Below, one piece after another: positions 1-64,000 of a stretch of 64,000 bases of DNA. The position numbers were made by a program, and so were the translations under genes. The stretch is from Phyllobacterium sp. T1293 (GTDB taxonomy: Bacteria; Pseudomonadota; Alphaproteobacteria; Rhizobiales; Rhizobiaceae): positions 3,105,001 through 3,169,000 of the forward strand of contig NZ_CP088273.1 in NCBI RefSeq assembly GCF_020731415.2, in the 5' to 3' direction. Each line of letters begins with the position of its first letter. Position 1 is the stretch's first letter. The notes under the pieces were generated by a model. The model searched no databases. It worked only from the letters and a program-made list of their open reading frames with translations, and was not told the origin of the DNA.

Positions 1-200
1 TGCAGTTCCTCGGCCTCATCCCAGATGATATTGAAGTATTGAATAATTCGCTGCAGTTTGTCCCAAGTTGGCTGACCGCGTCTGCCATGTTCCAGCGCCG
101 AGAGATAAGCAGCTGAAACACCGATGGCTTTGGCCATGTCTTTCTGCGAGACGCCGCGCTGATCCCTGAGCTGACGTAATTTCTCACCGAATGGCGTCAT
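1..200 (-). CDS. XRE-family transcriptional regulator (partial, runs off left edge)
   Basis: The first 66 codons of a helix-turn-helix protein are visible, starting at ATG 200 and leaving the window at base 1. The translation begins MTPFGEKLRQLRDQRGVSQ and continues KDMAKAIGVSAAYLSALEHG, a textbook XRE/Cro HTH (recognition helix around SAAYLSALEHG). Its start overlaps the stop of the upstream smr-domain gene by ATGA, so the two are translationally coupled. Target unknown; the C-terminal part lies outside the window. Confidence 0.85.
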   Translation of the reverse strand, partial: MTPFGEKLRQLRDQRGVSQKDMAKAIGVSAAYLSALEHGRRGQPTWDKLQRIIQYFNIIWDEAEEL

Positions 201-754
201 GGCACCTCCGGTATCCGGCGCATGCGCACATAAATGGCACCTGTGCCGCCATGATTGCGGGCCGCGTCTTCATAGCCATTGACGAGTATGCGGAACGGCG
301 GTGTGGTGAACCACAGGGGCACAGCCTGACGCAAAACCCCATCACTTCCTAAAGACGATCCTTTGCCGGTGATGACAAGCACATGCCGCAATTCGCGCTG
401 ATGCGCGCGGCGAAGAAAGCCAAGAAGCAACCCATAGGCCTCGCTTTGTGTCAGACCATGCAGATCGATCCGGCCTTCAATGACCACACGGCCGCGCGAA
501 ATCTTCTTATGAGTCGGACGATCAATTGGATGCAGGCGATGGGCGGGTGCTACAGGTTTTGCAGGAGCAGGCGTTGGCATAGCCTTTGATTTGATCTTTT
601 CGGGCGCCGATGGATTGAGCGCCGCTTGAGCCTGCATCTCGTCAAGCAGGAACTCCATCTTGTCCTTGCCTTTCAAAGGACGGGCGGATTTTGCGACCTT
701 CTCCCAGAGGATACGATCTTCAACATTGGCAAATTCGTCTTTAGATCGTCTCAT
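197..754 (-). CDS. Smr/MutS2-type endonuclease-domain protein
   Basis: A 185-residue protein. The N-terminal 90 residues are charged and proline/alanine-rich, probably disordered. The Smr domain follows (about residues 93-182), recognised by the DLHG motif near residue 97 and the VITGKGSS stretch near residue 130. Smr domains are found in nucleases acting on DNA or RNA; the exact substrate of the stand-alone alphaproteobacterial proteins is not settled. Both ends overlap neighbours by ATGA (mltA upstream, the XRE gene downstream), so it sits inside one operon. Confidence 0.85.
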   Translation of the reverse strand: MRRSKDEFANVEDRILWEKVAKSARPLKGKDKMEFLLDEMQAQAALNPSAPEKIKSKAMPTPAPAKPVAPAHRLHPIDRPTHKKISRGRVVIEGRIDLHGLTQSEAYGLLLGFLRRAHQRELRHVLVITGKGSSLGSDGVLRQAVPLWFTTPPFRILVNGYEDAARNHGGTGAIYVRMRRIPEVP

Positions 755-1851
755 ATCTGGCCCGCCAATAGTGATCGGGGCACGAGCGCGTAAAAATCGG
801 CGTCATGGCGGATTCCTCCGGCAATTTCACCCGCCGCATCGCCGGAACCGGCAAAGAGATCGCCCCGTGCTGGGCCCACAATAGCCGAACCGGTGTCCTG
901 CGCGATCATCAGACGGGCAAAACCCTTGCCGCCAAAAGCTTTCAACGTAGGGGCGGAGATGTAGAACGGGGTGCCGAATGTATGCAGAAGCCGGTCAACC
1001 GCCAGCGACCGCCCGCCCGTCAATGGCACTTTGGCTGCGGCGATGGGACCAAGCGTAACGTTATCGACAGCTGCTTCACGAAAGAAAATATAGGATCGGT
1101 TATTCCACAGAAGGTTCTGAGCCTGATCGGGGTTCTCGGCAAGCCATTGACGAATGGCCTGCATCGACATTTTTTCCAATGGAATTTCGCCGCGGTCCAG
1201 AAGAATTTTACCGACGCCCGTGAAACGATGGCCGGTTTTTGCGGCATAGGTGATGCGGCGCAAACGTCCATTCGTCATTTTCAGCCGGGCTGCGCCCTGA
1301 ACGTGAATGAAAAAGGCATCCACTGCGCTTTCAACGAAGGCTATTTCCAGATTCTGGTCCTTGATCGCACCGGTTTCGATGGCGGCACGGTCGAAATATT
1401 CGACAAGTCCTGCCGCAGTCTGCCGGGCGAAAGCAAAGTAAGGGTCAAGATTCCCAGGCCGATTGTTGCCATCAACATCGACAAGATCGGAGGGACGACT
1501 GAGAAATGGAACGGAGAAACGTTCTGTACGAACAGGCGAGGCAATCACTTCAGGCTCGTAGAACCCGGTGACAAAACCATACTTCATCTCCGGGGTTTCA
1601 ATGCGGGCCGGATAGAACCATTTCTCGAAAAACCGCCGTGCCTGCTCGTCATTTTCGATCAATGTTTCACGTGAATCAGTAAAAATTGGAGCCAAGGCTT
1701 CGAAAGAGATGCCGAGAGAACCGCTTTTATAGGGCTTCTCCAGAATTCTTGCAGCGGAACGTACAAAGGCTTGAAATGCTTCAAGCTGATTATCGTCCCC
1801 CCAACCGGGGCACTCGGTGAATGCCACCGGTTTGAAGAGGGGGGAAAGCAT
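751..1851 (-). CDS. mltA: MltA-domain lytic murein transglycosylase
   Basis: A 366-residue protein with the MltA beta-barrel (FVTGFYEPEV near residue 92, then RPSDLVDVD) and a C-terminal 3D domain with the aspartates of AQDTGSAIVGPARGD and DADFYALVP. MltA cleaves peptidoglycan glycan strands to 1,6-anhydromuropeptides. No lipobox or signal peptide is visible from the ATG at 1851, unlike E. coli MltA, so either the true start is different or the protein uses another route. It follows the Tim44-like gene by 24 bp and is coupled to smr by ATGA. A near-perfect parS sequence lies inside it (1663-1678). Confidence 0.88.
   Translation of the reverse strand: MLSPLFKPVAFTECPGWGDDNQLEAFQAFVRSAARILEKPYKSGSLGISFEALAPIFTDSRETLIENDEQARRFFEKWFYPARIETPEMKYGFVTGFYEPEVIASPVRTERFSVPFLSRPSDLVDVDGNNRPGNLDPYFAFARQTAAGLVEYFDRAAIETGAIKDQNLEIAFVESAVDAFFIHVQGAARLKMTNGRLRRITYAAKTGHRFTGVGKILLDRGEIPLEKMSMQAIRQWLAENPDQAQNLLWNNRSYIFFREAAVDNVTLGPIAAAKVPLTGGRSLAVDRLLHTFGTPFYISAPTLKAFGGKGFARLMIAQDTGSAIVGPARGDLFAGSGDAAGEIAGGIRHDADFYALVPRSLLAGQI
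1663..1678. promoter_or_regulatory. parS-like ParB-binding site inside mltA
   Basis: TGTTTCACGTGAATCA matches the alphaproteobacterial 16-bp parS palindrome TGTTTCACGTGAAACA at 15 of 16 positions. It lies on the far side of the putative origin from parAB and the other sites. Confidence 0.6.
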
Positions 1852-1875
1852 TGTCTTGTGCTCGCGACAGGAGAA

Positions 1876-2589
1876 TCAATCTTCGGCTTCGGTCGCGACA
1901 AGCTTCCAGTTCGGATCTTTCGAACGTGTGTCGCGCGAATAGGTCCAGACATCCTTGACTTCAGCAACCGCTTCCTTGTCGCCGTCAATAACGGTGCCAT
2001 CCTTATCAAGCGTTGCCGAAATCAACTCACTGACAACACGCACAGTCACATGGGCTTCTGTTCCCTTCATCTCGGCACCGGTAATTTCGGCCTTATTGAT
2101 ACCGACGAATGAGGATTGCACTTTTTCACCGCGCGATTCGCGATCGGCGATGGCCGAAACGAAACCATCAAACACTTCGCGGGACAGAAGCGATTTCAAT
2201 GTCTTGCGATCACCATCGGCAAAGGACATGACAATCATCTCATAGGCCATCTTCGAGCCTTCGAGAAACTTGACCGGATCGAATGCCGGATCAGCATTCT
2301 GGATGGCCCGCAGACCATCATTGAGCGGCGTACCCGGTTTGGCCAGCGTGTCGACTTTTTCGAACTGGTTTTCCTTGGGTTCGCCACGACGCGGCAAAGA
2401 CACCACATTATCGCCAGGCTTGGTCTTGTCATCGACCTCAGCCGTGCGCGAAGACGTGTACGGATTGAATGGTGGGCGCTCGCTCCCCGTGCGACGACCA
2501 AGGACCTTGCGCAGCTGTAAAAAGATCACCACTGCTGCTACGAAGAAGAAAATCGTTCCGAAGTCCAGATATTCCATGTCGCCTGCCAT
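1876..2589 (-). CDS. Tim44/TimA-family inner-membrane-anchored protein
   Basis: A 237-residue protein with one N-terminal membrane segment (about residues 8-25, GTIFFFVAAVVIFLQLRKV), a low-complexity linker (30-80) and a C-terminal Tim44-like domain (about 85-235). In mitochondria Tim44 tethers Hsp70 to the translocase; bacterial relatives are membrane-associated proteins of poorly defined role. Two starts are possible: ATG 2589 (MAGDMEY) or ATG 2577 (MEYLDF), the latter matching my memory of relatives. The neighbours fxsA and secB diverge from it, a common order in Rhizobiales. Confidence 0.85.
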   Translation of the reverse strand: MAGDMEYLDFGTIFFFVAAVVIFLQLRKVLGRRTGSERPPFNPYTSSRTAEVDDKTKPGDNVVSLPRRGEPKENQFEKVDTLAKPGTPLNDGLRAIQNADPAFDPVKFLEGSKMAYEMIVMSFADGDRKTLKSLLSREVFDGFVSAIADRESRGEKVQSSFVGINKAEITGAEMKGTEAHVTVRVVSELISATLDKDGTVIDGDKEAVAEVKDVWTYSRDTRSKDPNWKLVATEAED

Positions 2590-2768
2590 TCATCCCTAAA
2601 TTCGTTGGCCATTGGTTTTGCGGCCATCACGGTTTTGTCGAATTACCAAAAACATATAGATTGCTGAAGGCAATCATACAAATGCTCATGTTCAGTCCCT
2701 ATATATAGGCATGAAATCGACGCCGGGTATGGATTATAACCGGATATGTCATTTGAAAGGTAAATTAG

Positions 2769-3254
2769 TTGCGATCCTCTTTTGTACCCCTGTTGCTCCT
2801 AGCGCTTCCATTTCTGGAAATTGCCGGTTTCATTGTGGTTGGCAGCAAGATCGGTGTCCTGGCGACCCTTGGTCTGGTCATATTGTCGATCTTCCTTGGC
2901 GTTTTTCTGCTGCGCCTGCAGGGCTTTGGTATTTTGCAAAAAATTAGGTCTGAAACAGCAGCTGGACGGACACCAAGCCGGGAGCTGGTGCATGGTGTGA
3001 TGCTGTTCTTCGCAGCATTTCTGCTGATTGTTCCGGGTTTCATTACGGACATTATCGGTCTGCTCCTGTTTATCCCCGCTGTCCGTGATATTGGCTGGCG
3101 TTTTGTCCAAAGCCGCGTGGTTGTCGTCAATTCGGGAGCTACAGATTATTCGCGCACAAGGCCCACCCGCAACGCCGACCGCGTCATTGAGCTTGATCCC
3201 GAAGACTATTCCAGAAAATCTGATCCTAACTCTCCTTGGAAACCGAAAGAATAG
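2769..3254 (+). CDS. fxsA: FxsA-family membrane protein
   Basis: A 161-residue protein with two pairs of hydrophobic segments: PLLLLALPFLEIAGFIVVG near residue 7, then GVLATLGLVILSIFLGVFLL, and after a loop GVMLFFAAFLLIVPGFITD followed by IIGLLLFIPAVR. This is the FxsA pattern, named for suppression of F exclusion of phage T7; its normal function is unknown. The start is TTG at 2769, supported by AAAGG eight bases upstream. The tail is hydrophilic. It lies upstream of secB in the same direction. Confidence 0.85.
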   Translation: MRSSFVPLLLLALPFLEIAGFIVVGSKIGVLATLGLVILSIFLGVFLLRLQGFGILQKIRSETAAGRTPSRELVHGVMLFFAAFLLIVPGFITDIIGLLLFIPAVRDIGWRFVQSRVVVVNSGATDYSRTRPTRNADRVIELDPEDYSRKSDPNSPWKPKE

Positions 3255-3370
3255 GCCTAGTACGATAGGATGAGTGCTCGCGGCTTGCCTCGCTGGAACA
3301 CTCATGCTAGCCAGCCATCATTCATTCGATAACCGCCAACGCGGACGCAACGAGAGAAGGTTTCCAGACA

Positions 3371-3877
3371 ATGGCTCAAAAGCCTGATGAAAAGGCCGAA
3401 AACGGCAATGAAGCGACCAATGGCAATGGGAGCGTCCAGCAGCAGACACTGAACATCCTTGCTCAGTATGTGAAGGATCTTTCCTTCGAAAGCCCCGGCG
3501 CGCCTTTGTCACTGCGTCCGCGTGACAAGGCTCCCGGCATCAGCATCAATGTGAATGTCAACGCCAATCCGATTGCAGAGAACGATTTCGACGTTGTTCT
3601 GACCCTTACGGCGCGTGCCGGCGAAGGCAAGGAAGTTCTGTTTAATGCAGAACTCGTCTATGGCGGTGTTTTCCGTCTGGAAGGTTTCCCGCAGGAACAT
3701 CTCCTGCCGCTGCTTTTCATTGAATGCCCGCGCCTGCTTTTCCCGTTCGCGCGTCAGATCATCGCGGAAGCAACCCGCAATGGCGGCTTCCCGCCGCTGA
3801 TGATCGACCCGATCGATTTTGCGCAGATGTTCCAGCAGCGTATGGCTGAAGAACAAGCCAAGTCGATGGTCAGCTAA
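3371..3877 (+). CDS. secB: SecB protein-export chaperone
   Basis: A 168-residue protein, the usual size for alphaproteobacterial SecB. The core contains [17 protein letters not shown], the beta-strand [14 protein letters not shown], and the [18 protein letters not shown] helix region near 118-135 typical of the family. SecB binds unfolded preproteins as a tetramer and delivers them to SecA. The ATG at 3371 has GAGAAGG upstream. It is followed by a strong bidirectional terminator shared with dnaQ. Confidence 0.97.
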
Positions 3878-3898
3878 ATCATTGATCCATAAAATAGC

Positions 3899-3927
3899 AA
3901 AAACCCGGGTCTGGCCCGGGTTTTTTG
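3899..3927. terminator. Bidirectional intrinsic terminator between secB and dnaQ
   Basis: The stem AACCCGGG/CCCGGGTT with loop TCTGG is followed by six T on the plus strand and preceded by a run of A, so it can end transcripts from both convergent genes. Confidence 0.9.
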
Positions 3928-3940
3928 TTGTCGTGATTTT

Positions 3941-4648
3941 CTAAAGAGCCGCTATACGTTCGTTCCAGATGGCTTTTTCGCCAATCTTCTCGACCAGTTT
4001 TTCATGGGCCTGCTTTTCAGCATCGGTCAGACGCGGTGCAAGCGGCGCGGCGCGGCGGGCAATAATAACCACTGTTTCCGTATTTGCCGATTGCTTGTTA
4101 TCTGATTGTTCGGCGACAGTCAGCCCCAGGGCCGCCTGCTTCCCACCAATCAGTTCGATATAAACTTCAGCGAGCAGTTGCGAATCGAGCAATGCGCCGT
4201 GCATTGTGCGGTGGCTATTATCAATTCCGTATCGACGGCACAGCGCATCCAGCGAGTTTGGACCCATCGGATGTTTGCGACGCGCAAGCGCTAGTGTGTC
4301 GATAACCCTGTCATTGCTGATGGCGGGATGGCCAAGCCGACCAAGTTCAGCATTGATAAAACCCATATCGAATGTGGCATTGTGGGCGATCAACTTTGCC
4401 CCGTCGATAAATTCGAGGAACCTGTCGACAATACCTGCGAAAACCGGCTCATCCTTCAAACGGTCATTGCTGATGCCGTGAACCGCAAGAGCGTCCGGAT
4501 GGACCTGTTTGCCCTCGGGGTTGATGAAAACATGAAATGTATTGCCGGTGGGGAAACGATTGACCATCTCGACACCGCCAATTTCGATCACACGATCGTC
4601 CAGCCGGTCGAGCCCCGTTGTTTCCGTATCGAATATGATCTCGCGCAT
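3941..4648 (-). CDS. dnaQ: DNA polymerase III epsilon subunit (proofreading exonuclease)
   Basis: A 235-residue DEDDh exonuclease. Exo I is FDTETTGLD (D7, E9), Exo II is HNATFDMGF near residue 98, and Exo III is HGALLDSQLLAEVY near residue 153-166. The C-terminal tail after residue 180 is where epsilon proteins bind the alpha subunit. The start at ATG 4648 is preferred over longer in-frame starts because AAGGA sits eight bases upstream and the family begins at the MREIIFDTET segment. It lies 80 bp downstream of coaE. Confidence 0.96.
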   Translation of the reverse strand: MREIIFDTETTGLDRLDDRVIEIGGVEMVNRFPTGNTFHVFINPEGKQVHPDALAVHGISNDRLKDEPVFAGIVDRFLEFIDGAKLIAHNATFDMGFINAELGRLGHPAISNDRVIDTLALARRKHPMGPNSLDALCRRYGIDNSHRTMHGALLDSQLLAEVYIELIGGKQAALGLTVAEQSDNKQSANTETVVIIARRAAPLAPRLTDAEKQAHEKLVEKIGEKAIWNERIAAL

Positions 4649-4728
4649 GGAATCATCCTTTTGTCCAAATTTCACGAACCGGACCGGATACGCAAGATGA
4701 GAGCGGTGGTTTCCCCGCCTTCCCTTGA

Positions 4729-5313
4729 TCAAGAATCCGTAAGAACGCGAATAATATCGTTGATTTCGGCCCGCGTGGCGTCAAATGACTGATCTGTATT
4801 GACGACAAAATCGGCACGGCCGCGTTTTTCCGCATCGGGCGTCTGGCGCTTAAGGATCGCTTCCAGTTTTTCAGGCGTCATATCAGACCGTGCCAGAACC
4901 CGCTTTTTCTGCACGTCAGCCGGTGCGCTGACAACCAGTATCTTGTCCACCCGCTCATCGCCGCCCGTTTCAAACAGCAGAGGAATATCGATCACGACCA
5001 GCTTTGCCCCCTGCAATTCAGCCGTTTTGCGAAAAGCGTTCTCTTCCGATCGAACCAGTGGATGAATGATGGATTCCAGCTTCTTTAGAGCCTCAGGGTT
5101 GCCAATGACGGCCTTTGACAGTTCGGCACGATCTACGACACCATTTTCAGTCACTCCGGGAAAGGCCGCTTCAATCAATGGCGCAGCGACGCCAGAATAG
5201 AGCTTATGAACCGTTTCATCGGCGGAATAGACTGGAATGCCCGCATCCATAAACATCTGGGCAGCTGTTGATTTGCCCATACCGATCGACCCTGTGAGGC
5301 CAAGTACGATCAT
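4729..5313 (-). CDS. coaE: Dephospho-CoA kinase
   Basis: A 194-residue P-loop kinase catalysing the last step of coenzyme A synthesis. It opens with [12 protein letters not shown] (Walker A, residues 5-16). [10 protein letters not shown] and [11 protein letters not shown] are family signatures. The start ATG 5313 overlaps the aroE stop by ATGA, which fixes it over longer in-frame starts. The aroE-coaE-dnaQ order is conserved in Rhizobiales. Confidence 0.96.
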
Positions 5314-6161
5314 TTTGCTTTCTCCGCCGCCGAAGCCATATCGGCCAGAACGAGGTTTCGCAGTTCCGGCGTCACTTCGGGCCGCCTGCCGAACCAATGT
5401 TCAAAACCGGGCACTGCCTGATGCAGCAGCATACCAAGCCCGTCGACAGTTTTGAGACCTCGCGAGCGCGCCGCCCGCAAAAGTGGTGTTTCCAGCGGCA
5501 CATAGACAATATCGGTTACCAGCGCATCCGAATCAGCTCCGGACAGATCAATGTCGAGATCATCCTTGCCCTGCATGCCAAGCGATGTGGTGTTTACAAT
5601 GAGAGCCGCGCCCTGCAGCAATTCAGGTATCGCATTCAAGCCATGGGCACCTCCGGCGATGCCAAATCGGTCTGCCAATTCCCTAGCCCGCTCCACAGTC
5701 CGGTTGACGATTCGAATATCGGTGAAGCCACGCTGTTTCAGAGCAAAGATAATAGCCCGGCTTGCACCGCCCGCACCGAGCACCAGCGCACTCTTGCGTT
5801 CGCTCCAGTCTGGGCTGCCTGCATCGAGATTTGCCACAAATCCGTAAGCATCCGTGTTGCCACCATGAAGGAGGCCATTTTCAAACCAGAGTGTATTAAC
5901 AGCTCCGATTTCCTCAGCCGCGGCATCACGTTTCTCACACAGGGAAAAGGCCACTTCCTTATGGGGAATTGTAACATTCCCACCGACAAAACCATTGTCT
6001 TGCAAACCATTCACGAACTGCGGGAAATCTTCAGGAGCAACTTCCACCGCCTGATATGATCCTTTCAGCCCAAACTGCTTCAGCCAATATCCATGAATGA
6101 GCGGCGAACGCGAATGGCGGATCGGATAACCAGTTACAAATGCGCGGGGATTATTAGCCAT
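5310..6161 (-). CDS. aroE: Shikimate dehydrogenase (NADP+)
   Basis: A 283-residue enzyme reducing 3-dehydroshikimate in aromatic amino acid synthesis. [11 protein letters not shown] (substrate binding, near residue 17) and GNVTIPHKE (the catalytic Lys) mark the N-terminal domain; [12 protein letters not shown] is the NADP-binding Rossmann loop, and VNRTVERA follows. The start at ATG 6161 overlaps the maf stop by 8 bp and the product starts [11 protein letters not shown], so longer in-frame starts are rejected. Confidence 0.96.
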
Positions 6162-6747
6162 CAATGGCACCCTCCCGGCGCAATTCGGCCAGTAATGGCA
6201 GCAGCGGAAGGCCGACAATGGTAAAATAGTCGCCATCGACCTTTTCGAAAAGCTGCACGCCTTCACCCTCATATTGATAGGCGCCGACACTTTGCAGAGC
6301 GATTGGCCCGACGCGCGATAGGTGGCGACCGATGAAAGCGGGATCGAGATCTCGCAATGTCATGCGCGCGACTGATACATGCCGCCATAGCGTCTGGCCG
6401 CCTTTGGCCAGAACAACCGCGCTGTTCAGATGGTGCGTCTGGCCCGAAAGTTTGAGCAATTGCCGCCGCGCGGCATCCATATCATCAGGCTTATGCAAAA
6501 CTTCATCGCCCAGTGACAGGGTTTGGTCCGAGCCGATAACCAGTGCATCCGGGTTGCGCTCGCTCACATCAAGAGCTTTTGCTTCGGCCAGAACAAGCGC
6601 CACATCCTCAGGTGTTGCGCCGGTTTTATAAAGAGGTGCCTCCACAGCCCGCTCATCGATATTGGCCGACTCTGCGATGAAGGAAACGCCAGCATTCTTC
6701 AGTAACGTTGCCCGGAACGGGCTTTTGGACGCGAGGATGATCTGCAT
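6154..6747 (-). CDS. maf: Maf-family nucleoside triphosphate pyrophosphatase
   Basis: A 197-residue Maf/YceF protein. [15 protein letters not shown] near the N terminus, [14 protein letters not shown] and [15 protein letters not shown] are the conserved motifs. Maf proteins hydrolyse canonical (dTTP, UTP) or modified nucleotides to the monophosphate; the paralogue type cannot be set from sequence alone. It lies between ppsR (30 bp upstream) and aroE (8-bp overlap). Confidence 0.93.
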
Positions 6748-6776
6748 TTGTCTTCTTCTATGTTGCTGAAATCTGG

Positions 6777-7598
6777 TTATCGCCCTTGCGAACGCAGGGC
6801 AAGAACGGCCGCGGCAGTTTCTTCAATAGACCGGCGTGATACATCAATCATGGGCCAATTGTAGCGGTGGCAAATCTGCCGCGCATAGGATAGCTCTTCT
6901 ATAATATTGGCCCGGTCGAGATAATGATCCGTGTCAAAACCCGGCGTTGCTCCCAGAACGCGATGCTGGCGCACCTGCGATATGCGTTCTGCCGACGCGA
7001 TCAGTCCGACGATCAGCGGTCTTTCCGCATTGATAATGACATCTGCAATAGGCACGCCGGGCACGATTGGAACATTCGCTGTTTTGACCCCGCGATTGGC
7101 AAGATAAATACTGGTTGGCGTCTTTGATGTTCGTGAAATTCCAATCAGGATGACATCCGCTTCTTCTATATCCAGTGGCAGCTGACCATCATCATGTTCC
7201 ATGGTGAAATTCAGTGCATCAATTCGCCTGAAATATTCAGCATTGAGGACGTGCTGTGCGCCAACACGGCGGCCAGCTGGAGCACCGAGATAAGACTGGA
7301 AAATACTGAGGACCGGTTCAAGCACCGAAACACAGGGAACACCGATGGTTGCGCAGCTCTCATCGATCATTGCTGCCAGCCGCTTATCGACAATCGTATA
7401 AAGGACAATCCCCGGTTCCGCATCGATTCCGTCGAGCACTTTTTTAATCTGCTTTTCCGTACGAATAAGCGGATAGACATGTTCAATGGCGCGCGCATGC
7501 ACATATTGCGCCGCCGCTGCCCGACCAGCTGCCAGCAGAGTCTCTCCGGTCGCATCAGATATCATATGAAGATGGAAGTAGTTTACTGGCTTTGTCAC
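6777..7598 (-). CDS. ppsR: Pyruvate,phosphate dikinase regulatory protein (kinase/pyrophosphorylase)
   Basis: A 273-residue DUF299 protein. [12 protein letters not shown] opens the family and [15 protein letters not shown] near residue 150 is its P-loop-like motif. These bifunctional enzymes phosphorylate (ADP-dependent) and dephosphorylate a Thr of PPDK or PEP synthase. The start is GTG 7598: GGGAGTGGAG stands six bases upstream and the product then begins with [11 protein letters not shown] longer in-frame start is less likely. It is the first gene left of the putative origin and reads away from it. Confidence 0.93.
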
Positions 7599-8011
7599 AG
7601 AAAACTCCACTCCCTGTTGATGACTGGGGAGAAATCTCCCGGTTTTAAACAAGCAATGGCAGCCATGTGAATTATTGGCAAGTCATCCACAGCGAGCCCA
7701 CTTGTGGATGATGCCCGCAAGGCTTGTTGCGATCTGGGGATTGTTGCGACTCTTCGTCCTTTATTCCGCGCTTTCCCACATCAATATCCACAGATAGACG
7801 CTCTGTAAGCCATTAATAAATAATGATATTTTTCTTTATTACCGCTTTCCAAGGATTTTGCTTTATGGTTTTCCTGGTTTGGCTTCAATGCTGTAGCCTG
7901 TGGGAAAATGCTGGCAATCTGGTAATTCCCGATACAAACAGACTCTTAGAATCAGAAAATCAGAAAATATCAAATTTTCTTTTTTGTAAGACAAAGCTGG
8001 AGAGAGACGGA
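7599..8011. other. Putative chromosome replication origin (oriC) upstream of hemE
   Basis: A 413-bp gene-free region. DnaA-box-like 9-mers: TCATCCACA 7683-7691, its reverse complement 7703-7711, TTTCCCACA 7772-7780, ATATCCACA 7784-7792 and TGTGGGAAA 7899-7907, each one or two mismatches from TTATCCACA. AT-rich stretches lie at 7811-7850 and 7947-7986. Three CcrM-type GANTC sites occur at 7748-7752, 7941-7945 and 7949-7953. Origins adjacent to hemE are known in Caulobacter and Sinorhizobium, and the parAB genes and parS sites lie within 10 kb. The flanking genes ppsR and hemE diverge from it. Confidence 0.78.
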
Positions 8012-9037
8012 ATGGTTCGCAAAGTGATGAAAGTCCTTAGAGGCGAGACAGTCTTTCCGCCTCCCATCTGGATGATGCGCCAAGCCGGTCGCTATCTTCC
8101 CGAATATAGGGAAGTGCGAAAGAATGCTGGGAGCTTTCTCGATCTTTGTTATTCACCGGATCTGGCTGTTGAAGTGACACTCCAGCCAATTCGCCGTTTT
8201 GGCTTTGATGCAGCTATCCTGTTTTCGGATATTCTTGTCGTACCGCATGCACTTGGGCGCGATCTTCGCTTTGAAGAAGGCAGAGGCCCATTGATGACAC
8301 CGATTGATGCGGAAGGTATCTTCTGGCTCGAGCCTAATGGTGCTGTAGAACGGTTGGAGCCTGTCTACGAGACGGTGCGGCTCCTCCGGCAGCAACTGCC
8401 TCAGGAAACCACATTGCTTGGCTTCTGTGGGGCTCCCTGGACTGTGGCGACCTATATGATCGCCGGGCATGGCACACCGGATCAGGCACCAGCCCGATTG
8501 TTCGCCTATAGAAATCCTGAAGCCTTCCAGAAACTGCTGGACGAACTGGCGGATGTTTCGGCGGATTATCTGATCCGCCAGATTGATGCCGGTGCTGATG
8601 CCGTGCAGATTTTCGATTCCTGGTCCGGTGTTCTGGATGAAACCTGCTTTGAGCAATTCTGTATCGCTCCGGTGGCCCGGATCGTCAAAAAAGTGCGCGC
8701 TGCTCATCCGGACGTTCCAATTATCGGTTTTCCGAAGGGGGCCGGGGCACTCTATGTGAATTATCGCGAACGAACCGGTGTTACAGCTCTTGGTTTGGAC
8801 TGGACCGTACCGCTTTCACTGGCATCATCGCTTCAAGGCAATGGTGCTATTCAGGGTAATCTTGATCCTTTGCGTGTGGTTGCGGGCGGCCGGGCTCTGG
8901 ACGAGGGGGTCGATGCAATTCTGGATGGGCTGGGTCACGGACCCCTTATCTTTAACCTTGGCCACGGCATCACACCGGATGCACCGGTGTCCCACGTGGA
9001 ACAAATGGTTGCCCGCGTGCGGCAAGCCAAGTCCTAG
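8012..9037 (+). CDS. hemE: Uroporphyrinogen decarboxylase
   Basis: A 341-residue cytoplasmic enzyme converting uroporphyrinogen III to coproporphyrinogen III in heme synthesis. [14 protein letters not shown] near residue 20 is the N-terminal signature with the substrate-binding arginines; [13 protein letters not shown] is the second signature; FNLGHG near the C terminus carries the conserved His. The ATG at 8012 follows GGAGAGAGACGG. Longer in-frame starts would run through the AT-rich origin and are rejected. hemJ follows 20 bp downstream. Confidence 0.97.
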
Positions 9038-9057
9038 GAAGCAATGAAGGGTCGATC

Positions 9058-9597
9058 ATGAGTGACAACCAGATACCGGCGCAAGTTTCGAAGAAAACGG
9101 CGCCAATGGCTATGGCGATCGGTGTTATTCTCGCCCTCATCGTTATTACTCTGGTATATCTATATCCCGATGCTGCCTATCTCTGGGTCAAAGCATTGCA
9201 TGTGATTGCCGTTATTTCTTGGATGGCGGGAATGCTCTATCTGCCACGCTTGTTCGTTTATCACTGTGCTGCGGAAAAAGGTTCGATTCAGTCAGAAACC
9301 TTTAAGGTCATGGAGCGTCGCCTGCTCAAGGCAATTATAATGCCGGCAATGATGGTAACCTGGGCGGCAGGACTTTGGCTTGCCTGGAAAACAGCTGCCT
9401 ATATGGACGGCTGGTTTCACGTGAAGTTTCTGGCCGTCCTGATCTTATCCGGCATTCATGGTTACTTTTCCAAGGCGGTGCGGATGTTTGGTGAAGACAG
9501 AAATGAAAAGCCCGCACGTTTCTGGCGGATGATGAATGAAGTTCCAACCCTTTTGATGATCATTATTGTCATCATGGTCATCATAAAGCCATTTTGA
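9058..9597 (+). CDS. hemJ: Protoporphyrinogen IX oxidase, HemJ type
   Basis: A 179-residue integral membrane protein with about four helices. The conserved stretch ALHVIAVISWMAGMLYLPRL (near residue 46) followed by FVYH carries the family histidines, and MERRLLKAIIMPAMM follows. HemJ oxidises protoporphyrinogen IX and is the usual form in bacteria lacking HemG/HemY. Position directly after hemE supports heme synthesis. Confidence 0.93.
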   Translation: MSDNQIPAQVSKKTAPMAMAIGVILALIVITLVYLYPDAAYLWVKALHVIAVISWMAGMLYLPRLFVYHCAAEKGSIQSETFKVMERRLLKAIIMPAMMVTWAAGLWLAWKTAAYMDGWFHVKFLAVLILSGIHGYFSKAVRMFGEDRNEKPARFWRMMNEVPTLLMIIIVIMVIIKPF

Positions 9598-9794
9598 CTC
9601 ATCATTTTATTTTCTGCCTGATATCAATACTACTCATGAAACCTCTTGCCCTTGCAGTCATGATTGGCTAGATAAGGGCTCCTCTCTGGAAATACCGCCA
9701 TAGCGATCTTCAGCCATTCATACATGGCACTGCATTCCGGCATCGTCATTTCCCTTCCCCATTTTAAACCTATAGAATTAAGAGTTCCGCACAC

Positions 9795-11060
9795 ATGCAG
9801 GAAATGAAACTACAAGAACTCAAGAACAAGACGCCGGTAGATCTTCTGGCGTTTGCTGAAACACTGGAAGTTGAAAACGCCAGTGTCATGCGCAAACAGG
9901 AATTGATGTTTGCAATCTTGAAAAAACTGGCTTCCCAGGATGTCGAGATTATCGGCGAAGGCGTGGTCGAGATATTGCAGGATGGCTTCGGCTTTATGCG
10001 TTCTGCCAATGCAAATTATCTCCCAGGCCCTGATGATATCTATATTTCACCATCGCAAATCCGGCGGTTTTCACTGAAAACCGGCGATACGGTTGAAGGT
10101 CCGATTCGTGGACCTAAGGAGGGCGAACGTTATTTTGCTCTTCTCAAGGTCAATACGATCAACTTCGAAGACCCGGAAAAGATTCGCCACAAGATCCATT
10201 TTGACAATCTGACCCCGCTCTATCCAAATGAGCGCTTCAAGATGGAACTGGAAAATCCGACAACCAAAGATCTGTCGGCTCGTGTCATCGATCTGGTGGC
10301 ACCACTGGGTAAAGGCCAGCGCGGTCTGATCGTCGCTCCGCCCCGTACCGGTAAGACTGTTCTTCTTCAGAACATTGCTCACTCAATTACTGCAAACCAT
10401 CCAGAATGCTATCTGATCGTTCTTCTTATTGATGAACGTCCGGAAGAAGTGACGGATATGCAGCGCTCGGTGAAGGGCGAAGTTGTCTCTTCTACGTTTG
10501 ATGAACCGGCATCCCGTCACGTTCAAGTGGCTGAAATGGTCATTGAAAAGGCAAAGCGCCTTGTTGAACATGGCCGTGACGTTGTCATTCTTCTCGATTC
10601 CATTACCCGCCTTGGCCGCGCCTACAACACCGTCGTGCCATCATCCGGCAAGGTTTTGACCGGTGGTGTGGATGCCAACGCATTGCAACGCCCCAAGCGT
10701 TTCTTTGGTGCTGCGCGTAATATCGAAGAAGGCGGATCGCTTACCATTATTGCGACAGCTTTGATCGATACCGGCAGCCGTATGGATGAAGTTATCTTTG
10801 AAGAATTCAAGGGTACCGGCAACTCGGAAATCGTGCTTGACCGCAAGGTTGCTGACAAGCGCATCTTCCCGTCAATGGATATTCTCAAATCAGGTACACG
10901 TAAGGAAGACCTGCTTGTACCGCGTCAGGATCTGCAGAAGATTTTTGTTCTGCGCCGTATCCTCGCTCCGATGGGTACAACAGATGCAATCGAGTTCCTT
11001 ATCGACAAGCTCAAGCAGACCAAGACGAATGGCGAGTTCTTCGATTCAATGAATACCTAA
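9795..11060 (+). CDS. rho: Transcription termination factor Rho
   Basis: A 421-residue RecA-like hexameric RNA helicase. The N-terminal helical Rho_N domain (1-50) is followed by the cold-shock-like RNA-binding domain ([20 protein letters not shown], about 60-79). Walker A is [12 protein letters not shown] near residue 180, Walker [17 protein letters not shown], and the R-loop [13 protein letters not shown]. The ATG 9795 start gives [14 protein letters not shown]; an ATG nine bases later is too close to its AGGAA to be preferred. The 197-bp leader could allow autoregulation. An intrinsic terminator lies just beyond the stop. Confidence 0.98.
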
Positions 11061-13075
11061 TGCTCTGACGGTTTCGGCTTAAGCAACTCTGCGAGCGCCT
11101 CGGCCGTTTCCACTGGAGCCAGACAGACAAACCCGCGGCACAGATAGGCCGCGGGTTTTTTTATGATGAGTTCCCCTGCGCCCGGTACCAGTTCAATCTT
11201 TGTATTCTCTTCGAACCTGATCCATATGTCCGTTCGTCGCGGATCAGAGCGGCTATCGGCGGCCCGGATAAGCGGATGCTCTCTATCAGGGGTGACAAGG
11301 ACAAGCTTCATAGGTTCAAGCAGCAGGCTGGCACTGTTGAGAACGCCGGCCTGGCCATAGCGCTGTTCAAGAACACGGCCAATAGCATTCTCCGCGAGCT
11401 GTTCTACTCTTTGTTGCAGCGCATAGTCCGCGGTTGTTGTTGCCAGACGGATAATTGATTCGAGGATCTGTCCCGTAGCGCTGGGTATTGCCTCGTCTTG
11501 GTCGCCTCGCACGCGGATGATAACGTCAGTGCTGTCGGAGGCACTGAGTGCATAATTTCCGTCAGCGGTCAGATGCCAGCGATCAAGAGCTTCGAGCCAG
11601 TGGCTTGCATCGCTGAGAAACGTTTTCTCCTGAGTGGCCTCATACAGAGAGACCGCCGCGTTAATCATTGCTGCATAATCCGATGACAGACCGGGAAACA
11701 GTCGCGATTGACCGAGAACGGAATGCGGCAAGCGTCCGTCAATCATCGATTCGGATATGGAACGATAAGAGCTGATAGCCAATTCCAGCCAGTCCGAGCG
11801 CTGAAAAACACGCGATGCTTCGGTCAGCGCGCGAATCATAAGACCATTCCAATCGGTCAATGATTTGTCATCGCGATTGGGATGGATGCGCTTTTCACGT
11901 TGAGCAAAGAGGATTTGGCGGACCTTCAATAGATCCGCCTCGGTATCGGTGTTGAAAGCATCTGGAGATTTAAGACGGTTCAGAATTGTCTTGCCCTCCC
12001 AATTGCCTTCGGATGTCACGTCATAGGTGGTTCTGAAGGCTTGAAACTCCGCCGCGTCCGAAATTTCGCTCGCGGACCAAACGTAGAAACGTCCCTCCTC
12101 CCCTTCACTATCCGCGTCAAGGCTTGAGGCAAAACGCGCACCATTTGCCAGCATTTCCCGCCTCAACCAATCAACAGTCTCTTCGATTCGTATGCGGAAC
12201 AATTCATCTTTGGTTTCCGCATAGGCATAAGTCGCGTGACGAATGAACTGCGCATTATCGTAGAGCATCTTCTCAAAATGCGGGACAAGCCAGTCATCAT
12301 CAACGGAGTATCGCGATAGGCCGCCGCCGAGATGATCATAAATCCCGCCTTGCAGCATCGTTCGCAGGCTTTTGAGGAATGCGTCGCGGTGCTGAGTATT
12401 GCCGTTCCGGAGCCAGGAAAGCCAAAGTGTATCCATAAAAGGAGCATTGGGAAATTTAGGCGCGCCGCTCAGACCACCCTTTTTCATGTCAATCATGCCC
12501 GCTATATTGGCGGCGAATTGATCAAAGAGCTGCTTGTCGAGTGGCACGGCAGTCGCTTTTGCATCAAGGCGGGCGCTGACGTGATCCGTAAGCGCATCGA
12601 CATTCTGGACTACGCGGGCATGGTCTTCGCGCCATACCCGGTCAATGGATTGCAGCACATCCATGAAGCCCGGCCGCCCATAGCGCGAGTTCTTGGGAAA
12701 ATAGGTTCCTCCCCAGAAGGGCTTTGCATCCTGGGTGAGAAACATCGTTAGCGGCCAGCCGCCTTGTTCTCCCATGGCTCCCAGCGCAGCCATATAGATC
12801 TGGTCAATATCCGGGCGTTCCTCCCGATCGACTTTGATGTTGACGTAGTGGGCGTTCATGAGATCAGCCACCTGCTGGTCTTCGAAACACTCATGCGCCA
12901 TGACGTGGCACCAGTGGCAGGCGGCATAACCCACGGAGAGGAGAATGGGTTTGCCCGTTTCCCGTGCTTCCTGCAATGCAAGCTTCCCCCAAGGTCGCCA
13001 GTGAACAGGATTATGAGCGTGCTGCCGCAAGTAGGGACTGGATTCCTGTCCGAGCAAATTGGCTTGTTGATACAT
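11057..13075 (-). CDS. Thioredoxin-domain (DUF255/SSP411, YyaL-like) protein
   Basis: A 672-residue protein. The N terminus, [15 protein letters not shown] then [16 protein letters not shown], is a thioredoxin-fold domain with a CxxC pair (CHWC, near residue 51-54). The rest resembles the alpha/alpha-barrel of N-acylglucosamine epimerase-like proteins, with [11 protein letters not shown] and [19 protein letters not shown] as family marks. Function is unproven; relatives include human SSP411. It converges on rho with a 4-bp overlap and diverges from mnmE by 73 bp. Confidence 0.88.
11129..11162 (+). terminator. Intrinsic terminator for rho, inside the 3' end of the convergent gene
   Basis: The stem ACCCGCGGC (11131-11139) and GCCGCGGGT (11148-11156), extended by AA/TT, is followed by seven T. 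It stands 70 bp after the rho stop codon but within the coding sequence of the opposite-strand YyaL-like gene. Confidence 0.8.
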
Positions 13076-13148
13076 GGAAGACTCTGCTCTTTCCGAATGG
13101 TGCTGTGAGGTCTATCAAGGCTGTAAGTGTAGACGCGGACAGCAACAA

Positions 13149-14483
13149 ATGAAACAGAACGAGAATTTTCCTGAAACCATCTTCGCCCTGTCGAGTGGGC
13201 GTTTGCCGTCGGGTGTGGCGGTACTGCGTATTTCTGGTTCCGAGACTCGATTCGTTATCGAAACAATTTGCGGTAAATTACCGGAACCACGTCATGCTGA
13301 CCTGCGGCCGTTCAGGGACAGAGAAGGAAATCTCGTTGATCGGGGACTCGTGTTGTTCTTCCCCAATCCGAACAGTTTTACCGGCGAAGATTGTGGTGAA
13401 TTTCATCTGCACGGCGGGCGCGCCGTCGTGGATTCCATAATTTCACTTCTCTATACATTCGAAAACTGCCGGATTGCCGAGGCTGGTGAATTTACGCGGC
13501 GCGCTTTTGCCAATGCGAAATTCGATCTGACCGTAGCGGAAGGCCTCGCAGATTTGATAGCGGCGGAAACCGATGGGCAACGCCGCCTTGCTCTGCAGAT
13601 CGCGTCTGGGTCACAGGTTCAACTCTATTCTTCCTGGCGCACGGAAATAATCCGCGCACGTGCTTTGATTGAAGCCGAACTGGATTTTGCCGATGAATCC
13701 GATGTGCCCGGTTCGGTCTCCGATCAGGTTTGGCTATCCATGCGGGAACTTGCAGAGAAGATTGAAAAGCATGTCGCGGACGGTAAGCGTGGTGCCATCA
13801 TCCGTGATGGTTTCCGGGTTGTCATCCTTGGTGCTCCGAATGCAGGTAAATCCAGTCTGTTGAACGCACTGGCTGGGAGTGACGTTGCTATTGTTTCCGA
13901 CGAGCCTGGGACAACGCGGGACCTCATTGAGATCAAGCTTGATCTGGGCGGCCTTCCCGTGCTGATAACAGATACAGCGGGCTTAAGGGAAACCGAGGGC
14001 AAGGTGGAGAAAATCGGCATTGATCGGGCGCTCGAACGCGCTTTGTCGGCGGATCTGGTTCTGGCCCTTACCGATATATCTCACCCCCTACCCGTTCCCT
14101 TGGAGCAGCTTGCATGCAATGACGTCTTGCGGGTCGGCACGAAAACGGATTTACGCGATCAAGCAACGTCAGATGATTTTGATTTAACCTTGTCCACTCA
14201 ATCTAATACTGGTTTGGCTGAACTCCTTGATACCTTGAAAATCAAAGCCGCGAAGGCGGCGGGCAATCTTTCAGACCCTTTACCAACACGTCGGCGTCAT
14301 ATGGAACTACTGACTGAGACAAGCCGTGAGATCAATCACGCAGTGGTGGATGAGAGTGCTCCGCTGGAGGTGCGGGCGGAGTATCTACGCCGGGCTTCCC
14401 ACGCACTCGGGCGGATTACTGGCGACGTGGATGTTGAAGATATTCTGGATGTGGTATTCTCTCAATTCTGTATCGGGAAATGA
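13149..14483 (+). CDS. mnmE: tRNA modification GTPase MnmE (TrmE)
   Basis: A 444-residue protein. The N-terminal tetrahydrofolate-binding domain starts at TIFALSSGRLPSGVAVLR; GEFTRRAFANAKFDLT follows. The GTPase domain has GAPNAGKSSLLNAL (G1, about residue 225), DEPGTTRD (G2) and DTAG (G3). The C terminus is FCIGK, the catalytic CxGK motif. With MnmG it forms the cmnm5U34 tRNA-modifying enzyme. The start at ATG 13149 (MKQNENFPE) is chosen by family length; an upstream in-frame start would overlap the divergent promoter. Confidence 0.97.
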   Translation: MKQNENFPETIFALSSGRLPSGVAVLRISGSETRFVIETICGKLPEPRHADLRPFRDREGNLVDRGLVLFFPNPNSFTGEDCGEFHLHGGRAVVDSIISLLYTFENCRIAEAGEFTRRAFANAKFDLTVAEGLADLIAAETDGQRRLALQIASGSQVQLYSSWRTEIIRARALIEAELDFADESDVPGSVSDQVWLSMRELAEKIEKHVADGKRGAIIRDGFRVVILGAPNAGKSSLLNALAGSDVAIVSDEPGTTRDLIEIKLDLGGLPVLITDTAGLRETEGKVEKIGIDRALERALSADLVLALTDISHPLPVPLEQLACNDVLRVGTKTDLRDQATSDDFDLTLSTQSNTGLAELLDTLKIKAAKAAGNLSDPLPTRRRHMELLTETSREINHAVVDESAPLEVRAEYLRRASHALGRITGDVDVEDILDVVFSQFCIGK

Positions 14484-14496
14484 TTCACGTGAAACA
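14481..14496. promoter_or_regulatory. parS site, one mismatch
   Basis: TGATTCACGTGAAACA, 15 of 16 bases of the parS palindrome, overlaps the mnmE stop codon. It lies 52 bp upstream of a perfect copy. Confidence 0.75.
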
Positions 14497-14532
14497 ATTA
14501 GAGTATCGATTGCTGGATTGACTTCATCGAAT

Positions 14533-14548
14533 TGTTTCACGTGAAACA
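14533..14548. promoter_or_regulatory. parS site, perfect
   Basis: TGTTTCACGTGAAACA, a perfect 16-bp palindrome identical to the ParB-binding consensus of many bacteria, in the mnmE-mnmG gap and 2.6 kb before parA. Confidence 0.93.
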
Positions 14549-14628
14549 TCGTTCCTTGACTCACACTTGACTCATGGCGCCGTTTTGCCCATCAAGGCAC
14601 TAAATTCGAATCTCGGAAAGTTTGGCTC

Positions 14629-16497
14629 GTGGAAGACAATTTCGACGTTATTGTCATTGGTGGTGGACATGCTGGCTGTGAAGCCGCAGCAGCTTCCGCT
14701 CGCTTTGGTGCGCGAACCGCTCTGGTTACGCATAAAGCCGACACGATTGGCGTGATGTCCTGCAACCCAGCGATTGGTGGTCTTGGGAAAGGCCATCTTG
14801 TCCGCGAGATTGATGCGTTGGATGGTTTGATGGGCCGCGTTGCTGACGCTGCCGGTATTCAATTTCGTCTGCTCAATCGCCGGAAGGGTCCCGCGGTGCG
14901 TGGTCCCCGTACACAAGCCGATCGGAAATTGTACCGTCTTGCCATGCAGTCGGCCATTGCTGAGCAGCCGAATTTGACCGTTGTCGAAGGTGGCGCGAAT
15001 GACCTGGTCATTCATGATGGAAAGATTTCTGGTGTACAGTTGATGGATGGCCGCGTTCTATCCTGTGGTTCCGTTGTTCTGACAACAGGAACATTTCTAC
15101 GCGGGCTCATTCATATTGGTGAGAAGAAGATACCGGCCGGACGGATGGGGGAAGCTCCGGCGCTCGGTCTATCCGACACTTTGGCCAGACATGAATTTGC
15201 TTTGGGGCGCCTGAAGACCGGAACACCCCCACGTCTGGATGGCCGCACAATCGATTGGAAGGCTCTTGACGTTCAGTCAGCGGATGAAGATCCACTGCCC
15301 TTCTCGCTAATGACGGATGCTATCACGAATCCTCAGATTGATTGTGGGATCACGCGTACAACGCCGGCCTCGCACGCGGTCATTCGTGCAAATCTGCATC
15401 GCTCAGCGATGTATTCAGGATCAATTGAAGGCATTGGTCCGCGTTATTGTCCTTCGGTTGAAGACAAGATCGTCAAGTTCGGCGATCGCGATGGCCACCA
15501 GATTTTTCTGGAACCCGAAGGTTTGGATGACGATACGGTTTATCCCAATGGTATTTCCACTTCACTTCCGGAGGAAGTACAGCTGGAGATTCTCAAAACG
15601 ATACCCGGTCTGGAGCGTGCGATTATGCTGCAACCGGGTTATGCCATTGAATATGACTTCATTGATCCACGCGAGTTGGATCGGAGCCTTCAGACCCGTC
15701 GTATCGCCGGTCTGTTTCTTGCCGGGCAGATCAATGGAACAACAGGATATGAAGAGGCAGCTGCGCAAGGTCTGTTGGCCGGGCTCAACGCAGCCCGACT
15801 ATCAAGTGGTGGTGAGCCGACCATCATACAGCGCACTGAGGCTTACATCGGTGTGATGGTTGATGATCTGACATCGCGTGGTATCAGCGAGCCCTATCGC
15901 ATGTTTACTTCCCGTGCGGAATTCAGACTTTCTTTGCGTGCGGATAATGCAGATGAGCGGCTTACCCCTATGGCGGATCGCTTGGGAATTCTTGGTTCCA
16001 CACGTAGAACACGATTCGATGAACGCACACGGGAGTTGGATGCAGCGCGCGAGATGGCTAAGCGTCTGAATATCACGCCCAATGCAGCCGCTTCAATGAA
16101 TTTGCATTTGAACCAAGATGGCGTCCGCCGGTCAGCGTATGAGCTTCTTGCCTTTCCCGATATTGACCTTGCACGCCTCACCGCTATCTGGCCAGAACTG
16201 TCATCAGTCAAAGGACGGGTAGCCGAAGCACTGGAGATTGAAGCACAGTATGCGGTTTATCTCGAGCGACAGAAAACTGATGTTGCGGCGATGGAACGCG
16301 AAGAGGCGCTGCTCATTCCGCAGAGCATCGATTTTTCCGCAGTTCCTGGCCTGTCCAACGAGTTGAAACAGAAACTCAAGCAACGTCAGCCTCGATCCAT
16401 TGCTGAAGCACAACGTATTGATGGCATGACGCCGGCGGCGCTCGCTTTGATTATTGCGCAGATACGCCGCAGCTCCATCGCACGAGATGTAGCGTGA
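14629..16497 (+). CDS. mnmG: tRNA uridine-5-carboxymethylaminomethyl modification enzyme MnmG (GidA)
   Basis: A 622-residue FAD enzyme, partner of MnmE. The FAD-binding loop is [12 protein letters not shown] (about residue 10), then [13 protein letters not shown] and [19 protein letters not shown] and [17 protein letters not shown] are further signatures. The start is GTG 14629, with GGAAAG eight bases upstream. Its stop overlaps the GTG start of rsmG (GTGA), indicating coupling. Confidence 0.97.
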
Positions 16498-17138
16498 GCG
16501 ATTGGCGCGAGAAACGACTGCGTCAGGTCTTGCCAACTGTTTCACGTGAAACAGTGACGGGCCTGATCGGCTTTGAAGATTTGTTTCGTAAATGGTCGAA
16601 AGCAATTAATCTCGCCTCCCCGGCTACGCTGGATGAGTTATGGGAACGGCATATTATTGATAGCGCGCAGCTCTATCCCTTGTTCCCCAACGCCCAAAAA
16701 TGGCTTGATCTCGGTTCAGGCGGTGGTTTCCCAGGTGTTATACTTGCTATTCTTTTGAAGGAAAATGCAGGCGCCAGAATCGACCTTGTGGAGAGTAATG
16801 GCAAAAAAGCAGCTTTTCTGCGCACTGCTTTGGCTCAATTCGCGACGTCTGGTATGGTTCATCCCGCCAGAATTGATGCTGTTTGGGCGAAAATCCCAAC
16901 TCCTGATGTTATTACCGCTCGCGCACTTGCTCCTCTTAAGGAACTTTTCGCGTTGACTGAGCCTTGGCTGGCAAATGGCGCAACGGCTCTTTTTCAAAAA
17001 GGCCGGGATTACCGACGGGAGATTGAGGAAAGCCGTGACGGCTGGTCCTTTGATCTGGTACAACATCCAAGTGTGGTTGATGTTGAGTCGGTCGTGCTGC
17101 AGATCAGCAATGTGCGGCGCAATTCGGCGGTAAAGTAA
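16494..17138 (+). CDS. rsmG: 16S rRNA (guanine527-N7)-methyltransferase RsmG (GidB)
   Basis: A 214-residue SAM-dependent methyltransferase. The SAM motif is [16 protein letters not shown] near residue 66, then [24 protein letters not shown] is motif IV-like. Start GTG 16494 overlaps mnmG by GTGA. A perfect parS site (16538-16553) lies in its first 20 codons, in the SRET region. The mnmG-rsmG-parA-parB order is the conserved origin-proximal cluster. Confidence 0.96.
16538..16553. promoter_or_regulatory. parS site, perfect, inside rsmG
   Basis: A perfect TGTTTCACGTGAAACA, extended by one C/G pair on each side. It is 640 bp upstream of parA and within rsmG codons 15-20. Confidence 0.93.
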
Positions 17139-17192
17139 CACCACTTTTCGATTTCGGTCGCCGATAACGATGATTTGCTTGGGAAGACAGTG

Positions 17193-17987
17193 ATGAACAG
17201 TCAGACTCGTATCATTACCATAGCCAACCAAAAGGGTGGTGTGGGCAAAACCACGACTGCTATCAATCTGGCTACGGCGCTTGCGGCCATTGGCGAAAAT
17301 GTATTGATCGTTGATCTCGATCCGCAGGGTAATGCCAGTACCGGGCTTGGAATTGACCGCAAAAATCGTGAACTGTCGTCCTACGACGTGCTTATGCAGA
17401 CTGCTTCGGTTGAAGAGGCGGCGATTGCAACGGCGGTTCCCAATCTTTCATTGATTCCATCAACACTTGATCTTCTTGGTGTTGAGATGGAAATCGCCGG
17501 GTCTGGGGACCGCGCCACCCGTTTGCGTAAGGCGTTTCGGGGTAACAGTACAGCCTCCCCTTTCACCTATATTTTGATTGATTGCCCCCCATCCCTCAAC
17601 CTTCTGACAATGAATGCAATGGCGGCGGCCGATTCTGTCCTTGTTCCCTTGCAGTGTGAGTTCTTTGCTCTGGAGGGTTTAAGTCAGTTGCTGGAAACGG
17701 TAAATCAGGTGCGGACGGCCCTCAATCCGTCATTGACCATTCAGGGTATCGTACTAACAATGTTTGATGGCCGTAACAATCTTGCGACGCAAGTCGTGGA
17801 TGATGTGCGCTCATTTATGGGCGATAAGGTATATCGCACTGTGATCCCACGCAATGTTCGCGTATCAGAAGCACCATCCTACGGAACGCCGGCCATTCTT
17901 TATGATTTGAAGTGCGCTGGTAGTCAGGCTTATCTGCAGCTTGCATCGGAAGTTATTCAGAGAGAGCGGCATTTGCGCGCCGCTTGA
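17193..17987 (+). CDS. parA: Chromosome partitioning ATPase ParA (Soj)
   Basis: A 264-residue deviant Walker ATPase. NQKGGVGKTTTAINLA near residue 13 is the deviant Walker A, LIVDLDPQGNASTGLG the A' box, and LIDCPPSLNLLTMNA Walker B. ParA binds the nucleoid and moves ParB-parS complexes. ATG 17193 has GGGAAG upstream; an in-frame TTG six codons earlier is less likely. parB follows after 34 bp. Confidence 0.97.
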   Translation: MNSQTRIITIANQKGGVGKTTTAINLATALAAIGENVLIVDLDPQGNASTGLGIDRKNRELSSYDVLMQTASVEEAAIATAVPNLSLIPSTLDLLGVEMEIAGSGDRATRLRKAFRGNSTASPFTYILIDCPPSLNLLTMNAMAAADSVLVPLQCEFFALEGLSQLLETVNQVRTALNPSLTIQGIVLTMFDGRNNLATQVVDDVRSFMGDKVYRTVIPRNVRVSEAPSYGTPAILYDLKCAGSQAYLQLASEVIQRERHLRAA

Positions 17988-18021
17988 TATCGATTCGAAT
18001 ACGAAACATTTATGAGAGCCT

Positions 18022-18915
18022 ATGACAATGAATGAAGATCCGTCAAAGAAACGCCTCGGTCGTGGTCTTGCCGCGCTCATTGGAGAGATGGACCGTCTAC
18101 CGGAAGAAAACGTTCCTCCGCGTATTGCAACGTTGGATCGTCAGGTTCCTATTGAATTCGTCAGCCGCAATCCTCGCAATCCGCGCCGCCTGTTCACGGA
18201 AGCTGATCTTGAAGACCTTACACAGTCGATCCGAGAGCATGGCATCGTTCAGCCTGTTGTCGTTCGCCCTGCCAAGGATTCGGCGGATCGCTACGAACTG
18301 ATTGCCGGTGAACGGCGCTGGCGTGCCGCGCAACGTGCTGGTCTGACAACTGTTCCTGTCATTATTCGCGAAGTCGATGATCGTGTTGCACTTGAGCTGG
18401 CAATTATCGAGAACGTACAACGTGCCGATCTCAATCCGATCGAAGAAGGTATGGGGTATCAGCAGCTTATCGATGATCATGAATATACGCAGGCAGATCT
18501 GGCGCAGGTGATCGGCAAGAGCCGCAGTCATGTAGCCAATACGCTGCGTTTGCTAAAATTGCCCGAGCCGGTGCGTGACCATATTACGAACGGTGCTCTT
18601 TCAGCCGGGCATGCGCGCACGCTGATCACAGCGGAGAATCCGGGGCTTCTTGCCGATCGTATTATTCGCGATGGCCTTTCGGTTCGTCAGGCGGAAGCTT
18701 TGGCGCAGGGCGGCGGAAACAAACCAGCTGCGCCCAAGGTGAAGGCTGACAATGACGAGAATAAAGATGCCGATACACGGGCATTGGAAAAGCTGCTCTC
18801 CGATGTCACGGGGATGCGTGTTACGGTTAACCATCAGGCGAAGGGTGGGGATGTGCGTATTCACTATACGACGCTGGAGCAGTTGGATGAAATTTGCCGC
18901 CGCCTGCAGAGCTAG
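18022..18915 (+). CDS. parB: Chromosome partitioning protein ParB (Spo0J), parS-binding CTPase
   Basis: A 297-residue protein. KKRLGRGLAALIGE at the N terminus is the ParA-interacting box; RNPRNPRR and AGERRWRAAQRAGL near 95 are the CTP-binding ParB/Srx motifs; a central HTH with YTQADLAQVIGKSRSHVANTLRL (two stretches) binds parS; the C terminus dimerises. Four parS-like sites lie within the window. ATG 18022 and ATG 18028 are both possible. Confidence 0.97.
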   Translation: MTMNEDPSKKRLGRGLAALIGEMDRLPEENVPPRIATLDRQVPIEFVSRNPRNPRRLFTEADLEDLTQSIREHGIVQPVVVRPAKDSADRYELIAGERRWRAAQRAGLTTVPVIIREVDDRVALELAIIENVQRADLNPIEEGMGYQQLIDDHEYTQADLAQVIGKSRSHVANTLRLLKLPEPVRDHITNGALSAGHARTLITAENPGLLADRIIRDGLSVRQAEALAQGGGNKPAAPKVKADNDENKDADTRALEKLLSDVTGMRVTVNHQAKGGDVRIHYTTLEQLDEICRRLQS

Positions 18916-18991
18916 CGTGACGTAACGGTATATTATCGTTTTAATTCAAATACTTATTTGCTATTCAGCCGCAGATTCGAGCGGGCGTTAC

Positions 18992-20041
18992 CTAACGTCC
19001 GCTCCGCCCTGCTCTTGCAGCCTCGGCAGCCAAGGCTATCAGTGATTGCCGAATGATCGGAATGGACAGTGCTGCGTTGCGGCGGCTTTCCAGAACGGTT
19101 TTTTGCAATCGTTCAATGGCTTTGGCGCAAGTTTGAGTTGTCCAGCGCTGCAATGCTGTCTCGACAAGCCGACGTCTGGAGAAAAATACCGGCGGCCGCG
19201 CGCCTGCGACAGCAGATCCAGCATTTTTGCCTTCCGTCTCCATGCCGTAACGCAGGGACTGGAGCGTCTGGAACTGCCGGATAGCCGAACTCAGAATGAG
19301 GAAGCTCGACGAACCCGAGCCGATGACCCGATCAAATGCGTGGGTAAAATCGTTGAGATTGCCAGTCATGAGCGCATCGATAATCGTCTCATAGGAGGTT
19401 GCACTGACGTCGCCAATAATATCGCGAACGTCCTCAATGGTGATACGTTCACGCCCGTGAGCATAAAGACAAATTTTCTCCAGCTCGGCACGCGTCGCCA
19501 AACGATCACCGCCAAGGCTTTCCTTCAGCAGATTGCGGGCATCCAGCGTGATCTGTAACTGATTCCGTGCAAGCATATCGTCGATGGTTGCATCGATCCC
19601 TTTGGCGTCATCGCTATAGCAAGGCAGTGCCATGGCACTGGCGCTTTGTTCGACAATGCCACGCAGGCCTGCACCCTTTTTCAGATCGCCAGCCTCTATG
19701 AGAATAAAGGTGTCTACCGGTGGTGTTTTGGTCAGATGCGTTACGGCGTCAGCCAATCCCTTTTGCCCTGATGCGTTACGGACCCAGATCAGGCGTTCGC
19801 CGCCAAACATGGAAATTGTATTGGCTTCATCGGAAAGACGGCCAGGTTCTGCCTGAATATCATCGGCGTCCAGACGGATGACGGCGAAGGGATCATCCTG
19901 TGAGAGCCCGGTCAGTTTGATGAAACTTCCGGCCCTTTCGCTCACAAGGCCTTTGTCCGGACCGTAAAGAAGCACAATGGGATAGGCTCGATCGAGCCTT
20001 TTCAGGAAGGAATCAACCTCATGCGCTTTCTTCTGTGCCAT
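18992..20041 (-). CDS. holA: DNA polymerase III delta subunit
   Basis: A 349-residue clamp-loader AAA+ protein that opens the beta sliding clamp. The N-terminal segment VDSFLKRLDRAYPIVLLYGPD and GLVSERAGSFIK match HolA; the degenerate Walker A is typical. NTISMFGGERLIWVRNA and LARNQLQITLDARNLL are also family-like. ATG 20041 (MAQKKAHEVD) is preferred over the longer in-frame start by similarity to relatives, although no strong ribosome site is visible. Confidence 0.92.
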   Translation of the reverse strand: MAQKKAHEVDSFLKRLDRAYPIVLLYGPDKGLVSERAGSFIKLTGLSQDDPFAVIRLDADDIQAEPGRLSDEANTISMFGGERLIWVRNASGQKGLADAVTHLTKTPPVDTFILIEAGDLKKGAGLRGIVEQSASAMALPCYSDDAKGIDATIDDMLARNQLQITLDARNLLKESLGGDRLATRAELEKICLYAHGRERITIEDVRDIIGDVSATSYETIIDALMTGNLNDFTHAFDRVIGSGSSSFLILSSAIRQFQTLQSLRYGMETEGKNAGSAVAGARPPVFFSRRRLVETALQRWTTQTCAKAIERLQKTVLESRRNAALSIPIIRQSLIALAAEAARAGRSGR

Positions 20042-20133
20042 GGTTGAAGGGTTTAGCGCATTGAACACGGATTGCAATTGTACATTGTTTATCAAAGCAG
20101 CGCTTTAAGGGCAGGGAACAAATGCCAGATAGC

Positions 20134-20166
20134 AAAAAGGCCCAGGTAAACCTGAGCCTTTTGATC
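20134..20166 (-). terminator. Terminator of the tRNA-Gly gene
   Basis: On the minus strand an imperfect hairpin AAGGCTCAGGT / ACCTGGGCCTT (one bulge) is followed by a T run. It lies 11 bp after the tRNA 3' end. Confidence 0.75.
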
Positions 20167-20176
20167 TTCGGACAAC

Positions 20177-20251
20177 TGGAGCGGGAGAAGGGATTCGAAC
20201 CCTCGACCCCAACCTTGGCAAGGTTGTGCTCTACCCCTGAGCTACTCCCGC
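20177..20251 (-). tRNA. tRNA-Gly (anticodon GCC)
   Basis: On the minus strand the acceptor stem GCGGGAG pairs with CTCCCGC. The D-stem region AGCTCAGGGGTAGAGC, the anticodon loop TTGCCAA (GCC, reading GGC/GGU) and the T-arm GGGTTCGAATCCC are all present. The 3' end carries discriminator T and an encoded CCA. Confidence 0.97.
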
Positions 20252-20485
20252 ATGTGCCAGTTTGTCTTGCGAAGCGGGGCCTATATGACCCAAGCACCAG
20301 CCAATTGCAACAGTGAATTTTCGACTTTATGACGATATTCGAAAAAATTGTGGAATGATTGCGTTGGCCTTAAGGTCGAACACTTGTTTAAACGCCGTAT
20401 CGCTGGCTTTTCGCTTGAGAGCGCGCGTCGAAGTGATTAGGACAGGAAAGCTTATTTCCTGATGATCGGTGCCGCGAGAGCCAGA

Positions 20486-20995
20486 ATGCCCAAGACATAT
20501 GAAGAGCTGATGCAGAAACTCGACGAACTCGGGATCAAAACGTCAACGATTCGCCATGCACCGGTGTTTACGGTCGCTGAAGCGCAAGATTTGCGCGGGC
20601 AGGTTGCCGGTGCTCACACCAAGAACCTTTTTCTTAAAGACAAGAAGGACAAATTCTTTCTTGTGACTGTTGGGGAGGAGGCACAGGTCGATCTCAAGAC
20701 GATTCATACAAAGATTGGTGCTTCAAGCCGGGTGTCCTTTGGAAAGCCGGAAAAGCTGATGGAATATCTTGGACTTGTTCCTGGCTCCGTCAGTGTGCTG
20801 GGCGTGATCAATGACGAGGACCATCAGGTGAAGGTGGTGCTCGATGAACATCTTATGCGCAGCGATATTATTAATGCGCATCCTCTAAGCAATGATGCGA
20901 CAACCTCTATCGCAAGCAATGACCTCAAGCGCTTTCTGAAGGCGACGGGTCATGAGCCCCTGATCTTGAAAATTGACGAATCGAACCCAACCTGA
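20486..20995 (+). CDS. YbaK/ProX-type aminoacyl-tRNA deacylase
   Basis: A 169-residue single-domain editing protein. HTKNLFLKDKKDKFFLVTV near residue 50 and GASSRVSFGKPEKLMEYLG near 85 are the YbaK/ProX signatures; VVLDEHLM and HPLSNDATTSI follow. Such free-standing proteins hydrolyse mischarged tRNA, typically Ala-tRNA(Pro) (ProXp-ala) in this subfamily; Cys-tRNA(Pro) is an alternative. Start at ATG 20486 (MPKTYEELM) fits the family better than ATG 20462, whose upstream sequence has no ribosome site. The 234 bp between the tRNA and this gene show nothing else. Confidence 0.88.
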   Translation: MPKTYEELMQKLDELGIKTSTIRHAPVFTVAEAQDLRGQVAGAHTKNLFLKDKKDKFFLVTVGEEAQVDLKTIHTKIGASSRVSFGKPEKLMEYLGLVPGSVSVLGVINDEDHQVKVVLDEHLMRSDIINAHPLSNDATTSIASNDLKRFLKATGHEPLILKIDESNPT

Positions 20996-21061
20996 GTGCA
21001 GACATGCGCCAGTCCAACCGGACTTGGCAAATACGTGACCAGCGGATGCGGGAGAACTTTC

Positions 21062-22042
21062 ATGAGCAATACAGATAACCCGTTCAGTGGCGGCTATGGC
21101 AGCGCGGCTGGTACAACGACCGTATCCTATGGCGGCTCGGCTCCATCTGCGCCCTCAAAACCTGTGGGCGCCCTGATCAAAGATACAACCACCGCAGGAT
21201 TTGCTACCGATGTGATTGCCGAATCGAAGAACCAGCCGGTTCTGGTTGATTTCTGGGCGCCGTGGTGCGGTCCGTGCAAACAGCTGACCCCTATCATCGA
21301 AAAGGTGGTCAATGCCGCTGGCGGGCGTGTAAAGCTCGTTAAAATGAACATTGACGAGCATCCGGCTATCGCTGGTCAGTTGGGTATTCAGTCGATTCCC
21401 GCTGTAATTGCCTTTTCGGACGGCAAGCCTGTCGATGGTTTCATGGGTGCCCTGCCTGAATCCAAGGTGCAGGAATTCATTGATCGTATTGCATCACCGG
21501 ATGGTGACAGGGATGCGGCCATCCAGGCAGCGCTGGACGCGGCGACACAAGCGGTTGCGGCCGGTGATGCCGAACAGGCCGCCCAGATATACTCCGCGGT
21601 TCTTGGTGAGGTGCCTGATCATGTCGGCGCGCTTGCCGGACTGGCAAATTGTCTGATTGAGCTTGGTGATCTCGATCAGGCCAAAGCCGTTCTTGCGCAG
21701 GTTCCCGCGGATAAGAAGGAAGATGCCGGTATTCGGGCGGCAGAAGCAAAGATTGCCTTGGCCGATCAGGTGGCCAAACTTGGCGATCCCGTTGCACTGG
21801 AAGCAAGGCTTAAAGCTGATCCAAAGGATTATCAGGCACGTTATGATCTCGCCATGATCCTGAACGCCACCGGAGAACGCGACGAGGCCGCCGATCATCT
21901 TCTTGCCATCATGAAGGCCGATCGTGCGTGGAATGATGATGGTGCCCGCAAACAGCTGTTGCAGTTCTTCGAAGCATGGGGCCCGGCTGATCCGGCGTCA
22001 CTTACCGCACGCCGGAAATTGTCTTCCCTGCTGTTTTCCTGA
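21062..22042 (+). CDS. Thioredoxin-TPR co-chaperone-like protein (CnoX/YbbN family)
   Basis: A 326-residue protein with a glycine/serine-rich N terminus, a thioredoxin domain (about 45-150, active site FWAPWCGPCKQLTP, cis-Pro in IQSIPAVIAF) and a helical TPR-like C-terminal half (160-326). This is the CnoX architecture, which protects proteins from aggregation. Unlike E. coli CnoX the CGPC pair is intact, so redox activity is likely. ATG 21062 has GGGAGA eight bases upstream. It follows the deacylase by 66 bp. Confidence 0.9.
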   Translation: MSNTDNPFSGGYGSAAGTTTVSYGGSAPSAPSKPVGALIKDTTTAGFATDVIAESKNQPVLVDFWAPWCGPCKQLTPIIEKVVNAAGGRVKLVKMNIDEHPAIAGQLGIQSIPAVIAFSDGKPVDGFMGALPESKVQEFIDRIASPDGDRDAAIQAALDAATQAVAAGDAEQAAQIYSAVLGEVPDHVGALAGLANCLIELGDLDQAKAVLAQVPADKKEDAGIRAAEAKIALADQVAKLGDPVALEARLKADPKDYQARYDLAMILNATGERDEAADHLLAIMKADRAWNDDGARKQLLQFFEAWGPADPASLTARRKLSSLLFS

Positions 22043-22103
22043 ATGAAATAGGGCACAATAGCGATTGGTTCGTGTTTCAGCGGATCAATCACTGGAGCTG
22101 GTA

Positions 22104-22766
22104 ATGCAAGCAGGCAATGTTCGTTATCGGACGCTGGAGAATATTCCCGAAAGCGTACCGATTTTTCCCCTTTCTGGAGCACTGTTGCTCCCCGGCGGGC
22201 AACTGCCTTTGAACATCTTCGAGCTGCGCTATCTGGCGATGGTGGACGCTGCCCTGAGCGGTAAGCGTATTATTGGCATGATCCAGCCCCGGTTCGATCA
22301 GGGCGAAGAGGAAACGGATGAACTATGCGAGGTCGGGTGCCTTGGCCGTATCACGTCCTTTGCTGAGACAGGCGATGGCCGTCTTTTGATCACGTTGCAG
22401 GGCATTTGCCGCTTTCGGATTGTCAAGGAATTGTCCAGCAGAACGCCGTTCCGGCAGTGCAAGATCGCGCCGCTTCTGGCTGATCTCGACGAGGCGGATG
22501 ATTCGGAAGTGGATCGCACGGCACTACTGCGTGTTTTCAGGGCTTATCTTGATGCGAATAATCTTGAAGCGGATTGGGATGGTATTTCCCGTGCGGGCAA
22601 TGAAACGCTGGTGAATGCACTGGCCATGATGTCGCCCTTTGGTGCGGCGGAAAAACAAGCCCTGCTTGAAGCGGCTGACCTGAAAACCAGAGCCGAAACT
22701 CTGATTGCAATCACTGAAATCATGCTGGCAAAAGACAATGATGATTTTGGGTCAAACCTGCAGTGA
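22104..22766 (+). CDS. LON substrate-binding-domain protein
   Basis: A 220-residue stand-alone LON N-terminal domain, without the AAA+ or protease parts. IPIFPL-like IFPLSGALLLPGGQLPLNIFE and Y(L/M)AMV near residue 45 are the family signatures, then IIGMIQPRF and GRITSFAETGDGR. Role unknown. The ATG at 22104 has GGAG upstream. It runs with the thioredoxin gene before it and the Trm112-like gene after it. Confidence 0.88.
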   Translation: MQAGNVRYRTLENIPESVPIFPLSGALLLPGGQLPLNIFELRYLAMVDAALSGKRIIGMIQPRFDQGEEETDELCEVGCLGRITSFAETGDGRLLITLQGICRFRIVKELSSRTPFRQCKIAPLLADLDEADDSEVDRTALLRVFRAYLDANNLEADWDGISRAGNETLVNALAMMSPFGAAEKQALLEAADLKTRAETLIAITEIMLAKDNDDFGSNLQ

Positions 22767-22788
22767 TCTGTTCTGAAGGAACACATCT

Positions 22789-22983
22789 ATGATCGAACCA
22801 AAACGCGAACCAGCAATTGATCGCAAGTTGCTTGAGCTTCTGGTCTGCCCTTTGACCAAGGGGCCACTTGTCTACGATCAAGAAAAGTCGGAGCTGATTT
22901 CAAAATCGGCGCATCTTGCCTATCCCATCCGCGACGGTATCCCGATCATGCTGCCATCAGAGGCGCGGACCATCGAAGATTAG
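22789..22983 (+). CDS. Trm112-family (UPF0434) protein
   Basis: A 64-residue protein with the signature [17 protein letters not shown] and [13 protein letters not shown]. The family resembles the eukaryotic methyltransferase activator Trm112, but only one Cys of the zinc ligands (in VCPLTK) is obvious. Bacterial function is unknown. It is 22 bp after the LON-domain gene. Confidence 0.88.
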
Positions 22984-23017
22984 ATTTAACTCCATTTTTG
23001 CAGAAATTGTGAGAATA

Positions 23018-23041
23018 TGAGTCAGTTGAACAACTGACTCA
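23018..23041. promoter_or_regulatory. Perfect 11-bp inverted repeat, likely TetR operator
   Basis: TGAGTCAGTTG, then AA, then its exact reverse complement, ending 11 bp before the TTG start of the TetR gene. Size and place fit an autoregulatory operator. Confidence 0.8.
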
Positions 23042-23052
23042 AGGGGGTTAGC

Positions 23053-23625
23053 TTGACGAAGCGGAATGACAAACGCGATATTCTTGTCGCTACAGCGGCC
23101 GGTTTGTTCTGGCGTCAGGGTTTTGCGGTGACAAGCCTTGCGCATATTGCAGCGGAGTCCCGCATCCCACTTGGCAATATCTATTATTATTTCAAGACCA
23201 AGGCCGAGTTGGCGCGCGGTGTTGCTGATATTTTCGTCGCTGAAACCGAGGATATGCTGACGGAAATTGTTGAAGCCGATCAGGAACCGCGTAAGCGCTT
23301 GCAGCTACTCATTGAAAAACTGGCCCATTCCCTAAAAAGTCGAGTGGAGAACGGTTGTCCGATCGCCTTGGGCATTCGCGACTTTCGGCATGAATCACCG
23401 CAGGCGGCTGAACGGGCTGCAGAAGTTTTCAGTCTCCTCATCGGATTTATCGGAAGAGAACTCGGGAGAATGGGACTGCGCCCCTCGACGGCGCTTGCCA
23501 CAGCGCGCAATGCGGTGGCGGAGTGGCAGGGCGGCATCATGCTTGCCCATGGCTTGAAAGACCCGACTGTCCTTGCAGAAAGTTTCCGGCGCATGGAACG
23601 GCTTCTGGTGCCTTCGCGGAGCTAG
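23053..23625 (+). CDS. TetR-family transcriptional regulator
   Basis: A 190-residue protein. The HTH spans about residues 10-50 (ILVATAAGLFWRQGF, then TSLAHIAAESRIPLGNIYYYF), and the C-terminal ligand domain contains NGCPIALGIRDFRHESPQ. The start is TTG 23053 with AAGGGGG upstream. It faces the same way as a zincin gene 67 bp later, but nothing links them. Ligand unknown. A perfect palindrome at 23018-23041 is the probable operator. Confidence 0.92.
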   Translation: MTKRNDKRDILVATAAGLFWRQGFAVTSLAHIAAESRIPLGNIYYYFKTKAELARGVADIFVAETEDMLTEIVEADQEPRKRLQLLIEKLAHSLKSRVENGCPIALGIRDFRHESPQAAERAAEVFSLLIGFIGRELGRMGLRPSTALATARNAVAEWQGGIMLAHGLKDPTVLAESFRRMERLLVPSRS

Positions 23626-23692
23626 TTCGCACAGCACTCGCATCCTTGGCGTAAACGCACTATATGAAGCGAAAAGTGCTCCGGGAGTTTTA

Positions 23693-24115
23693 ATGGCCAG
23701 AAGTAACCAAACTGCAGATTGGACTCATCGCCTGTCACCGGCTTTGAGCGAAATCGAATCCCTCGCGATTGAAGCCTATGCGCATCTGCCGGAGGATTTT
23801 CGAAGTCTCTGCGGTGATATCACCATTCAGGTATCCGAATTTCCCGAGGACCAAATCGTTGAAGATATGGGTCTGGAATCGCCGTTTGATCTGCTTGGCC
23901 TGTTCGAAGGCCGGGGGATCGGTGAACGTTTCTCGCTACAGACAGGTGAGCAGCCCAATAAGATTACTATCTATCGTCGTGCTGTCCTCGACTATTGGGC
24001 CGAATATGAAGAGGCTCTGGGCGATATTGTCACCCACATTCTCATCCATGAGATTGGCCACCATTTCGGCCTTTCGGACGAGGATATGGAACGGATCGAA
24101 GCAAGCGTGGACTAA
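23693..24115 (+). CDS. Zincin-like metallopeptidase-family protein
   Basis: A 140-residue protein with HEIGHHFGLSDEDMERIE near the C terminus, an HExxH zinc motif with the third ligand candidate Asp/Glu downstream. The family (PF06262, formerly DUF1025) has zincin folds; enzyme activity is not proven. ATG 23693 follows GGGAG. FDLLGLFEG and GEQPNKITIYRR are typical. Confidence 0.85.
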   Translation: MARSNQTADWTHRLSPALSEIESLAIEAYAHLPEDFRSLCGDITIQVSEFPEDQIVEDMGLESPFDLLGLFEGRGIGERFSLQTGEQPNKITIYRRAVLDYWAEYEEALGDIVTHILIHEIGHHFGLSDEDMERIEASVD

Positions 24116-24205
24116 TCAGTAATTGAGGGAAAAACTGCTTTTAATTTTGCCTGATCAGGCTAAATCTCATGCATCGATCTCTTAGGTTTATTAGGGAGAC
24201 CTGTC

Positions 24206-24553
24206 TTGCCTGATTATCCAACCCCTACCGAGTTTTATCAGGCATTGAAAACGGCGTGGAGCCTTGAGAGTTCAAGCAAGTGGACACTAGAAAATCCTGC
24301 CAAGGGACAATGCAGCGTCACCTCGCTGGTGGTTCAGGATTTCTTTGGTGGCTCGATCCTCAAAACACAGACTTATGGCGGTACGCATTTCTACAATACA
24401 ATTGATGGTGTGCGATGGGATCTTACCATTAGCCAATTCGACCGGCCCATTCCTTTTGAGGACAGACCGGCGACACGCGAAGACGCCATGGCAGATACGT
24501 CAGAGCAGCAATATCGCGCACTGAAAAGCCGCCTGAGTAATGCTGTGGCTTAA
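24206..24553 (+). CDS. YunG-family protein
   Basis: A 115-residue protein whose core SLESSSKWTLENPAKGQC, then SVTSLVVQDFFGGSIL and THFYNTIDGVRWDLT, matches the Bacillus YunG family. Function is unknown. The start is TTG 24206 with AGGGAGA upstream. It converges on the DUF1737 gene with a 4-bp shared TTAA. Confidence 0.8.
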   Translation: MPDYPTPTEFYQALKTAWSLESSSKWTLENPAKGQCSVTSLVVQDFFGGSILKTQTYGGTHFYNTIDGVRWDLTISQFDRPIPFEDRPATREDAMADTSEQQYRALKSRLSNAVA

Positions 24554-24756
24554 TAGTCGCTGAGCTTGATACCCGGATCATAATCGACCCCGTCAACATC
24601 CTTTACCACCGCTTGGCCACACTGCATTGTGCCGGTGACGGAGTTGAAGGCATAGGTAGGCGAGCCGTAAATGTGCCAACCTTTGTTAACGGCAGCCGTG
24701 ACCTTATGACAGAAGCTGGCATCATCGGGGCCGGTCAAAAAGCGGTACAGTTTCAT
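24550..24756 (-). CDS. DUF1737-domain protein
   Basis: A 68-residue protein. MKLYRFLTGPDDASFCHKVT and GWHIYGSPTYAFN are the DUF1737 pattern. Function unknown. Its ATG overlaps the stop of the upstream CoA-lyase-like gene by ATGA, so it is translated from the same message. Confidence 0.8.
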   Translation of the reverse strand: MKLYRFLTGPDDASFCHKVTAAVNKGWHIYGSPTYAFNSVTGTMQCGQAVVKDVDGVDYDPGIKLSDY

Positions 24757-25637
24757 GCTTTATCTCCTTTGATTTGCACTTTCGCCAGCGTCTTTTCCGC
24801 ATTGGCGAGATGCAGGCGCTCAACCATTTTTCCATTCAGGGCAATCGCACCCTTGCCGGTATTTTCGGGCAAAGCAAAGGCAGCAACAATGGATTCCGCT
24901 TCCGCAAGCATCGCCTCATCCGGCTGAAAAGCACGGTTTGCTGCGTCAATCTGCGAGGGATGGATAAGTGTTTTGCCGTCAAAGCCCATTTTCGAGCCTT
25001 GAGTGCATTCAGTTGCAAAACCGGCAGTGTCCGCAAAGTTGTTATAGACGCCATCTATGACATCAAGGCGCCCCGCTTTGGCGCAAAGAATGATTTGCAT
25101 CAGCCATGGTACGAGATAGGAACGGCCTTCGCTCAGACTTGTACCCGTTTCCTTGGCGATATCATTGGTGCCGACGACAAAACAATCAAGACGCCCCGTA
25201 GACCGTAAACCAAGCTCAGCGATCTCATCCGCGTTCAGAATGCCGCGCGGTGTCTCGATCATCGCCCAAAGCCTGATATTTTCTGAAGCGTCAGTCTCTT
25301 CGAGTATTTCGGTAACGCTGACTATATCCTGCGGTGTCTCGACTTTCGGCAAAAGGATTGCATCGGGTTTGCAGGCCCGCGCAGCCAGAAGATCCTCGGC
25401 GCCCCACTCACTTGCAAGCGCATTAATACGAATGATCCGTTCAGCCTCGCTTGCCGGATTGGCACGGAAATAATCGCGCAAAGCCTCGCGGGCCTCATCT
25501 CTTGCATCAGGCGCAACCGCATCTTCCAGATCAAAAATAACCGCATCAGTATCAAGGCTGGCAATCTTGGCGAGAGCCTTGGCATTTGAGGCGGGAACGT
25601 AAAGAACCGAGCGGCGAGGGCGAGATGTTTTGCGCAT
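24753..25637 (-). CDS. HpcH/HpaI aldolase / CitE-like CoA ester lyase
   Basis: A 294-residue TIM-barrel protein. RPRRSVLYVPASNAKALAK near the N terminus, FDLEDAVAPDAR (catalytic acidic motif), LPKVETPQDI, and AMIETPRGIL are the CitE/Mcl signatures; TLIHPSQID is near the C terminus. Family members cleave or make malyl-, citramalyl- or 3-methylmalyl-CoA. Two starts are possible: ATG 25637 and ATG 25652. The second is followed by a weaker motif but has GGA upstream. Substrate cannot be assigned. Confidence 0.85.
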   Translation of the reverse strand: MRKTSRPRRSVLYVPASNAKALAKIASLDTDAVIFDLEDAVAPDARDEAREALRDYFRANPASEAERIIRINALASEWGAEDLLAARACKPDAILLPKVETPQDIVSVTEILEETDASENIRLWAMIETPRGILNADEIAELGLRSTGRLDCFVVGTNDIAKETGTSLSEGRSYLVPWLMQIILCAKAGRLDVIDGVYNNFADTAGFATECTQGSKMGFDGKTLIHPSQIDAANRAFQPDEAMLAEAESIVAAFALPENTGKGAIALNGKMVERLHLANAEKTLAKVQIKGDKA

Positions 25638-25787
25638 GTCACTTTTTTGCATTGATCCGTGAGCCAAGACAAGAGCAATCATGCGCAGCTGACTGCCCCA
25701 ATCTGCCACAGGCGGAAGGTCTTTGATTCGCCGCCAAGCTGGTGTAAAGCCAACATACTCATCTTATGAACACCACAGGCAGAGATT

Positions 25788-26393
25788 ATGGACAAGTTTA
25801 CCAAGCTCACCGGCGTTGCCGCACCGTTGCCGATCATCAATATCGACACGGACATGATCATTCCCAAGGATTACCTGAAGACGATCAAGCGCACAGGACT
25901 TGGCAGCGGACTATTTGCCGAAATGCGCTTCAATGAAGACGGCTCGGAGAATCCGGACTTCGTTCTCAACAAGCCAGCCTATCGCAAGGCACAGATTCTG
26001 GTTGCCGGTGATAATTTTGGCTGCGGTTCCAGCCGTGAGCATGCGCCATGGGCGTTGCTCGATTTCGGCATCCGCTGCGTTATCTCGACCAGTTTCGCCG
26101 ATATTTTCTACAATAACTGCTTTAAGAACGGCATTCTGCCTATCCGTGTCAGCCATGAGGATCTCGACAAGCTGATGGACGATGCACAGCGCGGTGCCAA
26201 TGCAACGCTGACGATCGATCTGGAAGAGAAGACGATCAGGGGACCTGATGGCGGTCAGATCAGTTTCGACCTTGATGAATTCCGTCGCTACTGCATGCTG
26301 AACGGTCTCGATGATATTGGTCTCACCATGGAAAAAGCCTCGAAGATCGACAGCTTTGAAGCGGCCAATGCCCAGAGGCATCCCTGGGCTTAA
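25788..26393 (+). CDS. leuD: 3-isopropylmalate dehydratase small subunit
   Basis: A 201-residue swivelling subunit for leucine synthesis. [25 protein letters not shown] and [20 protein letters not shown] are the family motifs. It partners LeuC, not in this window. leuB is 4 kb away on the opposite strand. It ends in a terminator shared with asd. Confidence 0.97.
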
Positions 26394-26443
26394 GCGCTGA
26401 ACCATGCGGGCTTAAGCCTGTTGACACTCTCGATTATTCAAAG

Positions 26444-26477
26444 AAAAAGGGCGCAGAAACTGCGCCCTTTCTTTTTT
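26444..26477. terminator. Bidirectional terminator between leuD and asd
   Basis: An 11-bp perfect stem AAAGGGCGCAG/CTGCGCCCTTT with an AAA loop, followed by TCTTTTTT on the plus strand and preceded by A-rich sequence. Confidence 0.9.
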
Positions 26478-26491
26478 GCGGCATTGCCTGT

Positions 26492-27526
26492 TTAAGCTGC
26501 GAGCTGCTTGGGCTGGATAAGCCCGCGCGCCACCAGAAGCTCGGCGATCTGAATGGTGTTAAGTGCAGCACCCTTGCGCAGATTGTCGGAAACAATCCAA
26601 AGCGACAGGCCATTCTCGACAGTGATGTCCTCGCGGATACGCGAAATATAAGTCGCATCTTCACCGGCTGCCTCGTAAGGCGTGATGTAACCGCCATCTT
26701 CATGCCGGTCGATAACAAGGCATCCTGGAGCATCGGACAGGATATCGCGGGCCTCCTCTGCGCTCATCGGGCTTTCGAACTCAATGTTGACAGCTTCCGA
26801 GTGGCCGATAAAGACCGGCACGCGCACGCATGTTGCCGTCAGCTTGATCTTGGGATCAAGCATCTTCTTGGTCTCTGCAACCATCTTCCACTCTTCCTTG
26901 GTGTAACCATCTTCCATGAAGACGTCGATGTGCGGAATGACGTTGAAGGCGATGCGCTTGGTAAACTTCTTGGCCTCGACGGGATCAGCAACAAAGACAG
27001 CGCGTGACTGTTGGAAGAGTTCGTCCATGCCATCCTTGCCGGCCCCGGAAACGGACTGGTAGGTGGAGATGACAAGACGCTTGATTTTTGCCTTGTCGTG
27101 CAGTGGCTTCAGCGCCACGACGAGCTGGGCAGTCGAGCAATTCGGGTTGGCAATGATGTTCTTCTTGGTAAAGCCGACAATCGCATCGGGATTTACCTCT
27201 GGAACGATCAGCGGAACGTTGGAATCGTAACGCCATGCGGAAGAATTATCGATGACGACGCAGCCCTGCGCACCAATCTTCGGGGACCATTCCTTGGAAA
27301 TATTGCCGCCAGCCGACATCAGGCAGATATCGGTATCGGAAAAATCATAGGTGTCGAGGGCTTTGACCTTCAGTGTACGGTCGCCAAAGGAAACTTCGGT
27401 ACCCTGTGACCGGCGCGAGGCAAGCGCAACAACTTCACTCACCGGAAAGCCGCGCTCTTCCAGTATTGTCAACATTTCGCGGCCCACATTGCCCGTGGCA
27501 CCTACAACCGCAACCTTGAAACTCAT
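26492..27526 (-). CDS. asd: Aspartate-semialdehyde dehydrogenase
   Basis: A 344-residue enzyme reducing aspartyl phosphate to the semialdehyde, the branch point for lysine/DAP, threonine and methionine. VAVVGATGNVGREMLTILEE is the NADP-binding start, ASRRSQGT follows, IANPNCSTAQLV carries the catalytic Cys, and STYQSVSGAGKDG matches the substrate site. ATG 27526 has AGGAG eight bases upstream; a longer in-frame start is rejected. A long leader with an attenuator-like structure precedes it. Confidence 0.97.
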   Translation of the reverse strand: MSFKVAVVGATGNVGREMLTILEERGFPVSEVVALASRRSQGTEVSFGDRTLKVKALDTYDFSDTDICLMSAGGNISKEWSPKIGAQGCVVIDNSSAWRYDSNVPLIVPEVNPDAIVGFTKKNIIANPNCSTAQLVVALKPLHDKAKIKRLVISTYQSVSGAGKDGMDELFQQSRAVFVADPVEAKKFTKRIAFNVIPHIDVFMEDGYTKEEWKMVAETKKMLDPKIKLTATCVRVPVFIGHSEAVNIEFESPMSAEEARDILSDAPGCLVIDRHEDGGYITPYEAAGEDATYISRIREDITVENGLSLWIVSDNLRKGAALNTIQIAELLVARGLIQPKQLAA

Positions 27527-27559
27527 CTGTGCTATCTCCTGTCCCTCACCGCTCTCTGC

Positions 27560-27608
27560 AAAAAACCCGCTGGCCACTGCGGGTCTTTTCCCCCGGGCCG
27601 GACCCGGG
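27560..27608 (-). terminator. Candidate transcription attenuator in the asd leader
   Basis: Read on the minus strand: a GC hairpin CCCGGG-TCCGG-CCCGGG (27608-27592), then terminator stem ACCCGC/GCGGGT (27584-27579 with 27570-27565) followed by six T, 33 bases before the asd start. CGGGTC of the first hairpin (27606-27601) can instead pair with GACCCG of the terminator (27585-27580), so the two structures exclude each other. Confidence 0.75.
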
Positions 27609-27632
27609 AGGGGGCGAGCAGGCCAAGGGAAA

Positions 27633-27752
27633 TCAGACCGTTTTGGTGGTCGTTTTGGCCGGCATTTTGGTGGAAAGAACAGACGCGCCTGCGCATCCGG
27701 CATGAAAGCCGGAACCGCTCGTCAAAAAGTGTGCAGTTGATTCGCTGCTCAC
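27633..27752 (-). CDS. Putative 39-residue leader peptide of asd (Thr/Lys/Met-rich)
   Basis: A GTG-initiated ORF of 39 codons, with AAGGAG seven bases upstream. It begins VSSESTAHFL and ends STKMPAKTTTKTV; of the last 12 residues five are Thr, three Lys and one Met, the end products of the pathway that asd feeds. The stop is 25 bases before the first GC hairpin of the attenuator. This composition is that of a leader peptide for ribosome-mediated attenuation rather than a functional protein. It is not visible as a longer ORF and was found by reading the leader. Confidence 0.7.
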   Translation of the reverse strand: MSSESTAHFLTSGSGFHAGCAGASVLSTKMPAKTTTKTV

Positions 27753-27776
27753 GGGGCGTCTCCTTAACCTGACACG

Positions 27777-27804
27777 CTTGTATCCGCTTTCCAAAAAGAG
27801 TCAA
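27777..27804 (-). promoter_or_regulatory. Candidate promoter of the asd leader transcript
   Basis: TTGACT (27804-27799), a 16-base spacer and TACAAG (27782-27777), placing transcription start just before the leader-peptide ribosome site. Sigma-70-like by eye only. Confidence 0.5.
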
Positions 27805-28074
27805 TTGTCCATGCAAAAGATAAGAATATGTCGTGTTACACACAATTTTGGACTTTTGCTGCCAAAAGCAGTCTTTGCTTTCGTGAATATTTGTTCAACA
27901 CTTGGGCGGTGCATGGGGTGCATGACCTTTGGGGGGAGAGTTCCGGAGGACATTCACCGGCGTGAGATCAGTTGAGCCAATGGGCTTGGCCAATGAAATC
28001 CTGCGCAGTGACAAAACTGAGGATATGACCGGACCTTGGGGCCGGGCAAATGCTGTTTTCTGGGAGGAATAGAA
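27805..28074. other. Intergenic region between the asd leader and the MHS transporter
   Basis: About 270 bp. It must hold the promoter of the transporter on the plus strand; no riboswitch or clear operator was recognised, only a few short A/T-rich stretches. Confidence 0.4.
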
Positions 28075-29958
28075 ATGGCAACCACTTCTGTGGCTGGCGA
28101 CGCCAGCCGGGGTATGACGAGAGAAGAGAAGAAAGTTATCTTCGCTTCTTCTCTCGGAACTGTTTTCGAATGGTACGATTTTTACCTGTATGGTTCACTG
28201 GCAGCTTTCATCGGCGCGGCATTCTTCAGCGAGTATCCTGAAGCAACGCGTAATATCTTCGCGCTTTTGGCCTTTGCTGCCGGTTTTCTTGTCCGCCCCT
28301 TCGGTGCTCTGGTTTTCGGTCGTGTCGGCGATCTTGTCGGCCGCAAATATACCTTCCTCGTGACCATCCTGATCATGGGCCTGTCAACCTTTCTGGTGGG
28401 TATCCTGCCCGGCTCAGGTACATGGGGTATCGCCGCACCTATCATCCTGATCGTGCTTCGTATGCTGCAGGGTCTTGCACTTGGTGGTGAATATGGCGGC
28501 GCAGCAACCTATGTGGCGGAACACGCGCCAAATAATCGCCGCGGCTATTACACGTCCTGGATTCAGACAACCGCGACGCTCGGTCTCTTCCTGTCTCTCG
28601 TCGTCATTCTCATTGTCCAGAACTGGCTCGGGAAGGAAGCGTTCGCCGCGTGGGGCTGGCGTGTACCTTTCATCCTATCATTTCTCCTTCTTGGTGTTTC
28701 TGTCTGGATTCGTCTCTCTTTGAGTGAATCGCCAGCGTTCAAAAAGATGAAGGAAGAGGGCAAAGGCTCCAAGGCGCCGCTGACGGAAGCATTCGGCCAG
28801 TGGAAGAATGCCCGCATCGCCCTGCTTGCGCTCTTTGGTCTGACTGCGGGTCAGGCTGTTGTCTGGTATTCCGGCCAGTTCTATGCATTGTTCTTTTTGC
28901 AGAACGTGCTCAAAGTCGACGGTCAGTCCGTCAATATCATGATCGCAATTGCTCTGCTGCTCGGCACCGGCTTCTTCGTCTTCTTCGGCTGGTTGTCGGA
29001 CAAGATTGGCCGCAAGCCGATCATCATGGCTGGTCTTGCTCTGGCAATCCTCACTTATTTCCCGTTGTTCCAGGCTTTGACCCGGGCCGCCAATCCTGCA
29101 TTGGCACAGGCGGAAGCAACGGTTCGTGCGACCGTGACCGCGGCACCGGGTGACTGTACCTTCCAGTTCAATCCTGTGGGTACTGCCAAGTTCACCAGTT
29201 CGTGCGATATCGCCACATCGTTTTTATCCAAAAGTTCGGTGCCCTATGACGTTGTTGATGGTCCTGCCGGACAGCCAGCCACGATCAAGCTTGGCGATAC
29301 GGTCATCCCGTCCTACGACGCTACTGCCGCTGGTGCCGATGCAGCTGCCAAGAATGCGGTCCTGACGCATGATTTGAACCTGGCTCTGCAGAAAGCCGGC
29401 TTCCCGCTCGTTCGCGCGCCTGCAAAAGTTGCTGATGCAAAGCTGGACGGGTTCATCAAAGCCAATCCGGAACTCAATCTCGATGCAGCAGCAATCCGGG
29501 CTGGCGAGAAGGTGGTTACGCCAGTGGCGGATCTCGTCAAAGCGAAGCTGGTGACTGCTGAACAAGCAGCTGGTGCAACCGAGATGGCTGTTTATAACAT
29601 TCCGAATGGCGGTCTGTTCACCATGGTTGCAGATCCAAAGGCCGTCAATTGGCCAATGACCATTGCCATCCTGTTTGTTCTGGTGATTTACGTGACGATG
29701 GTCTATGGGCCGATTGCTGCGATTCTGGTCGAGATGTTTCCGACCCGTATCCGTTACACCGGCATGTCCCTGCCTTATCACATTGGCAACGGCTGGTTTG
29801 GCGGTCTGCTTCCAGCAACGGTTTTTGCGATGAGCGCGGCCAAGGGCGATATTTACTACGGCTTGTGGTATCCAATCGTCATCGCCGCGATGACACTGAT
29901 CATCGGTCTGATCTTTGTCCGTGAAACCAAAGGTGAAGACCTGCACGACATCAAGTAG
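28075..29958 (+). CDS. MFS (metabolite:H+ symporter-like) transporter with a large extracytoplasmic insertion
   Basis: A 627-residue major-facilitator protein. The family motifs are FEWYDFYLYGSLAAFIG near residue 30, then GRVGDLVGRKY, and the second-half RxGRK-type loop SDKIGRKPI. Membrane segments run to about residue 350, then a hydrophilic stretch of roughly 190 residues (about 350-545) before the last four helices (AILFVLVIYVTMVYGP onward). ATG 28075 has GGGAGGAA upstream. MHS members carry organic acids, betaine or sugars; the substrate is unknown. Confidence 0.9.
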   Translation: MATTSVAGDASRGMTREEKKVIFASSLGTVFEWYDFYLYGSLAAFIGAAFFSEYPEATRNIFALLAFAAGFLVRPFGALVFGRVGDLVGRKYTFLVTILIMGLSTFLVGILPGSGTWGIAAPIILIVLRMLQGLALGGEYGGAATYVAEHAPNNRRGYYTSWIQTTATLGLFLSLVVILIVQNWLGKEAFAAWGWRVPFILSFLLLGVSVWIRLSLSESPAFKKMKEEGKGSKAPLTEAFGQWKNARIALLALFGLTAGQAVVWYSGQFYALFFLQNVLKVDGQSVNIMIAIALLLGTGFFVFFGWLSDKIGRKPIIMAGLALAILTYFPLFQALTRAANPALAQAEATVRATVTAAPGDCTFQFNPVGTAKFTSSCDIATSFLSKSSVPYDVVDGPAGQPATIKLGDTVIPSYDATAAGADAAAKNAVLTHDLNLALQKAGFPLVRAPAKVADAKLDGFIKANPELNLDAAAIRAGEKVVTPVADLVKAKLVTAEQAAGATEMAVYNIPNGGLFTMVADPKAVNWPMTIAILFVLVIYVTMVYGPIAAILVEMFPTRIRYTGMSLPYHIGNGWFGGLLPATVFAMSAAKGDIYYGLWYPIVIAAMTLIIGLIFVRETKGEDLHDIK

Positions 29959-29974
29959 TCAGAGTCTAACAAAC

Positions 29975-30010
29975 AAAAACCCGGCGCGATCACTCGCGCC
30001 GGGTTTTTCT
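29975..30010. terminator. Bidirectional terminator between the MHS transporter and leuB
   Basis: An 11-bp stem ACCCGGCGCGA/TCGCGCCGGGT with loop TCAC, with A run before and T run after. Confidence 0.92.
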
Positions 30011-30027
30011 ATGGGAGATGCAGCCGA

Positions 30028-31140
30028 TCAGGCAGCGAGTGACTTGAATTTGGCAAGGATCGCATCGCCCATCTGGGTGGTGCCAACCTTGGTGCTGCCT
30101 TCAGACATAATATCGGCCGTGCGAATACCATCGCCAAGAACACCGGCAATCGCAGCTTCCAGCCGGTCCGCGTCTTCAACCATGTTGAAGGAATAGCGCA
30201 GGCACATGGCGAACGACGCAATCATGGCAATCGGATTGGCTGCGCCAGTTCCCGCGATATCAGGGGCAGAACCATGCACTGGCTCATAAAGCGCCTTGCG
30301 GCTACCAGTCTTGCCATCGGGCGCACCGAGAGAGGCGGAGGGAAGCATACCCAGCGAACCCGTAAGCATCGCGGCAATATCTGACAGCATGTCGCCAAAG
30401 AGATTGTCGGTGACAATCACGTCAAATTGCTTGGGCCAGCGCACCAGCTGCATGCCACCGGCGTCAGCCAGCATATGTTCAAGCCGAACATCGGAATAAC
30501 GCGCCTTGTGCGTGGCAGTAACCACCTCGTTCCACAGAACGCCGGATTTCATCACATTGCGTTTTTCCATTGATGTAACCTTGTTGCGGCGCGTGCGCGC
30601 CAGCTCGAAGGCAACTCCGGAAATACGCTCGATCTCGTAGGTGTCATAAACCTGCGTATCGATACCGCGTTTCTGACCATTGCCGAGATCAACGATCTCC
30701 TTCGGTTCGCCAAAATAGACGCCGCCAGTCAATTCACGCACGATCAGGATATCGAGGCCTTCGACCACGTCCTTCTTGAGGGATGAGGAGTCGGCAAGCG
30801 CCGGATAGCAGATGGCAGGGCGCAGATTTGCGAAGAGTTCCATGTCCTTGCGCAGGCGCAGAAGACCAGCTTCCGGGCGCACGTCATAGGGCACGCTGTC
30901 CCATTTTGGACCGCCGACAGCGCCGAAGAGGACCGCATCTGCTGCCATTGCCTTTGCCATGTCGGCATCCGAAATCGCCTTGCCATGGGCATCATAGGCG
31001 CAGCCACCGACAAGGCCCTCGTCCAGTTCGAAGCCGCTTTTGAGTTCAGCATTCATATAGGCGATGATCTTGCGGACTTCGGCCATTGCCTCGGGTCCAA
31101 TACCGTCGCCGGGAAGAAGAAGGAGCTTTTTCGATGCCAT
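30028..31140 (-). CDS. leuB: 3-isopropylmalate dehydrogenase
   Basis: A 370-residue decarboxylating dehydrogenase of leucine synthesis. [14 protein letters not shown] near residue 6 is the N-terminal signature, [21 protein letters not shown] carries the substrate arginines, and [16 protein letters not shown] the metal-binding aspartates; [17 protein letters not shown] follows. Start ATG 31140 matches the family. It is monocistronic here. Confidence 0.97.
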
Positions 31141-31354
31141 TTCGGGGAAACCTCTAGGAGCGTTTGAAAGGGATGGCGGGTTCTTAGCGCAAGTTCAGCA
31201 AAGATGGAAAGCTTTCTGCGAAATTTTCTGACAGTTGATGCGCTCTGCAATGATTTGTGAAGCCGTAGTCATATCACTGCAACCCTCCGGTAATGTCGAT
31301 GCAATCTTCGCAGCCTAGTTGCCGGGCATAAGTTTTGTCGATGGGGGTTTCCAT

Positions 31355-31747
31355 ATGTTCATGCACAATGCCCGTAATTGCAAACGGGTTATCGGAGCCG
31401 GTTTTGTAGTTAGCGCATTGCTTTTGGCAGGATGTGCGTCCGACATCATGAAGAATTATATCGGGCAGCCGGTGGAATCGGTGGTTATCGATTACGGCCC
31501 GCCGACCGAAGTTCTTGATCTTGGTCCGGGAGAGCGTGCCTATCAGTGGCGCAAGATATCGACCAATGCTGTTTCAGGCACATCGAGTGGTGAGGTCCGC
31601 GATACGCGGCATGGCAGGCGTTATGTGGAAACGGAAACACCCGGTTATGTCGAGCAGAAGGAATGTTTCTATACATTCTACGCCCGTTCGTCTGGTGGTC
31701 GCTGGTACATCACCAATTTCCGCAAGCCCAAGCTGGAGTGTGAATGA
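31355..31747 (+). CDS. Predicted lipoprotein of unknown function
   Basis: A 130-residue protein starting MFMHNARNCKRVIGAGFV, with hydrophobic segment and lipobox LLAGC, so likely lipidated on the Cys at about residue 27. The mature part contains KNYIGQPVESVVIDYGPP and ends in GRWYITNFRKPKLECE. I do not recognise the family beyond its small-lipoprotein look. A GGGGG run sits upstream of the ATG. It precedes the two-component genes by 110 bp. Confidence 0.75.
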   Translation: MFMHNARNCKRVIGAGFVVSALLLAGCASDIMKNYIGQPVESVVIDYGPPTEVLDLGPGERAYQWRKISTNAVSGTSSGEVRDTRHGRRYVETETPGYVEQKECFYTFYARSSGGRWYITNFRKPKLECE

Positions 31748-31857
31748 TGGGCGGATCATGCAGTGCGAGCAACACTGCATTTATCTGCAAGTCATGATAA
31801 AGATTTTGTTACCACACGCGGGCCTTATTGCCGGTGTTTTACCAATGGAGAATTTCA

Positions 31858-32532
31858 ATGCGCATCTTGCTGCTTGAGGACGAGCCTGAGATGGCTTCGG
31901 TCCTGAAAGCCGCGCTGGAGCGTCGCGATGTGATCGTCGACCATGTATCGACATTGGCCGATGCCGAGGCTATGGCAAAATTTGGTCCCTATGACGCTGT
32001 GGTGCTGGATAGGCGGTTGCCGGATGGCGAAGGCTTGAGCCTCATTCCGCGTCTGCGGGCCCTGCATGTTGATGCGCCGGTGATCGTACTGACGGCCATG
32101 AGCAGCCTTAATGATCGCGTTGCCGGACTGGATGCGGGTGCCGATGACTATATGGTCAAGCCTTTTGCCACGGAAGAGCTGATGGCGCGCTTGCGCGCAT
32201 TGCACCGGCGTCCATTCACCCTACGTGCAGAGCAGACAGTCATTGGCCGGTTGACTTATGATTTCCGCCACCGTGAGGCGCTCATTGATGATCAGCCACT
32301 GGAATTGCCGCGGCGGGAGAGGCTGGTGCTTGAGACCTTGATCCGTCGGCCGGGGCGTACTGTCCTGCGCGCCACGCTCGAAGAATCTGTCTATGCCATG
32401 GATGATGAGATTGGCTCGAATGCGCTTGATGCCCATGTGTCACGGCTGCGGCGCAAGCTGGAAGATGTGGCCGCAGGTGTCGAGATACGGGCTATACGCA
32501 ATCTTGGCTATCTGTTACGGGCAACTGCATGA
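31858..32532 (+). CDS. OmpR/PhoB-family response regulator
   Basis: A 224-residue regulator. The receiver domain begins MRILLLEDEPEM (acidic pocket), with the phosphoacceptor in YDAVVLDRRLPDGEG (D51) and the Lys in DDYMVKPFATEE. The DNA-binding winged helix ends in GSNALDAHVSRLRRKLE. ATG 31858 has GGAG upstream. It is coupled to the kinase by ATGA. Ligand and regulon unknown. Confidence 0.93.
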   Translation: MRILLLEDEPEMASVLKAALERRDVIVDHVSTLADAEAMAKFGPYDAVVLDRRLPDGEGLSLIPRLRALHVDAPVIVLTAMSSLNDRVAGLDAGADDYMVKPFATEELMARLRALHRRPFTLRAEQTVIGRLTYDFRHREALIDDQPLELPRRERLVLETLIRRPGRTVLRATLEESVYAMDDEIGSNALDAHVSRLRRKLEDVAAGVEIRAIRNLGYLLRATA

Positions 32533-33965
32533 AGAAAATTCGTCCGCGCTCGTTGCAATGGGTTCTGGTACGCAGGCTCATTGTGCTGCAGGCAACGACG
32601 CTGCTTATCTTCATCGGGCTGTTTTCGCTGGTCTTGTGGGTGGCCAATCCAAAGCTGCTTGTCGATAATGAAGCGGCTGTGGATCTTCTGAAAAGCGCAA
32701 TCGACCGGGATGCCGACGGCAAGCTGATCGTGCGTGACACTGCAGAACTGAATGCATTCCGTGAGGAGTTCCCCAGACTGTGGTTCATTGCGCGCGATAC
32801 AGGCGGGCAGTCCGTACAGCAGGGCGATATCCCCCTTGGTTATGAGAATGATACCAGCGATCTATTGAAGGCCGTAGATCATGCGACTCTCGGCTTTAGC
32901 GAGGGTGATTTGCGCCCTGAAGCTGTCGTCTCAAAAATCGATACCAAGGCCGGCCCCATACAGGTCATTACCTCTACGCGGGCATCTCGCGATGAAAACG
33001 AGGGCCTGGAAATCAATATTGATATGCAAGTGGATATGGCGCGCAATCCGGATGGTAGTACGGCCTGGATAAGGGTCGTTCCGGTTCTCATTATCGTCAT
33101 CATCGCTCTGCTTCTGCCCATTATCATCGTGATGGGCGTGACGACACTGGTTACAACACCGGCAGTTGTGCGGCGGTCGCTGGCCGGGCTTGTTGCAACG
33201 GCCACTCAGGCGGGACGTATTGATATCAATAACCGTGCAATGCAACTGCCCATCGAACAGGTGCCGCTGGAAATTACGCCGCTGGTTCAGGCTTTCAACC
33301 ACGCGCTTGCCCGGCTTGGCCAGGGCTATGATCAGCACAATCGCTTTCTGACGGATGCGGCACATGAGCTGCGTACGCCCATTGCTATCCTGCGAACGCG
33401 AGCTGAGCTTCTGACTGAAGATCCGCAAAGTGCCCGTTTGCTACAGGATATCGAGCGTTTGTCGCATCTGGCGCAGCAATTGCTCGACCGTCAATTGCTT
33501 GACCAGCCGGTTGGACCGGGTGAGGTTGTCGATCTTGTGCCGTTGGCTGGTCAGATCGTTGCGGATTTTGCGCCCTTGGCAATTGCTGCCGGTTACGATC
33601 TTTCCTTCGAACCACCGGCAAAGCCAGTCTATGTTCAGGTCAATACGTTGCAGATCGAACAGGCTGTTGCAAACCTCATCCGCAATGCAATCGAGCATTG
33701 CGACGGGAAGGGAACAATCACCGTATTGGTTGACGAGACGGGCGGTATTGAAGTTCGTGATGAAGGACCGGGTATTCCGGAGGAAGAGCATGAACATGTG
33801 TTCGAGCCCTTCTACCGTCTGCGGCCTCGCTCCAGCGGGGCTGGTCTCGGCCTTAACCTCACTCGTCAGATTGCCCGATTGCATGGCGGGCGTGTCGATA
33901 TATTGACCGGACCGTGGCGCGGTGCGCGCATTCGCCTGCAATTGCCAATACAAAAAGCGGCTTAA
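32529..33965 (+). CDS. Sensor histidine kinase
   Basis: A 478-residue membrane kinase. Two membrane segments flank an extracytoplasmic sensor region (about 35-180; TM1 at VLRRL..FIGLFSLVLWV, TM2 around VVPVLIIVIIALLLPIIIV). The H box is DAAHELRTPIAIL (His near residue 279), the N box NLIRNAIEH, G1 DEGPGIPEE and G2 SGAGLGLNLTRQIA. It partners the preceding regulator by a 4-bp overlap. Stimulus unknown. Confidence 0.93.
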   Translation: MKKIRPRSLQWVLVRRLIVLQATTLLIFIGLFSLVLWVANPKLLVDNEAAVDLLKSAIDRDADGKLIVRDTAELNAFREEFPRLWFIARDTGGQSVQQGDIPLGYENDTSDLLKAVDHATLGFSEGDLRPEAVVSKIDTKAGPIQVITSTRASRDENEGLEINIDMQVDMARNPDGSTAWIRVVPVLIIVIIALLLPIIIVMGVTTLVTTPAVVRRSLAGLVATATQAGRIDINNRAMQLPIEQVPLEITPLVQAFNHALARLGQGYDQHNRFLTDAAHELRTPIAILRTRAELLTEDPQSARLLQDIERLSHLAQQLLDRQLLDQPVGPGEVVDLVPLAGQIVADFAPLAIAAGYDLSFEPPAKPVYVQVNTLQIEQAVANLIRNAIEHCDGKGTITVLVDETGGIEVRDEGPGIPEEEHEHVFEPFYRLRPRSSGAGLGLNLTRQIARLHGGRVDILTGPWRGARIRLQLPIQKAA

Positions 33966-33973
33966 GCGATCCG

Positions 33974-34444
33974 CTATTTTACCTCGTCGATACTTTCGAC
34001 CAGATTGTCCCGCATGGTGATCAGTTCCGATCTTAGAGATTTTGCCTCATCCATAGTGCATCCGAAGGCCTTACCCATGGCAACAGGTACGGCCTCGGCC
34101 TGCGTGCGCATCGCCCGCCCATCAGCAGTTAGACCAATTAGAACCTGACGCTCATCCACGGTGTCGCGGCGGCGTGTAATCAGTCCGGCGGTTTCCAATC
34201 GCTTGAGCAGGGGCGTCAGCGTACCGGAATCCAGACTGAGCTTGTCACCGATTGCTTTCACAGTCTGGTTCGCCTCTTCCCACAGGACGACCATCACAAG
34301 ATATTGCGGATAAGTCAGGCCCAGCGCTGCAAGACGAGGCTGGTAGGCGCGCGTCACCGCGTTGGCGGTGGAATAGATGGCGAAACAGAGAAAATTCTCC
34401 AACTTGAGGAGAGATTCCTGATTGTTCATGCCTGCCTTTTCCAT
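33974..34444 (-). CDS. ohrR: OhrR-type MarR-family organic peroxide sensor
   Basis: A 156-residue MarR protein. The LENFLCFAIYSTANAVTRAYQ region carries the reactive Cys typical of OhrR (residue 17 of the likely protein, counted from MEKAG). The winged helix contains LSLDSGTLTPLLKRLE and the arginine-rich wing RRRDTVDERQVLIGLT. Start ATG 34444 has GGAG eight bases upstream; longer and shorter in-frame starts are weaker. It diverges from ohr and sits next to two palindromes that are probably its operators. Confidence 0.93.
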   Translation of the reverse strand: MEKAGMNNQESLLKLENFLCFAIYSTANAVTRAYQPRLAALGLTYPQYLVMVVLWEEANQTVKAIGDKLSLDSGTLTPLLKRLETAGLITRRRDTVDERQVLIGLTADGRAMRTQAEAVPVAMGKAFGCTMDEAKSLRSELITMRDNLVESIDEVK

Positions 34445-34484
34445 TGTCATTACTCCGTCGGTATTCCCGCACATCATACACAAA

Positions 34485-34497
34485 GCAATTAAATTGC
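34485..34497. promoter_or_regulatory. OhrR operator candidate 1
   Basis: GCAATT-A-AATTGC, a perfect 6-bp inverted repeat with one central base, 40 bp upstream of ohrR. Confidence 0.6.
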
Positions 34498-34536
34498 GCA
34501 TCATTTAATTTTTCGTAACTCATATACAGTTTCCTA

Positions 34537-34561
34537 TTGCGCACAATTAAATTGTGTGCAA
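34537..34561. promoter_or_regulatory. OhrR operator candidate 2
   Basis: TTGCGCACAATT and AATTGTGTGCAA, matched at 11 of 12 arm positions around one base, 43 bp before the ohr start. It contains the ACAATT core typical of OhrR boxes. Confidence 0.75.
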
Positions 34562-34604
34562 CTTAATACGCATCGAATTATCGATATAACCCAAGGAGCC
34601 CACC

Positions 34605-35027
34605 ATGAGCATTCTCTACACCACCAAAGCGACAGCAACCGGCGGACGCGATGGCCGTGCATCCAGTGAGGATGGCCGCCTGAAAGTGACGTTGTCGACA
34701 CCGAAGGAACTCGGCGGCAACGGGGCGGAAGGCACCAATCCCGAGCAGTTGTTTGGGGCCGGTTATTCAGCCTGCTTCATCGGTGCAATGAAGTTCGTTG
34801 CCTCGCAGAAGAAAATCAAATTGTCCGATGACACATCGGTTACTGCGACAGTCGGTATTGGTCCGCGTGAGGACGGCAAGGGCTTTGGCCTTGATGTTGC
34901 TCTTGCGGTGACATTACCCGGCATCGATGCGGCAACTGCACGCGAAATCGTCGATGGCGCACACATCGTCTGCCCCTATTCGGAAGCCACCCGCAGCAAT
35001 CTGAACGTTCGTATCTCCATCAACTAG
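34605..35027 (+). CDS. ohr: Organic hydroperoxide resistance protein Ohr
   Basis: A 140-residue OsmC/Ohr peroxidase. [15 protein letters not shown] near residue 50 carries the peroxidatic Cys and [14 protein letters not shown] near the end the resolving Cys. Ohr reduces organic hydroperoxides with lipoyl-lysine as reductant. It is divergent from ohrR. A Tat-exported hydrolase follows 37 bp later. Confidence 0.97.
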
Positions 35028-35064
35028 GCCGCGGTTAATCCAGCGGTTCACGGGAATGACGACC

Positions 35065-36042
35065 ATGAGCAAGAACAAAACTCTTCTGACGTCCCGCCGC
35101 TCCTTTCTGACAGCAGGTGCAGGTCTTGTTGCTGCCGTCAGTCTCAAGGTCGGCGATGCGCAAGCAGCAGACAAGCCGAACAAAACCAAATCCAAAGAGC
35201 CAGTCAAAGGACATAAGGTCATGACAACATTCACGACGAAAGATGGCACCGAGATCTACTATAAGGATTGGGGCAAAGGACAGCCGGTTGTGTTCAGCCA
35301 TGGCTGGCCGCTGAATGCCGATGCCTGGGAAGATCAGATGGTTTTCCTCGCGTCGAACGGCTACCGCGCCATTGCGCATGACCGGCGTGGCCATGGCCGT
35401 TCCAGTCAGCCGTGGAACGGCAATGACATGGATACCTATGCCGACGATCTGGCAGAACTTGTCGAAAAGCTTGATCTGAAAGACGCCATTCACGTTGGCC
35501 ATTCAACTGGTGGCGGTGAAGTTGCCCGCTATATCGGTCGCCATGGCACCAAGCGCGTGGCCAAGGCGGTGCTGGTCGGCGCTGTGCCACCGTTGATGTT
35601 GAAAACAGCGGCCAATCCCGGTGGTCTGCCGATCGAAGTGTTCAATGGCATTCGCGATGGTGTTGCTGCTGATCGCTCGCAGTTCTTCAAGGACCTGACG
35701 ACACCTTTCTATGGAGCCAATCGTCCTGGCGCCAAGGTTTCGCAAGGTGTACGCGATGCCTTCTGGCTTCAGGGCATGCAGGGCGGGCTGAAGAATGAAC
35801 TTGATTGCATCAAGGCTTTCTCCGAAACGGATTTCACGGAAGATTTGAAGAAGTTCAACATACCGACCCTGTTTATCCATGGGGATGACGATCAGATCGT
35901 GCCGATCGATGATTCAGCCAAGATCGCCACAACTTTGGTCAAAGGCTCAAAGCTGACGATCTATCCGGGCGCGCCGCATGGTCTGGCAACGACCCACAAG
36001 GATCAGCTCAACAAGGATCTTCTGGCATTTGCCAAGGCTTGA
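35065..36042 (+). CDS. Tat-exported alpha/beta hydrolase, non-heme chloroperoxidase-like
   Basis: A 325-residue hydrolase. The N terminus has [19 protein letters not shown], a twin-arginine (SRRSFL) signal; the mature domain starts near residue 50. The nucleophile elbow is GHSTGGG, the Asp is in HGDDDQIVP and the His is in [26 protein letters not shown] is the cofactor-free haloperoxidase signature. Such proteins are esterases that can act as peroxidases. The place after ohr suggests a link to organic peroxides. ATG 35056 is an alternative start but its GGGA is too close. Confidence 0.85.
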
Positions 36043-36051
36043 TCGATTGAG

Positions 36052-36090
36052 AAAAACCCGCCGCGCTCTAGCGAGTGCGGCGGGTTTTTG
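36052..36090. terminator. Bidirectional terminator between the hydrolase and the M3 peptidase
   Basis: The stem AACCCGCCGC/GCGGCGGGTT with an imperfect GCTC/GAG inner part is followed by a T run and preceded by an A run. Confidence 0.88.
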
Positions 36091-36093
36091 ATT

Positions 36094-38145
36094 TCAGGCA
36101 AGGCCGCGCTTTTCGATCATCGCGTCCGGTGTTGGCATCTTGCCACGGAAGGCCTTGTACAATTCTTCCGGATCGCGGCTGCCACCGGCCGAATAGATAT
36201 ATTGCTTCAGCTTTTTCGCGAGATCGGCGTTGAAAACATCGCCAGTTTCCTCGAATGCCTTGAAAGCATCGGCATCGAGCACTTCCGACCACATGTAGGA
36301 ATAGTAACCGGCGGAGTAACCATCGCCGGAGAATACGTGGGTAAAGTGCGGGGTGCGATGACGCATGATGATGGCATCAGGCATGGAGAGGCTTTTCAGC
36401 GTATCGGCCTCAAATTGGATTGGATCAACCGGGGGTGTGCCGTCCGCATGGAAGGCCATGTCGACCAGTGCGGAGGACGTGAACTCCACCGTATTGAAAC
36501 CGGCATTGAACGTGTTGGCTGCAAGTACCTTGTCGAGAAGCGCCTCTGGCATGGCTCCACCGGTACGGTAATGCACCGCATATTTTTCCAGAACCTCCGG
36601 CACCGTCAGCCAATGTTCGTAAAGCTGTGATGGCAGTTCGACAAAATCACGCGAAACCGAAGTTCCCGATACCGCAGGCCATGTTACATCTGACAGGAGG
36701 CCATGCAACGCATGGCCAAACTCGTGGAAAAGCGTGCGTGCGCCATCCAGTGAAAGAAGCGCCGGTTCGCCCTTTGGAGGTTTGGCGAAGTTCATAACGT
36801 TGTAAATAATCGGCTTCTGGCCGCCATCGAGCTTATGCTGAGATTGCAACGCACTCATCCATGCACCGGAGCGTTTGGATTGCCGGTTGAAATAGTCGCC
36901 GAGGAAAAGGCCACGACGACTGCCGTCAGGATTTTGCACTTCCCAGACACGCACATCGGGATGCCAGGTTGGAATGCCGGTCTTTTCTTCAAAGCGAATG
37001 CCGAAGAGACGCGTCGCCACATCGAAACAGGCTTCAATAATCTTTTCGAGTTGCAGGTAAGGTTTGAGTTCGGCCTCGTCGAAGGCGAAGCGCTCGTTGC
37101 GCAGCTTTTCGGCGTAATAGCGCCAGTCCCACGGCGCCACCTTGTGGTTGCGGCCTTCCGCAGCGATCAGGCGTTCCAGATCAATCTCTTCTTCAGCAGC
37201 CCGGTTGCGCGCCTTGTCCCAGACGGGTTCCAGCAGATCCATGACGGCCTTGGGTGTCTTGGCCATAGTATCGTCAAGCTTGTAGGCGGCAAAGCTGTGA
37301 TACCCAAGCAGCTTGGCTTTTTCGGCACGCAGCGACACCATTTCGGCAACGATGGCGCGATTATCCGTTGCTCCACCGTTCTCGCCGCGTGCGGCCCAGG
37401 CCCGGAACGCTTTTTCGCGCAGGGAACGGTCTTCTGAAAAGGAGAGGAAGGGCTCAATGATCGAGCGGGAGAGGGTGACGGCCCAGGCGTCTGGCCGGTC
37501 CCGTTCCTCAGCTGCGCCGCGCATGGCGGCGCGGACAAAATCGGGCAAACCTTCCATCTGTGCTTCATCAGTTATGAACAGCGCCCAATCAGCTTCGTCC
37601 TTGAGGACATTCTGACCGAACTGCGCCCCAAGGCTGGCCAGTTTTTCATTGATATCGGCAAGACGGGTCTTGCCCTGTTCATCGAGCCGCGCACCGCTGC
37701 GCACAAAACCTTTCCATGTCTTTTCCAGAACGCGGTCGGTTTCCGCATCGAGGCCAAGGAAATCCCGCTGCTCATAGAGCGAGTCAATACGGGCAAACAG
37801 CTGCGGGTTCATCATGATCGATGAGTAATGGCGCGACATTTTGGGCGCGAAGACACGCTCCAGCGCCTGAATCGCCTCGTTGGTGTGCGCACCAGCGCGT
37901 AACCAGAAGATGGAGGAAACGCGATCCAGACCTTCACCTGATAGTTGCAATGCCTTCAGCGTGTTCTCAATGGTCGGCGCTTCGTGATGATTGACGATAG
38001 CTTCCACATCGGCAAGATCAGCCGCAAGGGCCGCGTCAAAGGCCGGAGCGAAATCGTTATCCGTAAAGGCTGTGAAATCGGGGAGTCCGAGCGGTCCGGT
38101 CCAGTCCGTCAATGCAGGGTTGATAGACGTTTTTTCTAAGGACAT
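36094..38145 (-). CDS. dcp: M3-family oligopeptidase/dipeptidyl carboxypeptidase
   Basis: A 683-residue zinc peptidase. FHEFGHALHGLLS near residue 475 is the HExxH motif with the third Glu ligand downstream in the family. FDVATRLFGIRFEEKT and SGTSVSRDFVELPSQLYEHW are characteristic of the Dcp/OpdA group. It cuts peptides in the cytoplasm, with no signal peptide. ATG 38145 has GGAG; a longer in-frame start is rejected. The Dcp versus OpdA assignment is by similarity only. Confidence 0.92.
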   Translation of the reverse strand: MSLEKTSINPALTDWTGPLGLPDFTAFTDNDFAPAFDAALAADLADVEAIVNHHEAPTIENTLKALQLSGEGLDRVSSIFWLRAGAHTNEAIQALERVFAPKMSRHYSSIMMNPQLFARIDSLYEQRDFLGLDAETDRVLEKTWKGFVRSGARLDEQGKTRLADINEKLASLGAQFGQNVLKDEADWALFITDEAQMEGLPDFVRAAMRGAAEERDRPDAWAVTLSRSIIEPFLSFSEDRSLREKAFRAWAARGENGGATDNRAIVAEMVSLRAEKAKLLGYHSFAAYKLDDTMAKTPKAVMDLLEPVWDKARNRAAEEEIDLERLIAAEGRNHKVAPWDWRYYAEKLRNERFAFDEAELKPYLQLEKIIEACFDVATRLFGIRFEEKTGIPTWHPDVRVWEVQNPDGSRRGLFLGDYFNRQSKRSGAWMSALQSQHKLDGGQKPIIYNVMNFAKPPKGEPALLSLDGARTLFHEFGHALHGLLSDVTWPAVSGTSVSRDFVELPSQLYEHWLTVPEVLEKYAVHYRTGGAMPEALLDKVLAANTFNAGFNTVEFTSSALVDMAFHADGTPPVDPIQFEADTLKSLSMPDAIIMRHRTPHFTHVFSGDGYSAGYYSYMWSEVLDADAFKAFEETGDVFNADLAKKLKQYIYSAGGSRDPEELYKAFRGKMPTPDAMIEKRGLA

Positions 38146-38242
38146 GGGAAAGCTCCGGCATGGATGATGAACTGTGGTTCTAACATCTAAGGCGGCAATG
38201 GAGCGACCACAAGTCAACAGTGCCAGAAAGCTTGCCACCCAA

Positions 38243-38267
38243 ACGAAAAACGGGGCTTGCGCCCCGT
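38243..38267 (-). terminator. Terminator of argG
   Basis: On the minus strand ACGGGGC-GCAA-GCCCCGT is followed by a T run (TTTTTCGTTT), just after the argG stop. Confidence 0.85.
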
Positions 38268-38289
38268 CATCATCTGCATTTTGCTAAAA

Positions 38290-39513
38290 TCAGCTGTTAC
38301 GCTTGCGCGCGGCCAGCGTCCGCAGGCGCAGGGCGTTCAGGCGGATGAAGCCTGCGGCATCCTTCTGGTCATAGGCGCCACGATCATCTTCAAAAGTGAC
38401 GAGTGCATCGGAATAGAGCGACTTCTTCGATTTGCGGCCTGAGACCATCACATTGCCCTTGTAGAGCTTGAGGCGCACGACGCCTTCCACATCTTCCTGG
38501 CTCTTGTCGATCATGGCCTGCAGCATCTCGCGCTCCGGTGAGTACCAGAAGCCATTATAGATGAGTTCGGCATAGCGGGGCATGAACTCATCCTTGAGAT
38601 GGGCTGCACCGCGATCCAGCGTGACCGATTCCATGGCGCGGTGCGCCGCGAGCAGGATTGTACCGCCGGGTGTTTCATAGACGCCGCGTGATTTCATTCC
38701 AACGAAACGGTTTTCGACCAGATCAAGACGGCCAATGCCGTTGTCGCGGCCCAGATCGTTGAGCGTCTTCAGCAGTGTTGCCGGTGAAAGCGGCTTGCCA
38801 TCAATGGCCACGGCATCGCCCTTTTCAAAGGCGATCTCGATTTCGGTCACCTTGTCGGGTGCATCCATAGGCGAAATGGTGCGCTGATGCACATATTCAG
38901 GCGCTTCCTGCCACGGGTCTTCCAGAACCTTACCCTCGGAAGACGAATGCAAGAGGTTCGCATCGACGGAGAACGGGGCTTCGCCGAGCTTGTCCTTGGC
39001 GATCGGAATCTGATGCTCGCGGGCAAATTCAATAAGGTCGGTACGGGATTTGAACGTCCAGTCACGCCATGGGGCGATAACCTTAATGTCGGGGTTCAGC
39101 GCATAGGCGGAGAGTTCGAAGCGCACCTGATCATTGCCTTTGCCGGTCGCGCCATGGGCGATTGCGTCGGCGCCGGTACGGGCAGCAATTTCCACAAGGT
39201 GCTTTGAGATCAATGGGCGGGCAATGGATGTACCGAGCAGGTAGACGCCCTCATAAACGGCATTGGCGCGGAACATCGGAAAGACGAAATCGCGGATGAA
39301 TTCTTCACGCACATCCTCGATATAGATTTCCTTGATGCCGAGCATCTCGGCCTTCTTGCGCGCTGGTTCCAGCTCTTCGCCCTGACCAAGGTCAGCGGTA
39401 AAGGTGACGACTTCCGCGCCGAGTTCCGTTTGCAGCCATTTGAGGATGATGGATGTATCGAGACCGCCCGAATAGGCCAGCACGACTTTCTTGACGTCTT
39501 TCCACTTGTTCAT
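38290..39513 (-). CDS. argG: Argininosuccinate synthase
   Basis: A 407-residue ATP-dependent enzyme joining citrulline and aspartate. [17 protein letters not shown] near residue 10 is the PP-loop; [17 protein letters not shown] and [13 protein letters not shown] are also conserved. ATG 39513 matches the family start. It sits alone between the dcp and PAP2 genes. Confidence 0.97.
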
Positions 39514-39616
39514 TCTGTTTCCCTGACTGCCTGGCAGCCCTGCTGTCGTTTTGATGAAGGTGGGGTTCTTTTATCAGTTGGGGCAATGTTGGCAAGATCA
39601 GCTTTGATCGTGTGTA

Positions 39617-40393
39617 TCAGACGCGGGGAAAGCGGCGCGCGGTCCACATCTCGCAAAGACAGGTCAACACACAAAAGACGATCACGGTTGAGAGAGACCC
39701 CAGTATCACATCTGAAATGTAGTGCCGACCGAAAGCAACCCGCAGCACGTCGGTGACAATGATGATGACCATTATGGGCAGCGCCAGTCTTCGCCTGACT
39801 TCATGTGGCCATAAAGGGAGTAGGCAGATAAGCCAGGCTATGCCGGCGGCCTCTCCCGAAACGAAAGAGCAATTGTGCTGGCAGGCATTCGACCACTGCG
39901 CAGCTGCCACGAAAGGTTGTTCGCCGCCAAAAAGCAGGGCGTTCGCCGGGCGGGGACGTCCGATGAATTCTTTCATGAAAGCATTGACCAGCAGTCCGGG
40001 CCCAATAGCCAGTGTGACGAGAGCCACCGTTGAGATGCGGATTCTTTCATGGCTCCAGCGCAGACCGGAGGCGAGATCGCGCAAGGCAATCGTGACAATC
40101 ACGGAAGCTGCCACGATTGGAAGTGCATAAAAAGCGCGCCGCAATGTCTTGAGGAGAGGAACCTCTGCCGCCGGAAAATCTCCACAAATCTTGGCCCCAA
40201 CGGTTGTCACGCAATCGGACGCAAAAAAGAACAGCGACGTGACTGATTTATCAATCTCCGGCACATGATTGAACAGGATAGCCAGTGCTGCCCACAGGAT
40301 CATAAGGCTGATAGCCAGCGCTGGTTGGCTCCAGGCGCCAAAACCATAGGGCGCCTTGCCACATGCGGCAGATGTTGTTCGATAATAAACCAT
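39617..40393 (-). CDS. PAP2-family phosphatase (LpxE-like) with an altered C2 motif
   Basis: A 258-residue membrane protein with five or six helices. Motif C1 is KEFIGRPRP (K-x6-RP), C3 is LRVAFGRHYISD (R-x5-H-x3-D). The C2 motif, usually PSGH, reads FVSGEAAG, so the general-acid His is replaced by Glu. Members include lipid A and phosphatidylglycerophosphate phosphatases. Start ATG 40393 has AGAGAG upstream; a longer start would begin with TTG. Confidence 0.85.
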   Translation of the reverse strand: MVYYRTTSAACGKAPYGFGAWSQPALAISLMILWAALAILFNHVPEIDKSVTSLFFFASDCVTTVGAKICGDFPAAEVPLLKTLRRAFYALPIVAASVIVTIALRDLASGLRWSHERIRISTVALVTLAIGPGLLVNAFMKEFIGRPRPANALLFGGEQPFVAAAQWSNACQHNCSFVSGEAAGIAWLICLLPLWPHEVRRRLALPIMVIIIVTDVLRVAFGRHYISDVILGSLSTVIVFCVLTCLCEMWTARRFPRV

Positions 40394-40525
40394 ACGGCTC
40401 TCTGGCTGAAATACTGGTCCGTTCTGGCGTGCAATGATTGCAGTGTCATTACAGAACACGTTTTTCAACTGACTGGGGAAAGGTATTTAATTAAGGCTGC
40501 CAGATGTCAGCATTTTGAAACTCTA

Positions 40526-40561
40526 AATGCAAATGGCGACCGATCGGCCGCCATTTGCATT
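40526..40561. repeat. 36-bp inverted repeat downstream of tam
   Basis: AATGCAAATGGCG and its exact reverse complement CGCCATTTGCATT surround a smaller CCGATCGG palindrome. It lies 35 bp after the tam stop and has no T run, so its role as a terminator is doubtful. Confidence 0.6.
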
Positions 40562-40595
40562 GGAAGTTTGCTTTGCGTGTTTTGGAATATTGCTT

Positions 40596-41366
40596 TCAGC
40601 GTGTAGCGACCATGAACAGCCGTGGAAAGGGGAGAAGGACAGTGCCATCCGGCAATGCCGGATAAGCTTTTGCGACCGCACGAGTATATTGTTCGAGATA
40701 GGCCGCCCGTTCGTTTTCATCAAGTGGATCAAGATATGGCCGCAGACCCGTCCCCTTGAACCATTCTACAACGGCTGGCGCACCACCGGCGAGTGGATGG
40801 TGATAGGTGGTTTGCCAGATATCAACCTTGGAGGATATTGCGCGCAATATGCGATAATACCATTCCGCGCTTTGCCGTGGCGATCGCTGGCCAGCCGCTG
40901 CTGATAATTTAGCGGCCCATGGTCCGTCGGATGCGATTTCCCGCATCAACCGGTGCGTTGGCTCATCAAGATTGTTAGGGATCTGGACGGCAAGACTACC
41001 GCCCGTTGCGAGTTTGCTGATCAGATTCGGCAAGAGCGTGGCGTGATCGGGAAGCCACTGGATGACGGCATTGGCCAAGATGACATCATAAGGTCCGTTG
41101 CCGTTCCAGCGCGCAATATCGGCCACCTCGAATGTGACTTCAGGCAGTCGCTTGCGGGCCGCTTCTACCATATCTTCCGAACTGTCTATTCCCGTCACAG
41201 CGGCTTTGGGAAAACGGGCAATCAGAACTTCGGTGGAATTGCCGGGCCCACAGCCAATGTCGACAACCGAGCGGGCATAAACGCCCGGAACCGCCGCCAG
41301 CAGATCACGCACGGGACGTGTGCGCTCATCTTCGAATTTGACATATTGTTCAGCGGACCAGCTCAC
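40596..41366 (-). CDS. tam: Trans-aconitate 2-methyltransferase
   Basis: A 256-residue SAM methyltransferase. VVDIGCGPGNSTEVLIARFP near residue 35 is motif I; GIDSSEDMVEAARKRLP follows; NAVIQWLPDH is typical of Tam. It methylates trans-aconitate, an inhibitor of aconitase, and the window also contains acnA. Start is GTG 41366 with an ideal AGGAGG six bases upstream; longer in-frame starts are rejected. Confidence 0.9.
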   Translation of the reverse strand: MSWSAEQYVKFEDERTRPVRDLLAAVPGVYARSVVDIGCGPGNSTEVLIARFPKAAVTGIDSSEDMVEAARKRLPEVTFEVADIARWNGNGPYDVILANAVIQWLPDHATLLPNLISKLATGGSLAVQIPNNLDEPTHRLMREIASDGPWAAKLSAAAGQRSPRQSAEWYYRILRAISSKVDIWQTTYHHPLAGGAPAVVEWFKGTGLRPYLDPLDENERAAYLEQYTRAVAKAYPALPDGTVLLPFPRLFMVATR

Positions 41367-41516
41367 GACAGGCCTCCTATGGCTATCGGACCGGCAGGGG
41401 ATGGGAGGGCGTGGAACATACTGATACCTCAATCGTAAAATTGTATGTTGGCAGAATAAACGCCTCGCCCTATGATTTCCAATGCATGGTTTTGGTAATT
41501 TTAATACTTAAAAGGT

Positions 41517-42440
41517 ATGGCTTTGATTGATCTGCGGCGGTTGCGAGCCTTTGTTGCTCTTGCAGAAGAAGGGCATGTAACGCGTGCGGCGGAGCGATTG
41601 GGTATGCAACAGCCGCCGCTGACACGTCTCCTTCAAAGTCTTGAAGCCGATCTTGGGGTTCTTCTGATGCACCGTCTGCCCCGCGGGGTTCGCCCGACGG
41701 AGGCCGGCAAAGTGCTGCTTGACGAGGCGAGGATCATTTTGGCGCGAGCCGATGGCGTTGCCGCCATGGTTCACCGGGCAGCGCGGGGCGAACAAGGCCA
41801 CCTTGCCATAGGATTCACCAGTTCTGCTGCCCTTCACCCCATCGTGCCTAAGATGCTGCGTGCCTTTCGTGAAAACCTCCCGCAGGTCTCTGTTTCGCTT
41901 GAAGAAGCAGGCACTGCCGAACTGGTGGACGCCCTTCTGCATGAGCGACTGGACGCTGCCTTTATTCGTTCGCCTGTTGGCCGTACACCGGGTTTGCGGA
42001 TCGATTCAGTGCTGGAAGAGCCGATGCTCGTTGCACTCCCGGTCGGACACCGGCTTGCAACGGATAGCGCGTCACGCTTGCTGCTGACCGAATTGGCCAG
42101 TGAGCCTTTTATTCTTTATCGCCGATCGGCGGGGCCGGGCCTTTATGACACGATCCTCACAGCGTGCCGCGAAGCTGGATTTAGCCCTGTTGTAGCACAG
42201 GAGGCGCCGCGTTTAACCGCGACGCTCAGTCTGGTCGCCGCGGGATTCGGAATTTCTCTTGTGCCCGCGTCCATGCAGCGTCTGGGTGGAGAAGGTATTG
42301 TCTATAAAGCGGTTGCAGGCAGTTCAAGATTGATAGCGCCCCTGCTTCTGGCCATGCGTCAGGCCCATCCCGTGCCCGCGCTCGCACAGTTTCGCAGTCT
42401 CGTACAGCGTATAGTCGCCGCGCAACAAAGAGAGAATTGA
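41517..42440 (+). CDS. LysR-family transcriptional regulator
   Basis: A 307-residue regulator. The HTH covers about residues 5-65 (LRRLRAFVALAEEGHVTRAAERLG, in two stretches; QQPPLTRLLQSLE). The effector domain starts near 90 (LAIGFTSSAALHPIVP). It is divergent from tam and precedes a LysE-type exporter by about 100 bp, so one of these may be its target. Effector unknown. Confidence 0.9.
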   Translation: MALIDLRRLRAFVALAEEGHVTRAAERLGMQQPPLTRLLQSLEADLGVLLMHRLPRGVRPTEAGKVLLDEARIILARADGVAAMVHRAARGEQGHLAIGFTSSAALHPIVPKMLRAFRENLPQVSVSLEEAGTAELVDALLHERLDAAFIRSPVGRTPGLRIDSVLEEPMLVALPVGHRLATDSASRLLLTELASEPFILYRRSAGPGLYDTILTACREAGFSPVVAQEAPRLTATLSLVAAGFGISLVPASMQRLGGEGIVYKAVAGSSRLIAPLLLAMRQAHPVPALAQFRSLVQRIVAAQQREN

Positions 42441-42544
42441 GCCCTTGAGGTAACGATAAAAGAAAAACACCAAGAACCGTCAAAATCGAGTGGCCAAAAC
42501 AATGTGTCCGCGTTAGCTTCCGCGAGTTTTTGACGGAGCGCCCG

Positions 42545-43186
42545 ATGACCTTCATTCCAGAATGGCCGATTATCCTGCAATTTGCGATTGCGACTTTTGT
42601 CTTGTCCATCACGCCGGGACCTGACATGACGCTTTTTGTTGGTCGGGCCCTATCCGAAGGCAAGGCGGCGGGTTTTGCCTGCCTGTCGGGTGCCAATTGC
42701 GGGATTGTCGTACATACGACGATGGTGGCGCTCGGGCTTTCCGCACTGATTATTGCGTCGCCGACGGCCTTTTTTGTTCTCAAGATTGTAGGAGCGGGCT
42801 ACCTTGTCTGGCTTGCATTTCAGGCTATTCGCAAGGGTTCTGCGTTTTCGCCGGAAAAGAAAAGTGGCCCCTCGCATACGCTGTTCCAGAACTGGTTGAC
42901 CGGGATTGGCATTAATTTGCTTAACCCGAAGATCATCCTGTTCTTCATGACATTCCTGCCGCAATTTGTTTTGGCAAATGATCCGCATGCGCCGGGCAAG
43001 CTCTTCTTCCTCGGCCTACTTTTCATTCCGCTGTCGCTGCCTGTTGTTACACCGATGATTCTTGCGGCTGATCGCTTCGCCGGCCTTTTGAAAAAGAATC
43101 CGACAGTAACCCGCGTGACCGATTGGCTGTTTGCTGGCGTGTTCTCGGCATTTGCCGCAAAAATCCTGATGGCGCAGGCGAAATAG
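42545..43186 (+). CDS. LysE/RhtB-family amino acid exporter
   Basis: A 213-residue membrane protein. SITPGPDMTLFVGRALSEGK near residue 20, then LSGANCGIVVHTT and LNPKIILFFMTFLPQF near 120 are the family motifs; about six helices. The start at ATG 42545 has GGAG upstream. It probably exports a basic amino acid, homoserine lactone or threonine; the substrate is not readable. Confidence 0.92.
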   Translation: MTFIPEWPIILQFAIATFVLSITPGPDMTLFVGRALSEGKAAGFACLSGANCGIVVHTTMVALGLSALIIASPTAFFVLKIVGAGYLVWLAFQAIRKGSAFSPEKKSGPSHTLFQNWLTGIGINLLNPKIILFFMTFLPQFVLANDPHAPGKLFFLGLLFIPLSLPVVTPMILAADRFAGLLKKNPTVTRVTDWLFAGVFSAFAAKILMAQAK

Positions 43187-43196
43187 AAGCTGGGGT

Positions 43197-43634
43197 TTAA
43201 GTGCGAGGATCGCTTGGCCGGGTCGGCAAGACCAATCCGGCGCTGCGTCCTGAAACGAGCCAGTAGACAAAACCGCCAACAACGCCTGTGGCAAGAATTG
43301 CTGCAAAAGTATCAATGTCTTCCGTTTGCGGGCGCCACTTCCACACGATGACAACCACAGCCGTTGCAGCGCCGCCAAGCGTATAGAAGAGCCAGTCACG
43401 CCAGGCGGTCAGTTCTGCAAATACGATGAGAATGAAAGCCGGTATGAACACGCTATAACCGATGACCACGGCGAAGGCTGGAACGGTGAGATAAAGAAAC
43501 GGGCCATCGCTGCCGATCAACTCCGAGCTGCCGAGCAGCAACAGGTTGAGAAAGAGCGAAGCTGCGAAGATAGCGCAGACAAAACCGAATACGATCAGGG
43601 TAAAGCGGAAGAGGTAGAGGGCAAACTGGCTCAA
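43197..43634 (-). CDS. Small integral membrane protein of unknown function
   Basis: A 145-residue protein with about four hydrophobic segments: [21 protein letters not shown] near residue 10, [42 protein letters not shown] and [18 protein letters not shown]. No known domain was recognised. Its start overlaps the rlmN stop by ATGA, so it is translated with rlmN. Confidence 0.75.
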
Positions 43635-44866
43635 TCTTCGCCGTGCCCAGCGATCATGGCCGCTTCAAAGGCGAGACGGTCTGTCTTCTTCATCCGTTCC
43701 GATTCCGATTTCAACTGTCCGCAGGCCGCCAGAATATCGCGACCGCGCGGTGTGCGGATCGGCGAGGCATAACCTGCATTGTTGACATAATCGGCAAATT
43801 TTTCGATCTGTTCCCATTCCGAGCACTGGTAGTTCACGCCGGGCCATGGGTTGAACGGTATAAGATTGATCTTGGCCGGAATGCCCCTGAGCATCCGCAC
43901 CAATTCCTTGGCATCTTCAAGCGAATCGTTAACGCCGCGAAGCATCACATATTCAAAGGTGATGCGTTTGGAATTGGACAGGCTCGGATAGGCCCGGCAG
44001 GCATCAAGCAATTCCTTGAGTGGGTACTTCTTGTTGATGGGCACCAGCATATCGCGCAGATCATCGTTTACGGCGTGCAGGGAAATGGCGAGCATAACGC
44101 CGATTTCCTCACCGGTGCGATAGATTTCCGGAACAACGCCTGATGTGGACAGCGTAATGCGGCGCTTCGACAGGGACAGGCCGTCACCGTCAGAGGCGAT
44201 CAGCAATGCCTTCTTTACATTCTCGAAATTGTACAGCGGTTCGCCCATGCCCATCATGACGATGTTGGAGACCTTGCGGCCTTCGGCAGGCACAATGGCG
44301 CCATCGGGCGTGTTGCGATCTGGGAAGTCACCGAGCCGGTCACGCGCGATCAGAAGCTGCGAGAGGATTTCCTCTGCGGTCAGGTTGCGGACCAGCTTCT
44401 GTGTGCCTGTGTGGCAGAAAGAGCAGGTCAGTGTGCAACCCACCTGACTGGAAATGCACAGCGTGCCGCGGCCTTCTTCGGGAATATAGACGGTTTCAAT
44501 CTCAACCGGACGGCCTGCGCCGCGCGGTGGAAAGCGGAAAAGCCACTTGCGGGTACCGTCGGTGGAAATCTGTTCCTCGACGATCTCAGGCCGGGCAATG
44601 GTGAAATGGCGATCCAGCAGTTCGCGCATATCGCGGGAAATGTTGAGCATATCAGCGAAATCCGACACGCCGCGCACATAGAGCCAGTGCCAGAGCTGTG
44701 CGACGCGCATTTTGATCTGCCGTTCGGCCACGCCAATTTCAGCCAATGCTTCGCCCATCTCGGCGCGTGACAGGCCGATCAGTGTTGGCTTGCCATTCAT
44801 GGCGGCAAGCATGGCATCACGGGATTTGTCCCGGGCAAACGACTGGGTCTCAGGCAAAACGGACAT
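43631..44866 (-). CDS. rlmN: 23S rRNA (A2503-C2) / tRNA (A37-C2) methyltransferase
   Basis: A 411-residue radical-SAM enzyme. The N-terminal HTH-like region [15 protein letters not shown] precedes the core; [15 protein letters not shown] carries the 4Fe-4S cysteines (CxxxCxxC). [13 protein letters not shown] and [12 protein letters not shown] follow, and the C-terminal Cys is in the ILAACGQL stretch. ATG 44866 (MSVLPETQ) and ATG 44881 are both possible; neither has a strong ribosome site. Confidence 0.96.
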
Positions 44867-44935
44867 AGGATTTTCTAACATTCTTTCGTGAAGCGCGGCT
44901 CATACCACGTTCTGGCCGTGCCGTCACCTCCACAT

Positions 44936-44970
44936 GCAAAAAGGCCGGACAGCGGATGTCCGGCCTTTCC
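44936..44970 (-). terminator. Terminator of the IalB-family gene
   Basis: A 12-bp stem AAAGGCCGGACA/TGTCCGGCCTTT with a five-base loop, followed on the minus strand by TTTTTGC. Confidence 0.88.
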
Positions 44971-44991
44971 ATCGGGGAAGTGTCGATGGGC

Positions 44992-45495
44992 TTACTTGCA
45001 GGTGGCGATGGCCTTGAGCGCAGCCGAAACGCCTTTGAGCGAATAGGTGTAGCTTGTCTTGGTGCCGCGCTTGGAAACCGCATTGATGGACATGGTATGA
45101 CCGGTACGAAGGGCTGCAACCAGCTGCGGCTCTTCAGCTGCGTTTTCCATCCAGCCATGGCTACCATTTGTGAACATGGAGAAGCTGCGCGCATCAATGG
45201 TTACAGTAACCTTCGAATTGACCTGAAGATCATAACCCGCCTTGAACTGTGGTTCGAAGCTGACGTTCTGCCCGGGCTTCTGGCTGACCATGAAGAAGTT
45301 GTCGCCGTGATCGAGCTTTACAGGCTGCTTGTCGACAGGCACGGACAGGACATAACAAACCTTGCCCTTGCCCTGCTGATAGCTATAGGCGCCCCATGCG
45401 TTGAACTGGCTGATTTGACTTGGGGTCTGGGCAAGAGCCGTCCCTGTCAGCCCAAGCATGAGCACAGAGGTCGCTACGATTGATTTTCCAAACAT
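44992..45495 (-). CDS. IalB-family (invasion-associated locus B) secreted protein
   Basis: A 167-residue protein. The N terminus MFGKSIVATSVLMLGLTGTALA is a signal peptide, cleaved at about residue 23. FNAWGAYSYQQGKGKVCYVLS, then GDNFFMVSQKPGQN and GYDLQVNSKVTVTI, are IalB signatures. Family members are periplasmic or outer-membrane-associated; invasion was shown for Bartonella but is not implied here. It is followed by a strong terminator. The 289 bp upstream show no recognised feature. Confidence 0.88.
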   Translation of the reverse strand: MFGKSIVATSVLMLGLTGTALAQTPSQISQFNAWGAYSYQQGKGKVCYVLSVPVDKQPVKLDHGDNFFMVSQKPGQNVSFEPQFKAGYDLQVNSKVTVTIDARSFSMFTNGSHGWMENAAEEPQLVAALRTGHTMSINAVSKRGTKTSYTYSLKGVSAALKAIATCK

Positions 45496-45784
45496 GTTAC
45501 CTACCAGTTTTTGTCGTTCACTTCATAACTTACGAACCGGCAAGAGCTGTGAAGCCGCATTGTCCAGTTCGCTTTCTCTTAATTTGACTTAATCTGGGTT
45601 ACCAAACGGTGAAGATGGGGTCAAAAAAGCGATTTTTGTAAGCGAGAAGATCACGTTGTTTATCCAAAATTTCGCGGCGTCACTCCAGCGGAATAAAAGC
45701 GGCGACACTTTGACATTTCACCCTATCACGGGGATGTGATGGAAAAACAACCCGACAAGAGGTCCGCTTCGGGCTGATTTAAGC

Positions 45785-46165
45785 TCAGTTACCCTTGTCG
45801 AGATCCTCGATCGCTTTCTTTGCCGCCTCTCGATGTGCCGGTGTGATGTGGTTGCGTATGGCGTTCAGCGCCGCCATGAGCACGGCCACGTCATCGGTGA
45901 AGCCGAGGCCGAAGATGAAGTCGGGAATAACGTCGAAGGGCATGACAAAATAGGCAAGCGCCGCAAGCAGTGTGCCGCGAACCCTGAACGGAGTGGACGG
46001 GTCGAGAGCGCAATAATAACCGGCAATGACCTCATCGAGAAAAGGGATGGACTTGGCTGCTTTACGTGCAGTTTTCCAGAACCGCGCACGCACGGTTTCC
46101 TCTCGGGAGCGCTGATCATATTCGCTACCCGGCTGCAGAATTTCACCAATTTTGACGTTATCCAT
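45785..46165 (-). CDS. YkvA/DUF1232-family protein
   Basis: A 126-residue protein with the DUF1232 motif: ALAYFVMPFDVIPDFIFGLG near residue 70 and FTDDVAVLMAALNAIRNHI. It is a small protein with one or two hydrophobic helices; function unknown. ATG 46165 has GGAAGAGGA upstream and is preferred over an earlier in-frame start. Confidence 0.88.
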   Translation of the reverse strand: MDNVKIGEILQPGSEYDQRSREETVRARFWKTARKAAKSIPFLDEVIAGYYCALDPSTPFRVRGTLLAALAYFVMPFDVIPDFIFGLGFTDDVAVLMAALNAIRNHITPAHREAAKKAIEDLDKGN

Positions 46166-46275
46166 TCCTCTTCCTTCAAGTTGTTCAATGCCGGAACACA
46201 GATTTGTAGGTCCCGATACAAAGGAAAACATGGTAAGAGCTGGTCACGGCTACAAGACTTTTGCCAATAATATCG

Positions 46276-46572
46276 TCAATTGGCGGCAAAATGGTTCATC
46301 GCTTCGGCCATTGTGACATCAAGCTTTGTGATGCCATCTGCGTCATGCGTGGCCAATGTTACATCAACGCGATTGTAGACATTGAACCACTCAGGGTGAT
46401 GGTCCATCTTTTCGGCAAGAAGAGCCACGCGGGTCATGAAGCCGAACGCCGCGTTGAAGTCCTCGAACCTGAATGATTTATGGATAGCTTCACGATCTCC
46501 CATTTTGGACCAGCCGGTCAGGTCCTGCAGGGCTTCATCAAGTTCGCTGGCATCTAACCGGTTGCGCGCCAT
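46276..46572 (-). CDS. phhB: Pterin-4a-carbinolamine dehydratase
   Basis: A 98-residue protein. [29 protein letters not shown] is the family core, with the His-His-Pro catalytic motif in DHHPEW and [14 protein letters not shown] following. It recycles the pterin cofactor of phenylalanine hydroxylase. The start ATG 46572 (MARNRLDAS) has GAGGAAA upstream; longer starts are in the shared promoter with the divergent phosphatase. Confidence 0.93.
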
Positions 46573-46629
46573 GGTTGGTTTCCTCATATACATCAAATTA
46601 TTTTCCTCCTGACCATAGTGTAACCGCCC

Positions 46630-47100
46630 ATGAAAACCCATCCGCTTCGCTCTGTTCTTTTTGTGTGCCTTGGCAATATCTGTCGCTCTCCGCTGGCCGA
46701 AGGCGTGTTTCGCTCGGTCCTTGCCGCGGAGGGAAAAGGGCAGGGGGTTCTCATCGATTCCGCTGGAACCAATGGCTATCACACGGGCGAAGCACCGGAT
46801 GAACGCTCGATTCTTGCGGCGAAGCAGCATGGGATTGATATTTCCGGCCAGCGCTGCCGACAGCTCAAAGCTGAGGATTTCGCGGACTTCGATCTGATCC
46901 TCGGTATGGATCGCGCCAATGTGGCAGCCATCGAGGCGCGGCGTCCGGCAAAAGCGACGGCGAAAATCGGTCTGTTCAGTGAGGTCGCACTTGGCGAAGC
47001 CAGTCAGATACCCGATCCCTATTATGGAACCGGGGCAGACTTTGAGCGTGTCTATCTGATGGTTCTCAAGGCCTCCAGAGGCCTCTCAAAACTCTTCTGA
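46630..47100 (+). CDS. Low-molecular-weight protein tyrosine phosphatase
   Basis: A 156-residue phosphatase. [16 protein letters not shown] near residue 12 is the P-loop CX5R(S); the general-acid Asp is in [10 protein letters not shown] near 122. It acts on phosphotyrosine proteins. Its 3' end overlaps the convergent thpR gene by 49 bp, more than most pairs here. Confidence 0.93.
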
Positions 47101-47645
47101 TAGGTGCGAGGTGATTCCAGAGGCCAGGCCTCCTCGACGATGTAGGGACCGCCACCCACGGAATCGCGCGATGACATCAGGACAAAGCGCCCGATGTTGA
47201 AGGGCATCGTGGAGAAATTACCGCGTGAGGCGAGATAGTGCGCGACTTCCTCGTTACGGGCATTGCGCAGCCGCGCCAGTGTAACATGCGGCGTGAATTT
47301 GCGCGGATCAGCCGGCAGCATCAGCCTTTGGCAAATGCGCTCGATCTCGCCGTGAAGCGCCTGAATGTCCGGCGATGGTGAAACGGCGGCAAAAACGCTA
47401 TGGGGCTTTTTCGATCCGAATGCATTCACGCCCGAAAGCTGAAGTGTGAATGATGGTCGCCTTATGCGGTCGAGCGCGTTGGCTACCTCATCGGCCACAT
47501 GGCCTTCGACATCACCGATAAAGCGCAGTGTGATGTGATAGTTTTCGACATCGATCCAGCGAGCGCCTGGCAAACCACCGCGTAAGAGCGATAGTGAGAG
47601 AGCGGCGTCCCTCGGGATCTCGAGGGCAGTAAAGAGACGCGGCAT
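47052..47645 (-). CDS. thpR: RNA 2',3'-cyclic phosphodiesterase (2H family)
   Basis: A 197-residue 2H phosphoesterase. The two HxT motifs are [10 protein letters not shown] near residue 37 and HVTLARL near 125. Family members open 2',3'-cyclic phosphates on RNA ends or act as 2',5' RNA ligases. It starts [14 protein letters not shown], the usual beginning. It overlaps the convergent phosphatase. Confidence 0.92.
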
Positions 47646-47861
47646 AAAGCATCCTCCCCGAATCGAGTTATAACCTCAGGGAATCATTGAATGAGTCCAA
47701 GAGCAAGGCACAATTTCACATTCTTTTGCGCCGCGACAAATAAGACACGCAAGATGTGGTGTTAAGATGACAACAATGTGGATAGCTTGCCCCCAAGGTT
47801 AAGGAGCATCCGGGTGATCAGTTAGGCCCGCAACTGGTCTCGTTGCAGGCTCCATGCAGCC

Positions 47862-48545
47862 TTACTGGTCGGTACTATCTGATGTATCCGACGTTACCGT
47901 TGGCTGCTTGATTGTTTTTTGCATGATCGGAAGGAAACCCTTCACCATCACGGCGACACCTTGTGTGGTTGGATGCATGCCATCGGCCTGTAGCAGCGAT
48001 GCTTCTGTCGCTATGCCATCCATGAAGAACGGGTAGAGCGGCACGTCATATTTCTTGGCAAGATCGGGGAAGATCGCGTTGAACTTCTGTTCGTAATCAC
48101 CGCCCATATTTGGCGGCGCCAGCATTCCGGCAAGAATGACCTGAATTTTACGCTTCTGCAGCTTCTCGATCATTTCAGCCAGGTTCTTTTCGCTAATCTC
48201 TGGCGAGATACCCCTCAGGGCGTCATTGGCACCAAGTTCGAGAATGACAAGATCAGTACCATCCGGAACGGACCAGTCGAGACGCGCAAGGCCGCCCGTC
48301 GTCGTATCACCGGCGACGCCGGCATTGGCGATCGAAATCTCTACGCCTTTGTCTTTCAGAGATTTTTCCAGCTGGGCGGTAAAGGAGTCCTGAACCGGAA
48401 GTTCAAAGCCAGACATCAGACTGTCGCCAAATCCGACGACGGAGAGCGCATGACCGGACACGGCATTTTGATTGGCCAAGGCGAGGGATGGCAGGGCAAC
48501 AAGGCCGAGCGACACAATGATCTTTATCAATGGTTTGAATATCAT
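47862..48545 (-). CDS. tesA: SGNH/GDSL arylesterase (TesA-like)
   Basis: A 227-residue periplasmic esterase with a signal peptide (MIFKPLIKIIVSLGLVALPS then LALA). Block I is FGDSLMSG (GDSL Ser), block III LELGANDALRG, and the catalytic Asp/His are in LLQADGMHPTTQG. It is divergent from the ABC exporter whose ATPase is close to YbbA, the same pairing as tesA-ybbA-ybbP in E. coli. Confidence 0.93.
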   Translation of the reverse strand: MIFKPLIKIIVSLGLVALPSLALANQNAVSGHALSVVGFGDSLMSGFELPVQDSFTAQLEKSLKDKGVEISIANAGVAGDTTTGGLARLDWSVPDGTDLVILELGANDALRGISPEISEKNLAEMIEKLQKRKIQVILAGMLAPPNMGGDYEQKFNAIFPDLAKKYDVPLYPFFMDGIATEASLLQADGMHPTTQGVAVMVKGFLPIMQKTIKQPTVTSDTSDSTDQ

Positions 48546-48615
48546 CTTCGGGTACCCATATCTGACCGGATGCGACTAAAGTCAGTGTCGACCATATCGT
48601 AAAGGATCTGCTTTC

Positions 48616-49320
48616 GTGACTAAATCCGTCATCACGCTCGATCACATTGAGTTGACTCTAGGGTCGGGTGCTTCGTCCGTCCATGTTCTCAAAGGCATAT
48701 CGCTCGCCATTAACAGCGGGCAATCGGTGGGAATTGTCGGACCATCAGGTTCCGGAAAGTCGACCTTGCTGATGGTTCTTGCCGGGCTTGAACGGATCGA
48801 TTCCGGCTCGGTCGAAATTGCCGGGCAAAAGCTGGAGACTATGACCGAGGATGCGACGGCTGCCTTTCGCGGCACGAATATCGGTATTGTTTTTCAGTCC
48901 TTTCATCTCATTCCCAATATGACCGCGCTTGAAAACGTTGCTGTTCCTCTGGAGCTGGCTGGCAACCCCGACGCCTTTGCCATCGCCGAGCGTGAACTGG
49001 CAGCGGTCGGACTGGCAGACCGCGTGACCCATTATCCCGGAGAATTGTCGGGCGGTGAGCAACAACGCGTGGCTATCGCCCGTGCCCTTGCACCATCGCC
49101 AAAAATCCTGATTGCCGACGAGCCAACCGGCAATCTTGATACGACGACTGGTCGGCAGATTGCAGATCTTTTGTTCCAGAAGCAGAAAGATCTCGGACTT
49201 ACGCTGGTGCTCGTCACCCACGATCCGGCGCTATCAGCCCGTTGTGATCGCGAAATTCGCGTTCGTTCCGGATTGATCGAGGCGGATGAGCATGCACCGG
49301 AGCTGAAGAAAACCGCATGA
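48616..49320 (+). CDS. ABC transporter ATP-binding protein (YbbA-like)
   Basis: A 234-residue ATPase of the MacB/LolD-like group. Walker A GPSGSGKSTLLMVLAG near 43, signature LSGGEQQRVAIARAL, Walker B LIADEPTGNLDTTTG. It pairs with the 854-residue permease after a 4-bp overlap. The tesA-ybbA-ybbP arrangement makes YbbA the best analogue; its substrate is unknown. Confidence 0.92.
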   Translation: MTKSVITLDHIELTLGSGASSVHVLKGISLAINSGQSVGIVGPSGSGKSTLLMVLAGLERIDSGSVEIAGQKLETMTEDATAAFRGTNIGIVFQSFHLIPNMTALENVAVPLELAGNPDAFAIAERELAAVGLADRVTHYPGELSGGEQQRVAIARALAPSPKILIADEPTGNLDTTTGRQIADLLFQKQKDLGLTLVLVTHDPALSARCDREIRVRSGLIEADEHAPELKKTA

Positions 49321-51881
49321 GTGCGACCAGATCCTCCACGTCGCCGTCTTTGCGGTTGGCGCTGCGTTTCGCTCTGCGCGAGATGCGCAATGGCCTGTCA
49401 GGGTTTTACATTTTCCTTGCCTGTATTGCCTTGGGCGTTGCAGCCATTGGCGGGGTGAACTCGGTTGCCAATTCTGTGACATCAGGCATTTCCACGCAGG
49501 GCCAAAGCATTCTGGGTGGCGACATTCGTTTTCAACTCAACCAGCGTGAGGTTAATCCAGACGAGCGTGCCTTTGTGGAAAGCAAGGGCCGCGTTGCCGT
49601 CAGCGCCAATATGCGATCCATGGCTCGTTTGGCCGATGGTTCTGATCAGTCGCTGGTGGAGGTAAAGGCGGTCGATAATGCCTATCCGCTCTATGGTTCC
49701 CTTGATACGGCGCCGGTGCTGGACAGAGATGCGCTCTTTGCTGACAAAAACGGAGCATTCGGCGCCGCTGTTGCGCAGATTTTTCTTGACCGGCTTAACC
49801 TCAAGCTGGGTGATCGGATATTGCTCGGTTCTGCAACGTTCGAATTACGGGCTGTGATCAACAACGAGCCGGATGTTCTGTCGGATGGTTTTGGATTCGC
49901 CCCGCGTTTTCTGGTGTCGCTTGATGGATTGCGTGCTGCGGGGCTGGTCCAGCCGGGCAGCCTGGTCGAGCACAGCTACAAGATTGCCCTGCCCGTCGGG
50001 GCGAGCGAAGCCGATATCACCGCTATCCGCAACGAGGCACAAACAAAGTTTCCGCAAGCTGGCTGGACCATCCGCAGCCGTACCAATGCCGCGCCGTCTT
50101 TGAGCGCCAATGTCGAGCGGTTCTCGCAGTTTTTGACACTGGTTGGTCTAACGGCATTGATCGTCGGAGGCGTCGGTGTTGCCAATGCGGTACGTGCCTA
50201 TCTCGACGGCAAACGCGGCGTCATCGCCACCTTCAAGTCATTGGGTGCGCCGGGTTGGTTTGTCATCGCCGTCTATCTGATCCAGATCGTGCTGATTGCC
50301 CTTATCGGCATCGCAATTGGATTGGTTCTCGCGGCAATCATTCCTTACGTAGCAGGTTACGCCCTGCAGAGCGTGCTGCCAATCGCGGCCAAGGGCGGCT
50401 TTTATCCGGGAGCGCTCGCTTGGGCTGCATTGTTTGGCCTGTTGACCACGCTCGCCTTTGCCATTCTGCCGCTGGGCCGGGCCCGGGACATTCCGGCAAC
50501 GGCCCTGTTCCGCGAGCAGGGTTTTGATCAGCGCGGTTGGCCCAAACCCGTCTACATCGCCGTGGCGGTTGCCCTTGTTGCCATCCTTTGTCTGTTGGCA
50601 GTGTTCTTTGCTTACGACCGGCGTATTGCAGTCACATTTATTGGTGCTGTTGCGTTTTCATTCCTTGTTTTGCGTGCGGTTTCCAGTCTCGTACAGTGGC
50701 TCGCGCGCCGCGCGCCACGGGTTCGTTCCACTGCACTTCGCCTTGCCATAGGTAATATCCACCGGCCGGGCGCGTTGACGCCGTCGGTCGTCCTGTCGCT
50801 CGGTCTGGGTTTGACACTTCTGGTGACACTCGCCTTGATCGACGGCAGTCTGCGCCAGCAATTGGCCGGTAACTTGCCGGAGCGCGCGCCAAACTTCTTC
50901 TTTGTCGATATCCAGAGTACGCAGGTCGACCAGTTCACCAGCCTTCTGCAGAAAGCTGCGCCACAGGGCAAGATCGTCAGCGCTCCGATGTTGCGCGGAC
51001 GTATCGTTGCCTTCAATGGCACGGATATTGGCAAGCTCACCATACCGCCGGAAGGTGCGTGGGTATTGCGCGGCGATCGCGGCATTACCTATGCGAAGAA
51101 GCTACCTGAAAATTCGGTCCTTACAGCTGGTAACTGGTGGCCGGAGGATTATGCGGGTGAACCGCTGGTATCGTTCTCGGCGGAAGAGGCGCGCAATCTC
51201 GGTTTTAAACTGGGCGACACAGTCACGGTTAATGCGCTTGGCCGTAATGTTACGGCACGGATCGCTAATTTCCGGCAAGTGCAGTGGGAATCTCTGGCGA
51301 TCAATTTCGTCATGGTTTTCTCGCCCAATGCCTTTGCCGGTGCGCCCCATGCATGGCTCGCTACTTTGACTGACCCTTCGGCAACCACGCAGGAAGACGC
51401 AACGGTTATGCGTGACGTTACCCGTGCCTTCCCGGCTGTCACATCTGTGCGGGTCAAGGATGCAATTTCAATTGCCAACGAACTGGTGGGCCAATTGGCA
51501 GTTGCTATCCGTGCGGCGGCATCGGTAGCGCTGATTGCTTCAATTCTCGTGCTGGGTGGTGCACTCGCGGCGGGCAATCGCGCCCGTGTACACGATGCGG
51601 TGGTCCTGAAGACCCTTGGAGCAACGCGGCGCACGCTCATAAAGGCTTTCAGCTATGAGTATGTGATCCTTGGACTGGCGACGGCGACTTTCGCGCTTTT
51701 TGCTGGCGGTTTGGCCGCCTGGTATGTGATCGTGCGTGTCATGAAGCTGCCTGCATCGTTCCAGCCGGAGGTGGCGGTTTCGACTCTGGTGCTGGCACTG
51801 GTTCTGACTGTTGGTTTCGGGTTGGCGGGAACTTGGAGAATACTCGGTCAAAAGGCTGCGCCAATTCTGCGAAACCTCTGA
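49317..51881 (+). CDS. ABC transporter permease (YbbP-like, FtsX fold)
   Basis: An 854-residue permease. An N-terminal membrane helix (LRFALREMRNGLSGF..IFLACIALGVAAIGGV), an extracytoplasmic MacB-like domain (about 60-250), a block of helices (about 258-470, with FtsX-type motifs), a second extracytoplasmic part and four C-terminal helices (about 730-850). ATG 49317 overlaps the ATPase by ATGA. It is the YbbP partner; lipid or esterase substrate handling is an inference. Confidence 0.9.
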   Translation: MSATRSSTSPSLRLALRFALREMRNGLSGFYIFLACIALGVAAIGGVNSVANSVTSGISTQGQSILGGDIRFQLNQREVNPDERAFVESKGRVAVSANMRSMARLADGSDQSLVEVKAVDNAYPLYGSLDTAPVLDRDALFADKNGAFGAAVAQIFLDRLNLKLGDRILLGSATFELRAVINNEPDVLSDGFGFAPRFLVSLDGLRAAGLVQPGSLVEHSYKIALPVGASEADITAIRNEAQTKFPQAGWTIRSRTNAAPSLSANVERFSQFLTLVGLTALIVGGVGVANAVRAYLDGKRGVIATFKSLGAPGWFVIAVYLIQIVLIALIGIAIGLVLAAIIPYVAGYALQSVLPIAAKGGFYPGALAWAALFGLLTTLAFAILPLGRARDIPATALFREQGFDQRGWPKPVYIAVAVALVAILCLLAVFFAYDRRIAVTFIGAVAFSFLVLRAVSSLVQWLARRAPRVRSTALRLAIGNIHRPGALTPSVVLSLGLGLTLLVTLALIDGSLRQQLAGNLPERAPNFFFVDIQSTQVDQFTSLLQKAAPQGKIVSAPMLRGRIVAFNGTDIGKLTIPPEGAWVLRGDRGITYAKKLPENSVLTAGNWWPEDYAGEPLVSFSAEEARNLGFKLGDTVTVNALGRNVTARIANFRQVQWESLAINFVMVFSPNAFAGAPHAWLATLTDPSATTQEDATVMRDVTRAFPAVTSVRVKDAISIANELVGQLAVAIRAAASVALIASILVLGGALAAGNRARVHDAVVLKTLGATRRTLIKAFSYEYVILGLATATFALFAGGLAAWYVIVRVMKLPASFQPEVAVSTLVLALVLTVGFGLAGTWRILGQKAAPILRNL

Positions 51882-52072
51882 AATCGTTAAAAAAGCGTAA
51901 TATTTATGCATTTTGCGACCGTTTGGTGGCCCAACACGCGATCTTGAGTAAAACAGGACTTGTTATCGCCTTGTTGAATCCCCATAATTCTCGGCAAGGC
52001 ATGCTGGGGTCCCGCCAGCGGCGCCTGGGAATAACCCCCGACACCCGACGGGACGTAGCAATGAGGAAAACC

Positions 52073-52849
52073 ATGGCTGACTATCGCAACATCCAGGCCC
52101 GTACATCGGCCGGAGTGCGTGTGGACGCGGGGATCGATCAAGGTCTGCGCAGCTACATGCTGAAGGTCTATAACATGATGGGGATCGGTCTCGCAGTGAC
52201 CGGTCTGGCCGCACTCGCAATCGTTTATCTCGCAACCACCAACGATCCTTCCCTCGCTGCAGCACAATTGCCAAACGGCAAGATGCTGACGAGCTTCGGT
52301 GTTGTTTTCTATACATCGCCGTTGAAATGGGTCGTCATGCTCGCACCGCTCGCCGCAGTGTTCTTCCTGAGCTTCCGCATTGAAAAAATGTCGGTTCCTG
52401 CAGCCCAGGCAACATTCTGGGTTTATGCTGCGCTTGTAGGTCTTTCACTGTCGACGGTCTTTCTGGTGTTTACATCGGGCAGCATCGTCCAGACATTCTT
52501 TATCACCGCTGCATCTTTTGGTGCTTTGTCGCTTTACGGCTACACAACGAAGCGTGATCTCTCCGGAATGGGCTCGTTCCTGTTCATGGGCTTGATCGGC
52601 ATTCTGCTTGCAGGTTTGGTCAACATCTTCCTGCAGTCGAGCGCTTTGCAGTTTGCAATCTCTGCGATCGGTGTTCTGGTCTTCGCTGGCCTGACTGCCT
52701 ATGACACGCAGAGCATCAAGGAAATGTACTACGAGGGTGACAGTTCAGACACTTATGGCCGCAAGGCTATCATGGGTGCGCTGCGTCTCTATCTCGATTT
52801 CATCAACATGTTCATGTTCCTGCTGCAGTTTCTGGGCAACCGTAACTGA
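52073..52849 (+). CDS. Bax inhibitor-1/YccA-family membrane protein
   Basis: A 258-residue protein with seven hydrophobic helices. It starts MADYRNIQARTSAGVRVDAG, the cytoplasmic part, and carries the family patterns GIGLAVTGLAALAIVYLA, IGVLVFAGLTAYDTQSIKEMY and RKAIMGALRLYLDFINMFMF. The family in bacteria may regulate FtsH proteolysis. ATG 52073 has GAGGAAAA upstream; earlier in-frame starts overlap the preceding permease gene. Confidence 0.92.
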   Translation: MADYRNIQARTSAGVRVDAGIDQGLRSYMLKVYNMMGIGLAVTGLAALAIVYLATTNDPSLAAAQLPNGKMLTSFGVVFYTSPLKWVVMLAPLAAVFFLSFRIEKMSVPAAQATFWVYAALVGLSLSTVFLVFTSGSIVQTFFITAASFGALSLYGYTTKRDLSGMGSFLFMGLIGILLAGLVNIFLQSSALQFAISAIGVLVFAGLTAYDTQSIKEMYYEGDSSDTYGRKAIMGALRLYLDFINMFMFLLQFLGNRN

Positions 52850-52874
52850 TCGCAGGCGACACAAACGGACGGAT

Positions 52875-52904
52875 GAGGGCAGCGGTGACGCTGCCCTTTT
52901 CTTT
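52875..52904 (+). terminator. Terminator after the YccA-like gene
   Basis: The stem GGGCAGCG/CGCTGCCC with a GTGA loop is followed by TTTTCTTT. Confidence 0.88.
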
Positions 52905-52925
52905 GGACGTTGCGAAAAGTATAGC

Positions 52926-53035
52926 GCGTGGTTCGCCCTTCGACAGGCTCAGGATGAGGGGAGTTATATTCTGCAACGCTTGCGATTAGCGTTGCATCCA
53001 ACCCTCCCCTTCATGGTGAGCTTGTCGAACCACGC
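52926..53035. repeat. 110-bp imperfect palindromic intergenic repeat
   Basis: The left arm (GCGTGGTTCG...GGCTCAGGATGAGGGGAG) is matched by the inverted right arm (CCCTCCCCTTCATGGTGAGC...CGAACCACGC), apart from a 7-bp insertion CCCTTCG and a few mismatches. An inner hairpin GCAACGCT/AGCGTTGC sits in the centre. Length and form resemble the palindromic Bru-RS elements of Brucella, but identity was not tested. Confidence 0.75.
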
Positions 53036-53072
53036 ACACCATAATCTTATGTTTACAGACTGATTGCGAGCC

Positions 53073-53621
53073 ATGACCAGTATTCATATCCGCCCGGCCC
53101 AGCCCTCCGACCTGCCAGCCATCACTGCCATTTATCGCGACGCCGTTTTGCATGGCACCGCAACCTACGAAATCGAGCCCCCGGATATAGCCGAAATGAC
53201 GCGCCGGTTTCACACAATCACCAGTGACGGCTTTCCCTATTGTGTGGCGGAGATCAACGGTGTGGTCGCCGGTTATGCCTATGCCAGTTATTTCCGCACC
53301 CGCCCGGCCTATTGGTGGAGCGTAGAGGATTCGATCTACATTGCGCCCGAAGCCAAGGGAAAGGGCATTGGTAAGGCCCTGTTGCAACGGTTGATTATTG
53401 ATTGCACCGCACTTGGCTTCCGTCAGTTCATCGCTGTCATTGGCGATGGCCACGACGCATCAGCATCGGTGCGTCTGCACACAAGTTGCGGGTTCAAACA
53501 TTCAGGAATAATCAAAGGTTCCGGTTTCAAGCATGGCCGCTGGCTGGATACTGTCCTGATGCAGCTCGACATGAACGGCGGCACCGAGACACTCCCAAAC
53601 ACGGCACCCCTGAAAGGCTGA
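53073..53621 (+). CDS. GNAT acetyltransferase, phosphinothricin-type
   Basis: A 182-residue acetyltransferase. IRPAQPSDLPAITAIYRDAVLHGTATYE near the N terminus and VEDSIYIAPEAKGKGIGKALLQ near 90, carrying the acetyl-CoA motif, match the Pat/Bar family that acts on phosphinothricin or methionine sulfoximine/sulfone. The start at ATG 53073 is supported by CGAG upstream and is shorter than the in-frame TTG. Confidence 0.88.
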   Translation: MTSIHIRPAQPSDLPAITAIYRDAVLHGTATYEIEPPDIAEMTRRFHTITSDGFPYCVAEINGVVAGYAYASYFRTRPAYWWSVEDSIYIAPEAKGKGIGKALLQRLIIDCTALGFRQFIAVIGDGHDASASVRLHTSCGFKHSGIIKGSGFKHGRWLDTVLMQLDMNGGTETLPNTAPLKG

Positions 53622-53627
53622 GCGTTT

Positions 53628-54002
53628 CTAGCTCTGGACAATCCGCAGGGATTTGTCGAAGATTTTCAGTACGCGGTCGAGTTCCATGCCTCGTTTGAGA
53701 ATAAGGCCGCTTGCGGCGATCACGCTATAGGCACCTTGTTTGCGCGCCAGCCGCGGATTTTTCTCAATACGGTACATCGGTACTTCACTGGTGCGGCGAA
53801 ACACGGAAAACACGGCACGGTCGCTCAGATGATCAATGGCATAATCACGCCATTCACCCGATGAGACCATAAAACCATATATTCTGAGAATTTGATCAAG
53901 TTCCCGCCGATTGAATGTAACGGGGAGATCGCGTGCGCTGGAGAGTGAAATGAGTTTTGCCTGCTGTTGCGATTCGTCGCCACCTGCATTGCTGTCCATC
54001 AA
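53628..54002 (-). CDS. DUF2794-domain protein
   Basis: A 124-residue protein with VTFNRRELDQILRIYGFMVSSG near residue 28 and DHLSDRAVFSVFRRTSEVPMYRIEKNPRLARKQGAYSV in two stretches, the DUF2794 pattern. The family is conserved in alphaproteobacteria and its role is unknown. ATG 54002 or 53999 can start it. Confidence 0.85.
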   Translation of the reverse strand: MMDSNAGGDESQQQAKLISLSSARDLPVTFNRRELDQILRIYGFMVSSGEWRDYAIDHLSDRAVFSVFRRTSEVPMYRIEKNPRLARKQGAYSVIAASGLILKRGMELDRVLKIFDKSLRIVQS

Positions 54003-54149
54003 TCAATCCGCCTTTAGATTTGCTGTATGACAACTGGATGACAGAAGGGTGACCTGTTCCGCCCATATTTACAAGACCGTATCGCGCAAAGCCTCGATAA
54101 ATGAACATAAAACCTGCCGGTAAAGGGCTTTCTCACGAAGCAATACGTG

Positions 54150-54372
54150 CTGTTTCGATTGGTGATATCGGGTCACATTTTCGCCACTTTACCTTCGCAT
54201 TGCCGCCCGATTCCAGACCGAACCTGCACCCGTTGTCTGAGACGGTTCGGCCTTGAGCGGTCCGATCCCCAAGCCCCCCGCCCAAACGGGCTGCTCTGGC
54301 CGAACCATTCAGTCTCCCAGATGACAACAAGCCCCAAGACTCCAGGCTGGTTCTACCAGCCTTTTTTCTTTT
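54150..54372 (+). ncRNA. Candidate structured noncoding RNA with intrinsic terminator
   Basis: No convincing gene lies in this 389-bp gap (54003-54391), yet a plus-strand intrinsic terminator ends it (stem AGGCTGGT/ACCAGCCT at 54344-54362, then T-rich). Upstream, GGTTCGGCC (54244-54252) pairs perfectly with GGCCGAACC (54298-54306), and GAGC/GCTC extends the stem. An upstream CCGAACC (54218-54224) can also pair with GGTTCGG. The 5' end is not defined. I recognise no known RNA family. Confidence 0.4.
54344..54372 (+). terminator. Plus-strand intrinsic terminator with no upstream gene
   Basis: The 8-bp stem AGGCTGGT/ACCAGCCT with loop TCT is followed by CTTTTTT-rich sequence. The adjoining protein-coding genes are on the minus strand. 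Confidence 0.8.
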
Positions 54373-54391
54373 TCAGGAATAGCTTTTAAAA

Positions 54392-55162
54392 TCAGGGCTT
54401 TGTCATGATCGATGCGCCGATAATCGGACCCGGTTTACCCTCGCCAAGCATCTCCTGCAACAGGACAGCACAGCCCGAGGCCTTCTTGCTGGCGATCTCG
54501 GTCAGCGGAATTTCGATCTTCTGTGATTTGCCATCCCACATACCAACCGTTTCCATGGCGCGCACGCTATTGGCATAGCTCACATTGCGTCCGCCATTCT
54601 CCCCATCGGGGATGGCAACAATCGTTTCCTTGTTGAAATAGGCAAGGAGAACACGCACCGGATTTTTTGCGGCAGGGCCTTCACCAATATTGATAATCAG
54701 CCGATCAGGCGATGTTTTTTCGATGGAGACGGGGACGGTCAGGCCAGAATCACCGCTGCGCATCTCATCGATTCGGCGACGGATACGCGTGCCATCCTGA
54801 CCATTGACGTGTTCGCGGCCATTGAGGATTGCCTGTGGTGTGTAGACACCTGTCAGACCAAGCGCCTTGCGATAGGCATTCTGGCGCGCGGTATTTTCTG
54901 GTAATGCGAGATTGTCGATCCAGCCACGATAATCCCAGTAGTCAACATGAAAAGCCAGAGCGACGACCTTGCCTTCCGCAACCAACTGCTTGAGCACAGC
55001 ATCAGCGGGAGGGCATGAGCCGCAGCCCTGCGACGTATAGAGTTCGACCACGCCATCGGGTTTCTTGCCAATGTCTTCAGCGCAAACTGGCCAAGCAAAC
55101 GCAGCGGCCGCGAAGAGCGGGCTGGCGATAAGAATGGCTTTGAACAGAGGGCGCAGGGTCAA
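54392..55162 (-). CDS. DUF1223 secreted thioredoxin-like protein
   Basis: A 256-residue protein. The N terminus RPLFKAILIASPLFAAAAFAW is a signal peptide. VELYTSQGCGSCPPADAVL is the thioredoxin-like CxxC (CGSC) region; FHVDYWDYRGW follows. DUF1223 proteins are periplasmic, thioredoxin-fold and of unknown function. The start is TTG 55162 with a weak ribosome site. Confidence 0.82.
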   Translation of the reverse strand: MTLRPLFKAILIASPLFAAAAFAWPVCAEDIGKKPDGVVELYTSQGCGSCPPADAVLKQLVAEGKVVALAFHVDYWDYRGWIDNLALPENTARQNAYRKALGLTGVYTPQAILNGREHVNGQDGTRIRRRIDEMRSGDSGLTVPVSIEKTSPDRLIINIGEGPAAKNPVRVLLAYFNKETIVAIPDGENGGRNVSYANSVRAMETVGMWDGKSQKIEIPLTEIASKKASGCAVLLQEMLGEGKPGPIIGASIMTKP

Positions 55163-55316
55163 GGGTACGAGCTTTCTTCCCGAATTCTTCTTCGATCTTC
55201 CATGAGAGTGATTGCCAGATAATTGATAGGGATGCGTTATATCAAGAGGAAGTCACTTTGAGGTGAATTCAATCACGTTTACAGGCAAAACCTTATAAAT
55301 ATTGGATGAACCGTGC

Positions 55317-55346
55317 AAAAAAGGCCGCCGGTTGCCCGGCGGCCAT
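55317..55346 (-). terminator. Terminator of acnA
   Basis: The stem GGCCGCCGG/CCGGCGGCC with loop TTGC, followed on the minus strand by six or more T. Confidence 0.88.
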
Positions 55347-55370
55347 TCATTTCTTCACATATTTGCTGGT

Positions 55371-58058
55371 TTAAGCAGCGAGATCGCGCAGCACGTATTG
55401 GAGGATGCCGCCGTTCTTGAGGTATTCGAGTTCATCGATTGTATCGATACGGCAGATCAGCGGGACCTGTTTGACGGTGCCATCTGCGAACGTCACCGTG
55501 GCATGGGTCTTCTGGCGCGGCTGGATCGTGGCAAGTCCTTCGATCGAAACCGTCTCGTCACCCTTCAGACCGAGTGACTGCCAGCTGGTGCCATCCTCAA
55601 GCACGAATGGGACAATGCCCATGCCAACAAGGTTCGAGCGGTGGATGCGTTCGAACGACTGGGAGATCACAGCGCGAACACCAAGAAGATTGGTGCCCTT
55701 GGCTGCCCAGTCACGCGATGAACCATTGCCATATTCAATACCGGCGAAGATGACCAGCGGGACATTCTCCGTGCGATACTGCATGGCCGCATCATAGATC
55801 GGCATTTCCTCTTTCGAGGGATAATGAATCGTGTAACCACCTTCGCGGCCGTTCTCGCCGAGCATGTGGTTGCGGATGCGGATATTGGCAAACGTGCCGC
55901 GCATCATCACTTCGTGGTTGCCACGCCGTGTGCCGTACTGGTTGAAGTCGAGCGGTGCCACACCATGATCGGTAAGATACTTGCCCGCAGGCGAAGCCGC
56001 CTTGATCGAACCGGCAGGAGAAATGTGGTCGGTGGTGATCTTGTCGCCGAACAGACCAAGGATGCGTGCGCCCTTGATGTCATTGACGGTGCCCGGTGTC
56101 TTGCCCATGCCGACAAAGTAAGGCGGGTTCTGCACATAGGTCGAATTGTCGTCCCATGCATAGGTCTGGCCTGCCGGAACCTTGACGTTCTGCCAGTTCT
56201 GGTCGCCCTTGAACACATCGGCGTATTTGGCGGAGAACAGCTTGCGCGTGACGTTTTTGGTGATGAATTCCTGGATCTCATGAGAAGACGGCCAGATGTC
56301 CTTGAGGAACACCGGATTGCCGTTCTGGTCTTCACCCAGAGGTTCTGTCGTCAGGTCCTTGGTGACTGATCCGGCCAGCGCGTAGGCAACAACCAGTGGC
56401 GGTGAAGCCAGATAGTTGGCCTGCACATCAGGCGAAACACGGCCTTCAAAGTTGCGGTTGCCGGAAAGCACAGCTGCCGCGATCAGACCCTTGTCATTGA
56501 TGGTCTTGGAGATTGGCGCAGGCAGCGGGCCCGAATTGCCGATGCAGGTGGTGCAGCCAAAGCCAACCAGATTGAAGCCAAGCTTGTCGAGTTCAACCTG
56601 CAAGCCTGCGCTTTCCAGATAGGCGGCCACAACCTGCGAACCGGGAGCGAGCGAAGTCTTGACCCATGGCTTTGACTTCAGGCCCTTGGCGGCAGCATTG
56701 CGGGCGAGAAGACCAGCGGCAATCAGTACGCTCGGGTTTGACGTGTTGGTGCAGGAGGTGATTGCAGCAATGGCAACATCGCCATGGCCGAGATCATAAT
56801 CCTCACCTTCAACCGCATAGCGGGCGTCAAGCTGGGTGGTCTTCTTGTATTCCTTCTGCAGCGATTCGTGGAAACCGGCTGCGATGCCTTCGAGCGCAAT
56901 GCGGCCTTCCGGACGCTTCGGGCCCGCCATGGATGGAACAACAGTACCGAGGTCCAGTTCCAGTGTGTCGGTGAAGACAGGATCGGCGGAACCGGGCTCA
57001 CGCCACATGCCCTGCGCCTTTGAATAGGCTTCAACCAGTGCCAGACGCTCTTCATCGCGGCCGGACATATGCATGTAGTTGATGGTTTCGCGGTCAATCG
57101 GGAAGAAACCGCAGGTCGCACCATATTCCGGACCCATATTGCCGATGGTGGCGCGGTCAGCCAGTGTCATGCTTTCAAGGCCGGGGCCGAAGAACTCGAC
57201 GAACTTGCCGACAACACCCTTCTTGCGCAGCATCTGCACGACGGTGAGCACCAGATCGGTTGCCGTCACGCCTTCCTTGACCTTGCCGGTCAGGCGGAAG
57301 CCGATAACCTCTGGCAGCAACATGGATACAGGCTGGCCCAGCATAGACGCTTCAGCTTCAATGCCGCCAACACCCCAGCCGAGAACACCAAGGCCATTGA
57401 CCATGGTTGTGTGCGAATCGGTGCCAACACAGGTATCGGGATAGGCAACGGTGACGCCGTCCTCTTCCTTGGTCCAGACGGCCTGCGCCAGATATTCCAG
57501 ATTGACCTGATGGCAGATGCCGGTGCCGGGCGGAACAACGCGGAAGTTCTTGAACGCCTGCTGACCCCACTTCAGGAAGCGGTAGCGCTCGCCATTGCGT
57601 TCATATTCCAGATCCACATTGCGCTTGAAGGCCTGCGGATTGCCGAACTCATCAACGATGACCGAGTGATCGATGACCAGATCAACCGGAACCAGCGGGT
57701 TGATCTTCTCAGGATCGCCGCCAAGGTTCACCATGGCATCGCGCATCGCAGCCAGATCAACAACCGCCGGAACACCGGTGAAATCCTGCATCAGAACCCG
57801 CGCGGGGCGATAGGCAATCTCGGCTCCAGCACTGCCACGGTCGACAAGCCATTTGGCAACGTTTTCAATGTCCTTCTTGAAAACCGAGCGGTTATCTTCG
57901 AAGCGAAGCAGGTTTTCGAGGAGGACTTTCATGGAGAACGGAAGTTTGGAAATACCTTCCAGGCCGTTTTTCTCAGCTTCGGTCAAGCTGTAATAGACAT
58001 ATTCCTTATCCCCTACGGTTAGGGTTTTACGGCATTTGAAACTGTCGATTTGAGACAT
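55371..58058 (-). CDS. acnA: Aconitate hydratase A
   Basis: An 895-residue [4Fe-4S] enzyme interconverting citrate and isocitrate. [20 protein letters not shown] and [15 protein letters not shown] carry the cluster cysteines; [20 protein letters not shown] is the active-site region; the swivel domain has [21 protein letters not shown] cycle enzyme. Start ATG 58058 gives [13 protein letters not shown]. Tam, which detoxifies trans-aconitate, is also in the window. Confidence 0.98.
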
Positions 58059-58346
58059 GTTGCGTCGTCCTTATGCTACTGGCCTCACCCGGGACGAACG
58101 CCTTTGCCGCGTTTCAAGGACGCGCTAAGGTGCGGGTGCAGTCATTTCCGCTGTCCGTCCCGCTACAGGTCCGAAAAGGTGCCCGTATGGAGATCGGCCA
58201 AAAATGGTTTCCACACCGACCGCTGGTATGGTTGACTGCTATATAGAGATTTTCGTCGATCTGTGCCAGACCGACATTCGTCAAAAATACGGGCTGCGTC
58301 GAAATGCACATGCGCTGGTCCGGATTCAATAAAGAGCGGGAACTTC

Positions 58347-58988
58347 ATGCGGTTAGTCGCCGAAAATCTGGCAGGTGAGCGGGGCGGAGAGATTTTATTT
58401 TCCGGGCTAAACTTCACCATTACAGGCGGAGAGGCGCTGATAATTACCGGGCCGAATGGTGCGGGAAAATCGACCCTCTTGCGAATCATTGCAGGACTTC
58501 TGGAGAAGGCAGAGGGAAGTATCCGGCTTGATAATGCGCCTGCCGGTTTCGAGAGCCTTGTTGGAGCCTGTCACTATCTCGGTCACCTCAATGCCATGAA
58601 GCCGGTTTTGAGCGTCGAAGAGAATTTGCGTTTCTGGCAGTCATTCAACGGCGCCGGACAACACACACTCCGCGAAGCGCTGGACCGTGTGCAGCTCGGT
58701 GATATCGGACATCTGCCTTTTGCTTATCTCTCGACCGGACAAAAACGACGGGCAAGTATTGCACGGCTTTTGATCAGCCATCGCCCGGTCTGGTTGCTGG
58801 ATGAACCGACGGCAGGTCTCGACAAGGCATCGGAAGAGCAATTTGCCGAATTGATGCGTGCGCATCTGGCGAGTGGAGGAATTGTAGTTGCCGCGACTCA
58901 TTTGCCGCTGGGGCTTGGCGACGCACAAGGGCTCGTGATGGGAGGCAATGGGCAAGCTCATGCCGGAAGTCGGGAGTATAGCGCCTAA
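58347..58988 (+). CDS. ccmA: Heme exporter ATPase CcmA
   Basis: A 213-residue ATPase of the CcmABCD complex. Walker A GPNGAGKSTLLRIIAG near residue 36, signature LSTGQKRRASIARL, Walker B WLLDEPTAGLDKAS. Start ATG 58347 has GGGA upstream. CcmB follows with a 1-bp TAATG overlap. The 288-bp gap with divergent acnA holds both promoters. Confidence 0.95.
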   Translation: MRLVAENLAGERGGEILFSGLNFTITGGEALIITGPNGAGKSTLLRIIAGLLEKAEGSIRLDNAPAGFESLVGACHYLGHLNAMKPVLSVEENLRFWQSFNGAGQHTLREALDRVQLGDIGHLPFAYLSTGQKRRASIARLLISHRPVWLLDEPTAGLDKASEEQFAELMRAHLASGGIVVAATHLPLGLGDAQGLVMGGNGQAHAGSREYSA

Positions 58989-59653
58989 TGCTCTCGCTCT
59001 TTCTACGCGACACACGATTGGGTCTGCGCGCCGGTGGCGGTGTTCTTGTCGGAATATTATTCTTTCTGGCAGTCATTGCTGTTGTGCCATTCGGTGTCGG
59101 GCCGGATCTCAAGCTGCTCAGCCGTATTGGCGCTGCCATGCTATGGATTGGTGCCTTGCTGGCAACGCTGCTTGGTCTCGACCGGTTGTTTCAGGCGGAT
59201 CGCGATGATGGCTCTCTCGACTTGCTGATCATGGCTTCAGACCGGCACATCTTGGCGCTGACCGTTCTCGTCAAATGTCTGGCACATTGGACCACAAGTG
59301 TTTTGCCGCTTGTTATAGCTTCTCCTCTGCTCGGCCTTTTCATGAATATGGAGCCCGCCGCCATCGGCGCTACAACGCTGACGCTGCTTGTTGGTACACC
59401 TGCAATCACGTTGATAGGGGCTGTCGGTGCGGCGGTCGCCGTGGCACTGCCGCGGGGCGGCCTGCTTGTATCCGTGATCATCCTGCCGCTGACCATTCCA
59501 GTGCTGATTTTTGGCGTATCGGCGGCCTATGGCGCGGTGGAGGACCCTGCGCCTTTTGTCGCGCCCTTCCTTATTCTGATTGCAATTACACTGTTCTTTG
59601 CCGTCATTGGACCATTGGCTGCGGCTGCGGCGCTGAAATCGTCAGCCGATTGA
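58988..59653 (+). CDS. ccmB: Heme exporter membrane protein CcmB
   Basis: A 221-residue membrane protein with six hydrophobic segments, from GVLVGILFFLAVIAVVPFGVG near residue 20 to the final FLILIAITLFFAVIG. DRLFQADRDDGSLDLL is the family signature. It forms the CcmAB part of the complex that releases holo-CcmE. Confidence 0.95.
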   Translation: MLSLFLRDTRLGLRAGGGVLVGILFFLAVIAVVPFGVGPDLKLLSRIGAAMLWIGALLATLLGLDRLFQADRDDGSLDLLIMASDRHILALTVLVKCLAHWTTSVLPLVIASPLLGLFMNMEPAAIGATTLTLLVGTPAITLIGAVGAAVAVALPRGGLLVSVIILPLTIPVLIFGVSAAYGAVEDPAPFVAPFLILIAITLFFAVIGPLAAAAALKSSAD

Positions 59654-59721
59654 TATGGGTGAACGGACGCACGATGTAATGGTGAATTGCGAAACAGAGC
59701 GGGGGAAGCTAAAAAATCGCC

Positions 59722-60489
59722 ATGAGTGAAGCAGTTTCAAAAGCTGGCCGCTGGGTCGATCTGGCTAATCCTACCCGGTTTATCAATTTCGCTGGTATCG
59801 TTCTGCCGTGGCTTGTCGGAATCACCTTACTGGTGCTGGCTGCCGGATTGTGGATGTCGTTTCAGGCGCCTGATGATTATCAGCAGGGCTCGACCGTCAA
59901 GATCATGTTCATCCATGTGCCTTTCGCGTGGCTGTCGATGATGTGCTACACGGTCATGAGCATTTCCGCGATCGGAACGCTGGTCTGGCGTCATCCCCTG
60001 GCGGATGTTTCAGCCAAGGCAGCAGCGCCTATTGGTGCTGCTTTTACCGCACTCGCCCTGATAACCGGCTCGCTGTGGGGCAAGCCCATGTGGGGCACCT
60101 GGTGGGTCTGGGATGCGCGTCTGACATCGGTTTTCGTGCTGTTCCTGATGTATCTCGGCATCATTGCCCTGACCCGCGCGATGGACGATCCAGCGAAGTC
60201 CTCCAAGGCAACGGCTATCCTGACGCTGGTCGGTTTCATCAATATCCCGATTATCAAATTCTCCGTCGATTGGTGGAATACGCTGCATCAACCCGCTTCC
60301 GTTATCCGGATGGGCGGGCCGACGATACATCCGTCATTGCTCTGGCCGCTGCTGGTCATGGCGGTTGGTTTCACACTGCTGTTCTTCACCCTGCATATGA
60401 TGGCCATGCGCAATGAAATCTGGCGCAGACGTGTTGTGGCCATGCGCCGTATCGCGGCCCGCAGCGCTGAACGGAGGGGAGCGCAATGA
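59722..60489 (+). CDS. ccmC: Heme lyase/exporter CcmC
   Basis: A 255-residue membrane protein with six helices. WGTWWVWDARLTSV near residue 130 is the tryptophan-rich WWD motif that binds heme; flanking histidines are in IHVPFAW and NTLHQPASV. It attaches heme to CcmE. Its stop overlaps ccmD by ATGA. Confidence 0.96.
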   Translation: MSEAVSKAGRWVDLANPTRFINFAGIVLPWLVGITLLVLAAGLWMSFQAPDDYQQGSTVKIMFIHVPFAWLSMMCYTVMSISAIGTLVWRHPLADVSAKAAAPIGAAFTALALITGSLWGKPMWGTWWVWDARLTSVFVLFLMYLGIIALTRAMDDPAKSSKATAILTLVGFINIPIIKFSVDWWNTLHQPASVIRMGGPTIHPSLLWPLLVMAVGFTLLFFTLHMMAMRNEIWRRRVVAMRRIAARSAERRGAQ

Positions 60490-60659
60490 TGACCCATACG
60501 GGCTTTGTTCTGGCGTCCTATGGCGTTTCTATTGTTGTGCTTGTCGCGCTTGTCGGCTGGATATTGATTGATCAGCAGGCTCAACGCCGCGCATTACAGG
60601 AACTGGAAACGCGTGGCGTCCGCCGTCGCTCCGAGGCTCGAACGGACAGTGCATCGTGA
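60486..60659 (+). CDS. ccmD: Heme exporter small membrane subunit CcmD
   Basis: A 57-residue protein found by reading the gap between ccmC and ccmG. It starts MMTHTGFVLASYGVSIVVL and has one membrane helix (about 10-30), followed by a basic tail QQAQRRALQELETRGVRR. It overlaps ccmC by ATGA and ccmG by GTGA. CcmD stabilises the CcmABC complex. Confidence 0.9.
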   Translation: MMTHTGFVLASYGVSIVVLVALVGWILIDQQAQRRALQELETRGVRRRSEARTDSAS

Positions 60660-61252
60660 GCGGACCTGACATTACAGAGCAGGCACCACGCAAGCGCTTC
60701 TCGCTGTTTGCCTTCCTGCCCCTGCTGCTTTTCGTGGTTCTCGCCGGTATCTTTGCCTTTCAGCTGGCGCTGGGACGTGATGAAAGCGTGATCCCCTCGG
60801 CATTGATCGGCAAGCCGGTGCCAAAGCTGACGCTTCCGGCGCTGGCAGGTTTAACCAAAAACGGTCAGCCTGTTCAGGGGATCGATCCCGCGTCGTTCAA
60901 GGGGCAATTGACGCTGGTCAACGTGTTCGGTTCATGGTGCGTGCCGTGCCGGGCTGAACATCCCCTGCTGATGCAGCTGTCCAAGGACAAGCGTTTCCGC
61001 CTTGCTGGCCTTAACTACAAGGACAAAGACGAGAACGCACTGCGTTTCCTTGGCGAGCTTGGCAATCCATTTGACATGATCGGTGTGGATGCAAGCGGGC
61101 GGGCGGGAATTGAATGGGGCGTCTATGGCGTGCCGGAAACTTTTCTTGTCGGCCGTGACGGTACCATTCTTTACAAGCACGTCGGACCATTCAGCGAAGC
61201 CTCAATCCGGGACGATCTGATGCCCGTGATCGAGAAAGCCCTGAAGCCATAA
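60656..61252 (+). CDS. ccmG: Thiol:disulfide interchange protein CcmG/DsbE
   Basis: A 198-residue thioredoxin-like protein with a membrane anchor (about 18-38) and active site NVFGSWCVPCRAEHP (CVPC). It reduces apocytochrome c cysteines for heme ligation. Start is GTG 60656, coupled to ccmD by GTGA. CcmE, CcmF and CcmH are not in this window. Confidence 0.96.
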   Translation: MSGPDITEQAPRKRFSLFAFLPLLLFVVLAGIFAFQLALGRDESVIPSALIGKPVPKLTLPALAGLTKNGQPVQGIDPASFKGQLTLVNVFGSWCVPCRAEHPLLMQLSKDKRFRLAGLNYKDKDENALRFLGELGNPFDMIGVDASGRAGIEWGVYGVPETFLVGRDGTILYKHVGPFSEASIRDDLMPVIEKALKP

Positions 61253-61257
61253 ATCCC

Positions 61258-61689
61258 TTATTCGCTGTCGAGCATCGCGTAACGGCGGACCCATCCCGCT
61301 GCGCGTGAGGCAGCTTCCGCCGTGCTGTCATAGGCATGGGCCAACGGCACCTCGATCATCCGGTAGCCGAAAGAGGTTTTCTGCGCGACGGTTACGGGGG
61401 CATCAATGGGTGTGCCCAGTGCGATAGTATCGAGCGGCCGATCCGGTGCGGGCTGGGGAATAGCAAATGAGCGGCTTGCGACCAAGGTCGATGGATGTTT
61501 CGCCTTGATGGTACAGGTCGCGGTGACAAGCGGATAGCTTACTCCTGCAGTCTTGCGAATCTGGTTTTCAAGATCCGCCCGGCAATTCTCGACGCTGGTC
61601 CAGCTTGCATCGGCGGTTTTGATATATTCGCAGATTTTCGCATCGCAGTCGCAACCCATCAGGGTCATGATAATGAGGGCCGTTTTCAT
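61258..61689 (-). CDS. Small lipoprotein-like protein of unknown function
   Basis: A 143-residue protein beginning MKTALIIMTLMGCDCDAKIC, where LMGC looks like a lipobox. The mature region has TCTIKAKHPSTLVASRSFA and ends in SRAAGWVRRYAMLDSE. No known family was recognised. It is convergent with ccmG (6 bp) and upstream of nothing in its own direction. Confidence 0.65.
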   Translation of the reverse strand: MKTALIIMTLMGCDCDAKICEYIKTADASWTSVENCRADLENQIRKTAGVSYPLVTATCTIKAKHPSTLVASRSFAIPQPAPDRPLDTIALGTPIDAPVTVAQKTSFGYRMIEVPLAHAYDSTAEAASRAAGWVRRYAMLDSE

Positions 61690-61805
61690 GGCTCGCACTC
61701 TTTCGGGATAGAATTGCCGTAGGTGCGATATTTGAGCCCGGATCGCGGCGGGATTTCGTCGCGATCTGTCAGGAATTGTGGTGCTTTTCAGCTCAATTGT
61801 GGCAG

Positions 61806-62465
61806 CTATTTTTCTTTGCGTTTGTCGAGCAGCGGTTCAAGCGAATGCTTCATCACCAGCGGCATCTGCGCGAATGTGAAAAGCAGGGTGATCGGCATGG
61901 TGCCCCAAACCTTGAAAGCAACCCAGAAATCCGTAGAGAAACTGCGCCAGACCACTTCATTCAATACAGCCAGAAACAGGAAGAAAACGCCCCAACGCAT
62001 GGTGAGCTTGCGCCAACCCTCTGCGTCAAGCTTGAAGGCGCTGTCGAAGACATAACCAAGCAGGGATTTGCCAAAATAGAGACCGCCAAGCAGAATAACT
62101 CCGAACAGCGCGTTTACAATGGTCGGCTTCATCTTGATGAAGGTTTCATTGTGCAGATAAAGCGTTAGCGCACCGAAGATCAAAACGACAATGCCGGAGA
62201 TGAGTGGCATGATCGGCAGGCTGCGTGTCATTATCCAAGACGTAATCAGCGCAATGGCAGTTGCGGCCATGAACAGGGCCGTCGCGATAAAAATCGGCTC
62301 ACCAATAGTAGACAACACTGGAAATCGCTCGATCAGCCATTCTCCGCGGGCATTGGCGAAGAAAAAGACCATCAATGGTCCAAGTTCAAGCGCCAGCTTG
62401 AGGAGTGGCGTGACTTCCTTACGGGAAGGATCGGAGGGGTCACGTTCGAATACGGATTGGTCCAT
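61806..62465 (-). CDS. yciB: Inner-membrane septation protein A (YciB/IspZ)
   Basis: A 219-residue membrane protein with six hydrophobic segments. [21 protein letters not shown] near residue 22, then [19 protein letters not shown], and [20 protein letters not shown] are the family motifs. Role in envelope and septation. ATG 62465 has GGAG upstream and overlaps the ftsY stop by one base (TGATG). Confidence 0.95.
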
Positions 62466-64000
62466 CAAGCAACTCCTGCGATGGCTTTGGCAAAATCTTT
62501 GGCGGCGAAGGGTTCGAGGTCTTCGACCTGCTCGCCGACACCGATGAAATAGACAGGCAATTTATGTTTGGCGGAAATGGCAACAAGAATGCCACCACGC
62601 GCCGTACCATCAAGCTTGGTCATGACGAGGCCGTTGACACCGGCGATGTTCTTGAAAATCTCCACCTGATTGAGAGCGTTCTGGCCTGTCGTGGCATCAA
62701 GCGTCTGCAACACCGTGTGCGGCGCCTCCGGATCATTCTTGCCGAGAACACGGACGATCTTTGCAAGCTCGTCCATCAGTTCCGTGCGGTTCTGCAGCCG
62801 TCCGGCTGTATCGATGATGAGAACATCACTGCCCGCCTCCTTGGCCTGTTTCCATGCGTCATAGGCGAGGCCCGCCGCATCGGCCCCGAGCTTCGATGAA
62901 ACAACGGGAGCGCCGGTGCGTTTGCCCCAGATATGCAGCTGTTCGATGGCAGCCGCACGGAATGTATCGCCTGCAGCCAGCATGACACTGAGGCCGCCTG
63001 CGGTCAGTTTTGCCGCAAGCTTGCCTATGGTTGTGGTTTTGCCAGTGCCATTGACGCCGACAACGAGAATAACGTGCGGCTTGTGCGACAGGTCAAGTTC
63101 CAGTGGCTTTGCTACCGGCCCGAGCACCTTTTCGATTTCTGTCGCCATAATGGTGCGGACTTCCTCGGAGCTGATGTCCTTGCCATAGCGTGTTGCGCTC
63201 AGGGAGCCAGTAATGCGGATAGCCGTTTCCATGCCAAGATCCGCCTGAATCAGCACATCTTCAAGGTCTTGCAGCGTGTCTTCATCAAGCTTGCGGCGGG
63301 TGAAAATACCGCCGATCGAATCGCCGAGCTGCTGTGATGAGCGCGCGAGACCCTTGCGCAGACGTTCGAACCATGAAAGCCGTTTCTCCGGTTCAGCAGC
63401 AACCGGCTCCTCGGCCTGCTTTTCCTCAACCGTCTTGGTCACGGTTACTTTCGACGAGACAGGTTTTGCCGGTGCTATTGGTTCAACCGGTGCCGGTACG
63501 TCTATGACGGGTTCAATCTCGGGTACATGGACCGGCGGCATGACCGCGTCGGCGATGGTCTCTTCGAAAGGTTCTTCTGGCAAAGTGATTGGAACCGGGC
63601 GATCTTCTTCGACGGGTTCAACAACTGGTTCTGGTACCGCTACTATTTCGGGTTCTGCCGGAGGTGCCGCAGGTACAGGCTCGGGCAAGATATCCGGTTC
63701 GACCGGTTGCTGAAGTTCTGCAACTGGTTCGGGTTCCGCTAAAGTTTCCGGCGATGATGGATCGTACTCTTCAGCAGTGAGCTTGGCGCCTTCACCCTCC
63801 CCCAACGTGGGGAGGGTCGATGCGTCAGCATCGGGGTGGGGGGCTACAGCCTCACTTACAAGAATCTTGTCTTGTTGAGCTTGAGGCTCGTGGTGAGGGG
63901 ATGGAGTTTCCCCCCACCCCGGACCTTCGGTCCGACCCTCCCCACGTTGGGGGAGGGTGGGGGAGTCAAGCTCGGCTGGCTCAGCGTTCTGATCGGCGGT
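62465..64000 (-). CDS. ftsY: Signal recognition particle receptor FtsY (partial, runs off right edge)
   Basis: The frame is open from the stop at 62465 to the right edge, 511 codons, without a preferred ATG or GTG; a TTG at 63805 is only internal. The N-terminal acidic part (about 225 visible residues) is rich in Pro, Glu, Val and Ala and includes two palindromic elements. Then the NG domain: [33 protein letters not shown] (G1), [14 protein letters not shown] (G3), [10 protein letters not shown] (G4). FtsY docks SRP at the membrane. It sits before yciB. Confidence 0.95.
63794..63843 (-). repeat. Palindromic element, copy 1, in frame in ftsY
   Basis: On the minus strand: CCCCCCACCCC, then the stem CGATGC-TGAC-GCATCG, then ACCCTCCCC-ACGTT-GGGGGAGGGT. 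It is an inverted copy of the unit at 63910-63958. Confidence 0.85.
63910..63958 (+). repeat. Palindromic element, copy 2, in frame in ftsY
   Basis: CCCCCCACCCC, then the stem CGGACC-TTC-GGTCCG, then ACCCTCCCC-ACGTT-GGGGGAGGGT. The flanks match copy 1, but the inner 6-bp stem is unlike it and still pairs with itself. Confidence 0.85.

What the first reader, a model, noticed from the sequence alone, without database searches (positions are those of the whole stretch)
27560..27804. Possible Thr/Lys/Met-responsive attenuator in the asd leader
Seen directly on the minus strand before asd: a TTGACT/TACAAG promoter, an AAGGAG ribosome site seven bases before a GTG, a 39-codon ORF ending STKMPAKTTTKTV (nine of the last 12 residues are Thr, Lys or Met), then GC-rich hairpins and a terminator stem with six T. 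The CGGGTC of the first hairpin can pair with GACCCG of the terminator. GGCCAA in the late leader codons can also pair with TTGGCC just after the stop, and this TTGGCC could pair with the terminator loop. Known biology: leader peptides rich in the product amino acid control thr, trp and his operons. Inference: a ribosome stalled for lack of threonine, lysine or methionine charging would open the antiterminator and let asd be read. I am not aware of a described asd attenuator of this form.
Basis: partly seen in the sequence, partly recalled or inferred. Interest (0 to 1): 0.82.

Follow-up and report, generated by a model that had tools for sequence, protein, structure and literature searches.

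The report
Threonine/lysine leader switch before asd
A short threonine- and lysine-rich reading frame in front of the amino-acid biosynthesis gene asd, with RNA stems that can form only one at a time, looks like a ribosome-operated switch and is found in most of the sampled families of the rhizobial order.

Summary
The host is Phyllobacterium-like. A 39-codon ORF (27752-27633, minus) ending STKMPAKTTTKTV precedes asd. A Thr/Lys-rich leader ORF precedes asd in 80 of 80 nearest named loci, 44 of 50 other family genomes, 36 of 54 readable genomes from 31 other families of the order (21 families) and 3 of 40 from other orders; shuffles give under 1%. Thr and Lys are conserved, Met is not. Lysine is AAA in 293 of 320 leader codons but 64 of 1,894 in asd. 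Comparison supports three stems: Thr codons with the post-stop segment A', A' with X, and a CU-rich strand B with a GA-rich strand D near the asd ribosome site. Best model: a ribosome stalled on Thr/Lys codons lets A':X form, traps B and frees asd translation. Equilibrium folding does not show the switch, and outside the family the folding support for the ON/OFF step is absent. A paper suggests such a leader for Sinorhizobium (SEP5). New variant of a known kind.

The parts
27799..27804 (-). -35 element TTGACT
   Evidence: sequence; TTGAC[ATC] in 115 of 122 distinct family leaders
27777..27782 (-). -10 element TACAAG, 16-base spacer
   Evidence: sequence; not listed by the consensus scan
27760..27765 (-). 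leader ribosome site AAGGAG, 7 bases before GTG
   Evidence: sequence
27633..27752 (-). leader ORF, GTG start, 39 codons, ends STKMPAKTTTKTV, stop TGA
   Evidence: conservation
27696..27713 (-). mid-ORF hairpin H0 TCCGGC-tttcat-GCCGGA, proposed RNA polymerase pause hairpin
   Evidence: best stem >=6 bp in 65 of 122 vs 18% of codon shuffles; centre -72 nt from stop (IQR -76 to -69, n=99)
27621..27660 (-). H1, stem 1:2: GGCCAA..TTGGCC with inner GACC:GGTC formed by Thr and Val codons
27621..27632 (-). segment A' (strand 2) UUUCCCUUGGCC
27606..27614 (-). segment B, CU-rich strand CCCCCUCCC
27592..27608 (-). H2 hairpin CCCGGG-uccgg-CCCGGG (B side with X)
27587..27599 (-). segment X (strand 3) GGCCCGGGGGAAA, pairs with A' (ON) or takes part in H2 (OFF)
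27560..27585 (-). H3 hairpin with T6 tail, terminator-like; tail not conserved
27543..27550 (-). segment D GGUGAGGG (strand 4), pairs with B in relatives; two mismatches here
27536..27540 (-). asd ribosome site AGGAG
   Evidence: sequence
26492..27526 (-). asd, aspartate-semialdehyde dehydrogenase, ATG 27526
   Evidence: 82-99% identical proteins in the 80 loci kept; gene name recalled

Best explanation
It is a ribosome-mediated attenuator that reads Thr-tRNA and Lys-tRNA charging and sets asd expression mainly at translation initiation. Transcription is inferred to start near 27770, and the leader is translated. If Thr or Lys is short, the ribosome stalls on the control codons 2 to 11 before the stop. 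It covers strand 1, so H1 cannot form; strand 2 (A', just after the stop) is free and pairs with strand 3 (X). That hairpin holds the CU-rich strand B in its loop, so B cannot pair with D near the asd ribosome site, and asd is translated. If both amino acids are plentiful, the ribosome reaches the stop and covers A', then leaves and, in the window's family, H1 locks A'. H2 (B side with X) and B:D then form and hide the asd ribosome site. The mid-ORF hairpin may pause RNA polymerase to keep it in step with the ribosome. Shown by comparison: the conserved ORF with its Thr/Lys end, codon-level covariation in H1, A':X and B:D complementarity, and weak conservation of the terminator. Inferred: stalling, co-transcriptional trapping and the direction of control. 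In the window's own lineage B:D is weak and H3 has a good T tail, so termination may share or take over the output there.
Against: Full-length equilibrium folding does not free the asd start in the stalled state: mean opening cost 9.2 (no ribosome), 9.1 (stalled), 8.0 (at stop), n=170; window 9.2, 10.9, 5.7. A':X has >=5 pairs in only 11 of 172 full-length stalled molecules. Outside the family, covering the Thr codons makes no difference in the snapshot (20 of 32 either way), and enforcing A':X makes the asd start easier to open in 7 and harder in 9 of 32. In the window, A':X largely forms in the snapshot even with the codons free (8.1 pairs against 12.0), the ON/OFF difference is 0.35 kcal/mol and B:D has two mismatches. 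In the Rhizobium type A':X and B:D are nearly invariant and give no signal (Z -0.1, -0.6). H1 energy shows no own-partner signal within groups (1.3, 1.1, -0.8; 0.1 one per family). Permutations ignore kinship. The leader was not found in 6 of 50, 18 of 54 and 37 of 40 genomes. No expression data for this host.
Confidence: 0.6

Rival explanations
1. Classical transcription attenuator: the stalled ribosome prevents the H3 terminator (six T) and RNA polymerase reads into asd.
For: H3 with T6 in the window; T-run >=4 in 31 of 94 of its part of the family. In three genomes of other orders (L152, L169, L170) A' can pair with a strand of a downstream terminator-like hairpin; by the rule only L170 has a run of >=4 T. 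In the window the translational arm is weak.
Confidence: 0.2
2. Rho-dependent attenuation: the C-rich stretch after the leader stop is a Rho loading site that a stalled ribosome masks, as known for tnaC (recalled); B:D adds polarity by hiding the asd start.
For: The post-stop segment is rich in C and U in the sequences listed; it needs no T-run.
Against: Only about 30 nt long; it does not explain the A':X and B:D complementarity. Not tested here.
Confidence: 0.1
3. The leader is a nascent arrest peptide or a small functional protein, and the RNA stems are secondary.
For: A C-terminal AKTTTKTV is common within the family; Ala and Val are not products of the pathway.
Against: The N-terminal part varies; the end differs in other families (TTKTTTTA, TPKTATTG); the Ala GCC and Val GTC codons are explained by H1 pairing.
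Confidence: 0.05

Closest known systems
E. coli thr operon leader attenuator (and trp, his, ilv leaders; recalled)
   Same: Short translated leader with codons for the pathway products; mutually exclusive stems 1:2, 2:3, 3:4 read by ribosome position.
   Different: Target is asd; Lys joins Thr; the conserved last stem lies near the asd ribosome site and not in a terminator; lysine is written with the codon that is rare in asd.
Translational attenuators of the ermC/cat type (recalled)
   Same: A stalled leader ribosome changes stems so that the ribosome site of the next gene is freed.
   Different: Signal is amino-acid starvation read by codons, not a drug-bound ribosome.
Sinorhizobium meliloti SEP5 (PMC10117765, passages seen)
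   Same: sORF with six Thr and three Lys codons near its 3' end in the 5'-UTR of what the paper calls the aspartate dehydrogenase gene; translated; suggested as possible leader peptide. The end KTTAKTTTKTV of L236 fits these counts.
   Different: The paper says conserved only in Sinorhizobium and the passages seen give no RNA mechanism; here a leader of this kind is found in 22 of 32 sampled families. That SEP5 is the asd leader is inferred, not checked by sequence.
Translational T-boxes of actinobacterial ileS (PMC1262725, passages seen)
   Same: Amino-acid supply controls translation through sequestor and anti-sequestor stems.
   Different: Read by tRNA binding (recalled); no leader peptide.

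Membership tests
Ribosome-mediated transcription attenuator (thr/trp/his type) | Leader ORF with ribosome site and codons of the product amino acid | tested here: met
   translation itself not testable here
Ribosome-mediated transcription attenuator (thr/trp/his type) | Mutually exclusive 1:2 and 2:3 stems | tested here: met
   H1 and A':X share A'. H1 support is from codon covariation in the window's family; energy swaps are weak there and H1 is not supported outside it
Ribosome-mediated transcription attenuator (thr/trp/his type) | Intrinsic terminator that the 2:3 stem excludes | tested here: not met
   T-run >=4 in 31 of 94 and 0 of 41, 0 of 35 outside the family; in the window A':X leaves the GC core of H3 free (reading)
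Ribosome-mediated transcription attenuator (thr/trp/his type) | Starvation for the amino acid raises read-through | not testable with these tools
   no expression data
Translational attenuator (ermC/cat type) | Alternative stem hides the ribosome site of the next gene | tested here: met
   B:D own-partner signal; limits: in L014 and L054 D lies well upstream of the ribosome site, and in the window B:D is weak
Translational attenuator (ermC/cat type) | Stalled leader ribosome opens the ribosome site | tested here: inconclusive
   A':X enforced: easier in 44 of 92 and 28 of 41, harder in 3 and 1; outside the family easier in 7, harder in 9 of 32; not seen at full-length equilibrium
Known Rfam leader or riboswitch families | Match to a covariance model | tested here: not met
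   no match to 4227 families at E<=1 in 27400-27900

The most novel reading that the evidence does not exclude
A dual-amino-acid attenuator, widespread in one alphaproteobacterial order, that couples Thr and Lys charging to asd at translation initiation, using the classical 1:2/2:3/3:4 logic with a last stem that hides a ribosome site, and AAA codons as the lysine sensor; terminator-type versions in other orders would show the same leader working at two different steps of gene expression.
Probability: 0.5. Interest if true: 0.68.

Novelty: new variant of a known kind. Interest (0 to 1): 0.6.

Why it matters
asd makes the branch-point intermediate for lysine, threonine, methionine and cell-wall diaminopimelate (recalled). 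A switch that reads Thr and Lys charging at this node would explain how rhizobia and their kin set the pathway, would add a leader-peptide control of amino-acid biosynthesis that acts on translation, and offers many naturally varied versions in which the same logic can be compared.

Tried and rejected
Equilibrium folding of the whole leader in three ribosome positions did not reveal the switch; folds of RNA ending after X were used in addition. A first own/swapped helix test over wide windows gave a small excess (19.52 vs 18.02; 0 of 2000 permutations) and was refined. A whole-family alignment of 87 misplaces D between groups, so covariation was counted on 49 of those rows, leaving out the Rhizobium type and some divergent rows. 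Regions were chosen by hand: 60 of 121 family genomes, 60 of 146 order genomes with a match, 40 of 88 class genomes with a match; 2 order regions (L115, L120) failed automatic orientation and were dropped, though both had been searched (L115 shows a T/K-rich ORF there, L120 too). Energy tests kept loci with 66-140 bases between leader stop and asd (70-135). Recount after drafting: 10 of the 60 family regions repeat named loci; the order-sample groups hold 4 members of the window's own family, and both order-sample T-runs are among these. Figures were mended, and confidence in the best explanation was lowered from 0.62 to 0.60 because the outside-family ON/OFF result became 7 against 9 (was 10 against 9). 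Literature searches. I looked into eight papers, passages only (PMC10117765, PMC4117421, PMC2965389, PMC1273637, PMC11109978, PMC8632094, PMC1262725, PMC6429828); in what I saw only PMC10117765 mentions such a leader. Vitreschak 2004 is not held; absence from it is not claimed.

Full report
What is there. The window comes from a Phyllobacterium-like genome (asd 99% identical to P. calauticae; genome of 5.07 Mb). asd runs 27526-26492 on the minus strand; leuD-like and transporter-like ORFs lie around it (names by recall).

Conservation of the leader. I took the upstream region of asd from 80 named loci (best 80 of 577 confirmed), 60 genomes of the family, 60 of the order and 40 of other orders of the class. 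An ORF with at least 6 Thr/Lys in its last 14 residues occurs in 80 of 80, 54 of 60, 40 of 58 (2 not oriented) and 3 of 40; dinucleotide shuffles give 11/1600, 7/1200, 3/1160 and 1/800. Ten of the 60 family regions repeat named loci; without them it is 44 of 50. Without the window's own family the order sample is 36 of 54 genomes and 21 of 31 families (22 of 32 with it). Over 106 distinct family leaders, T stands at -6, -5, -2 in 96, 101, 99, K at -7 and -3 in 90 and 89; M never exceeds 9. Lysine is AAA in 293 and AAG in 27 leader codons, but 64 and 1830 in asd of the named loci; in the 43 leaders of the order and class samples it is 73 to 29. TTGAC[ATC] lies 100-230 nt before the leader stop in 115 of 122 distinct family leaders.

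Stem 1:2 (H1). The Thr codons and the Val codon pair: GACC with GGTC in Phyllobacterium and Brucella kin, CACC with GGTG in Mesorhizobium, GACG with CGTC in Rhizobium, AACC with GGTT in L240. The codon chosen for one amino acid follows the codon chosen for another, which RNA pairing explains simply. The flanking GGCC can pair with the GGCC after the stop (CAGCC with GGCTG in L040); it is not in register in every leader (for example L005, L041). Observed energy of the H1 region is -11.7 against -7.9 kcal/mol for synonymous resampling (33 of 100 leaders at or below the 5% level) and -9.8 for codons permuted within the leader. For the window alone it is not significant (16% of resamples as good). 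Energy swaps within groups gave no clear signal (1.3, 1.1 and, outside the family, -0.8).

The terminator. H3 in the window has six T, but T-runs of at least 4 follow a hairpin in 31 of 94 of its part of the family, 0 of 41 of the Rhizobium type, 1 of 3 in other orders and 0 of 35 in other families of the order (the two found among 39 belong to the own family).

How it works. With RNA ended after X, covering the Thr codons gives A':X in 57 of 86 distinct non-Rhizobium-type and 36 of 38 Rhizobium-type family sequences, against 27 and 0 with the codons free (122 against 51 of all 172). Outside the family it is 20 of 32 either way: H1 is not supported there, and A' would have to be masked by the ribosome at the stop itself. 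In the window A':X largely forms either way (12.0 against 8.1 pairs). Enforcing A':X makes the asd start easier to open in 44 of 92 (harder in 3) and 28 of 41 (harder in 1), but outside the family in 7 against 9 of 32, and by only 0.35 kcal/mol in the window. In full-length molecules at equilibrium the switch is not seen. So the choice would have to be made during transcription and held, as in classical attenuators. In the window itself the translational arm is weak and the terminator good; which output dominates in Phyllobacterium is open.

Known or new. No Rfam family matches. PMC10117765 (passages) reports S. [quoted passage not shown] I infer that this is the same leader. In the main texts of PMC1273637, PMC2965389, PMC8632094, PMC6429828 and PMC11109978 the words asd and semialdehyde have no occurrence. 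Against what I could search, the new points are the breadth, the dual Thr/Lys reading with AAA codons, the three competing stems, and the evidence that the conserved output is near the ribosome site.

Noticed in passing
window 27696-27713 and same place in relatives: A hairpin inside the leader ORF, about 72 nt before the stop, with changing sequences but kept pairing (CCGGCA/TGCCGG, GATGC/GCATC, TTCCGACG/CGTCGGAA); possible polymerase pause site.
   Followed up: partly
leaders of L001-L080 and L182-L241: Lysine is written AAA in 92% of leader codons but 3% of asd codons.
   Followed up: partly
L152, L169, L170: Three genomes of other orders have a Thr/Lys leader before asd followed by a terminator-like hairpin, with A' able to pair with one of its strands: a possible terminator-type version for the same gene.
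   Followed up: partly
L014, L054: An insertion separates the GGAGAG strand D from the asd ribosome site; the strand is kept.
   Followed up: no
L091, L100-L102, L105, L106, L119, L125, L126, L128, L129, L132, L135-L138, L140, L141; family: L193, L210, L221, L227, L229, L235: Genomes without a detected Thr/Lys leader before asd at the threshold used; several still show short ends with 3-5 T/K. What controls asd there is unknown.
   Followed up: no
window 51996-52058, plus strand: Match to the Rfam ybhL leader RF00520.
   Followed up: no
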